DNA of 36,129 nucleotides. Origin: Desulfovibrionaceae bacterium (lineage in GTDB: Bacteria; Desulfobacterota; Desulfovibrionia; Desulfovibrionales; Desulfovibrionaceae). The notes beneath the pieces were generated by a model that saw nothing but the letters and a program-made list of their open reading frames with translations, was not told where the DNA came from and ran no database searches. Positions 1 to 36,129 of this stretch are shown piece after piece. Location of the stretch: contig JADFXV010000028.1 of assembly GCA_015233395.1 (NCBI GenBank), forward strand, positions 1 through 36,129. The letters run 5' to 3'. Numbering within the stretch: position 1 is the stretch's first letter; each line of letters opens with the position of its first letter. The position numbers were made by a program, and so were the translations under genes.

Positions 1-1
1 G

Positions 2-2659
2 GGGGAGCCCGGGCCGCCGGAGTCCGCCCGGCCCGACCGGCCCGACCGGCCCGACCGGACGGCCCCGCGCGAGATTCTCGTCATCCATTCCTATCAGGTC
101 GACTACGTCTGGACCCGCGAAATCATGAAGGGCGTCGAGAGCGAGCTTGCCCGCCTGGCCGAGCCCATTTTTTTGCACATCGAGTTCATGGGTTCGAAGT
201 ATCTCTACGACGAGAACATCGAACGCGGCTTCACCGAGCTCTACCGGGCCAAATACAAGGGCCGCAACATCGCGCTCGTGATCTGTTCGGACGAGAACGC
301 CTTCCATTTCCTGCGCGCCAGGCGCGACGAGCTGTTTCCGGGCGCCCCGGTGGTCTTTTGCGGGGTCAACGAGTTCAAGCCCGGGATGCTTGACGGGCTT
401 TCCGGCTTCACCGGCGTGGTCGAGGACAACGACATGGCCCGCAATCTGGAGCTGGCCCTGCAATTCCAGCCCGGGACCAAGCACGTCGCCGTCATCGGCG
501 ACGAGACCATCACCATGCGCCTGGTCAAGGAACACATGCGCGAGCTCGAACCGCGTTTCGCGGGCGTTCTCGACTTCACCTACCTGCCCGACGACCCCGT
601 GGACCGGCTCGTCGCCGCGGTGAAAAACCTGCCCGAAGACAGCATCGTCTACTATCTGGCCCTGCACAAGGACAACCGGGGCGGGGTGTACAACGCCGAG
701 GAGGTGCTCGGGCGCCTGGCGCAGGCCTCGGCCTCGCCGATCTACGGCAACTGGACCTTTCTTCTGGGCCACGGCCTGATCGGCGGCCTGCTCTGCGACG
801 GTTTCGAGCAGGGCCGGGTGGCCGGGGACATGGCCGTGCGCATCCTGGGCGGCCAGAGCCCGGGATCGATCCCGGTGGTGCTCGACAGCCCCAATCTCTA
901 CCGTTTCGACAACGCGGCGTTGATCCGCTTCCAGATCGACCGCCGGCTCTTGCCGCCCAACTCGGAAGTGGTCAACGTGCCCGATCCCTTCTATCGCCTG
1001 AACAAGCAGGCCTTCTGGACGCTGATTTTCGGCATGGCCGGGCTGGCCGGATTCACCCTGCTTCTGGTGGCGGGCATTCTCAAGCGCCGGCGCATCGAGA
1101 GCGCCCTGGTCCACAGCGAGGAGGAATTGCGTGGGGCCGAGGAGAAATACCGCTCCATCTTTGAAAACTCAGCCCTGGGGATCTTCCGCTCCACGCTCGA
1201 CGGCCGCTATCTGGACGCCAACCCGGCCATGGCCGCCCTGATGGGCTTCGATTCTCCGGAGGCGATGACAAACAGCGTGGGCAACCTGTTCGAGGAGTTG
1301 TACGCCGATCCCGGCCGCGCCCGGGAAATCAAGAAACTCATCCGCGAAAGCCTGGTCCCGTTTCATTTCGAGAACCGCTACCGCCGCCAGGACGGCCGGA
1401 TCATCACCGCCAACGTCTCCATCCGCCCGGTCCGGGACAAAGGCGGCCAGGTCGTCTCGGTCGAGGGCTTCATGGAGGACGCCACCGAAAAGATCGACCT
1501 GGAGCGGGCCCTGGTCCAGTCGCAGAAGATGGAGGCCATGGGCACGCTGGCCGGCGGCATCGCCCACGATTTCAACAACATCCTGACCTCGGTCATCAAT
1601 TCCATCGAACTGGCCCTGCCGGACACGCCGGGCGACGGCCCGGCCAGGCGCGATCTGTCGCGGGCGCTCGCCGCCTCGCGCCGGGGCGGCGATCTGGTCA
1701 AGCAGATCCTCTCCTTCTCCCGGGCGGACAAGGAGGAATTCTCCCCGGTCGACGTCGCGGCGGTCATCCGCGACACCCTGCACATGCTCGAAGCTTCGCT
1801 GCCGCGCAACATCAAGGCCACGGCCCGTCTCAACGCGCACGGCGCGCGCATCTCGGGCAACGCCACCCGCATCCAGCAGGTGCTCATGAATCTGTGCGCC
1901 AACGCCTTCCAGGCCATGCGCGAAACCGGCGGCCGGCTCGACATCGAGCTCTCCGAAGAGGAGCTGCCGGGCCAGCCGCAGGGCGCGGCCGCGACGCCCC
2001 CGGGTTATTTGAAGATCGCCGTGACCGACACCGGGCCTGGCATCCCGCCGGGCGTGGCGGACAAGATCTTCGATCCGTTTTTCACCACCAAGCCCAAGGG
2101 CGAGGGCACCGGACTCGGTTTGTCCGTGGCCCACGGCATCATCAAGGCCCACGGCGGCATGATCGGCTTAGACAGCGCCCCGGGCGAGGGCGCGCGGTTC
2201 GTCATCTACCTGCCGAAGGCGGGCGAGGCCGGGCGCCAAAGCGTCCGGGAGGAAATCGCCGGAGAATCCGGCAGCGGAACCATCCTCTACGTCGAGGACG
2301 ACGCCGACCAGATCTTCACCATCCCGAGGGTGATCGAGTCGCTGGGCTACACGGTCATCGCCCAGCGCGACCCGCGCGAAGCCCTGGACATCTTTTTCAA
2401 AAGGCCGGATCATTTCGCGGCCGTGGTCACGGATTTCGACATGCCGGGGATCAACGGCGTGGAGCTGGCCAGGGCGATCCTGGCCGCGCGGCCGCACATG
2501 CCGGTCGTTTTGGCCACCGGCCGGCGCAGCGAGGCCGAGGCGGCCATGGGCCAGGCCAAGCTGACCGTCCTGGCCAAGCCGTACGACCGCGGCGAACTGG
2601 CCCGGGCGCTGCTTTTGGCCCGTCTGGCCGCCGGGGAAGAGACTGGGGGAGAGGTATGA
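2..2659 (+). CDS. Hybrid sensor histidine kinase with periplasmic ABC-type substrate-binding sensor domain (5' partial)
   Basis: The reading frame is open from the window edge, so the true start and signal peptide lie upstream; an ATG at 125 is internal, because the codons before it already encode the family motif ILVIHSY. Order seen: a short (PDR)3 linker at about 32-58, a periplasmic substrate-binding-like domain to about 1000, one membrane helix at about 1012-1080, a PAS domain (about 1143-1500), a HisKA domain with the phospho-acceptor His in GGIAHDFNN (codon 1565-1567), a HATPase with the DTGPGIP and GTGLGL boxes, and a C-terminal receiver (about 2280-2640) with Asp in TDFDMPG. The stop overlaps the next gene's start (ATGA), so the two are co-translated. 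By position it matches the kinase next to LurR in D. vulgaris; a lactate-related signal is inference. Family is certain, ligand unknown. Confidence 0.9.
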   Translation, partial: GEPGPPESARPDRPDRPDRTAPREILVIHSYQVDYVWTREIMKGVESELARLAEPIFLHIEFMGSKYLYDENIERGFTELYRAKYKGRNIALVICSDENAFHFLRARRDELFPGAPVVFCGVNEFKPGMLDGLSGFTGVVEDNDMARNLELALQFQPGTKHVAVIGDETITMRLVKEHMRELEPRFAGVLDFTYLPDDPVDRLVAAVKNLPEDSIVYYLALHKDNRGGVYNAEEVLGRLAQASASPIYGNWTFLLGHGLIGGLLCDGFEQGRVAGDMAVRILGGQSPGSIPVVLDSPNLYRFDNAALIRFQIDRRLLPPNSEVVNVPDPFYRLNKQAFWTLIFGMAGLAGFTLLLVAGILKRRRIESALVHSEEELRGAEEKYRSIFENSALGIFRSTLDGRYLDANPAMAALMGFDSPEAMTNSVGNLFEELYADPGRAREIKKLIRESLVPFHFENRYRRQDGRIITANVSIRPVRDKGGQVVSVEGFMEDATEKIDLERALVQSQKMEAMGTLAGGIAHDFNNILTSVINSIELALPDTPGDGPARRDLSRALAASRRGGDLVKQILSFSRADKEEFSPVDVAAVIRDTLHMLEASLPRNIKATARLNAHGARISGNATRIQQVLMNLCANAFQAMRETGGRLDIELSEEELPGQPQGAAATPPGYLKIAVTDTGPGIPPGVADKIFDPFFTTKPKGEGTGLGLSVAHGIIKAHGGMIGLDSAPGEGARFVIYLPKAGEAGRQSVREEIAGESGSGTILYVEDDADQIFTIPRVIESLGYTVIAQRDPREALDIFFKRPDHFAAVVTDFDMPGINGVELARAILAARPHMPVVLATGRRSEAEAAMGQAKLTVLAKPYDRGELARALLLARLAAGEETGGEV
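31..57 (+). repeat. 9-bp tandem repeat, three units
   Basis: Three perfect copies of GCCCGACCG. They are in frame with the kinase and encode PDR-PDR-PDR just before the periplasmic domain. This is one of four loci in the window with 9-bp units that begin GGC in one register. Confidence 0.85.
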
Positions 2660-4146
2660 GCAAACTCTTGGTCATCGACGACGACCTGGGCGTGTACGGC
2701 ACGATCAACAGCCTGGCCGCCCGCATGTCGGTCGAGACGGTCTGGGCGCCGACCCTGGCCGAAGGCTTGGCCAGAGTCGCCGCCGGCGGCGTGGACCTGG
2801 TGTTTTTGGACGTGCGCCTGCCCGACGGCAACGGCCTGACCGCCCTGCCGCGCATCAAGGGGGCGAGCGGCAATCCCGAGGTCGTCATCCTCACCGGCGT
2901 GGGCGACCCCGAGGGCGCGGAACTGGCCATGCAAAACGGGGTCTGGGATTATCTGGTCAAACCGGCCTCGGTCAGGGCCATCACCTTCTCCATCAACCGC
3001 GCCCTGCAATACCGCCGGGAAAAAACCGCCCAGCCCCTGCCCGTGGCCCTTGCCCGCGACGCCATCGTCGGGGCCAGCCCCCAGGTGGCGCGCTGTCTCG
3101 ATCTGGTGGCTCAGGCCGCCCGGTCAAAGGCCGGGGTGCTGCTCACCGGCGACACCGGCACGGGCAAGGAAGTCTTCGCCCGCACCATCCACCGCAATTC
3201 GCCGCGCGCGGCCGGCCCCTTCGTCACCGTGGATTGCGCCGCCCTGCCCGAAGCCCTAGTGGAATCGATCCTGTTCGGCCACGCCCGGGGCGCCTTCACC
3301 GGCGCGGAATCGAGCCGGGTCGGCCTGGTCAAGCAGGCCGACGGCGGCACGCTCTTTCTGGACGAGGTCGGCGAACTGCCGATGACGGTCCAGAAAAGTT
3401 TTCTGCGCGTCCTGCAGGAACGCTCGTTCCGCCCGGTCGGCGCGGCCAAGGAGGAACAAAGCGATTTCCGCCTGATCGCCGCCACCAACCGCGACCTTGA
3501 AGACTTCGCCAGCCAGGGCAAATTCCGCAGCGACCTGCTCTTTCGCGTCAAGACCGCCGCAATCCACCTGCCGCCGCTGCGCGAACGCGGCGGAGACTTG
3601 AAACTGCTGGCCATGGACCGCATCACCCGCTTGTGCGAAGAGTACGGCCTGCCGACGAAGGGTTTTGATCCGGCCTTTTTCGACGTGCTTTCCACCCACG
3701 ACTGGCCGGGCAACGTCCGCGAACTCTTCAACGTCCTGGAGCGCGCCTTCGTGGCCGCCGGCCGCGAACCGACTCTGTACCCCATGCACCTGCCCGCCGA
3801 ACTGCGCGCCCGGGCGGCCACGAGGGGACTGCGCCTCGCCAAACCGGCAGAATCGGCAGAACAGGCAGAACCGGGCATTGCGGGCGATGCGGCCGGGTTG
3901 AGCGGCGCGGCCCCCCTGTCCGGCATCCCGGACGCGGCCGAAGCCGGCCAACTCAGCAGTTCCATCGAAGCCATGCTCGCCGGCGCCGCCCCGCCTTTTA
4001 AGGACTTCAAGCAGGCCACCGAAGCCGCCTACCTGCGCGCCCTGACCGCCGCCGGCCGCGGCGGCGCCGAGCGCATGATCGAGATCTCCGGCCTGTCGCG
4101 CTCCCATTTCTACGCCCTGCTCAAAAAACACGGGTTGAGCGTGTGA
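2656..4146 (+). CDS. Sigma-54-dependent response regulator, LurR-like (lactate utilisation regulator)
   Basis: 496 aa from the ATG that overlaps the kinase stop; the open frame extends far upstream but only as a shadow of the kinase. Domains: receiver (1-120) with phospho-acceptor Asp52 in FLDVRLPDG; AAA+ domain with Walker A GDTGTGKE (165-172) and the sigma-54 contact loop GAFTGA (212-217); C-terminal Fis-type helix-turn-helix ending SRSHFYALLKKHG. This is the NtrC/DctD architecture of an enhancer-binding protein that opens sigma-54 promoters. A kinase plus such a regulator upstream of the lactate permease and dehydrogenase matches D. vulgaris DVU3022-DVU3028, where the regulator is LurR. 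The likely target here is the promoter at 7921-7936. The linker between AAA+ and HTH carries a 9-bp tandem repeat. The family call is firm; the orthology is a context-based inference. Confidence 0.92.
   Translation: MSKLLVIDDDLGVYGTINSLAARMSVETVWAPTLAEGLARVAAGGVDLVFLDVRLPDGNGLTALPRIKGASGNPEVVILTGVGDPEGAELAMQNGVWDYLVKPASVRAITFSINRALQYRREKTAQPLPVALARDAIVGASPQVARCLDLVAQAARSKAGVLLTGDTGTGKEVFARTIHRNSPRAAGPFVTVDCAALPEALVESILFGHARGAFTGAESSRVGLVKQADGGTLFLDEVGELPMTVQKSFLRVLQERSFRPVGAAKEEQSDFRLIAATNRDLEDFASQGKFRSDLLFRVKTAAIHLPPLRERGGDLKLLAMDRITRLCEEYGLPTKGFDPAFFDVLSTHDWPGNVRELFNVLERAFVAAGREPTLYPMHLPAELRARAATRGLRLAKPAESAEQAEPGIAGDAAGLSGAAPLSGIPDAAEAGQLSSSIEAMLAGAAPPFKDFKQATEAAYLRALTAAGRGGAERMIEISGLSRSHFYALLKKHGLSV
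3846..3872 (+). repeat. 9-bp tandem repeat (GGCAGAAYM) in the linker of the sigma-54 regulator
   Basis: Three consecutive units, GGCAGAATC, GGCAGAACA and GGCAGAACC, lie in frame. They encode three 3-residue units (about AES-AEQ-AEP) in the flexible linker between the AAA+ and DNA-binding domains. The units closely resemble the noncoding ones at 26386-26403. Confidence 0.8.
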
Positions 4147-4182
4147 GGGGAAAGGGCTTTTGATTTTTTTGCACCAGCGGGC

Positions 4183-4211
4183 TTGACTACTATAACTTTT
4201 TTGCTATAGTA
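4183..4211 (+). promoter_or_regulatory. higBA promoter with overlapping operator palindrome
   Basis: A -35 box TTGACT (4183-4188) and a -10 box TATAGT (4205-4210) are 16 bp apart. The -10 is also the right arm of an inverted repeat, TACTATA (4188-4194), 10-bp spacer, TATAGTA (4205-4211). A bound repressor, presumably the antitoxin or the toxin-antitoxin complex, would cover both promoter elements. Transcription should start at about 4217, which is the A of the toxin ATG, and no Shine-Dalgarno sequence lies upstream; the mRNA may be leaderless. Confidence 0.75.
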
Positions 4212-4216
4212 TATTT

Positions 4217-4537
4217 ATGTGGAAAGTCGTTACGCTCAACGAAGTCGTTGACGCCGAGCTCGAAGCGCTGCCAAGCGATCTGCGCGCTCGCCTTCGACGT
4301 ATCGGTGAGTTGATAAAAAATAACGGCTTGGAACGCGTACACGAACCTCACGTCAAACATGTCCAGGGACCTATCTGGGAGATTCGTTTGCTTGGGAAGG
4401 ATGGTATCGCCCGAGCGCTTTACGTCACGGCGAGCGGGAAGCGGGTGGTGATCGTCCGTGCTTTCGTGAAGAAAACCCAGAAAACGTCCCGCGAAGAAAT
4501 CGCATTGGCCTTGAAAAGGGCGAAGGAAGTTCTATGA
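4217..4537 (+). CDS. higB: HigB-type toxin, phage Gp49-like family (RelE superfamily)
   Basis: 106 aa. The sequence fits the phage-derived Gp49-like HigB family, with HVQGPIWEIRLLGKDGIARALY in the middle (cited here by its key part WEIRL) and the family's C-terminal signature FVKKTQKTSREEIALALKRAK. Family members are ribosome-dependent mRNA interferases. The ATG lies only seven bases after the -10 box, with no ribosome-binding site. The stop overlaps the antitoxin start (ATGA). Base composition is visibly lower in GC than the flanking kinase and regulator genes, consistent with acquisition by transfer. Toxin-first order is typical of HigBA. Cellular targets cannot be read from the sequence. 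Confidence 0.88.
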   Translation: MWKVVTLNEVVDAELEALPSDLRARLRRIGELIKNNGLERVHEPHVKHVQGPIWEIRLLGKDGIARALYVTASGKRVVIVRAFVKKTQKTSREEIALALKRAKEVL

Positions 4538-4827
4538 AAGGCACATCTCTTGACGATCTGCATGAACGTTGGCTGAAAGACCCCGGCTACAAGCAGGCGT
4601 ATGACGATCTGGAAGAAGAATTCAGCATCGCGGCGGCCTTGATCGAGGCCCGCTCCAGGGCCGGCCTCTCTCAAGAGGAAGTTGCCCGCAGAATGCAGAC
4701 CAAGCAAACGGTCGTCGCCCGTCTCGAAAGCGGACGCGCCATGCCGTCCACGCGCACTCTGCAACGCTTCGCAATCGCCACGGGCACGAAGCTCAAAATC
4801 AGCTTTGACCCAAAACACGCCGCTTGA
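4534..4827 (+). CDS. higA: HigA-type antitoxin, XRE-family helix-turn-helix
   Basis: 97 aa. It overlaps the toxin stop by four bases and has its own ribosome-binding site (AAGGAAG) within the toxin's 3' end. An XRE/Cro helix-turn-helix occupies about residues 40-85 (GLSQEEVARRMQTKQTVVARLESG). HigA proteins neutralise HigB and repress their own operon; the palindrome over the promoter at 4188-4211 is the obvious operator. The N-terminal part (HERWLKDPGYKQAYDDLEEEF) is the usual toxin-contact region of this family. Confidence 0.88.
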   Translation: MKGTSLDDLHERWLKDPGYKQAYDDLEEEFSIAAALIEARSRAGLSQEEVARRMQTKQTVVARLESGRAMPSTRTLQRFAIATGTKLKISFDPKHAA

Positions 4828-4869
4828 TTGCTTCCTTGGCAAAGGCTGGCCAATCCATTCCATCCAATG

Positions 4870-4899
4870 TTGACCGAACGGCTATCATGTCTTTATGAA
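4870..4899 (+). promoter_or_regulatory. Possible promoter of the second histidine kinase
   Basis: TTGACC (4870-4875), an 18-bp spacer and TATGAA (4894-4899). The -10 box would overlap the earliest possible ATG of the kinase (4895), which favours a start further downstream. Weak match; no other evidence. Confidence 0.3.
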
Positions 4900-4954
4900 A
4901 ATGACTTCCGGGGTTCATGACCGTGTTCGGATGGAAAGCGAGTGTCGCGTCGTC

Positions 4955-7666
4955 ATGGCGGATGAGAAAAAAAGCCGCGAAGAGCTTGTTTGCGAGTTGG
5001 AGCGCCTGCGCCGGGAAAGGGCCGAGCGGGAAAAGCTCGACTCCCTGACCGCCGGGGCGTTGCGCCTTATCAAGTCGCAGATGCCGACGCACGAGCTCTT
5101 GCGGGAGATCGTGACCCTCATCGCACGGGGGATAGGGTTCGAAGCGGTGGGGCTTCGGCTGCGGGAGGGCGAGGATTTCCCCTACTTCCAGACCAAGGGC
5201 TTCACCGAGGAATTCGTCAGGATAGAGAACAGCCTCTGCCCCAAAGGATCCCACGGACAGCCAGCCCTTGACAAGGATGGAAACCCTGTACTCGAATGCG
5301 CCTGCGGAATGGTCATCCAGGACAGGGTCGACCGCAACGAACCCTTCGTCACCGAGTACGGCAGCATCTGGACCAACAGCAACACCGACCTGGTGACGCA
5401 AAGACCCCAGCTTCTCGATCACATCCGGGGCAACTGCATCGGTTCCGGCTACGAATCCTCCGCCCTCATCCCGCTCAGATTCGGTGCGGCGACCTTCGGC
5501 CTGCTCCAGTTCGAGGACAAGCGCAGGGGGATGTTCACGCCGGAAACCATGAACGGCCTGGAGCTGATCGCCCTCCATCTCGCCCTGGCCCTGTCGCAAC
5601 GCCAGGCGGTCGAGGAACTGCGCCTGGCCGGCGCGCAGCTTGAGCGGCGCGTCTTGGAGCGAACGCGGGAGTTGCATGAGAGCGAAGAACGCTACCGCGA
5701 CCTTTTCCAATACAGCCATGCGATCAAGCTTCTCATTGACCCCGAAACCGGCGCGATCGTAGACGCCAATCCGGCCGCCTGCGCCTATTACGGCTACAGC
5801 CTGGGCGAGTTCCTCCAGCTGACCATCGACCGGATCAACACCTTGCCCCGCGATGAAGCCATGGCCCGAATGGCCGAGGCCGGATCGGCGCGTCTCAATC
5901 GCTTCGAGTTCAAACATCGGCTGGCCACGGGTGAAATCAGGGACGTGGAGGTAGACAGCGGAGCAGTCCGCCTCAAGGGCAAGAGGCTGCTCTACTCCAT
6001 CGTGCAAGACATCACCGAGCGCAAGAAAGTCGAACTGGCCTTGAAGGAGAGCAGGGAGCGGGAGCGCGAAAGGGCGAACGAGCTTGAAACGGCCAAACGG
6101 GAGCTGGAGCGGAACCTGGACGATATGCGGTTCATCGTCGAGGCCACGGACCTGGGAATCTGGTCCAACGAGATGCCGCTGAACAAGATGAACTGGAACC
6201 GCCAGGTCAAGGAGCATTTCTGGCTTGCTCCCGACTGCGAGCCGGTCCTGGACGATTTCTTCAACATCCTGCACCCCGACGACCGTGAGCCGACCCGCCT
6301 GGCCATCGAGCGGGCGACCACCGAGCGCGTCCCGCAAAATACCATCTACCGGACCGTGGCCCCTGACGGCCGCATCCGGTGGGTGCATGCCCAGGGCCGG
6401 GCCATGTACGGCGAGGATGGCCAGCCGGTGCGCTTCTCCGGCATCACCCAGGACGTCACCGGGATGAAGCTGGCGGAGCAGGCGCTGAGCCGGGCCAAGA
6501 CCGGCGCCGAGGCCGCCAACCAGGCCAAGAGCGATTTCCTGGCCATGATGAGCCATGAAATCAGAACGCCCATGAACGGGATTTTGGGCTTCTCTCAGCT
6601 GCTGCTTGGGAAAGCCGCCGATGACGAGTCCCAAAATTTCCTTGGGCTCATCCTCGATTGCGGCGAAAGGCTTTTGGACATCATCAACGATATCCTCGAC
6701 CTGTCCAAGATCGAATCCGGGAAAACCGAGTTGGAATCGTGTCCCTTTTCCCTTCGCGAGGCGCTTCAATCCACCGTCAATCTCCTCAAGGTGAACGCCG
6801 AAAGCAAGAACATCGGCCTTTTCCTCGGCGTCGACTCAAAAATTCCGGACATTCTCCTGGGCGATCCCGGAAGGCTCAGGCAAGTGCTCACGAACCTGAT
6901 CGGCAACGCCGTCAAATTCACCGAGAAGGGCAAAGTCCTGGTTTCCGTCTCCCTGGCCGAGGAACCCACCGCCTCTCGCGTCCGGGTGGGCTTCAAGATC
7001 CAGGACAGCGGCATCGGCATCCCAAAGGACAGGCTCGTAAAGATTTTCGAGCCCTTCTCCCAGGCAGGCGCCTCGACCCACGTCAAATACGGCGGGACCG
7101 GGCTCGGCCTGGCCATTTCCAAGAATCTGGCGGAATTGATGGGCGGCGCGATCCAGGCCGAGAGCGTTGAAGGGGAAGGCTCGACTTTTATCTTCACGGC
7201 CAACTTCGGCCTTGCCGCCAAGCCGGACCAAGCAAAACCCGAGGCCCAACCCATAACCGGATCCGCGCCCCGCGAACTGAACATCCTGCTGGCCGAAGAC
7301 GACGAGATCAGCCGGCTGCTCGCGGTCAAGCTTCTCCAAAAACAGGGCCACCGGGTCGAGACGGCGCACAACGGCCGCCAGGCGATCGAGAAGCTCAAGG
7401 CCGGGAACTTCAACCTGGTGCTCATGGACGTGTTCATGCCGGACATGGACGGCATCGAGGCGGTCCGGGCCATCCGTCGCGGCGAGGCGGGCCAGGACAA
7501 GACCGGCGTCAGAATCATTGCGCTCACGGCCTACGCTCTCAAGGGCGACCGGGAGCGGTGCCTCGCCGCCGGGATGGACGATTACCTGTCCAAGCCGGTC
7601 AAGGCCGAAGAACTATACGAGATGCTGCGGGATTGTGAAGAGCGGAAACAAGCGGACTTTTCCTAG
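4955..7666 (+). CDS. Soluble hybrid histidine kinase (GAF-PAS-PAS-HisKA-HATPase-receiver)
   Basis: About 903 aa from the ATG at 4955 (MADEKKSREELV), chosen because an N-terminal coiled coil normally begins such kinases and a possible promoter overlaps the earlier ATG at 4895; 4931 is a further candidate and none has a clear ribosome-binding site. Order: coiled coil, GAF-like domain (about 40-225), coiled coil, two PAS domains (about 235-375 and 390-510), HisKA with His534 in MSHEIRTPMNG, HATPase with DSGIGIP and GGTGLGLAIS, and a C-terminal receiver with the Asp in LMDVFMPDMDG. No membrane helix is seen, so the signal is probably cytoplasmic. The GAF-like region contains several Cys (LCPKG, ECACG) that might bind a cofactor, which is inference. 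No separate response regulator follows, so the output is unknown. It reads towards the lactate operon. Confidence 0.88.
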   Translation: MADEKKSREELVCELERLRRERAEREKLDSLTAGALRLIKSQMPTHELLREIVTLIARGIGFEAVGLRLREGEDFPYFQTKGFTEEFVRIENSLCPKGSHGQPALDKDGNPVLECACGMVIQDRVDRNEPFVTEYGSIWTNSNTDLVTQRPQLLDHIRGNCIGSGYESSALIPLRFGAATFGLLQFEDKRRGMFTPETMNGLELIALHLALALSQRQAVEELRLAGAQLERRVLERTRELHESEERYRDLFQYSHAIKLLIDPETGAIVDANPAACAYYGYSLGEFLQLTIDRINTLPRDEAMARMAEAGSARLNRFEFKHRLATGEIRDVEVDSGAVRLKGKRLLYSIVQDITERKKVELALKESRERERERANELETAKRELERNLDDMRFIVEATDLGIWSNEMPLNKMNWNRQVKEHFWLAPDCEPVLDDFFNILHPDDREPTRLAIERATTERVPQNTIYRTVAPDGRIRWVHAQGRAMYGEDGQPVRFSGITQDVTGMKLAEQALSRAKTGAEAANQAKSDFLAMMSHEIRTPMNGILGFSQLLLGKAADDESQNFLGLILDCGERLLDIINDILDLSKIESGKTELESCPFSLREALQSTVNLLKVNAESKNIGLFLGVDSKIPDILLGDPGRLRQVLTNLIGNAVKFTEKGKVLVSVSLAEEPTASRVRVGFKIQDSGIGIPKDRLVKIFEPFSQAGASTHVKYGGTGLGLAISKNLAELMGGAIQAESVEGEGSTFIFTANFGLAAKPDQAKPEAQPITGSAPRELNILLAEDDEISRLLAVKLLQKQGHRVETAHNGRQAIEKLKAGNFNLVLMDVFMPDMDGIEAVRAIRRGEAGQDKTGVRIIALTAYALKGDRERCLAAGMDDYLSKPVKAEELYEMLRDCEERKQADFS

Positions 7667-7673
7667 TGTGATG

Positions 7674-7715
7674 TTCCAGGAATAGGTGGTTGTTTCCAAC
7701 TGCCTATTTCTGGAA
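7674..7715 (+). terminator. Long stem-loop just after the kinase stop, possible terminator or RNA element
   Basis: Two 19-nt arms (7674-7692 and 7697-7715) pair around a TTTC loop. The three non-Watson-Crick positions are all G-U pairs in plus-strand RNA and would be A-C mismatches in minus-strand RNA, so the fold favours the kinase transcript. There is no T-tract afterwards, so an intrinsic terminator is not proven. Confidence 0.5.
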
Positions 7716-7724
7716 AGATCGCTC

Positions 7725-7788
7725 GCCGCAAACGCGGTTTGCGGCTCACTCACGCCGCCTGCGGCGGCACGGCCAAAGACGGCGTCTT
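7725..7788. repeat. Cluster of three short perfect inverted repeats
   Basis: GCCGCAAAC (7725-7733) with GTTTGCGGC (7737-7745); CGCCGC (7753-7758) with GCGGCG (7761-7766); AAGAC (7776-7780) with GTCTT (7784-7788). Loops are 2-3 nt. Together with the hairpins on either side they fill the noncoding gap before the lactate permease gene. Function unknown. Confidence 0.6.
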
Positions 7789-7792
7789 CCCC

Positions 7793-7875
7793 GCCGGAAA
7801 TCCGGAATGCCCGACAAACCCCTGTCCCCGCGTCCGGATTTCCGGACAAGAACGCCCCTGTCCGGGTTCCCGGAC
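7793..7875. promoter_or_regulatory. Three related palindromes, candidate activator-binding sites upstream of the lactate operon
   Basis: Site 1 (7793-7807) contains, on the minus strand, TCCGGATTTCCGG. Site 2 (7832-7847) is the perfect palindrome GTCCGGATTTCCGGAC. Site 3 (7860-7875) is GTCCGGGTTCCCGGAC. They centre about 120, 80 and 55 bp upstream of the -24 element at 7922, which is the usual distance for enhancer sites of NtrC-type activators. The adjacent LurR-like regulator is the natural candidate; binding is inferred, not shown. Site 3 lies within a longer stem (7852-7865 with 7870-7883) that could also act in RNA. Confidence 0.55.
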
Positions 7876-7907
7876 AGGGGCGTCTTCAATCAACCATCTG
7901 AAATCTC

Positions 7908-7920
7908 AACATATCATGTT
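7908..7920. promoter_or_regulatory. Short palindrome AACAT-ATC-ATGTT abutting the promoter
   Basis: Perfect 5-bp arms with a 3-bp spacer, ending one base before the sigma-54-like promoter. It could be a repressor or second-regulator site, or chance in this locally AT-rich patch. Confidence 0.35.
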
Positions 7921-7936
7921 CGGAACGAAAGTTGTA
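7921..7936 (+). promoter_or_regulatory. Sigma-54-like -24/-12 promoter of the lactate operon
   Basis: The 16-mer CGGAACGAAAGTTGTA aligns with the sigma-54 consensus TGGCACG-N4-TTGCA. GG, ACG and TTG are kept; the usually invariant GC at -12 is GT. It sits about 108 bp before the permease ATG and downstream of the palindromes at 7793-7875, next to a gene for a sigma-54 activator. The -12 deviation is the main doubt. Confidence 0.5.
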
Positions 7937-8043
7937 TTCCCGCGCACTGAAGGCCCGCTGGCCCGAGACGCGAGGGTCGCGCCGGGCGCTTCCTTCATCG
8001 CCGCCGCCCGGCGCAACCGGCCAAGCCAAGGAGGTTTTGACGC

Positions 8044-9678
8044 ATGACCTGGTTACAGTCGTACGACCCCTTCGGGAACGTCTTTTATTCGGCCCTGGCC
8101 GCGGCCTTGCCGCTGGTCATCTTGTTCTACATGCTGGCGGTCCGCCGGTCCAAGGGCCACGTGGCCGCCGCGCTCGCCACCGGCGCGGCCGTTTTGCTGG
8201 CCATTTTGGCCTTCAAGATGCCCGCCGGGGTCGCCGTCGATTCCGTGGTCTACGGCGCGGCCTTCGGCCTGTTCCCGATCGTCTGGATCGTCATCACCGC
8301 CATCTGGGTCTACAACATGAGCGTGGAGTCCGGCGAATTCGAGATCATCAAGAATTCGCTGTCCTGCGTCACCGACGACCGCCGCTTGCAGGCGATCTTC
8401 ATCGCCTTCGCCTTCGGCTCGTTCATCGAGGGCACGGCCGGATTCGGCACGCCGGTGGCCATCACCGCCTCCATGCTGGTCGGCCTGGGCTTTAACCCGT
8501 TGTACGCCGCCGGCATCTGCCTGATCGCCAACACCGCCCCGGTGGCCTTCGGCGCCATCGGCATCCCGGTGGTGGTGGCCGCCCAGGTCTCGGGCACGGA
8601 TTTGATGCACATCTCCCAGATCATCGGCCGCCAGCTGCCTTTCCTGTCCATCATCGTGCCCTTGTGGCTGTCCGTGACCATGTGCGGATTCAAGCGCTCC
8701 ATGGAAGTGCTCCCGGGCATCCTGGTGGCCGGCGTGGCCTTCGCCGCAACCCAGTTCCTGGTCTCGAACTACATCGGACCCTACCTGCCGGACATCATTT
8801 CCGCCGTGGTGACCATCATCGCCCTGGGCGTCCTGCTGCGTTTCTGGCAGCCCAAGCAGGTCTGGCGCTTCCCGGACGAACCCGTCCACGACGGCGTGCG
8901 GGCCACCTGCCGCTACACCCCGGGCGAAGTGCTGCGCTCCTGGCTGCCCTACATCATCCTGGCGATCATGGTCTATTTGTGGGGCCTGGATTCGGTGCAG
9001 GGGTTCCTCAAGGGCATCTCCACCATCAAGATCGAATGGCCCGGCCTGCACAACCTGGTGATCAAGACCGCCCCGATCGCGGCCAAGGACACCCCCTACG
9101 CGGCCGTGTACACGTTCAGCTTCTTCTCCGCGGCCGGCACCGCCATCCTGCTGGCCGGCCTTTTGTCCGTGCCGTTTATTCCCAAGTACGGCTTCGACCG
9201 GGCCATCGGCTGCTTTGCGCGCACCCTGCACCAGCTGCGCTGGCCCATCCTGACCATCTCCATGATCCTGGGCCTGGCCTTCATCATGAACTACTCCGGC
9301 ATGAGCTCGACCATGGGCCTGGCCTTCACCGCCACCGGCGCGGCCTTCCCGTTCTTCGCCCCGATCCTGGGCTGGCTCGGCGTGTTCCTGACCGGCTCGG
9401 ACACCTCCTCCAACGCGCTCTTCGGCTCGCTGCAGAAGACCACCGCCCAGCAGATCAACGTCAGCCCCGAACTGTGCGTGGCCGCCAACTCCTCGGGCGG
9501 CGTCACCGGCAAGATGATCTCGCCCCAGTCCATCTCCGTGGCCACGGCGGCCACCAAGATGGTCGGACAGGAAGGCGACCTCTTCCGCTTCACGCTCAAG
9601 CATTCCATCGCCATGCTGCTGGTGATCTGCTTTCTCACCCTGGCCCAGGCCTACGTCCTGAAGTGGATGCTGCCCTAA
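8044..9678 (+). CDS. lctP: L-lactate permease (LctP family)
   Basis: 544 aa, the usual family length, starting at an ATG with a strong ribosome-binding site (AAGGAGG at about 8028). It is an inner-membrane protein with some 12-14 hydrophobic segments and typical LctP stretches such as FIEGTAGFGTPVAI, APVAFGAIGIP and TGSDTSSNALFGSLQ. The family imports lactate (and glycolate) with protons. It heads an operon with an FAD dehydrogenase and an Fe-S subunit, so imported lactate is oxidised by the next two products. In Desulfovibrio lactate is the main electron donor for sulfate reduction. Regulation is probably through the sigma-54-like promoter at 7921. Confidence 0.95.
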   Translation: MTWLQSYDPFGNVFYSALAAALPLVILFYMLAVRRSKGHVAAALATGAAVLLAILAFKMPAGVAVDSVVYGAAFGLFPIVWIVITAIWVYNMSVESGEFEIIKNSLSCVTDDRRLQAIFIAFAFGSFIEGTAGFGTPVAITASMLVGLGFNPLYAAGICLIANTAPVAFGAIGIPVVVAAQVSGTDLMHISQIIGRQLPFLSIIVPLWLSVTMCGFKRSMEVLPGILVAGVAFAATQFLVSNYIGPYLPDIISAVVTIIALGVLLRFWQPKQVWRFPDEPVHDGVRATCRYTPGEVLRSWLPYIILAIMVYLWGLDSVQGFLKGISTIKIEWPGLHNLVIKTAPIAAKDTPYAAVYTFSFFSAAGTAILLAGLLSVPFIPKYGFDRAIGCFARTLHQLRWPILTISMILGLAFIMNYSGMSSTMGLAFTATGAAFPFFAPILGWLGVFLTGSDTSSNALFGSLQKTTAQQINVSPELCVAANSSGGVTGKMISPQSISVATAATKMVGQEGDLFRFTLKHSIAMLLVICFLTLAQAYVLKWMLP

Positions 9679-9693
9679 CCCGAACCCGCCTTC

Positions 9694-9734
9694 GCCCGTC
9701 CGCCGGCCCTCCCCAAAGGAGGCGGCGGACGGGC
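9694..9734 (+). terminator. Intra-operon stem-loop between permease and dehydrogenase genes
   Basis: GCCCGTCCGCC (9694-9704) pairs with GGCGGACGGGC (9724-9734), and an inner CCTCC/GGAGG pair (9708-9712 with 9718-9722) closes an about 5-nt loop. Only AAATTT follows, so it may be a partial terminator or an mRNA-stabilising structure that sets the ratio of permease to enzyme. Confidence 0.55.
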
Positions 9735-9760
9735 CCAAATTTCATCACCGAGGTGCCGCC

Positions 9761-11149
9761 ATGCCGCTTGCCAAGTCCCTGATCGACGAATTCGCCCAGA
9801 TCGCCGGGAAAGACTCGGTCATGACCGACGAGGCCGACCTGGCCAGCTATTCCTACGACGCGGCCGTGCTCGAGCCGGTCATGCCCGCGCTCGTGGTCCG
9901 TCCGAAAACCTTGGAGTCTCTCGGGCGCGTCACGCGGCTGTGCAACGAAAACGGCCTGCCCCTGACCGTGCGCGGCGCCGGAACCAATCTCTCCGGCGGC
10001 GTCATTCCGGCCAGGGAGCTCGGCGTGGTGGTGTTGACCAACGCGCTCACCCGGATCGTCTCCATCAATACCGAGGATCTCTACGCCGTGGTCGAGCCGG
10101 GCGTGGTCACGGCCAAATTCGCCGCAGCGGCGGCCGAGCGCGGCCTGTTCTATCCGCCCGACCCGGGCAGCCAGGCGGTCTCGACGCTCGGCGGCAACGT
10201 GGCCGAGAACGCCGGGGGGCTGCGCGGCCTGAAGTACGGCGTGACCAAGGACTACGTCATGGGACTGTCGTTTTTCGACGTGGACGGCCAGCTCGTCAAA
10301 ACCGGCGGGCGCACCGTCAAATGCGTCACCGGCTACAACCTGGCCGGGCTTCTGGTCGGCAGCGAGGGCACGCTCGGGGTCTTCGGCGAAATCATCTTAA
10401 AGCTCGTGCCGCCCCCGGCCGCCGCCAAGGCCATGATGGCCGTGTTTGACACCATGGACGCCGCCTCCCAGGCCGTGGCCGCGATCATCGCCGCGAAAAT
10501 CGTCCCGGCCACGCTCGAAATCATGGACAACTTCACCATCCGCACGGTCGAGGACTTCAGCCACGCCGGGCTGCCCACCGGCGCCCAGGCCCTGCTTTTG
10601 ATCGAGGTCGACGGGCACGCGGCCATGGTCGCGGAAGACGCGGACAAAGTGGAGACCATCTGCAAGCGCCAGGGCGCGTCGAGCATCAAGGTGGCCAAGG
10701 ACGCGGCCGAGCGCAACAAGGTCTGGGAAGCCAGGCGCGCCGCCCTGTCCGCCCTGGCCCGGGTCGCCCCGACCACGGTCCTGGAAGACGCCACCGTGCC
10801 GCGCAGCCAGATCCCGGCCATGATGCGCGCCCTGCTGGACATCGCCGCGAAATACTCGCTCACCATCGGCACCTTCGGCCACGCCGGGGACGGCAACCTG
10901 CACCCGACCATCCTGACCGACAAGCGCGACCACGCCGCCTGGAAAAAAGTCGAAGCGGCCATCGACGAAATCTTCTACGCCGCCCTGAAACTCGGCGGCA
11001 CGCTCTCCGGCGAGCACGGCATCGGCCTGGCCAAGTCGCGCTGGCTGGAAAAGGAAACCAGCCGGGGCACCATCTTGTATTCCAAGAAGATCAAAGCCGC
11101 GCTCGATCCCAAGAGCATTCTCAACCCCGGCAAAATCATAGGAGCGTGA
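9761..11149 (+). CDS. FAD-linked oxidase, GlcD/D-lactate dehydrogenase family
   Basis: 462 aa. It has an N-terminal FAD-binding (PCMH-type) domain with VRGAGTNLSGG and GLRGLKYGVTKDYV, and a C-terminal FAD-oxidase domain with the flavin/substrate segments GTFGHAGDGNLHPT and SGEHGIGLAKSRW. These features place it with glycolate oxidase subunit GlcD and D-lactate dehydrogenases. Its position directly after the lactate permease and before a GlcF-like Fe-S protein indicates a two-subunit D-lactate dehydrogenase that passes electrons to the membrane pool, as for DVU3027/3028 of D. vulgaris. The stop overlaps a GTG of the next gene. Glycolate cannot be excluded as a substrate. Confidence 0.92.
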   Translation: MPLAKSLIDEFAQIAGKDSVMTDEADLASYSYDAAVLEPVMPALVVRPKTLESLGRVTRLCNENGLPLTVRGAGTNLSGGVIPARELGVVVLTNALTRIVSINTEDLYAVVEPGVVTAKFAAAAAERGLFYPPDPGSQAVSTLGGNVAENAGGLRGLKYGVTKDYVMGLSFFDVDGQLVKTGGRTVKCVTGYNLAGLLVGSEGTLGVFGEIILKLVPPPAAAKAMMAVFDTMDAASQAVAAIIAAKIVPATLEIMDNFTIRTVEDFSHAGLPTGAQALLLIEVDGHAAMVAEDADKVETICKRQGASSIKVAKDAAERNKVWEARRAALSALARVAPTTVLEDATVPRSQIPAMMRALLDIAAKYSLTIGTFGHAGDGNLHPTILTDKRDHAAWKKVEAAIDEIFYAALKLGGTLSGEHGIGLAKSRWLEKETSRGTILYSKKIKAALDPKSILNPGKIIGA

Positions 11150-11154
11150 GCGCC

Positions 11155-12453
11155 ATGGCCGATCTTCGCCGCCTTGCGCGGATGCTGGGAGAAATAGACG
11201 ACCAACTGGTCAGTTGCATGCGCTGCGGCATGTGCCAGGCCGTCTGCCCGGTCTTTGGCGACACCGGCCGCGAGGCCGACGTGGCCCGGGGCAAGATCGC
11301 CCTGCTCTCCCAGCTCGGCAGCGAGATGATCCGCGATCCGCATCAGGTCAAGGAGCGCCTGGAGCGCTGCCTGCTGTGCGGCTCCTGCGCGGCCGCCTGC
11401 CCAAGCGGCGTGCCGGTCGTGGACATTTTCCTGCGGGCCAGAGCGATCCTGACCGCCTACATCGGCCTGTCGCCGGCCAAAAAGCTCATCTTCAGGGGGC
11501 TGCTCGCCCGTCCCGGCCTGTTCGACCGGCTGCTCTCGCTGGCCCCGGCCATGCAGGGCCTGTTCACCCGCGAGGTCGACGCCGCAGCCGGCACGTCCTG
11601 CGCCCGTTTTCAATCAAGCCTCATCGGCGACAGGCATTTCAAGACCCTGGCCGCAAAGCCGCTGCACGAGCTCGCCGCCCCGAGGGACGAACCGGCGGGA
11701 GCCAGCGGCAAACGCGTGGCGCTGTTCACCGGCTGCGTCGTGGACAAGGTCTTCCCCCAGGTCGGCCAGGCGTCGCTCGCCGCCCTGTCCCGCGCCGGGG
11801 CCGGGGTCTATCTCCCGGGCGGGCAGGCCTGCTGCGGCATCCCGGCCCTGTCCTCGGGCGATACCCGGACCTTCCGCAAACTGGTGCTGGCCAACCTGGA
11901 GCTCTACGCGGACAAGCCCTTCGACGCGCTCGTCACGGCCTGCGCCACCTGCACCGCGACCATCAAGCACGTCTGGCCGGACATGGCCGCCGATCTCTTC
12001 AACGAGGGCGAGCGGGCGGCCATCGCCGCGCTGGCCGCCAAAACCACCGACATCTGCGCCTACCTGACCGACGTCCTGGGAGTGACGCCCGTAGCGACGC
12101 AAGACTCCGCCGCAACCGTCACCTACCACGACCCCTGCCACCTGAAAAAATCGCTGGGCATCGCCAACCAGCCCAGAGACCTGATCCGGGCCAACAAAAA
12201 CCTGCGCCTGGTGGAAATGTCCGAGGCCGACGTCTGCTGCGGCTGCGGCGGCTCGTTCAATCTGGCGCACTACGAGATTTCCAAACACATCGGCCAGCGC
12301 AAGATCGCCAATATCCGCGCGACCGGCGCGCAAATCGCGGCCACGGCCTGCCCGGCCTGCATGCTCCAGATCGCCGACATGGCCTCGCAAAGCGGCGGCG
12401 GCATCCAGGTCAAGCACGCGGTCGAGCTGTATGCGCAAGGGCTTACGGAATAA
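11155..12453 (+). CDS. Fe-S subunit of lactate/glycolate oxidase (GlcF-like, CCG domains)
   Basis: 432 aa from the ATG at 11155, which lies 10 nt after GGAG; a GTG at 11146 overlapping the previous stop is possible but would sit only one base after that GGAG. It has two 4Fe-4S motifs, CMRCGMCQAVCP and CLLCGSCAAACP, then two CCG domains (GGQACCGIPAL near residue 220 and DPCHLKKS...CCGCGG near 330-370), with a final ACPAC. This is the GlcF/LutA-type electron-transfer subunit that takes electrons from the FAD partner encoded just upstream. It is the last gene of the operon; a terminator hairpin follows 12 bases after the stop. Confidence 0.93.
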   Translation: MADLRRLARMLGEIDDQLVSCMRCGMCQAVCPVFGDTGREADVARGKIALLSQLGSEMIRDPHQVKERLERCLLCGSCAAACPSGVPVVDIFLRARAILTAYIGLSPAKKLIFRGLLARPGLFDRLLSLAPAMQGLFTREVDAAAGTSCARFQSSLIGDRHFKTLAAKPLHELAAPRDEPAGASGKRVALFTGCVVDKVFPQVGQASLAALSRAGAGVYLPGGQACCGIPALSSGDTRTFRKLVLANLELYADKPFDALVTACATCTATIKHVWPDMAADLFNEGERAAIAALAAKTTDICAYLTDVLGVTPVATQDSAATVTYHDPCHLKKSLGIANQPRDLIRANKNLRLVEMSEADVCCGCGGSFNLAHYEISKHIGQRKIANIRATGAQIAATACPACMLQIADMASQSGGGIQVKHAVELYAQGLTE

Positions 12454-12464
12454 AAAGAACCGGC

Positions 12465-12494
12465 GGAGGAACTTTTTTTAAAAAAGGTTCCTCC
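12465..12494 (+). terminator. Terminator hairpin of the lactate operon
   Basis: GGAGGAAC (12465-12472) plus T7 pairs with A6 plus GGTTCCTCC (to 12494), with one bulged G. Similar T/A-core hairpins follow degP (23410-23443), and the sequence after both keeps a CCCC-to-AAA-CTT trail, so this is a dispersed terminator type. Confidence 0.75.
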
Positions 12495-12650
12495 CCGGGG
12501 ATCCCTCCTCCAAAGCTTTAGGGGCTGTCCTGGCTGACGAGCGACGATCTATATTTCCCGTAGTATTATTAGACCCTTGAAGAGGATTCTCTCCTTGCCT
12601 TACAGCGGCAAGCAAATTCCTTAGCTAACAGCCCAAAACGTTATTCATTA

Positions 12651-12687
12651 TTGACGGGGCCGCAGCCGTGTTATAACATTTGTTGTA
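12651..12687 (+). promoter_or_regulatory. Promoter and imperfect operator of the abrB-doc module
   Basis: TTGACG (12651-12656), 15 bp, TATAAC (12672-12677). The imperfect palindrome TATAACA-TT-TGTTGTA (12672-12687, one mismatch) covers the -10 region and would suit autorepression by the antitoxin. The spacer is short. The preceding gap (12495-12650) holds no gene I can see, only CTTGCC/GGCAAG (12594-12612) and a GGGCTGT/ACAGCCC pair (12522-12634). Confidence 0.45.
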
Positions 12688-12701
12688 CCGTGGAGGTTGG
12701 C

Positions 12702-12932
12702 ATGCACGCTGTCAAGATTCGCCGTATCGGCAATTCGCTCGGGGTGGTCCTGCCCAAAGAGATTCTGGCCAGGCTCGGGGCCGGCGAGGGGGCCAGCGTC
12801 TACCTGACCGATTCCCCGGACGGCGGCCTGCGCCTGACGCCGCTCAACGAAGATTTCGCCCGGCAGATGGAAGCGGCCGAGACCATCATGCGCCGCGACC
12901 GCGACGCCTTGCGGGAATTGGCCAAGCGGTGA
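12702..12932 (+). CDS. AbrB/MazE/SpoVT-type antitoxin
   Basis: 76 aa from the ATG at 12702, chosen because TGGAGG sits five bases upstream and the product then begins at the family's conserved start, MHAVKIRRIGNSLGVVLPKE, the swapped-hairpin AbrB DNA-binding fold. The C-terminal 30 residues (LNEDFARQMEAAETIMRRDRD) form the helical part that usually wraps the toxin. The stop overlaps the toxin start (GTGA), so translation is coupled. Such AbrB-type antitoxins are commonly paired with Doc toxins and repress their own promoter. Confidence 0.87.
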   Translation: MHAVKIRRIGNSLGVVLPKEILARLGAGEGASVYLTDSPDGGLRLTPLNEDFARQMEAAETIMRRDRDALRELAKR

Positions 12933-13324
12933 GCTTCGCCTGGCTCGGCCTGGAGGTGATCCTGGCCATTCACGAGGCCCAGATCGCCGAGCACGGCGGT
13001 GCGCTAGGCATCCGCGACGCAGGTCTCGTCGAAAGCGCCCTGGCCGCCCCGCGCGCGCTCGCCGCCTACGGAAACCACGACCTCTGCTACCTGGCCGCCG
13101 CCTACGGACACGCCCTGATTCACAACCACGGCTTCATCGACGGCAACAAACGCACCGCCTACGTGGCCACGCTTTTATTTCTGGAACTGGGCGGCGCTCG
13201 TCTCGCGGCGCCGCTCGCCGAACGGGTTCTCGTGTTCGAACGCCTCGGCGCGGGAGATATGACCCGGGAAGATTTCGCCGCCTGGCTGCGGCGGTGGAAA
13301 GAACCGTCCCGCCTCAGTGGATGA
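12929..13324 (+). CDS. doc: Doc (death-on-curing) toxin, Fic superfamily
   Basis: 131 aa from the GTG that overlaps the antitoxin stop; a longer frame exists upstream but runs through the antitoxin gene. The Doc/Fic catalytic motif is intact: HGFIDGNKRTA (about residues 71-81), matching HxFx(D/N)GNKR. Doc proteins phosphorylate elongation factor Tu and halt translation. The opening residues (LGLEVILAIHEAQIAEHGG) are also typical of the family. The gene ends convergently with fliL, with 11 bp of overlap, which suggests insertion right up to the neighbour. Confidence 0.88.
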   Translation: MSFAWLGLEVILAIHEAQIAEHGGALGIRDAGLVESALAAPRALAAYGNHDLCYLAAAYGHALIHNHGFIDGNKRTAYVATLLFLELGGARLAAPLAERVLVFERLGAGDMTREDFAAWLRRWKEPSRLSG

Positions 13325-13790
13325 TGAACTCGGTGTAGTAGATTTTGACGACTTTGCGCTCGCCGAGAAAGTCGTTGAAGCGGCTGATGATTTCCCACTT
13401 CAGGCCGTTTTTGTCCTTCCCGGTCCAGAGATCTTCGCCGCGTTTGCGGGACAAAAGGAAGATGACCGCGTCCCGGGCCTTGGGCATATTGAAGTTCTCC
13501 GTGTCTTCCGGCGTCTTGAACTCGATCAGGAAGGAGAGCCGGGCGAAGGAGCGCGGCTCGGCGAGATTGACCGTCAGGGACTGGAATTCCAGGACGTTTT
13601 TGGGCAGTTTGTTTTTGTCCTTGCCCTCTTCCTTTTTCTCCCCGCCCTCGCCCCCGCCCTCGCCGTGCCCCTCGGCGGCGAAGGCCGGGGCGCGGGAGGC
13701 GATCGGGAGGGCGGCCGCAAGCAGGACGGCCGCAAGCAGGGTGGCCGCAATCCATGCGCTTCGGGGACTCGTCGCCTCTGTCCGGTTCAT
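13314..13790 (-). CDS. fliL: Flagellar basal body-associated protein FliL
   Basis: 158 aa from the ATG at 13790; a TTG at 13832 would add 14 residues but places charged sequence before the signal anchor. It has one N-terminal hydrophobic segment (about residues 10-35), a Gly/Glu/Lys-rich linker, and a periplasmic FliL domain ending in the signature KIYYTEFIIH. FliL sits around the flagellar stator and supports torque and MotAB function; motA and motB lie nearby at 17466-18945. The gap to the divergent gene at 14101 (about 310 bp) shows no convincing promoter or other gene. Confidence 0.85.
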   Translation of the reverse strand: MNRTEATSPRSAWIAATLLAAVLLAAALPIASRAPAFAAEGHGEGGGEGGEKKEEGKDKNKLPKNVLEFQSLTVNLAEPRSFARLSFLIEFKTPEDTENFNMPKARDAVIFLLSRKRGEDLWTGKDKNGLKWEIISRFNDFLGERKVVKIYYTEFIIH

Positions 13791-14100
13791 GGGACGACCT
13801 GGCCTCTTTGACGGCAGCGGCAAGCCGGTCAAGGTCCGCCGTTTACAATTGACGTATTGATTTCAAGGTCTTGCTCGACCTGGCCGCGGGCGGCGGCAGC
13901 CCTGCCGCGCGCTTGACCCGTGTCCGATGGAACCATGATTCCCGGGAAATTCCAAGGCCTTTTTCCGTCCGGGCCGAGCCCGGCCACTTCAGGCCAATTC
14001 AGGCCGGGATATGCGCTGGAGTGCGCCGGGCGCGGCTTGCCTTCTTGGACGCCAACGTCTACATCGTGAAGCGACGCGCCAATATTCCCAAGGAGTGTTC

Positions 14101-16785
14101 GTGCCCGGATTTTTTGAAAAGCTGCGTTCCTTTTTCAGCCGGCGCGAGGCGCACGACGCTTCGGGCCTGTCCGACGCCGAACTCCAGGCCGAGTTCAGGA
14201 AACGCTACCACAACTTCAAACTTCTGCTCACGGCCAACACCGAGGCCTTGCGCATCATGAGCGACATGGAGCGCGCCCTGCGCGAGCGCCGGACCTTCGG
14301 CATGTCCTTCGTGCGCTCCCAGGCCACGGCCGCGACCGTCAACGTGTTCCGCATCGTCTCTGGCCTGCGTGAAATCGCGCCCGGCAAATACGACGAACTC
14401 GCCGCCAGACTCACGTCCATCCAAAAAGCCCTTGACCACGTCCTCACCCAGTCCCATGCCGAGCCCGGACCGGAACTGGTCCTGCCGCTTGAGCGCGTCG
14501 ATCTCTCGCTCTCCGACCAGGTCGGCGCCAAGATGGCCGCGCTCGGCGAAATCGTGCAAACGCTCGGCCTGCCCGTGCCGCCCGGATTTATCGTCACGGC
14601 CCGGGGCTACAAGCGCATGATCGAGCACAACGGGCTTGGCGAAGAGATCTCGCGCATCTTGCAGGCGGCCGGGGAGCCTGGGCCGGAAACGGCGCTGGCC
14701 GTCAGCGCGAGCGTGCGCCAGAAGATCTTAAACGCCCAGGTTCCGCCCGAACTCGCGCTGGCCGTCATGGACGCCTACGCCGCGCTTGAAGCCAAGGCCG
14801 GACCGGGCGTCCGGGTGTCGCTGCGCTCGAGCGCCCTGGGCGAGGACGCGGCCGGCCAAAGTTTCGCCGGGCAGTTCTCCTCCAAGCTCAACGTGGCCGC
14901 CGATTCGATCCTGGAGGCCTACAAGGAGGTCGTGGCCAGCAAATATTCGCCCCAGGCCATGGCCTACCGCCTGGCCAAGGGCATCCCCGACGAGTTTATC
15001 GCCATGTGCGTGGGCTGCATGGTCATGGTCAAGGCCGCTTGCGGCGGCGTGGTCTACAGCAAAAATCCGCTGAACGTCCGCGACGATTCCATCATCGTCC
15101 ACGCCGCCCTGGGCCTGCCCGCGACCGTCGTGGACGGGGCGGCGCAAAGCGACGAATTCACGGTTGCGCGCGCCCCGGCCTTGCATCTGGCCAAATCGGC
15201 AGTGCGCCTCAAAAGCACGCGCCTGGATTGCGACGCGGGCGAGGGCGTGCGCACCCGGACGTCGCCTGGCGAGCAGGCCGCCCAACCCGCCCTGACCGAA
15301 GCCCAGATCCTCGCGCTCGCTGCGGCGGCGCTCAAACTGGAAGCGCATTACGGCGGCGCCCTGGACATCGAATGGGCGATCGACGAAGCGGGCGCCCTGT
15401 TCATCCTGCAATGCCGCGCGCTCGTGCAGACAGAAGCCTCCAACGCCGGCGAGAGAGAGAACGCCGGCCGCTTCGGCGCCGCGCTGGCCCAAGGCGGCGT
15501 GGCCGCAAGTCCGGGCGTCGCCGCCGGCGTCGTCCACCACGTGCGCCGCGACGCCGACCTGCTCGGTTTCCCGGACCGGGGCATCCTGGTCAGTCCGCAG
15601 GCGAGGCCGCGCTGGGCCTCGGTGATCGGCAAATGCGCCGGAATCGTCGCCGAGTCCGGAGGGGCGGCCGGACATCTGGCCAACGTGGCCAGGGAATTTG
15701 GCGTCCCCGCCCTGCTCTCCCTGCCCGGGGCCATGGACGCGCTCGGGCAGGGCCAGGAGGTCACGCTCGACGCCGACGGCCTGGCCGTCTATCCGGGCCT
15801 GGTCGAGGAGCTTTTGGCTCTGGCCGCGCCGCGCGAGGACGCCCGCGCGTTCTCGCCCATGCACGCCATGCTGCGCCGGGTCATGGACCTGATCGTGCCG
15901 CTGCATCTGCTCGATCCGGCGGCGATGGAATTTTCGCCCAAAAACTGCCGCACCCTGCACGACATCACCCGCTTTTGCCACGAGAAAAGCGTGATCGAGA
16001 TGTTCAATTTCGGCCAGGATTTCCAATTCTCCAAGCGGGCCGCCAAGCAGCTCAAGCACCGGGTGCCGATGAAATGGTGGCTCATCAATCTCGACGACGG
16101 CTTCACGCACGATGTCAAGGGCAAGTACGTCCAGCTCGACGAGATCGCCTCCATCCCCATGCTCGCCCTGTGGCGGGGCATGACCGCCGTGCCCTGGGCC
16201 GGGCCGCCGCCGGTCGACGCCAAGGGATTTATGTCGATCCTGGGTCAGGCGGCGTCCAATCCCCAACTCGAAGCCGCAGCCCGCTCCGATTACGCGGAGC
16301 TGAACTATTTCATGGTTTCCAAGCATTTCCTGAGCCTGTCCTCGCGTTTTGGCTTTCATTTCTCGACCATCGAGGCCCTGGTGGACGAACGCGCCCGGGA
16401 AAACTACGTCAGCTTCCAGTTCAAGGGCGGAGCGGCCGAATTTTCACGCCGCCGGCGCAGGGCCGAAATGATCGGCCATATCCTGGACCTCTACGGATTC
16501 CAGGTCGAGATCAAGGAGGACGCCATGTTCGCCAGGCTCATCCAGGGCGGCATGGATTATCTTCTGGAACGCATCGGCATCCTGGGATATCTGCTCATCC
16601 ATACACGCCAGTTGGACATGATCATGGGCAACGAGGCCAGAGCCCTGCAATACCAGGACAAGATGCTTAAGGACATTCGCACCGCGATCGCGGCCCCGGG
16701 CGAGAACCGGCGCAGGCCCAAAGTCACGCACCCGGACGGCCACATCAGCCGCGCGCCGGGAACCGGCGAAGCACGGGAGGAATAA
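14101..16785 (+). CDS. PEP-synthase-like phosphotransferase (PEP/pyruvate-binding domain protein) with novel C-terminal domain
   Basis: 894 aa from GTG at 14101, which has AAGGAG five bases upstream; the frame is open earlier but without a ribosome-binding site. Layout: helical N-terminal region (about 1-120); PPDK/PEP-synthase ATP-grasp domain (about 130-455) with the nucleotide-binding RSSALGED and FILQCRAL segments; swivelling phosphohistidine domain (about 475-570) with the likely catalytic His525 in GGAAGHLANVAREFGVPAL; then about 320 residues with no family I recognise. The PEP/pyruvate TIM barrel of true PEP synthase is missing. So ATP-dependent His phosphorylation looks possible, but the acceptor is unknown; the three-part logic recalls rifampin phosphotransferase. 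It is followed after four bases by a cyclic-nucleotide-binding gene and then motAB, suggesting a signalling or motility role (inference). Confidence 0.82.
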   Translation: MPGFFEKLRSFFSRREAHDASGLSDAELQAEFRKRYHNFKLLLTANTEALRIMSDMERALRERRTFGMSFVRSQATAATVNVFRIVSGLREIAPGKYDELAARLTSIQKALDHVLTQSHAEPGPELVLPLERVDLSLSDQVGAKMAALGEIVQTLGLPVPPGFIVTARGYKRMIEHNGLGEEISRILQAAGEPGPETALAVSASVRQKILNAQVPPELALAVMDAYAALEAKAGPGVRVSLRSSALGEDAAGQSFAGQFSSKLNVAADSILEAYKEVVASKYSPQAMAYRLAKGIPDEFIAMCVGCMVMVKAACGGVVYSKNPLNVRDDSIIVHAALGLPATVVDGAAQSDEFTVARAPALHLAKSAVRLKSTRLDCDAGEGVRTRTSPGEQAAQPALTEAQILALAAAALKLEAHYGGALDIEWAIDEAGALFILQCRALVQTEASNAGERENAGRFGAALAQGGVAASPGVAAGVVHHVRRDADLLGFPDRGILVSPQARPRWASVIGKCAGIVAESGGAAGHLANVAREFGVPALLSLPGAMDALGQGQEVTLDADGLAVYPGLVEELLALAAPREDARAFSPMHAMLRRVMDLIVPLHLLDPAAMEFSPKNCRTLHDITRFCHEKSVIEMFNFGQDFQFSKRAAKQLKHRVPMKWWLINLDDGFTHDVKGKYVQLDEIASIPMLALWRGMTAVPWAGPPPVDAKGFMSILGQAASNPQLEAAARSDYAELNYFMVSKHFLSLSSRFGFHFSTIEALVDERARENYVSFQFKGGAAEFSRRRRRAEMIGHILDLYGFQVEIKEDAMFARLIQGGMDYLLERIGILGYLLIHTRQLDMIMGNEARALQYQDKMLKDIRTAIAAPGENRRRPKVTHPDGHISRAPGTGEAREE

Positions 16786-16789
16786 CCGC

Positions 16790-17314
16790 ATGGCCTTAAA
16801 AAAATTCTCCGCCCCGGGCTGCCCGGCCCCGAAAAACGACCTGCTGCTCGATCCCGAGGTCGGCCGCAAGCTCAGCGAAATGGCCGGCGCCGCGCCCTGG
16901 CTCGCGGACATGAGCTGGGAGGAGGTCGTCGACCTCGCAGGCTACCTGCGCCTGCGGGAATACCTGGACGGCCAAGCTATTTTTCAAGAGGGCGACACCG
17001 ACCCGTTCATGGGGGTCATCTTGAGCGGAATGGTCGAGATCACGAAAAAGGATCAAAAGGACGCCAGCGACAAGAGCCTGGTGCGCATGGGCCCGGGCCG
17101 GGCCTTCGGCGAATTCGCCCTGATCGACGGCGAGCCGCGCTCCGCCTCGGCCTGGGCCAGGCAGCCGGCCAGGCTGCTGATCCTGACCCGCGAGGACCTG
17201 CTCCAGTTGTCGCGCGCCAAGAAACACCTCGCCTTCAAGCTGGTCTTCAACATCGCCAGCATGATGAGCCGGCGCCTGCGCCAGACCAGCGAACGGCTGA
17301 TGGAATACCTCTGA
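16790..17314 (+). CDS. Cyclic nucleotide-binding domain protein without DNA-binding domain
   Basis: 174 aa, starting four bases after the phosphotransferase stop. A single cNMP-binding domain spans about residues 45-150, with the phosphate-binding cassette as GEFALIDGEPRSASA, including the Arg that holds the cyclic phosphate. No helix-turn-helix follows; the C-terminus is a short helix (MMSRRLRQTSERLMEYL). It therefore looks like a cyclic-nucleotide-responsive partner rather than a CRP-type transcription factor. Its partner is most likely the phosphotransferase in the same transcription unit. Which nucleotide it binds cannot be told. Confidence 0.85.
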   Translation: MALKKFSAPGCPAPKNDLLLDPEVGRKLSEMAGAAPWLADMSWEEVVDLAGYLRLREYLDGQAIFQEGDTDPFMGVILSGMVEITKKDQKDASDKSLVRMGPGRAFGEFALIDGEPRSASAWARQPARLLILTREDLLQLSRAKKHLAFKLVFNIASMMSRRLRQTSERLMEYL

Positions 17315-17337
17315 GCGCGTCCCCGCGCGCATTTTTT
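17315..17337 (+). terminator. Short terminator after the cNMP-binding gene
   Basis: GCGCG (17315-17319), TCCC loop, CGCGC (17324-17328), then T6 (17332-17337). It begins at the base after the stop codon. If active, motAB needs its own promoter; a weak TTGTCA-N17-TAAAGA at 17364-17392 is the only candidate I see. Confidence 0.6.
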
Positions 17338-17465
17338 CGCCGCGCGCGACACGCCGCCCGGCATTGTCAAACAGTGGACTTGAAGGTAAAGAGCGCCGTA
17401 GAAACGCGGGTAGGAGCGCGTCGCCGGCCGGACCGGCGGCAGCGGCGAATGAGTAAGGAGGCGGC

Positions 17466-18221
17466 ATGGACGTAGCGACCCTGTTCGGACTCGTGGCCGG
17501 CCTGGCCATGGTCATCGGGGCCATCATGCTCGGCGGCACGCTCCGGCTTTTCTTCGACGTGCATGCGGTGATGATCGTTTTCGGCGGCACCCTGGCCGCG
17601 ACCTGCGTCAACTTTCCCTTCGAGGAAGTCCTGCAGGCCCTGGCGGCGGGGTTTAAGATCTTCACCTCCCGCCAGGTGAAGGATTCCGAAGTCATCGGCA
17701 TCATGGTCCGGCTGGCCGAAATCAGCCGCCGCGAAGGCCTTTTGTCCCTGCAAAACGTGGTCACCAAGAACATCATCCTCAAGAAGGCCTGCCAGCTCAT
17801 CGCCGACAACGCCGACCACAAGCTGATCAAGGAAACCCTGATGATCGAAATCGCCTCCCTGGAGAGGCGGCACGCCGTGGCCCAGACCATCTTCAAACGC
17901 CTGGGCCTGCTCACCCCGGCGCTCGGGCTCATGGGCACCCTGATCGGGCTGGTGCAGATGTTCTCCCGGCTCGACGACCCCAAACTGATCGGCCCGTCCA
18001 TGTCCGTGGCCATGATCTGCACCTTCTACGGCTCGGTGCTCTCGACCCTGATCTTCACCCCGATCGGCGGCAAGCTGGCCGCGCGCACCCTCCAGGAACA
18101 ACAGCACCTGGAGATCATCTTCGAGGGCGCCAAGTGCATCCTGGAAAACAACAACCCCCGCCTGGTCTACGAAAAGCTGTCCTCATTCCTGCCCCCCAGG
18201 GAAAGGAAGACCTATGGTTGA
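17466..18221 (+). CDS. motA: Flagellar motor stator protein MotA
   Basis: 251 aa, with a ribosome-binding site (AAGGAGG) eight or so bases before the ATG. Four membrane segments are visible (about 5-25, 30-50, 150-170, 185-205), with the large cytoplasmic loop between segments 2 and 3. The conserved stretch LLTPALGLMGTLIGLVQMF holds the family's Pro and Gly residues, and the loop carries the charged IEIASLERRH region that contacts FliG in the MotA/PomA family. With MotB it forms the ion-driven stator. It overlaps motB by eight bases. Confidence 0.94.
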   Translation: MDVATLFGLVAGLAMVIGAIMLGGTLRLFFDVHAVMIVFGGTLAATCVNFPFEEVLQALAAGFKIFTSRQVKDSEVIGIMVRLAEISRREGLLSLQNVVTKNIILKKACQLIADNADHKLIKETLMIEIASLERRHAVAQTIFKRLGLLTPALGLMGTLIGLVQMFSRLDDPKLIGPSMSVAMICTFYGSVLSTLIFTPIGGKLAARTLQEQQHLEIIFEGAKCILENNNPRLVYEKLSSFLPPRERKTYG

Positions 18222-18945
18222 TTCCGACGAGCGCCGCGTCATCGCCAAAAAGATCGACGGCGGGGACGACGCCATCTGGCTGATCACCCTGTCGGACATG
18301 TCCATGCTGCTTCTGGCCTGTTTCGTGCTGCTTTTTTCCATGTCCACGCCCAACGACCAGAAATTCAACGAATCCATGGCCTCGGTGCAAAAGGCTCTGG
18401 ACAGCGCCAAACACGGCGGACGCGGAACAAAGGAAAGGGAAATCGAGGGTCTGCTGGATCAGGGAGCCGTTCTCAGGCAGGTCCAGGCCATGCAGCAGCG
18501 GATCTTCAACGATCTGCAGAATGCGACCTCCAAGGAAGGCCTGTCCGAACAGATCGGCACGAGTTTCGAGGGCGGGGTGGTCAGCATGCGGGTGAGCGCG
18601 GACAATCTCTTCGCCGGAAACCAGACCGCGCTATCCCCCGAAGGCCGGGCCATCCTGACGCGCCTCAAAGACATCTTCATCAAATACAAGGACCAGCGGA
18701 TCAACATCCGCTGCTTCGCCGACGACCTCACGGCCAAGAATCTCCAGGGCCGCGACGCCTGGGAGTTCACTTCGTTGCGGGCGGTGAGCGTCCTGCGCTA
18801 CTTCATGGAATCGGGCCTCGAACCCCAGCGGCTCTCGGCCACGGGCTTAGCCGACCTCGAACCGCGCTTTCCCAACAACACCGACGCCAACAGGCAGCGC
18901 AACAACCGGGTCGAATTCGTTTTGGAGCGCTCGTTCGGGAAATAG
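18214..18945 (+). CDS. motB: Flagellar motor stator protein MotB
   Basis: 243 aa. It has a single N-terminal membrane helix (about 25-48) preceded by ITLSDMSMLLL, where the Asp is the conserved ion-carrying residue, a plug/linker region, and a C-terminal OmpA-like peptidoglycan-binding domain (about 125-240) with NxxLSxxRAxSVxxY-type features (TSLRAVSVLRYF) and NRQRNNRVEF. It anchors the stator to the cell wall. The start overlaps the motA stop, so the subunits are co-translated. Ion specificity (H+ or Na+) is not clear. Confidence 0.93.
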   Translation: MVDSDERRVIAKKIDGGDDAIWLITLSDMSMLLLACFVLLFSMSTPNDQKFNESMASVQKALDSAKHGGRGTKEREIEGLLDQGAVLRQVQAMQQRIFNDLQNATSKEGLSEQIGTSFEGGVVSMRVSADNLFAGNQTALSPEGRAILTRLKDIFIKYKDQRINIRCFADDLTAKNLQGRDAWEFTSLRAVSVLRYFMESGLEPQRLSATGLADLEPRFPNNTDANRQRNNRVEFVLERSFGK

Positions 18946-18981
18946 GCTCGCGCCGGGCCGAAGCGGCCCAAAACCCGCCGG

Positions 18982-19380
18982 CTACGCCTCCGGGCGCTTG
19001 CCGCGGTTGATTTCGCAACGTTCGTGGGCCTGGCGTATTTTTTCCACCAGATCGTCCAGATCGGCGGGCTTCATGAGGTAGTCAAAGGCCCCAAGGCTCA
19101 TGCCGAGCCCGCCCGACTCCGCCGTGGCGTGGCCGGTGAGCATGACCACCTCGACGTCCGGATACAGCCTCTTGATTTCCCGAAGGGTTTCCAGGCCGTC
19201 CATGCCCGGCATCTTGACGTCCAAGATGACCACGTCGCAGGGCCGCAGCGCCAAGGCCGCAAGCGCCGCCCGGCCGCAGTCCGCGCCCGAGGCGTCGATA
19301 TCGCGGCGCGCAAGCCGCTTGACGACGGTCGCCACGAACTGCGTTTCGTCGTCCACGACCAAGACCCGTATTGCGTCCAT
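18982..19380 (-). CDS. Single-domain response regulator (CheY-like receiver)
   Basis: 132 aa receiver with no output domain. The acidic pair is in LVVDDE, the phospho-acceptor Asp in VILDVKMPGMDG, the switch Thr in MLTGHAT, and the conserved Lys in YLMKPAD. It ends just beyond the receiver fold with a basic tail. Such proteins either bind a partner, as CheY does, or relay phosphate from a hybrid kinase. It lies convergent to motB and divergent to the glycosyltransferase; a motility link is possible but only from position. Confidence 0.88.
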   Translation of the reverse strand: MDAIRVLVVDDETQFVATVVKRLARRDIDASGADCGRAALAALALRPCDVVILDVKMPGMDGLETLREIKRLYPDVEVVMLTGHATAESGGLGMSLGAFDYLMKPADLDDLVEKIRQAHERCEINRGKRPEA

Positions 19381-19607
19381 CGTGCGCCCCTTTGCCGCGC
19401 CAGGCGCGGGATGTGAACCGGAGCGGAGAATTTCTCGATTTCACGCTCCCGCACGCCAGTAACAAATCGCGGCGAGGCGGTAAAGATTGAGGGCCGGCGG
19501 CTTATTTTTTCGCTGCGCCTGCCGATATGAATGGAAGAAAACTATCGAGCCGGGTACGCGCCGATTGCGCGCCGGGCGATGAGAACGGCCGAGGAACGCA
19601 TGCCAAA

Positions 19608-19651
19608 CCGCAAACGCAACGCCAGGCCCGCCCGGCCGCAAACGCAACGCC
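19608..19651. repeat. Two 16-bp direct repeats, 28-bp period, upstream of the glycosyltransferase gene
   Basis: CCGCAAACGCAACGCC occurs at 19608-19623 and again at 19636-19651. The 28-bp period is not a multiple of three, so the repeat is not kept as protein. They lie inside a 20-codon open frame (ATG 19600, TGA 19660) that has GAGG five bases upstream and ends four bases before the glycosyltransferase GTG. Could be an operator or a leader-peptide region. The gap 19381-19607 shows nothing else I can name. Confidence 0.6.
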
Positions 19652-19666
19652 CGCGAGCCTGACCCC

Positions 19667-20770
19667 GTGCGCGTCGTTCACTTCTCCAATAATTCGCTGG
19701 CGGGCGCGCCCATCCGCCTGTGCCGCGCCCTGACCGCGCACGCGGGCGTCGATGCGCGCCTGGTCGATCTCAAACGCTTCGGGCTCTACGGCCAGGACGT
19801 GGTCTTTAAGGAAACCCCGGAGCTGGCCCTGGAACTGGCGCGCACGGCGGACGTGATCCACCTGCACAATTTCCTGGACGCCGAGTCCACCGATTTCGCC
19901 CCCATCGATTTCGCGAGCCTGGCCAAGGCCGGGGCGCGTCTGCTGCGCCATTTCCACAGCACCCCGGGGCTGATCGCGCTGCGCCGGGGGATCAGCGTCG
20001 ATGCGCTGCTCGCCTCGCCCACCCCGACCGTGGTCATCGCCCAATATCCGGAGAGGCTTTTCCCGAAGGCCATGGTCGTGCCCAACCTGATCCCGGCCAG
20101 CGACCCCGCCTACCGGCCCAATCCCGGCTCGCCCCAATGGGACGTTTTTTTCGGCCCAAGCCGGCCCGGCGGCGCGTTTGAGGACCGCTGGAACACCAAG
20201 GGCGCGCCGGAAACCACGGCCATGCTCGCGCGCCTGGCGGCGAAAACCGGCGCCCGGATCAACGCCCGCGACGGGTCGAGCCTCGCGCCTCTGGCCCAAA
20301 TTCTCGCGGAAAAAAGCCGCTCGCGCATCGTCATTGACGACCTGGCCCACGGCTCCTACCATCTTTCCGGCCTGGAAGGCCTGTGCCTGGGCAAGCCGGT
20401 GCTCAATTTCCTGGACGAGCGCACGCTTTTTCTGCTGCGCGCCTTTTCCGGCCAAAGCGAGCATCCTTTTTGCAACGTACGCCTGGAGGAGGCCGAAGAC
20501 GTGCTCGCCTACCTCCTGGCCCATCCAGGCGAGGCCGAAGAGATCGGCGCGGCCTCGCGCGACTGGATCGACCGCTGCTGGTCCGAACCCCGGCTTGCGG
20601 GTTTTTACCGGGAGATGTACGCCATGCTGCTCGACGATCCGGGCCGCATCGTCAGACAGCCGGAACTGGCCCTTGACGGGCCGCGCCGTTTTTTCGCCGT
20701 CACGCTGCCCGAACTCGTCCACGGCGCGCGAAGCAGGCGCTTCAGACACAACGAAACGGAGACCATATGA
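19667..20770 (+). CDS. Glycosyltransferase-like protein (GT-B fold type)
   Basis: 367 aa from GTG at 19667; the ribosome-binding site is weak, and translation may be coupled to the small frame ending four bases upstream. The N-terminal half looks like a GT4-type Rossmann domain (VVHFSNNSLAGAPIRLCRAL, then ADVIHLHNFLD), and the C-terminal part has the sugar-nucleotide-side features SYHLSGLEGLCLGKPVLNF, followed by a helical tail. The exact sugar and acceptor are unknown. It overlaps the radical SAM gene by four bases (ATGA), so both products are probably made together. A role in modifying a surface glycan, flagellin or a peptide is inference. Confidence 0.7.
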   Translation: MRVVHFSNNSLAGAPIRLCRALTAHAGVDARLVDLKRFGLYGQDVVFKETPELALELARTADVIHLHNFLDAESTDFAPIDFASLAKAGARLLRHFHSTPGLIALRRGISVDALLASPTPTVVIAQYPERLFPKAMVVPNLIPASDPAYRPNPGSPQWDVFFGPSRPGGAFEDRWNTKGAPETTAMLARLAAKTGARINARDGSSLAPLAQILAEKSRSRIVIDDLAHGSYHLSGLEGLCLGKPVLNFLDERTLFLLRAFSGQSEHPFCNVRLEEAEDVLAYLLAHPGEAEEIGAASRDWIDRCWSEPRLAGFYREMYAMLLDDPGRIVRQPELALDGPRRFFAVTLPELVHGARSRRFRHNETETI

Positions 20771-21846
20771 AATACCTCGCCAACATCAAGACGATGAACG
20801 AACGCATGAACGATCTGTACGCCCAGGCCCAGACAGGCGAGGTCGTCTCGTTTCCGCAGAACGTCTCCATCGTCAGCACCTTCCGCTGCAACTACCGCTG
20901 CAAGGTCTGTTTCCAGACCGACTTCAACGGGGAGCTCAACTGGAAGGTGATGGACAACATCGAGCCCATCCTGCCCTTTGTCCAGGACCTGCATCCCTTC
21001 GGCGGCGAACCCTTCCTCTACAAGCGCATCGGGGACTTCTTCAACCTGGCCCACGAGTACGGCTGCCGGGTCAAGATCATCACCAACGCGAGCCTGATCG
21101 ACGCCGACATGGCCTGGAACCTGGTGGCCAAGAAAATCCACCGCCTGCTCGTGAGCATCGACGCCGGCGAGGCCGCGACCTACAAATACCTCCGGGGCGG
21201 CGACTACGACCAGCTCCTGCGCAATCTCGAAGCCATCGCCAAGGAAAAACGCCTGCAAAATTCGCTCGTCCCCCATCTGGAATTCAATTTCCTGGCGCTC
21301 AAAAGCAATATCGCCGAACTGCCGGGGCTGGTCGAGACCGCCGCCCGGCTCGGCGTCGAGACCATCAACGTCTTTTATCCCAAGATCCTTCGGGAAGAGC
21401 TCATCCCGGAATGCCTCTGGTTCTCCCAGAGCCTCTCCGACGACATGATGGTCGCGGCCATCGCCAGAGGCCGGGAACTGGGCGTCGCCGTCGTGCCGAC
21501 CGCGCTTTTCCGCGAGGACAACCAACCCGGCGGCGTCGTCTTCCGCAGCGCCCAGAAATGCACCCGCCCCTGGCGCAACCTGAACATCGACATCTTCGGC
21601 AACGCCACCCTGTGCTGCTTCGGCTCGCCCCTGATCGGCAACGTCCAGAGCCAGGATTTCGACGCCGTCTGGAACAGCGCCCTGGCCCAGAAGATCCGCG
21701 AAAGCGTGGGCACCGACAAGGAATTCGACTTCTGCCGCACCTGCGCGGTCAGGCCGTTTAGCCCCAAAAACATCGAATACCACATGCCCCCGCACATCCA
21801 CGGCAAGATCCCCGAAAACCTGCTCGCCGCCGCCCGGACTCGTTGA
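20767..21846 (+). CDS. Radical SAM/SPASM domain protein
   Basis: 359 aa. The radical SAM cluster motif is CNYRCKVC (Cys41, Cys45, Cys48), followed by the SAM-binding GGEP at 79-82. The C-terminal region has a SPASM-like set of Cys (265, 283, 284, 323, 326) that could hold auxiliary Fe-S clusters. SPASM enzymes modify peptides or proteins, or act on sugars. Here the gene is fused by overlap to a glycosyltransferase-like gene, with no clear peptide substrate nearby except perhaps the 20-codon frame at 19600-19662. The substrate is unknown; the family call is secure. Confidence 0.88.
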   Translation: MKYLANIKTMNERMNDLYAQAQTGEVVSFPQNVSIVSTFRCNYRCKVCFQTDFNGELNWKVMDNIEPILPFVQDLHPFGGEPFLYKRIGDFFNLAHEYGCRVKIITNASLIDADMAWNLVAKKIHRLLVSIDAGEAATYKYLRGGDYDQLLRNLEAIAKEKRLQNSLVPHLEFNFLALKSNIAELPGLVETAARLGVETINVFYPKILREELIPECLWFSQSLSDDMMVAAIARGRELGVAVVPTALFREDNQPGGVVFRSAQKCTRPWRNLNIDIFGNATLCCFGSPLIGNVQSQDFDAVWNSALAQKIRESVGTDKEFDFCRTCAVRPFSPKNIEYHMPPHIHGKIPENLLAAARTR

Positions 21847-21868
21847 CGGCCGCCAAAAAAACCGCCGC

Positions 21869-21907
21869 GCCCCGCAAACCCGGTTTGCAATCCCGGGTTC
21901 GCGGGGC
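21869..21907 (+). terminator. Stem-loop after the radical SAM gene
   Basis: GCCCCGC (21869-21875) pairs with GCGGGGC (21901-21907), then after one mismatch AACCCGG (21877-21883) pairs with CCGGGTT (21893-21899); the loop is 9 nt. No T-tract follows. Its right arm overlaps the spacer of the putative degP promoter. Confidence 0.55.
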
Positions 21908-21913
21908 TATAGT
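21885..21913 (+). promoter_or_regulatory. Putative sigma-70 promoter of degP
   Basis: TTGCAA (21885-21890), 17-bp spacer, TATAGT (21908-21913), about 50 bp before the degP ATG. The -10 is good and the spacing ideal. The element overlaps a stem-loop. Confidence 0.5.
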
Positions 21914-21962
21914 GCGCCCCGCGCCGCTTCTTCCGGCCAAGTCCCCTCGGAGTACCGCCATA

Positions 21963-23399
21963 ATGAAACGTTTTTCGCTTTCTCTGGCCGCGACCCTGGC
22001 TTTGTGCCTGTCTTTCCTGGCCGCCACGCAGGCCCGGGCGCAACTGCCCGATTTCGCCGCGCTCGCGCAGCAGGCCGGACCGGCCGTGGTCAACATCAGC
22101 ACCGTCAAAACCGTCAAGGGGCAACTTCCGGGCCGGGACTTCTTCGGCAAACGCGGGCCGGGACAACCGCCGCTGGACGATTTCTTCGACCAGTTCGACC
22201 GCTACTTCGGACGGCAAAACAGCAAACCCTACAAGCAGCGGGCCTCGGGCAGCGGCTTTTTGATCTCCGCCGACGGCTTCATCGTCACCAACAACCACGT
22301 CGTCGACGAAGCCGACGAGGTCAAGGTCACGCTCAGCGGCGACGACAAACCCCTCACCGCCAAAGTCGTCGGCCGCGACGCCGAAGCCGACCTGGCGCTG
22401 ATCAAAATCGACGGCAAAACCGGACTGCATTTCCTGGAATTCGCCGACTCCGACGCGGCCAAGGTCGGCCAATGGGTCCTGGCCATCGGCAACCCCTTCG
22501 GCCTGCAAAACACCGTCACCAAAGGCATCATCAGCGCCACCGGCCGGGTGATCGGCGCCGGGCCCTACGACAACTTCATCCAGACCGACGCCAGCATCAA
22601 CCCCGGCAACTCCGGCGGCCCGCTCATCACCATGGACGGCAAGGTGGTGGGCGTCAACTCGGCCATCATCGCCACCGGCCAGGGCATCGGCTTCGCCATC
22701 CCGAGCAATATGGCCAAAGACGTCATAGGACAACTGCGCGAAAACAAAACCGTCAAGCGCGGCTGGCTGGGCGTGACCATCCAGGACATCGACGAAAACA
22801 CCGCCAAGGCGCTGGGACTCAAAGACGCCAAAGGCGCCCTGGTCACCGCCGTCCTCGAAGGCGAACCGGCCCAGAAAGCCGGCGTCCAAACCGGCGACGT
22901 CATCACCGCCGTCTCGGGTCTTGCCGTCGACGACGCCAACATGCTGCTGCGCCGCGTGGCCGCCATCAAACCCGGCGAGACGGCCAAACTCACCGTCTGG
23001 CGCAAGGGACAAACCCTGACCGTCCCGGTCGCGCTCGGCCAGCGCGATCTGGACAAAACCGCCAAGGCCGGACCGGACGGCCGGGCCGCCCCGGAAGGCC
23101 GCGCCGAACAGACCGTCCTGGCCCTCACCCTGCGCCCGGTCGAACGGCAGGAAGCCAAAACCCTGGGACTCGACCACCCCACGGGACTGCTGGTCACCGG
23201 CGTGGAGGAGAACTCCGCCGCCGAAGACGCCGATATCCGCGCCGGCGACGTCGTGCTCGAAGTCAACCAACAAGCCGTGAACACGACGGCCGACTTCAAG
23301 CGCCTCGCCGAAACCGGCGGCAAAGCCAAAGGCGTGGTCATGCTCCTGATCAAACGCCAGCGCCAAAACATCATCCGCACCATCCCCGTGGGGGAATAA
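21963..23399 (+). CDS. degP: Periplasmic serine protease DegP/HtrA (Do family)
   Basis: 478 aa from the ATG at 21963, with GGAG 10 bases upstream; the frame extends further 5' but that part precedes a clear signal peptide (residues 1-26, cleaved near ARA-QLP). The trypsin-like domain has an intact triad His112 (TNNHVV), Asp143 (DAEADLALIK) and Ser217 (NPGNSGGPL). Two PDZ domains follow (about 270-360 and 385-475). DegP-type proteins degrade or refold damaged envelope proteins. It stands alone between an rSAM gene and a hairpin-rich gap, with its own promoter candidate. The next plus-strand gene, ispE, is unrelated. Confidence 0.94.
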   Translation: MKRFSLSLAATLALCLSFLAATQARAQLPDFAALAQQAGPAVVNISTVKTVKGQLPGRDFFGKRGPGQPPLDDFFDQFDRYFGRQNSKPYKQRASGSGFLISADGFIVTNNHVVDEADEVKVTLSGDDKPLTAKVVGRDAEADLALIKIDGKTGLHFLEFADSDAAKVGQWVLAIGNPFGLQNTVTKGIISATGRVIGAGPYDNFIQTDASINPGNSGGPLITMDGKVVGVNSAIIATGQGIGFAIPSNMAKDVIGQLRENKTVKRGWLGVTIQDIDENTAKALGLKDAKGALVTAVLEGEPAQKAGVQTGDVITAVSGLAVDDANMLLRRVAAIKPGETAKLTVWRKGQTLTVPVALGQRDLDKTAKAGPDGRAAPEGRAEQTVLALTLRPVERQEAKTLGLDHPTGLLVTGVEENSAAEDADIRAGDVVLEVNQQAVNTTADFKRLAETGGKAKGVVMLLIKRQRQNIIRTIPVGE

Positions 23400-23409
23400 G
23401 AGGAAGAAC

Positions 23410-23443
23410 CAGGGGAAACTTTTTTGAAAAAAAGTTTCCCCTG
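23410..23443 (+). terminator. Terminator hairpin after degP
   Basis: The arms 23410-23425 and 23427-23443 pair (CAGGGGAAAC and GTTTCCCCTG, with T6 against A7 inside). It is of the same T/A-core type as the hairpin at 12465-12494. Confidence 0.75.
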
Positions 23444-23465
23444 GACCCCTTCAAAAAACTTCATC

Positions 23466-23514
23466 GCGGCCCGGGAGCGGCCGGCGGCTGCGCCGCCGGC
23501 CGCTCCCGGGCCGC
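23466..23514. repeat. Perfect 23-bp inverted repeat with 3-nt loop
   Basis: Arms 23466-23488 and 23492-23514 are exactly complementary, all G/C except one A/T pair, with TGC between. Such a stem is far stronger than a terminator requires. It lies in the middle of the degP-ispE gap. Confidence 0.85.
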
Positions 23515-23594
23515 AAAGAGTTTTTTCAATGGGACCAGGGTGAGACCTATTTGATGAAGATGACACGCCCCCTGCCGAGGGGGTCCGGGGGTTC

Positions 23595-23673
23595 AACTGC
23601 GAGTTGCGAAGGTCTTGCTTCGCTTACTCGCAGTTAATCCCCCGGTGGGGTTCCAAGGGGCAAAGCCCCTTGG
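23595..23673. repeat. Two further stem-loops before ispE
   Basis: AACTGCGAGT (23595-23604) with ACTCGCAGTT (23626-23635), continued inside by GCGAAG (23606-23611) with CTTCGC (23618-23623). Then CCAAGGGGC (23653-23661) with GCCCCTTGG (23665-23673). The second lies just upstream of the ispE ribosome-binding site. Confidence 0.75.
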
Positions 23674-23690
23674 CCCCCGGAGGGTTTCCC

Positions 23691-24563
23691 ATGCGGCTGA
23701 CCGCGCCATGCAAGATCAACCTCTATTTGCGGATCGGCGCGAAGCGTCCGGATGGGTATCACGACATCCGGACCTTGTTTTATCCTTTGTCCGCGCCGTG
23801 CGACGAGTTGGTTGTCGAGCCGGCCGAGGGAGGGGGGCTTGCGCTGACCTGTTCGGACCCGGCGCTTGAGGGCGGGGACAATCTGGTCGCGCGCGCCTGG
23901 CGGGCGTATGGCGAGCGGACCGGTTTTCGGCCCGGTCTGCGCGTGCATCTGGTCAAGCGCGCGCCGCACGGCATGGGTCTTGGCGGCGGCAGTTCGGACG
24001 CGGCGGCGCTGCTGCGCTATTTGAACGCCCGGGCCGGGACGCTCGCGCTTGGCGAGGCGGCCTTGTTTGAACTCGCGGCCGGGCTTGGCGCGGATGTGCC
24101 GTTTTTCCTGCTGGGCGCCGCGGCCTGGGCCGAAGGGATCGGCGAGCGGCTGACGCCGGTCGCCTGCGATCTGGGCGATTTTTCGTTGCTTCTGGTTTGC
24201 CCCGGAGTCCGCGTTTCCACGGCCTGGGCTTACGGCGAGTTCGACCGGCTGGCCGCTTCCTCCGCGAAACTCCAGTCAAATTTCTTGACATGGGGCTGCG
24301 TCCGGAGTACTCAAGGAGATTGCGGCACGCTACTTGTGATAGCCAACGATTTTGAGCCGGCGGTTTTTCAAGAGTTTCCCGAATTGCGGCGCATCAAGGA
24401 ACAGCTGCTGTGTTCCGGGGCCGCCGCGGCGGCCTTAAGCGGCAGCGGGGCCGGACTTTTCGGCCTGTTTCGCGACCGCTCCCGGGCTCTTGCGGCCGCG
24501 GGCGTACTGCGGGGCCAGGGGTTGCGCGTTTACGCGCCCCGGTTGGCCGCGTCGCGCGCCTGA
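23691..24563 (+). CDS. ispE: 4-diphosphocytidyl-2-C-methyl-D-erythritol kinase (IspE)
   Basis: 290 aa from the ATG at 23691, chosen because GGAGGG lies about six bases upstream and the product then starts at the family's conserved MRLTAPCKINLYLRI; the longer open frame runs through hairpins. The GHMP-kinase ATP loop is seen as PHGMGLGGGSSDAAALL (about residues 83-99), with KxNL at the start and a C-terminal AALSGSGAGLFGLF motif. It phosphorylates CDP-methylerythritol in the non-mevalonate isoprenoid pathway. The tRNA-Gln gene and prs follow, an arrangement common in related bacteria. Confidence 0.94.
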   Translation: MRLTAPCKINLYLRIGAKRPDGYHDIRTLFYPLSAPCDELVVEPAEGGGLALTCSDPALEGGDNLVARAWRAYGERTGFRPGLRVHLVKRAPHGMGLGGGSSDAAALLRYLNARAGTLALGEAALFELAAGLGADVPFFLLGAAAWAEGIGERLTPVACDLGDFSLLLVCPGVRVSTAWAYGEFDRLAASSAKLQSNFLTWGCVRSTQGDCGTLLVIANDFEPAVFQEFPELRRIKEQLLCSGAAAAALSGSGAGLFGLFRDRSRALAAAGVLRGQGLRVYAPRLAASRA

Positions 24564-24602
24564 TCGTTTCGCTGGCGCGTGCCGCCACGCCGTACAACGC
24601 AC

Positions 24603-24678
24603 TGGGGCGTCGCCAAGTTGGTAAGGCACGGGGTTTTGGTCCCCGCATTCGAGGGTTCGAGTCCTTCCGCCCCAGCCA
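24603..24678 (+). tRNA. tRNA-Gln (anticodon UUG)
   Basis: 76 nt including an encoded CCA end. The acceptor stem is TGGGGCG/CGCCCCA. The D-arm is GCCAAGTTGGTAAGGC. The anticodon stem CGGGG/CCCCG encloses TTTTGGT with anticodon TTG. The T-arm GAGGG-TTCGAGT-CCTTC has one G-U pair. The discriminator is G. It sits between ispE and prs and is probably transcribed with them. Confidence 0.97.
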
Positions 24679-24706
24679 AAACACGGTATTGTAAAAAGGA
24701 AACGCC

Positions 24707-25660
24707 ATGGGCCCGAACGGCGACCTGAAGATCATCTGCGGATCGGCCAACCAGCCGCTGGCCGAAGCCATCTGCGACCATCTGGGCAGCAAGCTCGTGC
24801 CGGCGATGGTTTCCAAATTTTCCGACGGCGAGATCCGCATCGAGATCGGGGCCAACGTGCGCGGCGCCGACGTCTTCGTGGTGCAGCCGACCTGCAAGCC
24901 GGTCAATTTCCACCTCATGGAACTGTGCCTGATGCTCGACGCCTTAAAGCGCGCCAGCGCAAGGCGCGTCACCGCCGTGGTCCCCTATTACGGCTACGCC
25001 CGCCAGGACCGCAAGGTTTTGCCCCGGGCGCCGATTTCGGCCAAGCTGGTGGCCGATTTCCTGGCCGTGGCCGGGATGCACCGGCTTTTGACCATCGACC
25101 TGCACGCCGGGCAGATCCAGGGTTTTTTCAACCTGCCCGTGGACAACCTGTTCGCCACCCCCATCCTGTCGGAATTTTTCAGGAACAACCACGCCAGCGA
25201 CGACATGGTCGTGGTTTCGCCCGACGCCGGCGGCGTGGAGCGCGCCCGCAGTTTCGCCAAGCGCCTGGGCGGCGCCGGCCTGGCGATCATCGACAAGCGA
25301 CGCGACGCGCCCAACCAGGCCAAGGCCATGAACGTCATCGGCACCGTGCAGGACAAGATCTGCGTCGTGTTCGACGACATGATCGACACCGCCGGGACCA
25401 TGTGCCAGGCGGCCCAGGTCCTGATCGAGAACGGGGCCAAGGACGTGCTCGCCTGCGCCACCCATCCGGTGCTTTCCGGTCCGGCCATCGAGCGCCTGGA
25501 GCAGTCGGCCTTTTCGCGCATCGTGGTCACCAACACCATCCCCCTGAGCGAAAGCGCCGCCAAGTGCGCCAAAATCGTCAATCTGTCCGTGGCCAGCCTG
25601 CTGGCCAAGGCCATCCATAACATCCACACCGAATCATCGGTCAGTGTTTTGTTTTCGTAA
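24707..25660 (+). CDS. prs: Ribose-phosphate pyrophosphokinase (PRPP synthetase)
   Basis: 317 aa, the normal class I length. It begins [16 protein letters not shown] and has the ATP/Mg region [10 protein letters not shown], the catalytic segment [13 protein letters not shown] with its His, and the PRPP-binding loop [11 protein letters not shown]. It makes PRPP from ribose 5-phosphate and ATP for nucleotide, His and Trp synthesis. AAAAGGA precedes the ATG. It is followed after 39 bases by rplY. Confidence 0.97.
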
Positions 25661-25699
25661 AGTTTTCGAGTTCAGCGCGAGAGAAAGGAGCGTTTTGTC

Positions 25700-26308
25700 A
25701 TGAAAGAAAAAGTATCCCTGGCCGTCAGCCTGCGCCAGGCGAAGGGCAAAGGCCAAAACCGCCGCCTGCGCGCCGAGACCCTGGTCCCGGGCGTGTATTA
25801 CGCCGCCGGGGGCGAAAACCTGTCCGTCCAGGCCGAGGATTTGCCTCTGGCCCGGGCCTACCACAAGGTCGGCACGGCCCACATCCTGGACCTGGTCATC
25901 GATATGGGCGGCAAAACCGAGACCAAGCCGGTGCTCATCCGCCAGATCCAGCGCCACCCGCTCAAATCCAAGATCACCCACGTCGATTTCTACGGCGTCG
26001 ATTTGACCAAGGAAATCCGGGTCCAGGTGCCGGTTATGGTCATCGGCAAGGCCAAGGGCCTGGTCATGGGCGGCCTGGTCGAGATTTTCCGCGACACCGT
26101 GGAAGTGGCCTGCCTGCCCCTGGAGATTCCGGACAACATCACCATCGATGTCAGCGATCTCGGCATCGGCGACAACATCGCCGTGGATGAACTGGTCATG
26201 CCTCAGGGCGTGCGCGCGATTTTCGAGGACCATTACGCCGTGGTCGGCGTGGTCGCCCCCGAGGCCGAAGCCGCTCCCGCCGCGGCTGCCGAAACCGCCG
26301 CATCGTAG
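25700..26308 (+). CDS. rplY: 50S ribosomal protein L25/general stress protein Ctc
   Basis: 202 aa, the long Ctc/TL5 form with an N-terminal 5S rRNA-binding L25 domain (about 1-95, opening VSLAVSLRQAKGKGQNRRLR) and a C-terminal beta domain (about 96-185, including GDNIAVDELVMPQGV), then an Ala/Glu tail. GAAAGGAG precedes the ATG by about nine bases. Its place between prs and pth is the usual one. Confidence 0.95.
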   Translation: MKEKVSLAVSLRQAKGKGQNRRLRAETLVPGVYYAAGGENLSVQAEDLPLARAYHKVGTAHILDLVIDMGGKTETKPVLIRQIQRHPLKSKITHVDFYGVDLTKEIRVQVPVMVIGKAKGLVMGGLVEIFRDTVEVACLPLEIPDNITIDVSDLGIGDNIAVDELVMPQGVRAIFEDHYAVVGVVAPEAEAAPAAAAETAAS

Positions 26309-26324
26309 CTTTTTCGCCCGGGCC

Positions 26325-26367
26325 GGTCCCTTGTCCGCCCCCCCGGTTTGCCGGCGGACAAGGGACC
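26325..26367 (+). terminator. Strong stem-loop between rplY and pth
   Basis: A perfect 15-bp stem (26325-26339 with 26353-26367) around a 13-nt loop that can itself fold (CCGG/CCGG). There is no T-tract after it, so it may be a partial terminator or a processing site. Confidence 0.6.
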
Positions 26368-26385
26368 GCCCCTTCGACTCGATCC

Positions 26386-26457
26386 GGCAAAACAGGCAAA
26401 ACCGGAAAAACGGGCCGCATTGGCCGAGCCGGCATATCTGGCATATCTGGCGGCCTT
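26386..26457. repeat. Array of eight 9-bp units, all beginning GG
   Basis: In strict 9-bp register the units are GGCAAAACA, GGCAAAACC, GGAAAAACG, GGCCGCATT, GGCCGAGCC, GGCATATCT, GGCATATCT, GGCGGCCTT. They fill the gap before pth and are not translated in any known gene. The first two resemble the units inside the sigma-54 regulator (3846-3872). Confidence 0.75.
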
Positions 26458-26481
26458 CACACCAACGCGCGGCGGACTCCC

Positions 26482-27108
26482 ATGGCCTTTGACGGATGCC
26501 TTGCCGGACTCGGCAATCCCGGCCCGGCGTATGCCGGCAACAGGCACAATCTGGGGTTTCTCGCGGTCGACGCCGTGGGCCGCATCTGCCGCCACCCACG
26601 GCCTCCCAAGACCATCTCCGCCCCGGACGCGGAAATGCTCGACGTCGTCGCTCCCGGCGGCGCGGGCCGGATACTGTGCGTCAAGCCGCTGACATTCATG
26701 AATTTAAGCGGCTTTGCCGTGTCGCGGGCCTTGCGGTATTATAAGATTCCCCTGGACAGGTTATTGCTCGTCCACGACGAGCTCGATCTGCCGCTCGGCC
26801 GCATCCAGCTCAAGCGCGGCGGCGGCGACGCCGGGCACAACGGCGTGGCCTCGGTGGCCGAGCAGCTCGGCACGGCCGATTTTTACCGCCTGCGCCTGGG
26901 AGTCGGGCGGCCGCCCTCGGGCAGCGACGTCGCCGCCTACGTACTCTCCGATTTTCCGGCGGCCGAGGCGGACCTCGCCAAAGAGGCGGCCGAGGCGGCC
27001 GCCAAGGCGGCCTTGGACTTCTTCGTCCTGGGAGCGGCCAAAACGGCCGCGCGCATCAAGGCGGCCCAAACCCGGCCAAAGACCGAGCCGGACAATTCAA
27101 GGGCGTAG
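26482..27108 (+). CDS. pth: Peptidyl-tRNA hydrolase
   Basis: 208 aa. It has the family start LAGLGNPGPAYAGNRHNLGF with the catalytic His, KPLTFMNLSG with the substrate-binding Asn, and VHDELDLPLG with the catalytic Asp. GGDAGHNG and YRLRLGVGRPP follow. It recycles tRNA from prematurely released peptidyl-tRNA. The C-terminal 30 residues (Ala/Lys rich) extend slightly beyond the core. A ribosome-binding site is weak (GGCGG). Confidence 0.95.
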   Translation: MAFDGCLAGLGNPGPAYAGNRHNLGFLAVDAVGRICRHPRPPKTISAPDAEMLDVVAPGGAGRILCVKPLTFMNLSGFAVSRALRYYKIPLDRLLLVHDELDLPLGRIQLKRGGGDAGHNGVASVAEQLGTADFYRLRLGVGRPPSGSDVAAYVLSDFPAAEADLAKEAAEAAAKAALDFFVLGAAKTAARIKAAQTRPKTEPDNSRA

Positions 27109-27218
27109 ACTATCCCGGCAAAATGGGATACGCTTCCTTCGTCCTCGCTTTGACCTTACCCGTACGATTTTGCCTGCGCCCGGCCAGGGCCGCGCAAGCC
27201 GCATAAGGAGCTTTCCCG

Positions 27219-27734
27219 TTGTTTTCAATCGACCAGTTGGTTGTCTATCCCGCCCAGGGCGTGGGGAAAGTCGAACGCATCGCGGCCCAGGAGATCGGCG
27301 GGGCCATTGCCGAATTCTATATCGTGCGCATCTTGTCCAACAACGTCACCCTGATGGTGCCGGTCAAAAACGCCGGCAATGTGGGACTGCGGTCCGTCAG
27401 CGGCCGCGACGAGGCCGAGGCCATCCTGGAATCGCTCAACGACCGCTCCAATTTCACCGGCTACGCCGGCCAGAACTGGAACCGCCGCTACCGGGAATAT
27501 TCCGAAAAGCTCAAAAGCGGCGACCTGGCCGACGTCGCCTATGTCCTCAAGGAGCTGTTGCTCATCGGCCAGAACAAGGAACTCTCCTTTGGCGAACGCC
27601 GCCTCCTGGAGCAGGCCACGAGCCTTTTGTCGCTGGAGTTGGCCTTTGCCCTGGACCGGACGCAGGAAGACATCAAGGCGCGGATCAATGAGATCTTCGC
27701 CGACGTGATCCGGCCCAAGGTGGTGGAAAGCTGA
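27219..27734 (+). CDS. carD: CarD-family transcriptional regulator
   Basis: 171 aa from a TTG at 27219 with AAGGAG eight bases upstream. The N-terminal RNA-polymerase-interacting domain begins FSIDQLVVYPAQGVGKVERI, the conserved CarD/CdnL/TRCF-RID start, and the helical C-terminal DNA-binding domain follows (about 65-165). CarD proteins bind the polymerase beta subunit and stabilise open promoter complexes, notably at ribosomal promoters. It lies between pth and rho, so this whole block concerns gene expression. A short inverted repeat TATCCC/GGGATA lies in the preceding gap. Confidence 0.92.
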   Translation: MFSIDQLVVYPAQGVGKVERIAAQEIGGAIAEFYIVRILSNNVTLMVPVKNAGNVGLRSVSGRDEAEAILESLNDRSNFTGYAGQNWNRRYREYSEKLKSGDLADVAYVLKELLLIGQNKELSFGERRLLEQATSLLSLELAFALDRTQEDIKARINEIFADVIRPKVVES

Positions 27735-27784
27735 TTTTCGCGCAAAGCCGCAGGCGCCTCGGGTGGCCCAGGATTGCTCGGCCG

Positions 27785-27818
27785 TCGCCTATTCTTTGGC
27801 GAATCGTCTTTTTTTTTT
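27785..27818 (+). terminator. Weak stem followed by T10, likely carD terminator
   Basis: TCGCC (27785-27789) and GGCGA (27798-27802) form a 5-bp stem, six bases later comes a run of ten T (27809-27818). The stem is short but the T-run is the longest in the area. Confidence 0.4.
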
Positions 27819-27820
27819 AC

Positions 27821-28172
27821 TTGACACCGGCAACGGATACGATAAGAGCCTCGGTGACCACCGTTTGCACCTACCGGCGAATTTGGCATCGATACGAACG
27901 CTCTCACGGTGCCCTAATACGTAAAAAATTACATTGAGCGCGATCCTCTATTAGCCGTTTCCTTGAAATCAATCTCATATTTGTTTGCGATAGCCTCTGA
28001 CGGCCCGTTATTTACCCTGCCCCGGACCGGGCATGCCCAAGCGGCGACAGACTCGAAACGGCCGCTACCGCCATTTTGCAATCGTAATCAGACGCGGCGT
28101 TGCATTGTACGGATTGTCGCGAAACCTTTAACATAAAGAAGATCGTTCCCTATGATGCCCGACGGAGACACC
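27821..28172 (+). promoter_or_regulatory. rho upstream region with perfect -35 box; long leader
   Basis: TTGACA (27821-27826) directly follows the T-run; the best downstream -10 candidates (GATAAG at 27841, spacer 14; TAAGAG at 27843, spacer 16) are poor. From there to the rho start are about 325 bases with lower GC than the neighbours and no gene I can see. A long leader would fit the known autogenous control of rho by attenuation, but I cannot show it here. Confidence 0.4.
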
Positions 28173-29420
28173 ATGAATCTTTCCGAGTTGAAACTCAAAA
28201 GCATGCCCGAGCTCATGGAGCTTGCCGCCCAATACAACGTGGAAAACCCGAGCGGCATGCGCAAACAGGAGCTCATCTTCGGCCTGCTCCAGAACTGCGC
28301 CTCCCAGAACGGCTCCATTTTCGGCGAAGGCGTGCTCGAAATCCTGCCCGACGGCTTCGGGTTCCTTCGCTCGCCCATGTACAGTTACATGCCGGGGCCG
28401 GACGACATCTACGTTTCCCCTTCCCAGATACGGCGCTTCGGCCTGCGCAAGGGCGACGTCATCTCGGGCCAGATACGCCCGCCCAAGGAGGGCGAACGCT
28501 ATTTCGCCCTGCTGCGCGTCAGCGAGATCGGCTTCAATCCTCCCGAGGCCTCCAAAAACCTGGTGCTTTTCGACAACCTGACCCCGCTTTATCCCGAAGA
28601 ACGCTTCCTCATGGAAAACGGAGCGGAAAACTACTCCGCCCGGGTCGTCGACCTGCTCGCCCCGATCGGCCACGGCCAACGCGGCATCATCGTCGCCCCG
28701 CCCAGGACCGGCAAGACCATCCTGCTCCAGACCATCGCCAATTCCATCAACGCCAACCATCCCGACGTCTACCTGATTGTCCTGCTCATCGACGAGCGCC
28801 CCGAGGAAGTCACCGACATGGAGCGCACCGTCCGGGCCGAGGTGGTCAGCTCCACCTTCGACGAACCGCCCACCCGGCACGTCCAGGTCGCGGAAATGGT
28901 CATCGAAAAAGCCAAACGCCTGGTCGAGCGCAAACGCGACGTGGTCATCCTGCTCGACTCCATCACCCGGCTCGGCCGGGCCTACAACGCCGTCACCCCG
29001 TCCTCGGGACGCGTGCTCTCCGGAGGCCTGGACGCCAACGCCCTGCAGCGCCCCAAACGCTTCTTCGGCGCCGCCCGCAACATCGAGGAAGGCGGCAGCC
29101 TGACCATCATCGCCACCGCGCTGATCGACACCGGCTCGCGCATGGACGAAGTCATCTTCGAGGAATTCAAGGGCACGGGCAACGCGGAGATCTACCTTGA
29201 CCGGCACCTCGCCGAAAAACGCGTCTACCCGGCCATCGACATCAACCGCTCCGGAACCCGCAAGGAAGAACTCCTGCTGCCCGACGACGTGCTCAACCGC
29301 GTCTGGATTCTGCGCAAGGTTCTCTCGCCCATGAACCCCATCGACTCCATGGAATTTCTCCTGGACAAGATGCGCGGCTCCAAAAACAACAACGATTTCC
29401 TCAACATCATGAACAAGTGA
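28173..29420 (+). CDS. rho: Transcription termination factor Rho
   Basis: 415 aa from ATG 28173, which has GGAG six bases upstream and gives the canonical start [18 protein letters not shown]; an ATG at 28152 is less likely. It has an N-terminal helical domain, an RNA-binding cold-shock-like domain ([17 protein letters not shown], about 53-69), Walker A APPRTGKT (175-182), the Walker B region [18 protein letters not shown], and the Q- and R-loop region. It is a hexameric RNA helicase that ends transcripts and unwinds R-loops. Terminator hairpin follows. Confidence 0.97.
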
Positions 29421-29436
29421 TTTGGGGCTGTCCGGA

Positions 29437-29466
29437 AAACAGGGCGATTCGCGAATCGCCCTGTTT
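29437..29466 (+). terminator. Perfect palindromic terminator after rho
   Basis: A 30-bp exact palindrome with arms 29437-29451 and 29452-29466 (starts AAACAGGGCGATTCG), closing with TTT and then CTTC. It lies 17 bases after the stop. Confidence 0.75.
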
Positions 29467-29512
29467 CTTCCCGCCCCCTGAAAACCACTGTTCTTTTCCC
29501 AAGACGCTCGGG

Positions 29513-29541
29513 TTTACAGTCCGGCGCTTGCGGTCTATTTT
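29513..29541 (+). promoter_or_regulatory. Putative promoter of the M48 protease gene
   Basis: TTTACA (29513-29518), 17 bp, TATTTT (29536-29541), about 105 bp before the protease ATG. Confidence 0.45.
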
Positions 29542-29646
29542 ATCGGCTGCAACCTTGACGGCGGACCATGCGTCCATGCTATGGGAAGTCCAATCGCGTC
29601 CCGGCTTCGGTCGGACCCCTTGGCCGCCGGAGGCGCCGGAAACACC

Positions 29647-31095
29647 ATGCTTCGATTATTGCGCACGCTTTTGCTCGGGCTTCTGTGCTCGGCCCTGATC
29701 CTGCCCGCAACGCCGGCCGGCATGCCCGCCCGGGCCGAGGCCGCGCTGATGTCCTTCGGGGTCAAGGACGAGCTCGAACTCGGCAAGAAATTCAACGCCC
29801 TGGTGCGCTCCATGATGCCCCTGGTCGACGATCCGGCGATCGAGGGCTACGTCCGCGACCTGGTCATGAAAATCGCCGCCCATATTCCGCCCCAGCCTTT
29901 CGACATCACCGTGGGCGTGCTCCAGGACAACGGGGTCAACGCGTTCGCCGCCCCGGCCGGATACGTCTTCGTCTACAGCGGACTGATCCTCGATTTCGAC
30001 CACGAATCCGAAGTGGCCGCAGTCATGGCCCACGAACTCGGCCACGTGGCCCTGCGCCACATCTCCAAACGCGTGGAAAACGCCCAGGTGGTCGGCCTTG
30101 CCGGCATGCTCGGCATGGTCGCCGGGATCCTGCTCGGCGCCGTGGCCCATGCCCCCCAGGCCGGCGCCGCCCTGGCCATGGGTTCGCAGTCGGCCGGCCA
30201 AAGCTCCATGCTCGCCTATTCGCGCGATGTCGAACGAGAGGCCGACACGGCCGGCCTGGGCTTTTTGACCGACTCCGGCTATTCGCCCATGGCCATGGTC
30301 AAGGCCTTTGAAATCCTGCGCCGGCTCAAATGGTTCAAAGGCATCGGGGGCATGCCCTCCTACTTGAGCACGCACCCGGGCATCGAGGAGCGCATCGGCT
30401 ACCTAAGCGACCGCATCGCCCACATGCCCAAACAACTCCTAAACCGCCCGGAAAACGACGAGCGCTTCCTGCGCTGCAAGATGCTGCTGCGGGCCCACTG
30501 GACCGACGCGACCTCCGCCATGGAATATTTCGAAAAACTCCCGCCCAAATCCACCTGCGTGGACCAGCTCGGCAGGGCCATCGCGCTCGGTCGCGTCAGC
30601 CGCGTGACCGAAGCCAAAGCCGCCTACGACCAGGCCATGGCCTGCGCCCCGGGCGACCCGCTGCCCCTGCGCGAGGCCGGCCGTTTTTACTACAAACTGG
30701 GCGACTTCACCCGGGCCGTCGATTTCCTGCAGCGTAGCGCCGACAAAAACCCCCGCGACGCCATGACGCTCGGCTACCTCGGCTGGACCCTGCACAGCTT
30801 GGGACAAAAGGACAAAGGCAAACTCTACCTCCAGCGCGCCCTGCACGAACTGCCCGAAGACGTGGACCTGCACTCGGTCTACGGCCGCATGTCCGGGGAG
30901 GACGGCGATCTGTTCACCGCCCACCTCCACCTGGCCTACGCCGCGCTCTACCAGAACAACGCGCGCCAGACGACCTACAACCTGGACAAAGCCAGACCGC
31001 TCGCCAAAACCGAGGAACAACGCCAGGATTTGATGCATTTTGAGACCATATACAAAGAAAGGAGCGAATTTTGGAAACAGACGGCATTTCGCTAA
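29647..31095 (+). CDS. M48 metalloprotease with TPR repeats (BepA-like)
   Basis: 482 aa from ATG 29647 (GGAGG about 13 bases upstream), which places a signal peptide at residues 1-33; an in-frame ATG at 29581 would put 22 extra residues before it. The M48 zinc site is HELGH (129-133) with the third-ligand region SRDVEREADTAG. A TPR-rich C-terminal half (about 265-470) follows, as in BepA/YfgC, a periplasmic protease that monitors outer-membrane protein and LptD assembly. The 3' end overlaps the next gene by 25 bases and provides its ribosome-binding site. Physiological targets are not known from sequence. Confidence 0.9.
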   Translation: MLRLLRTLLLGLLCSALILPATPAGMPARAEAALMSFGVKDELELGKKFNALVRSMMPLVDDPAIEGYVRDLVMKIAAHIPPQPFDITVGVLQDNGVNAFAAPAGYVFVYSGLILDFDHESEVAAVMAHELGHVALRHISKRVENAQVVGLAGMLGMVAGILLGAVAHAPQAGAALAMGSQSAGQSSMLAYSRDVEREADTAGLGFLTDSGYSPMAMVKAFEILRRLKWFKGIGGMPSYLSTHPGIEERIGYLSDRIAHMPKQLLNRPENDERFLRCKMLLRAHWTDATSAMEYFEKLPPKSTCVDQLGRAIALGRVSRVTEAKAAYDQAMACAPGDPLPLREAGRFYYKLGDFTRAVDFLQRSADKNPRDAMTLGYLGWTLHSLGQKDKGKLYLQRALHELPEDVDLHSVYGRMSGEDGDLFTAHLHLAYAALYQNNARQTTYNLDKARPLAKTEEQRQDLMHFETIYKERSEFWKQTAFR

Positions 31096-31496
31096 AAGGT
31101 CCAGTCCTGATCCGCCTGCCCAAGGGAAAAGACCTGCTCGAAGCCCTGGCCGAGGCGGCCGCCTCCATCAACGCGACCAAAGCCCACGTCGCCGTCATCG
31201 GCGCCCTGGAAAAAACCAAGCTCGGCTATTACCTGCAAGACGAACGGCGCTATGTCGACTTCAGCTTCGACGAACACGTGGAAATTCTCTGCGGCCAGGG
31301 CAACATCTCGCTCAAAGACGGGAAACCCTTCGTCCACCTGCACCTGACCCTGTCCCGCAAGGACTGCTCCTGCCTGGGCGGACACGCCATGGCCGGCAGC
31401 ATCATCTTCGCCGCCGAGGCCTGCATCACCCCGGTCGCCGGAGACGCCCTCGTGCGCGGCTTCGACGAGCCGACCGGACTGTTTTTGTGGAAATGA
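31071..31496 (+). CDS. PPC domain (DUF296) protein
   Basis: 141 aa from a TTG at 31071 with AAGGAG upstream inside the protease gene. The single PPC/DUF296 domain is clear: LIRLPKGKDLLEALAEAA, AVIGALEKTKLGYY, ILCGQGNISLKDGKPFVHLHLTL and GGHAMAGSI. The His-x-His and later His residues form the metal site known in the family. Bacterial PPC proteins are small trimers of uncertain function; plant relatives fuse the domain to AT-hooks. Translational coupling to the M48 protease suggests related roles (inference). Confidence 0.87.
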   Translation: METDGISLKGPVLIRLPKGKDLLEALAEAAASINATKAHVAVIGALEKTKLGYYLQDERRYVDFSFDEHVEILCGQGNISLKDGKPFVHLHLTLSRKDCSCLGGHAMAGSIIFAAEACITPVAGDALVRGFDEPTGLFLWK

Positions 31497-31513
31497 TCGG
31501 GAAAAAATGAATC

Positions 31514-31558
31514 CTGGGGGAACCCCCCTTTTGTTGAACAAAAGGGGGGTTCCCCCAG
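31514..31558. terminator. Bidirectional terminator between convergent genes
   Basis: A perfect 22-bp stem (31514-31535 with 31537-31558). In the minus direction a T6 run follows (complement of 31502-31507 region), in the plus direction there is only TTTA. It separates the PPC gene from the minus-strand HAD operon. Confidence 0.75.
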
Positions 31559-31576
31559 ACCCTTTACGCCGCTCCC

Positions 31577-32239
31577 CTAGCGATCCCCGCCCAGCCAGCA
31601 ACGGCGCAGCAACTCGAAATTCGGGACGTGCAGCTCGGCGATCAGGGCCGGGTTTTTGAAGGCCCAGAAGGGAACCCTGGCGGCCCGGGCGGTCTGTTCG
31701 TCGAGAAACGAATCGCCCAGGTAGGCCACATCCTGCCCGCGCAGGTTCCACTGGGCCAGGATTTTATGCACGCCTTCGGGATTGGGCTTGGGATGGCTGA
31801 CTTTGGCGGCGGTGATCACGGGCGCGAAAAACCGGCGCAGTTCGAAAATGTCGAGCACCATTTCCATGGTGTCGGTGCGGTTGGTGTTGACGGCCATGAG
31901 CACGCCGTTTTCCTGGAGCGTCTCCAGAAAGGGCGTCAGCCCGTCATAGAGATAGAGATAGGGCAGAATTTCCCGGTAATCGAAGTGTTTGCGCAGCTCG
32001 TTGGCCTCATCTAAGCGTTCGCGCGGGATGACCCTGGCCAGCGACTCCATGACCGAATGGGCGTGAACGTAATCTTCCTCCTCCCCGGTGATGGGCAAAA
32101 GCCCCATGCGTTCCCGGATGATGCTGTAATACATCCGGTTGGCGTCCCGGGAATCGAGAATCACGCCGTCGCAGTCGAAGATGACCCCTTTGACGCGGCG
32201 AAACATGGCCGGATCGGTGAAGCCGGAGCAAATGTTCAT
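31577..32239 (-). CDS. HAD-superfamily hydrolase (phosphoglycolate phosphatase-like)
   Basis: 220 aa. HAD motif I is FDCDGVILDS (about 20-29), motif II the Thr/Asn in VNTNRTD, motif III a Lys in SHPKPNP, and motif IV LGDSFLDE. A helical cap lies between motifs I and II, as in the PGP/beta-phosphoglucomutase group. Substrate unknown. It is the last gene of a three-gene minus-strand operon; its start overlaps the stop of the gene before it by four bases. The terminator at 31514-31558 ends it. Confidence 0.88.
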   Translation of the reverse strand: MNICSGFTDPAMFRRVKGVIFDCDGVILDSRDANRMYYSIIRERMGLLPITGEEEDYVHAHSVMESLARVIPRERLDEANELRKHFDYREILPYLYLYDGLTPFLETLQENGVLMAVNTNRTDTMEMVLDIFELRRFFAPVITAAKVSHPKPNPEGVHKILAQWNLRGQDVAYLGDSFLDEQTARAARVPFWAFKNPALIAELHVPNFELLRRCWLGGDR

Positions 32240-33189
32240 GACCTGTCCCCGGGGGCGATGAAAAAAACCGTTCTTTGGACGTCAAGCCAGGGTTTTTCCG
32301 CGTCCCGCGCCGTGCGCGAGATCAGGGCGTGGCCCGGGGCGCGCCCCATGGCGAGGCCCGGGGCCGCTATGCGCCCCGGAAACCAGGAGGCCAGCTCGCC
32401 CGGCGCCGGCGGCGCAAGGCGCGCCCCGAATTCGTCCCAGGCCGAGGCGATGTCCGGATCGGCCGTCAAAAGAGCGCATTCCGGGGGCGCAAAAAAAAGC
32501 AGCGCTTCGAGCACCAGCCGCCAGGGCGGGCCTTCGGGCGCGCCCGCCACCGTGGGAGCGTTCGGCAAAACGACCGGCATTTCGCCTGGCCGGCCGCACT
32601 CCTCGTCGCCGCCGCAGCCGCAATTCTCGTAGCCCTCGTCGTCGCCGGACGAACCTGAGTCCTCGTCGTCCTCGCAGCCGCAATTTTCGTAATCGACGCC
32701 GTCGCCGGACGCATCCGGTCCGGCAAGCCCGAGTTCGCGCTGGAAGCGGGCGAACGAGCTGTCGATGCGGCTGTCAAGGGATTTGAGAGCCAGGGCGTTT
32801 TCCTCGATGACGTAAGCCAGGCCGAGCAGGGTCTGTGCGCGGCAGCTGTCCTGCACGGCGCGGGCCGCCCGCGCCGCCTCCGGATCGAGCCTCTCGGCGA
32901 GTTCCCGGCGGATGGCCATGGGCGAGCCCGGAGCGAAGGCGTGTCCCCAGGCGGCGGCGAAATCGGCCAGACCTCGCGGGTCCTTGAAATCGCCGCCAAA
33001 GGCGATCAGTTGGCCGACCGCTCCGGCGGCCGCGGCCGGGGCCAGGGGCAGGCCCTCGGGCCGGAAGCGGCCTGGCTCGACGGGCGTGGCGGGCGCCAAG
33101 CCCGGATCGAAGCACAGCGCCTCGGGCCAAGCCGAAAGTCCGGCCAGCTCGGGATGCATGAACGGGAAGGCGATGATGATGTCAGGCAT
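32236..33189 (-). CDS. Unknown protein with a Cys/Asp/Glu-rich internal duplication
   Basis: 317 aa; I recognise no family. The ends look folded and Ala/Pro/Leu-rich. Between them (about residues 165-203) lies a very acidic, Cys-containing segment in which YENCGC followed by acidic residues occurs twice, 20 residues apart; in the DNA this is a 60-bp duplication (32614-32631 and 32674-32691 match with one change). Metal binding by the paired CxC and acidic residues is a reasonable guess, not shown. No signal peptide or membrane helix is evident. It overlaps the gene before it by eight bases and the HAD gene by four, so the three are co-translated. Confidence 0.75.
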   Translation of the reverse strand: MPDIIIAFPFMHPELAGLSAWPEALCFDPGLAPATPVEPGRFRPEGLPLAPAAAAGAVGQLIAFGGDFKDPRGLADFAAAWGHAFAPGSPMAIRRELAERLDPEAARAARAVQDSCRAQTLLGLAYVIEENALALKSLDSRIDSSFARFQRELGLAGPDASGDGVDYENCGCEDDEDSGSSGDDEGYENCGCGGDEECGRPGEMPVVLPNAPTVAGAPEGPPWRLVLEALLFFAPPECALLTADPDIASAWDEFGARLAPPAPGELASWFPGRIAAPGLAMGRAPGHALISRTARDAEKPWLDVQRTVFFIAPGDRS

Positions 33190-33601
33190 GGCCGTCGCTT
33201 TGGTTGGGGTTGATCGCCGCCTCGCGTTTGGCCGGGCGGTAATTGGGGCACACGCCGGGACATTTGGGCAACCGCATGAGACACACGTCGCGGTCCAGGT
33301 GGACGCACCCCGGGTAGCCGCCCTCCTGGTCCGGCTCGAAGCGGCCGCAATCCGGACGCTTTTCGGTCAGCCCGGCGAAGCGGGTCTTCCAGATCGCCAC
33401 GGCCCGGACGTCGCTTAGGCCAAAATTGTCGGCCTGGGTCAAAAAGCCGTCAAAGGCGGCCTCGCAGGCTGCAAGCGCGGCGCAACGCCAGGAGGCGTCC
33501 AGGCCCGGGTTGAGCCGTTCCTCGTAGAGGCAGCGTCCCGACCGGTGATAGTCGCAGGCCGCGCCCGGAAAAGGGGCTATCTTGGCGCGCTTGGCGTTCA
33601 T
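33182..33601 (-). CDS. Unknown small Cys-rich protein
   Basis: 139 aa; no family recognised with certainty. About ten Cys are spread through it, including CDYHRSGRC near the N-terminus and a C-terminal set [24 protein letters not shown] region (the last four Cys within 20 residues). This pattern suggests a zinc or Fe-S site. It is the first gene of the coupled operon with the 317-aa protein and the HAD hydrolase, and is divergent from tatA. The 200-bp gap to tatA shows no convincing promoter. Confidence 0.75.
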
Positions 33602-33799
33602 GTCCTGTCCGTGCCGCCTCCCGGCTCGTGGGCTCGCCGGCCCGTGTTTGGCCTATACCGCTCCCGCGCGCGCCGCGCAACTGGCGCGACCGCTGAGCAA
33701 CCGGTACGAAACCGGCGGGCGGGCCGCGCTGGCTGCGGCATCCTTGACCGGGAGCGCGGCCGGGGGTATGCCGGGATCAATCGCGGCCTGGAGGTTTGT

Positions 33800-33991
33800 A
33801 TGGGCATAAGTTTCACGCATCTGCTGATCGTCCTGGTCATCGTCATTTTGCTCTTCGGAACCTCGAAGCTGCCCGAGTTCGGTTCCGGCATCGGCAAGGC
33901 CATCAAAGGCTTCAAGAAAGCCATGAGCGAGCCCGAGGAAATCGACGTTTCGGCCGACAAAAAGGACGAGCCGCCCCGCCCCAAGCAGTAG
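33800..33991 (+). CDS. tatA: Twin-arginine translocase subunit TatA/TatE-like
   Basis: 63 aa from ATG 33800 with GGAGG five bases upstream; the frame is open earlier but only as noise. A single N-terminal helix (about 7-20) ends in the FG hinge ([12 protein letters not shown]), then an amphipathic helix [14 protein letters not shown] and a charged tail, all typical of TatA. It helps form the passage for folded proteins across the inner membrane. tatB and tatC are not adjacent. The residue near position 6-8, often Gln in TatA, is His here. Confidence 0.92.
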
Positions 33992-34053
33992 CCCCCGCCC
34001 GACTCCCTCGCCCGTGGCCGACCCGGCCGCATTCTTCGTATTGTCGTGAGACG

Positions 34054-34069
34054 CCCCCCGGACCCGGGG
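34054..34069 (+). terminator. Possible terminator after tatA
   Basis: CCCCGG (34056-34061), AC, CCGGGG (34064-34069), then TAGTCTTT. Short stem between the convergent tatA and pgsA genes. Confidence 0.4.
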
Positions 34070-34090
34070 CTAGTCTTTGGCCTGTTGGCC

Positions 34091-34696
34091 TCAGTCCGGT
34101 TTGGGCTTGGCCTCGCCGTTTGGCGTGAAATAATCGAGGCCCCGGCGCAGGTAGTGCAGGCCCGAGGCGGCGGTCAGCCCGGCCACGGTCCAGATGAGCG
34201 CCGGCAGAAGCGGGCCGAGCCCGAGATCGAAGGCCTTGTCCGTCAAAAGCGCGGCCACCAAGGTCATCTGGGCCGTAGTGTTGAGTTTGCTGACGAACGT
34301 GGGCCGAATGCGGCTTTTCACGTCGATATCGAGAAAGGTCAGCAACAGCAGCCCGCCGACGATGATGATGTCGCGGCTGACCACGATCACGGCCAGCCAG
34401 AGGGGAATAAGGCCCTGGATGGCCAGGCAGACGAAGGAGGCCACCAGAAGCATCTTGTCGGCCAAGGGGTCGAGCATGGCCCCGAGATTTGAGCGCTGGC
34501 GGAGCAGGCGGGCGAGCGTGCCGTCGAGAGCGTCGGTCAGGCCGGCGGCCGCGAAAATGGCAAAGGCGGCCAAGTGGTTGTGATCCATGAACACGGCGAC
34601 GAAGGCCGGAGTCAGCACCACCCGCAGGATGGTGAGCAGGTTGGGCAGAGTCCAGTTGCTCGGCGTCTGGCTCGCTTGCGGCGGCGGCGTATCCAT
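34091..34696 (-). CDS. pgsA: CDP-diacylglycerol-glycerol-3-phosphate 3-phosphatidyltransferase
   Basis: 201 aa from ATG 34696, giving a short polar lead before NWTLPNLLTILRVVLTP, the family's usual N-terminus; a GTG at 34759 would add 21 residues. The CDP-alcohol phosphotransferase motif DG-x2-AR-x8-G-x3-D-x3-D is complete (DGTLARLL...GAMLDPLAD). Four to five membrane helices are seen. The enzyme makes phosphatidylglycerol phosphate, the first step to phosphatidylglycerol and cardiolipin. It lies downstream of the TPR-SH3 gene on the same strand, 83 bases apart. Confidence 0.93.
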   Translation of the reverse strand: MDTPPPQASQTPSNWTLPNLLTILRVVLTPAFVAVFMDHNHLAAFAIFAAAGLTDALDGTLARLLRQRSNLGAMLDPLADKMLLVASFVCLAIQGLIPLWLAVIVVSRDIIIVGGLLLLTFLDIDVKSRIRPTFVSKLNTTAQMTLVAALLTDKAFDLGLGPLLPALIWTVAGLTAASGLHYLRRGLDYFTPNGEAKPKPD

Positions 34697-34779
34697 GAAG
34701 TCCCGGGGTATGAGGGTCGAGCGTCGCTGGCTGTCGTGGACAAACCCGTAATATTCCACAATTCTACGCCGTCTTTCGC

Positions 34780-36039
34780 CTATTGTCCAGGTTCGGCCGC
34801 CCGGATCAGATCGGCGCGCACAAAACCCCGGCTGCCGCCGGGAGTGAGCGCCTCGATCCAGTCGCCCTGCCGGCCGACGACGGTGAGGCGCTGGCCGGGC
34901 GGCAGCACCCGCACCACCGCCTGGTCCGCGCCGGGCCCGGCCCGCAGTTTGGCCAACGATCCGGAGACTACGGCCTGCGTGGCCCCGGGTTGGCCCGATT
35001 GGGCCGGTTTCGCCGGTTGGGGCTCATTGGGTTGAGACGGCTCCGGCGCCGTGCTCGTGAAACCCGCCGGAGCGCTGTCGCGCCTGCCCTCGGGTTTCAC
35101 GGGCGCGCCGCCTCGCCTGGCCAAATACAAACAGCCGGCCTGTCCGGGATCGGCGCGCAAGGCCCCCCGGCACAAGGCGACGGCGTCCCCGGCCCTGCCC
35201 TGTGCGGCCGCCTTCCAGGCCTGCGCGGCCAAAACGGCGGCCAAAGAGGTCTTGGCCAGGGTGTCGCCCGGGCTCATGGCCGCCACCTGCTCGAACGCGG
35301 TCACGGCCAGCGCGTCCTTGCCCCGGCGGGCGAGCAAGGCGCCCAGGCCGCTCGCCCAGGCCGGGTCGCTCGGCCGCAGCGCCAAGGCCCGTTCCCATTC
35401 CAGATTGGCGGCCGCCGTCAACCCAAGCCGCGCGAAAATCCGGGCCGCGGCGGCATGGACCTCGGCCTCGGCGTGGTCGCGGGAGGCCAGGCGCGTAAAT
35501 TCTTCAAGGGCTCCGGCCGCGTCGCCGGACTCAAGGCGGGCCAGGCCAAGCGCAAACAGCGCCGGGGGATAGTCCGGGTCGCTCCGCAGAGCCTGAACGC
35601 ATTCGGCCAAGGCGGCGGCCGGATCTCCGGCGCGCAGCAGGACAAGCCCCTTCCAGGTCCGGGCGAAGAGATGATTCGGGGCTTTAGCCAGCGCGGCGTC
35701 GAATTTCTCCAAAGCCGCCTTGTCCGCTCCCGGCCCCCCGGCCGCCGCCAGGGACGCGCCCAGCCTGGACAGGGCGTAGACGTTGTCCGGGTCCAGGACG
35801 AGCACGTCGCCGAAGGCCTGGATCGCCTTCTTGAAATCGCCGGTATAGTAAGCGTCGGCAGCCAGAAACAGCTGGTCTTCCGGGGCGATGCCCGCGCGCG
35901 CGCCGTTCTCGCCATTCACGCCATTCACGCCATTCACGCCGGTCATGCCGGTCGTGGCCGTCGTGGCGAAAGCCAGGGCCATGAGCGCGGCCGCGAAAAC
36001 GGCGACCGCGCGCGGAGCGAAAAGGCGCGCTACGGACAT
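34780..36039 (-). CDS. Secreted TPR-repeat protein with C-terminal SH3 domain
   Basis: 419 aa. A signal peptide covers about residues 1-29, followed by a (VNG)n linker encoded by 9-bp repeats. At least six TPR units span about 52-300. A Pro/Gln linker in 3-residue steps (about 320-350) then leads to a bacterial SH3 domain (about 358-415, including KLRAGPGADQAVVRVLPPGQRLTVVG). Such proteins usually act as envelope scaffolds or bind peptidoglycan. The start overlaps the end of the gene before it (ATG inside the last codons). No catalytic motif is seen; the partner is unknown. Confidence 0.85.
   Translation of the reverse strand: MSVARLFAPRAVAVFAAALMALAFATTATTGMTGVNGVNGVNGENGARAGIAPEDQLFLAADAYYTGDFKKAIQAFGDVLVLDPDNVYALSRLGASLAAAGGPGADKAALEKFDAALAKAPNHLFARTWKGLVLLRAGDPAAALAECVQALRSDPDYPPALFALGLARLESGDAAGALEEFTRLASRDHAEAEVHAAAARIFARLGLTAAANLEWERALALRPSDPAWASGLGALLARRGKDALAVTAFEQVAAMSPGDTLAKTSLAAVLAAQAWKAAAQGRAGDAVALCRGALRADPGQAGCLYLARRGGAPVKPEGRRDSAPAGFTSTAPEPSQPNEPQPAKPAQSGQPGATQAVVSGSLAKLRAGPGADQAVVRVLPPGQRLTVVGRQGDWIEALTPGGSRGFVRADLIRAAEPGQ
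35902..35964. repeat. 9-bp repeat array encoding the VNG linker
   Basis: Three perfect GCCATTCAC units (35911-35937) flanked by degenerate ones make seven in a row (35902-35964). On the coding (minus) strand the units read GGCGTGAAT and so on, again beginning GGC. They follow the signal peptide of the TPR-SH3 protein. A second, more degenerate 9-bp array (34992-35045) encodes its Pro/Gln linker. Confidence 0.8.
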
Positions 36040-36128
36040 CGCCCGGCCTGCTCAAGGATGCTTCCGGCCAGGGAGGCCGCCAATTTTTCCAGGGCCGCGC
36101 GCCCGGCCTGTTCCGGGCCGGGCGCGAG
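36030..36128 (-). CDS. 3' end of an unidentified gene (partial)
   Basis: An open frame enters from the right edge on the minus strand and ends at TAG (36032-36030), overlapping the first codons of the TPR-SH3 gene. The 32 visible residues (Ala/Leu-rich, ending EQAGRCP) form a helix-like tail. Too short to assign; the overlap with the next start supports a real operon neighbour. Confidence 0.5.
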   Translation of the reverse strand, partial: LAPGPEQAGRAALEKLAASLAGSILEQAGRCP

Positions 36129-36129
36129 A

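Follow-up and report, generated by a model that had tools for sequence, protein, structure and literature searches.

The window, that is, the whole 36,129-nucleotide stretch of DNA analysed here, begins with a sensor kinase gene and an activator gene that resemble the LurSR pair of Desulfovibrio vulgaris, and it carries, on the same strand, genes for lactate uptake and oxidation. The features of the region are the following, with positions counted from the first letter of the window.

2–2659, + strand: LurS-like hybrid histidine kinase, identified by Pfam, by sequence and by its place immediately upstream of lurR, which matches D. vulgaris (PMC6456213)
2656–4146, + strand: lurR ortholog, with a receiver, a sigma-54 AAA+ domain and a Fis-type HTH containing SGLSRSHFYALLKK (reciprocal best hit, Pfam)
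4217–4827, + strand: toxin-antitoxin pair with a Gp49/HigB-like toxin and an HTH antitoxin, downstream of lurR and ahead of the lactate operon
4895–7666, + strand: second hybrid histidine kinase, GAF-PAS-PAS-HK-receiver (Pfam)
7792–7807, no strand assigned: palindrome CGCCGGAAATCCGGAA, a near-copy of the core of the 7832 site without the outer GTC/GAC
7832–7847, no strand assigned: candidate LurR operator GTCCGGATTTCCGGAC, promoter-proximal by spacing
7852–7883, + strand: perfect palindrome with 15-bp arms, ACGCCCCTGTCCGGG-TT-CCCGGACAGGGGCGT, enclosing the 7860 site
7860–7875, no strand assigned: candidate second LurR operator GTCCGGGTTCCCGGAC, a strict motif match 28 bp from the first
7888–7900, + strand: IHF-like match AATCAACCATCTG in the spacer that separates the operators from the promoter, a lead only
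7922–7936, + strand: sigma-54-type promoter GGAACG-AAAG-TTGTA (-24/-12)
8044–9678, + strand: lctP, lactate permease
9761–11149, + strand: FAD-linked D-lactate dehydrogenase/GlcD-type subunit
11146–12453, + strand: Fe-S (CCG domain) partner subunit

The 5′ end of the first kinase gene is probably cut by the end of the contig. Its product has an ABC_sub_bind-like sensor region and PAS, HisKA, HATPase and receiver domains (Pfam), and a hybrid kinase with a receiver thus adjoins lurR, as the sensor kinase LurS does. A domain search found no DNA-binding domain in the second hybrid kinase. The only lactate permease found in the genome is lctP, and with the GlcD-type dehydrogenase and the Fe-S subunit it makes up the uptake and oxidation targets typical of a LurR regulon. 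A gene for a Fic/DOC-family protein (window 12680–13324) lies directly 3′ of the dld genes. Between the end of the second kinase gene at 7666 and the start of lctP at 8044 is a gap of 377 bp in which three palindromes and a single sigma-54-like string are found.

In D. vulgaris Hildenborough, the LurSR regulon comprises lurSR (lurR is DVU3023) and the targets DVU3025–3033 (PMC6456213, PMC3333781, PMC4641369). The lactate operon is activated by LurR on lactate, LurR binding three 16-bp sites of the GTCCGCTTTTTCAGAC type upstream of its sigma-54 promoter, and such sites are conserved in the Desulfovibrionales (PMC6456213, PMC3333781); the three D. vulgaris sites read ATCCGCTTTTTCAGAC, GTCCGCTTTTCAAGAC and GTCCACTTTTTCAGAC and the promoter ATTGGCACATTTCTTGTTA, itself with GT at -12 (PMC6456213). 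Because a search of 288 family genomes did not turn up this exact promoter string, the facts of the D. vulgaris locus rest on PMC6456213. Most of the Desulfovibrionales with lurR that were queried have one to four LurR sites (PMC6456213, PMC3333781).

The activator encoded at 2656–4146, 4 kb upstream of the lactate genes and on the same strand, is the LurR ortholog, as an earlier note on this DNA had suggested for the sigma-54 activator found there. A query with LurR from a relative in which LurR sites and a promoter follow directly after lurR ranked the window gene first in this genome with 556 bits, ahead of the next activator with 300, which makes the window gene a reciprocal best hit. Its receiver and sigma-54 AAA+ domains were assigned by Pfam and its HTH was read from the sequence; the recognition-helix segment is common to orthologs with LurR operators downstream, and the protein has matches at E <= 1e-150 in 101 of 247 family genomes. 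LurR and NrfR share operators in D. vulgaris, and NrfSR binds LurR-type sites in vitro (PMC6456213), which raises the question of whether, in the manner of NrfR, a different sigma-54 activator encoded in this genome uses the sites before lctP. At least 11 further such activators are encoded here, at 37–46% identity to a LurR. NrfSR has a very similar operator but differs in regulator identity, and here it is LurR that lies nearby on the same contig and that is by far the best ortholog; control by another activator is therefore very unlikely.

The operator matrix was derived from 40 LurR-linked promoters of relatives (73 distinct sites, window excluded), each with an operator 86–105 bp upstream of a GGCA-type -24 element. 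These promoters gave the consensus GTCCGAAATTTCGGAC and again yielded GTCYG-N6-CRGAC, the 16-bp operator already published from D. vulgaris. No 16-mer of the 36-kb window scores higher than the 7832 site, which reaches 21.2 bits against a training median of 19.8. The 7860 site, with 12.3 bits, falls between the 5th and 25th percentiles of the training set, ranks third in the window and is a probable second LurR operator, judged by its strict motif. Natural GTCCGG...CCGGAC variants occur in relatives (L134, GTCCGGTTTGCCGGAC; L147, GTCCGGAAAACCGGAC; L202, GTCCGGAATCCCGGAC), and operator pairs 27–28 bp apart recur among them. The strict pattern has 20 occurrences in the 3.37-Mb genome (35 for a reversed control pattern), two of which stand 28 bp apart in the 377-bp gap. 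These two strict sites upstream of lctP, the first gene, fall within the published range of one to four. A further strict 16-mer, GTCCGGCATCCCGGAC, at window 3918–3933 inside the lurR coding sequence, is probably a chance occurrence.

The third palindrome differs from these two. Its core, CCGGAAATCCGG, is also that of the 7832 site, and since the whole genome holds only about 10 near-copies of this kind, the resemblance is genuine; what the palindrome lacks are the outer bases that an operator needs. At -0.8 bits it ranks 58th in the window, a score reached by about half of the gap shuffles, and LurR binding there is probably absent or weak. A true third operator at 7792 was rejected on this background score. 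All three palindromes that the earlier note had pointed out are present in the sequence; its claim of three matching sites holds for 7832 and 7860, which fit the LurR operator, and fails for 7792. LurR operators do exist here, but the operator is the 16-mer GTCCGG-N4-CCGGAC and not TCCGGATTTCCGG.

The promoter string that had been noticed after the palindromes, GGAACG-N4-TTGTA, is present, although its GG begins at 7922 rather than 7921. As a sigma-54 promoter, the GG-N10-GT at 7922–7935 is mediocre, with 8 of 11 consensus positions, and alone it is not significant, since 33 equally good matches occur in 72 kb of strand. Its significance comes from its position: counted from the start of the 7832 site, the -24 GG at 7922 is 90 bp downstream, and in relatives the distance from the start of the proximal operator to the -24 GG is either 88–93 bp (14 promoters) or 99–105 bp (26 promoters), two classes that differ by about one helical turn. 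The expectation for an 8/11 match that falls at any of the 12 allowed spacings from 7832 is 0.005, and a sigma-54 promoter before lctP, as previously proposed, is the best reading of this string. No sigma-70 promoter was found in a search of the sense strand of the kinase-lctP gap. Alternatively, the palindromes could be hairpins of a structural or repetitive kind with no part in regulation, and the promoter string a chance match; such strings are frequent, as just noted, and gene ends in the window commonly carry long hairpins. However, 4000 Markov shuffles of the gap never produced two strict operators, and with the promoter at the conserved distance this alternative seems most improbable.

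The GT at -12, thought at first to be unusual, is the majority state, found in 27 of the 40 relatives' promoters as well as in D. vulgaris (PMC6456213). The base at -12 goes with the distance class, with GT in 24 of 26 long-class and GC in 11 of 14 short-class promoters, kinship being uncontrolled in these counts. The real oddity of the promoter is the A after GG, where all 40 relatives, a set selected for GGCA, have C. IHF-like matches occur in the operator-promoter spacer of 9 of the 40 relatives against 3.1 expected from shuffles, many of the genomes being closely related; an IHF site was rejected as a claim, this roughly three-fold excess being too weak.

The 7860 site is set in an unusual structure. 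Its palindromic symmetry extends 8 bp past the operator 16-mer, compared with 7 bp at L234 and at most 2 bp in 97 of 99 relatives' operators, and as RNA the 7852–7883 segment folds at -32.8 kcal/mol. The hairpin is terminator-like with respect to the upstream kinase gene and may also act as its terminator. The palindrome could be nothing but the intrinsic terminator of the gene ending at 7666, its operator match a product of hairpin symmetry, with LurR using 7832 alone or with the degenerate 7792; because any hairpin is palindromic, this reading deserves weight, as do the low matrix score of the site and the L234 locus, where a clear T-tailed terminator immediately 3′ of lurR, AGGCCGTGTCCGG-AAAC-CCGGACACGGCCTTTTC, contains a LurR-type site. 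Against it, the strong stem is followed by CTTCAATC, a poor tail without a T run, and a terminator scan of the region called no intrinsic terminator at 7852–7883; moreover, the 16-mer agrees with the operator at 10 of 10 fixed positions and stands 28 bp from 7832, a distance that recurs between operators. We consider a terminator without operator function a real possibility, though less probable than not. The two roles are in any case mutually compatible, and both may apply. In the strongest form of this idea, operator and upstream-gene terminator would be one dual-use element that binds LurR as DNA and ends transcription as RNA, so that LurR occupancy and read-through would be coupled; the same overlap with a clear T tail occurs at L234, which belongs to another genus, but the proposal is doubtful for the present site. 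LurR-type 16-mers were seen inside T-tailed terminator hairpins at L234 409–424, L216 239–254 and L076 9297–9312.

The LurR orthology, the operator match, the conserved spacing and the promoter string were each established by computation, and from them the region is very probably the LurSR/sigma-54 control region of the lctP-dld lactate operon. Counting against this are the weak promoter consensus, the separation of lurSR from the operon and the absence of a like arrangement directly before lctP in the other permease upstream regions compared. In the proposed mechanism, LurS would sense lactate or a related signal and phosphorylate LurR, whose dimers would bind at 7832 and probably also at 7860. 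Bound LurR would oligomerise and contact RNA polymerase-sigma-54 at 7922–7936 by DNA looping, and transcription would start near 7946 and run, presumably as one unit, through lctP and both D-lactate dehydrogenase genes. The earlier reading, LurR and sigma-54 control of the lactate operon, was right in outline, but it had missed the hairpin around the 7860 site and the genes that separate lurSR from the operon.

The locus is a new example of the published LurR regulon, a kind of control typical of sulfate-reducing bacteria. As in D. vulgaris, a hybrid kinase and a sigma-54 response regulator lie upstream of lactate permease and dld genes, and 16-bp GTCYG-N6-CRGAC operators accompany a sigma-54 promoter with GT at -12. 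In contrast to D. vulgaris, lctP is the leading gene and por belongs to a different operon, a toxin-antitoxin pair and a second hybrid kinase stand between lurSR and the lactate genes, the operators have G+C-rich cores, the two good sites span 44 bp rather than about 155 bp, and one site lies inside a hairpin. Three PAS domains are described for the D. vulgaris LurS, whereas the kinase here has one PAS region and the ABC_sub_bind-like sensor, a region that Pfam did not detect in the L034 kinase. The LurR loci L032, L033, L034 and L234 likewise have the proximal operator 88–102 bp before the -24 element and pairs 27–28 bp apart, and in one of these compared loci, L234, the operator also lies within a terminator hairpin; they differ in a promoter match of 9–11 of 11 positions, against 8 here, and in a first gene that is usually por or dld. 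At L032, which has the closest permease (78%), there are a 28-bp operator pair and a proximal operator, and the promoter follows the latter by 89 bp. The scan upstream of relatives' permeases that the earlier note had recommended found the palindromes mostly absent there, because relatives place the sites after lurR, ahead of por or dld; they were recovered downstream of lurR. Among 82 permease upstream regions, this is the only one with a strong LurR-like site directly before lctP and a promoter at the expected spacing.

Our analysis adds one more lineage to the published lactate regulon and overturns nothing known about this system; it corrects the impression that GT at -12 is exceptional and separates LurR promoters into two spacing classes. 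The -12 state and the spacing classes should help to predict the targets of LurR in other sulfate reducers. One pyruvate:ferredoxin oxidoreductase above the family cut-off is encoded in the genome, on another contig (C95), where it follows genes for an ADP-forming-type acyl-CoA synthetase and a DRTGG/AAA_26 (pta-N-like) protein. No good sigma-54 promoter is evident before these acs/pta-N/por genes; upstream of them (L193, contig C95, 7196–7391) is a LurR-like site cluster, CTCCGAAATTCCGGAC, ATCCGATTTTTCAGAC and ATTTGAATAATCGGAC, in which ATCCGATTTTTCAGAC scores 19.8–20.7 bits and CTCCGAAATTCCGGAC 14.5–14.8 bits within 110 bp. LurR likely controls both the lctP-dld and the acs/pta-N/por operons in this organism, and L034 has a separate por operon with three LurR-like sites and a promoter.

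Follow-up and report, generated by a model that had tools for sequence, protein, structure and literature searches.

We propose that a glycosyltransferase gene and a radical SAM gene, which overlap in a 36,129-nucleotide stretch of a Desulfovibrionaceae genome (contig JADFXV010000028.1; the whole of this stretch is hereafter the window), form a unit of two genes, specific to this lineage, that serves a surface glycan, a reading that we regard as somewhat probable. The first gene (19667-20770, forward strand, GTG start) encodes a predicted GT-B, GT4-like glycosyltransferase of 367 aa, hereafter the GT. The second (20767-21846, forward strand, ATG start) encodes a 359-aa radical SAM protein with a putative twitch-type, single auxiliary-cluster domain. 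The overlap of 4 bases reported in the first-pass annotation is borne out, with the stop of the GT gene and the start of the radical SAM gene sharing a common ATGA at 20767-20770 of the forward strand. Both genes have good coding scores under a codon model trained on the window. Moreover, the GT relatives start at the same residue as the window GT in the alignment and, given this together with its coding score, the GTG start is sound. On the 5′ side of the pair lie a PPDK-like gene, a cNMP-binding gene, MotA and MotB, together with a response regulator on the opposite strand, and on the 3′ side lies HtrA. Two further small pairs of genes in the window (4217-4827 and 12702-13324), judged from sequence by eye, resemble toxin-antitoxin pairs, one RelE/HigB-like with a partner and one AbrB-like with a Doc-like gene.

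The GT matched no family of Pfam or NCBIfam at E up to 1. Despite this, its description as glycosyltransferase-like was right. A structure model, for which the window protein was aligned with 22 relatives from a scan of named genomes, is confident (pLDDT 92.5, pTM 0.90) and predicts the two Rossmann-like domains of a GT-B fold. The best VIA-align match of the model was BshA (Z 22.2, 296 residues, 3.4 A), followed by HepE (20.7), MshA (20.0), PimA (19.8) and PglA (19.1); GT-B glycosyltransferases made up the VIA-align list throughout and Foldseek gave the same fold. Moreover, a GT profile reached PglA by sequence at 5.8e-5. The two-domain fold that these GT4-type retaining GT-B enzymes have in common with the window GT covers residues 1-325 of the latter, at about 9-17% identity, whilst a long C-terminal helix (338-366) lies beyond the matched range. 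The GT4 motif is E-X7-E. Its second glutamate is kept in the window GT as E237, which is invariant and aligned to the glutamate in the LEAM stretch of PglA, whereas position 229, where the first glutamate would stand, is an invariant glycine. The motif is thus incomplete and we therefore call the protein GT4-like rather than a standard GT4 enzyme.

Relatives of the GT were sought across the family, where matches at E up to 1e-60 occurred in 31 of 288 genomes including this one, always as a single copy. The scan of named genomes gave 22 GT loci, from Fundidesulfovibrio, Solidesulfovibrio, Nitratidesulfovibrio, Thiodictyon, Desulfamplus and Paucibacter as well as MAGs labelled Bacteroidales, Hydrogenedentota and Armatimonadetes; a plasmid collection returned zero matches. 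The neighbourhood set comprised 42 loci (20 by place and 22 by scan). Within it a closer group of 31 loci, at 36-59% identity, reduced to 28 distinct loci once three duplicates were dropped (L164 = L064, L167 = L066 and L178 = L071). On the same strand and within 5 kb, NeuB was present in 13 of these 28, a CMP-sugar synthetase without NeuB in a further 4, and neither in the remaining 11, several of which are on short contigs. The family of the window GT is therefore present in nonulosonic-acid surface-glycan loci of Desulfovibrionaceae and others in 17/28 distinct cases. In the distant group, at about 30% identity, NeuB was found in 6 of 11 loci. In GT loci NeuB is often preceded by a winged-helix gene, one half of which is NeuD-like.

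Two other arrangements were seen amongst the GT relatives. In Solidesulfovibrio and close relatives (L063:7395-10043, L165, L168 and L171) the GT forms the N-terminal portion of a protein of about 880 aa, which is followed by a CMP-sugar synthetase gene; in L063 the remainder of the fusion carries methyltransferase and GT2 domains. In several genera (L068, L070, L072 and L080) the GT relative lies near chemotaxis-type genes (CheD-/Hpt-like) and pst/phoU, not NeuB.

The first-pass annotation had named the second gene radical SAM/SPASM, of which the first part holds: Pfam gives PF04055 (5.9e-13) and PF13186 (1.5e-10), with no further Pfam domain in the protein. All NCBIfam matches were far under their cut-offs, the best being TIGR04317 at 96.5 bits against 380. 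The core cysteines C41, C45 and C48 (CX3CX2C) are invariant in 26/26 aligned rows, as are C265, C283, C323 and C326, which align to the auxiliary-cluster cysteines of BtrN. A full SPASM domain has a second auxiliary cluster, for which additional cysteines are needed; amongst the 26 rows there was no other invariant cysteine and none after C326. The second part of the name is therefore better replaced by twitch, with a single four-cysteine site and, as predicted from the motifs, a single auxiliary cluster. Against solved structures the profile found BtrN first (8e-20, aligned over the core and the twitch part), followed by SkfB, BlsE and MoaA amongst others. The match to BlsE, a cytosylglucuronate decarboxylase, was at 4e-16 and the peptide-modifying twitch enzyme SkfB scores as well; the twitch part of the window enzyme aligns well with BtrN and weakly with SkfB. 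BtrN, the twitch radical SAM dehydrogenase of butirosin, shares with the window enzyme the CX3CX2C core and four auxiliary cysteines ending in CxxC, whereas the window enzyme exceeds it by roughly 100 residues and none of an aminocyclitol pathway was seen here. In BtrN the auxiliary cluster is held by four cysteines and is probably the electron acceptor in the two-electron oxidation of an aminocyclitol (PMC9012708). A single-sequence model of the window protein was too poor to be of use (pLDDT 37.7). A role in viperin (pVip) defence was rejected, given that the PADLOC pVip match spans residues 38-157, which is the radical SAM core only, and that the NCBIfam viperin score is 51.9 bits against a cut-off of 180.

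Of the 288 family genomes, 24 contain a match to the radical SAM protein at E up to 1e-35; at 1e-45 there are matches in 21 of 348 genomes of the class, all of them within this family. Viral homologues were absent with a single-protein query; a closer alignment gave 13 distant ones (22-33%), and there was one weak phage record. Within this genome, two paralogues (L086:9089-10986 on C76 and L089:1397-3312 on C94) each adjoin a related secreted, beta-barrel-like protein of about 190 aa, and these blocks possibly have another role or represent one duplicated block. In another genome (L083:5374-8830, G023:C67) three radical SAM relatives stand in tandem, the first perhaps broken, an arrangement reminiscent of the tandem radical SAM genes on a Brachyspira plasmid.

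The neighbouring genes of radical SAM relatives were compared at 22 loci, leaving out near-duplicates (L091, L150, L152, L154 and L161), L160, whose gene was missed by the caller, and the weaker L092-L098. By our own unblinded judgement, a glycan gene (GT or other) lies within 3 genes of the radical SAM relative in 12/22 loci, and none was seen close by in the other 10. The genes concerned are MBOAT on the opposite strand (L085), WcbI and GT1 (L088), a sugar nucleotidyltransferase (L090 and L162, similar loci of one genus), GT61 (L144), MptE-like and glycerophosphotransferase genes (L145), PF13524 glycosyltransferases (L146 and L148), GT2 (L147, L151 and L159), and GT2 together with a sub-threshold MptE-like match (L158). 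Amongst the Pfam families listed for the 119 neighbour proteins there were at least 4 GT2, 3 PF13524, 3 PF01973 and 2 GT1. A control set of 85 proteins taken at greater distances in these loci (88 before the removal of three short proteins) contained no glycosyltransferase family amongst the 25 families listed, with one NeuB and one nucleotidyltransferase present; since these counts are restricted to 25 listed families, the enrichment is a trend rather than a test. Weak relatives outside the family (23-27%) were also found on plasmids: in Methylobacterium they adjoin GT87 and GT2 genes, in Miltoncostaea a GT2 gene lies a few kb away and in Roseibium heptose genes are nearby; those of Azospirillum stand amid other radical SAM and carbamoyltransferase genes. 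Taken together, for the modification pathway suggested by the first-pass annotation the gene contexts of the two families favour a target amongst glycans or at the surface.

A pair conserved as a pathway was not supported by neighbourhood comparison. Both proteins occur in nine family genomes (GT at 1e-60, radical SAM at 1e-35) and are adjacent only here; in the other 8 they are on different contigs. By tblastn a radical SAM gene was found in only 1 of the 42 GT loci, L071 (G037, the same contig as Desulfovibrio sp. A2). There the order is NeuB, GT, a NeuA-like gene, GT2 and then the radical SAM gene, which is distant from ours (29% over 133 residues) and lies 10 kb downstream of the GT on the same strand. 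The pairing is therefore recent or local, with L071 as one independent cluster of the same gene kinds. What the first-pass annotation had left to comparison with relatives thus came out largely against it: members of the GT family are linked to sugar loci of the nonulosonate type, and there is no conservation of the small frame that it described before the GT gene.

The same observations bear on the strongest alternative, namely that two independent enzymes were joined by rearrangement, the GT serving a NeuB pathway elsewhere in the genome and the radical SAM enzyme being unrelated to it and acting on a protein, cofactor or metabolite. The pair is unique amongst the 288 family genomes at the thresholds used and the neighbourhood in the window is a mosaic. 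NeuB was not found beside the window GT; the genome's own NeuB, at 62% to the NeuB of L064, stands with the winged-helix gene upstream of it on another contig (C99:2838-4552), from which the GT is absent, and the simplest reading is that the GT moved away from the NeuB locus in this genome. Moreover, the two radical SAM paralogues adjoin small secreted, barrel-like genes. However, the ATGA overlap implies coupled expression, and relatives of both families are found in glycan loci. We therefore judge the rearrangement reading to be possible and rather unlikely. The lack of conservation and the unlinked NeuB count against a glycan unit too, as do the 10/22 radical SAM loci in which no glycan gene was seen close by, the score of SkfB at the level of BlsE and the glycine in place of the first glutamate of E-X7-E.

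Should the pair be a surface-glycan unit, as we prefer, its chemistry may be sketched as follows. The GT, as a GT-B, GT4-like enzyme of a family of nonulosonic-acid loci, would transfer a single sugar onto a surface glycan or lipid-linked sugar that is being extended. In the radical SAM enzyme the CX3CX2C cluster would reduce SAM to give the 5′-deoxyadenosyl radical, which would abstract a hydrogen from a substrate carbon, most likely a hydroxyl-bearing sugar carbon. The four-cysteine auxiliary cluster could then take up an electron, leaving the sugar oxidised, or the sugar could be epimerised after hydrogen re-addition. Through the ATGA overlap, translation would be coupled such that both enzymes are made together. 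We infer that the two act in one pathway on a sugar. A more specific version, which we put forward tentatively and consider doubtful as it stands, is that BtrN-like twitch enzymes oxidise or epimerise sugars in lipid-linked or nonulosonate surface glycans of anaerobes, and that here such an enzyme shares an operon, by virtue of the 4-base overlap, with the GT that would install or extend its substrate.

The first-pass annotation had also raised flagellar targets on account of the nearby motility genes, which would have the pair glycosylate a motility protein, flagellin or otherwise. The MotB and MotA genes end 0.7 and 1.4 kb upstream of the GT gene, respectively. A further weak flagellar lead comes from the neighbours of radical SAM relatives, where MptE-like PF01973, which we take to be a domain of Maf flagellin glycosyltransferases, accounts for the 3 of 119 proteins mentioned above, two of which were located, one above and one below the Pfam cut-off. 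Against this, no flagellin or Maf gene was seen in the window and NeuB-linked loci fit LPS or capsule equally well. Synteny did not bear the link out either. Of 59 genomes, 39 including this one gave a MotB match at E up to 1e-40, and in all but two of the other 38 HtrA was matched as well (at 1e-80). MotB and HtrA flank the pair in the window; in the 36 relatives with matches to both, they are neighbours in 0/36. A single contig carries the two genes in five of these relatives, with over 400 kb between them, and in 31 they are on different contigs, such that contig breaks limit the comparison. The motility link was accordingly rejected on synteny and we consider a flagellar target improbable.

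Ahead of the GT gene lies the small frame, an Arg/Pro-rich stretch of 20 codons (19600-19662, forward strand) reading MPNRKRNARPARPQTQRPRA before its stop. It is present as described, with an RBS-like GAGGA upstream and its stop 4 bases before the GTG of the GT gene. Much of it consists of an exact 16-base direct repeat, CCGCAAACGCAACGCC (19608-19623 and 19636-19651, forward strand), which has one more exact genomic copy on contig C66, and an alternative upstream ATG at 19531 would extend the frame to 43 codons. We assessed its chance occurrence with 398 genes having at least 120 bases free upstream. An ATG frame of at least 20 codons with an RBS-like motif ends equally close to the gene start in 8 of them, rising to 24 when any start codon is allowed; without the RBS condition the counts are 54 (ATG) and 99 (any start codon). 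The frame is therefore uncommon (about 2-6%), yet unremarkable in GC-rich DNA. Its 60 bases contain no stop in any of the six frames, and its mean codon log-odds of -0.118 falls below real 20-codon coding stretches (5th percentile 0.06) and above wrong frames (95th percentile -0.26). Upstream of 41 GT relatives, over stretches of up to 200 bases, no conserved counterpart was found: 4/41 reached p ≤0.05 against 60 shuffles, where about 2 are expected, and the strongest match (L065) is unrelated sequence with a run of Ns. Given the poor codon score, the six-frame openness and the upstream comparison, we rejected the frame as a gene or peptide substrate. It is probably not a gene and at most a leader easing ribosome access to the GTG at 19667; such a role in translational coupling is conceivable since the GT gene overlaps the preceding gene in some relatives (L063 and L165). 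Modification of a RiPP-like peptide with this frame as its substrate, which the position of the frame before the genes and the presence of SkfB and other peptide-acting radical SAM enzymes amongst the solved relatives might suggest, is thus very improbable, as the coding and upstream results above speak against the frame, no conserved precursor peptide gene was found there, Pfam gives PF04055 and PF13186 alone, and the twitch part fits BtrN well and SkfB weakly.

Much is known of radical SAM enzymes that act on antibiotic sugars and on peptides. For a role in bacterial surface glycans we found only neighbourhood inference in the open-licence papers covered, a weak indication of absence. The combination of radical SAM and glycosyltransferase genes is of a kind already in print, the nearest published system that we found being a 36-kb plasmid of Brachyspira hyodysenteriae, where radical SAM genes adjoin a group 1-like glycosyltransferase, an epimerase and rfbC, and the authors propose LOS synthesis or glycosylation, a role that is itself inferred (PMC4267127). 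The plasmid radical SAM proteins match the window protein by tblastn at 23% over 83-91%, whilst the block has more genes and other glycosyltransferases than the window pair. A radical SAM gene near a glycosyltransferase is also listed for a capsule cluster of Campylobacter jejuni (PMC8743553). The particular pairing of this GT with this radical SAM enzyme seems peculiar to the present lineage. The GT family, being widely NeuB-linked and having no Pfam model, is a useful target for annotation. Moreover, if this group of radical SAM enzymes acts on sugars, anaerobes could oxidise or invert unactivated sugar carbons of the cell surface, for which the present two genes would offer a simple test case.
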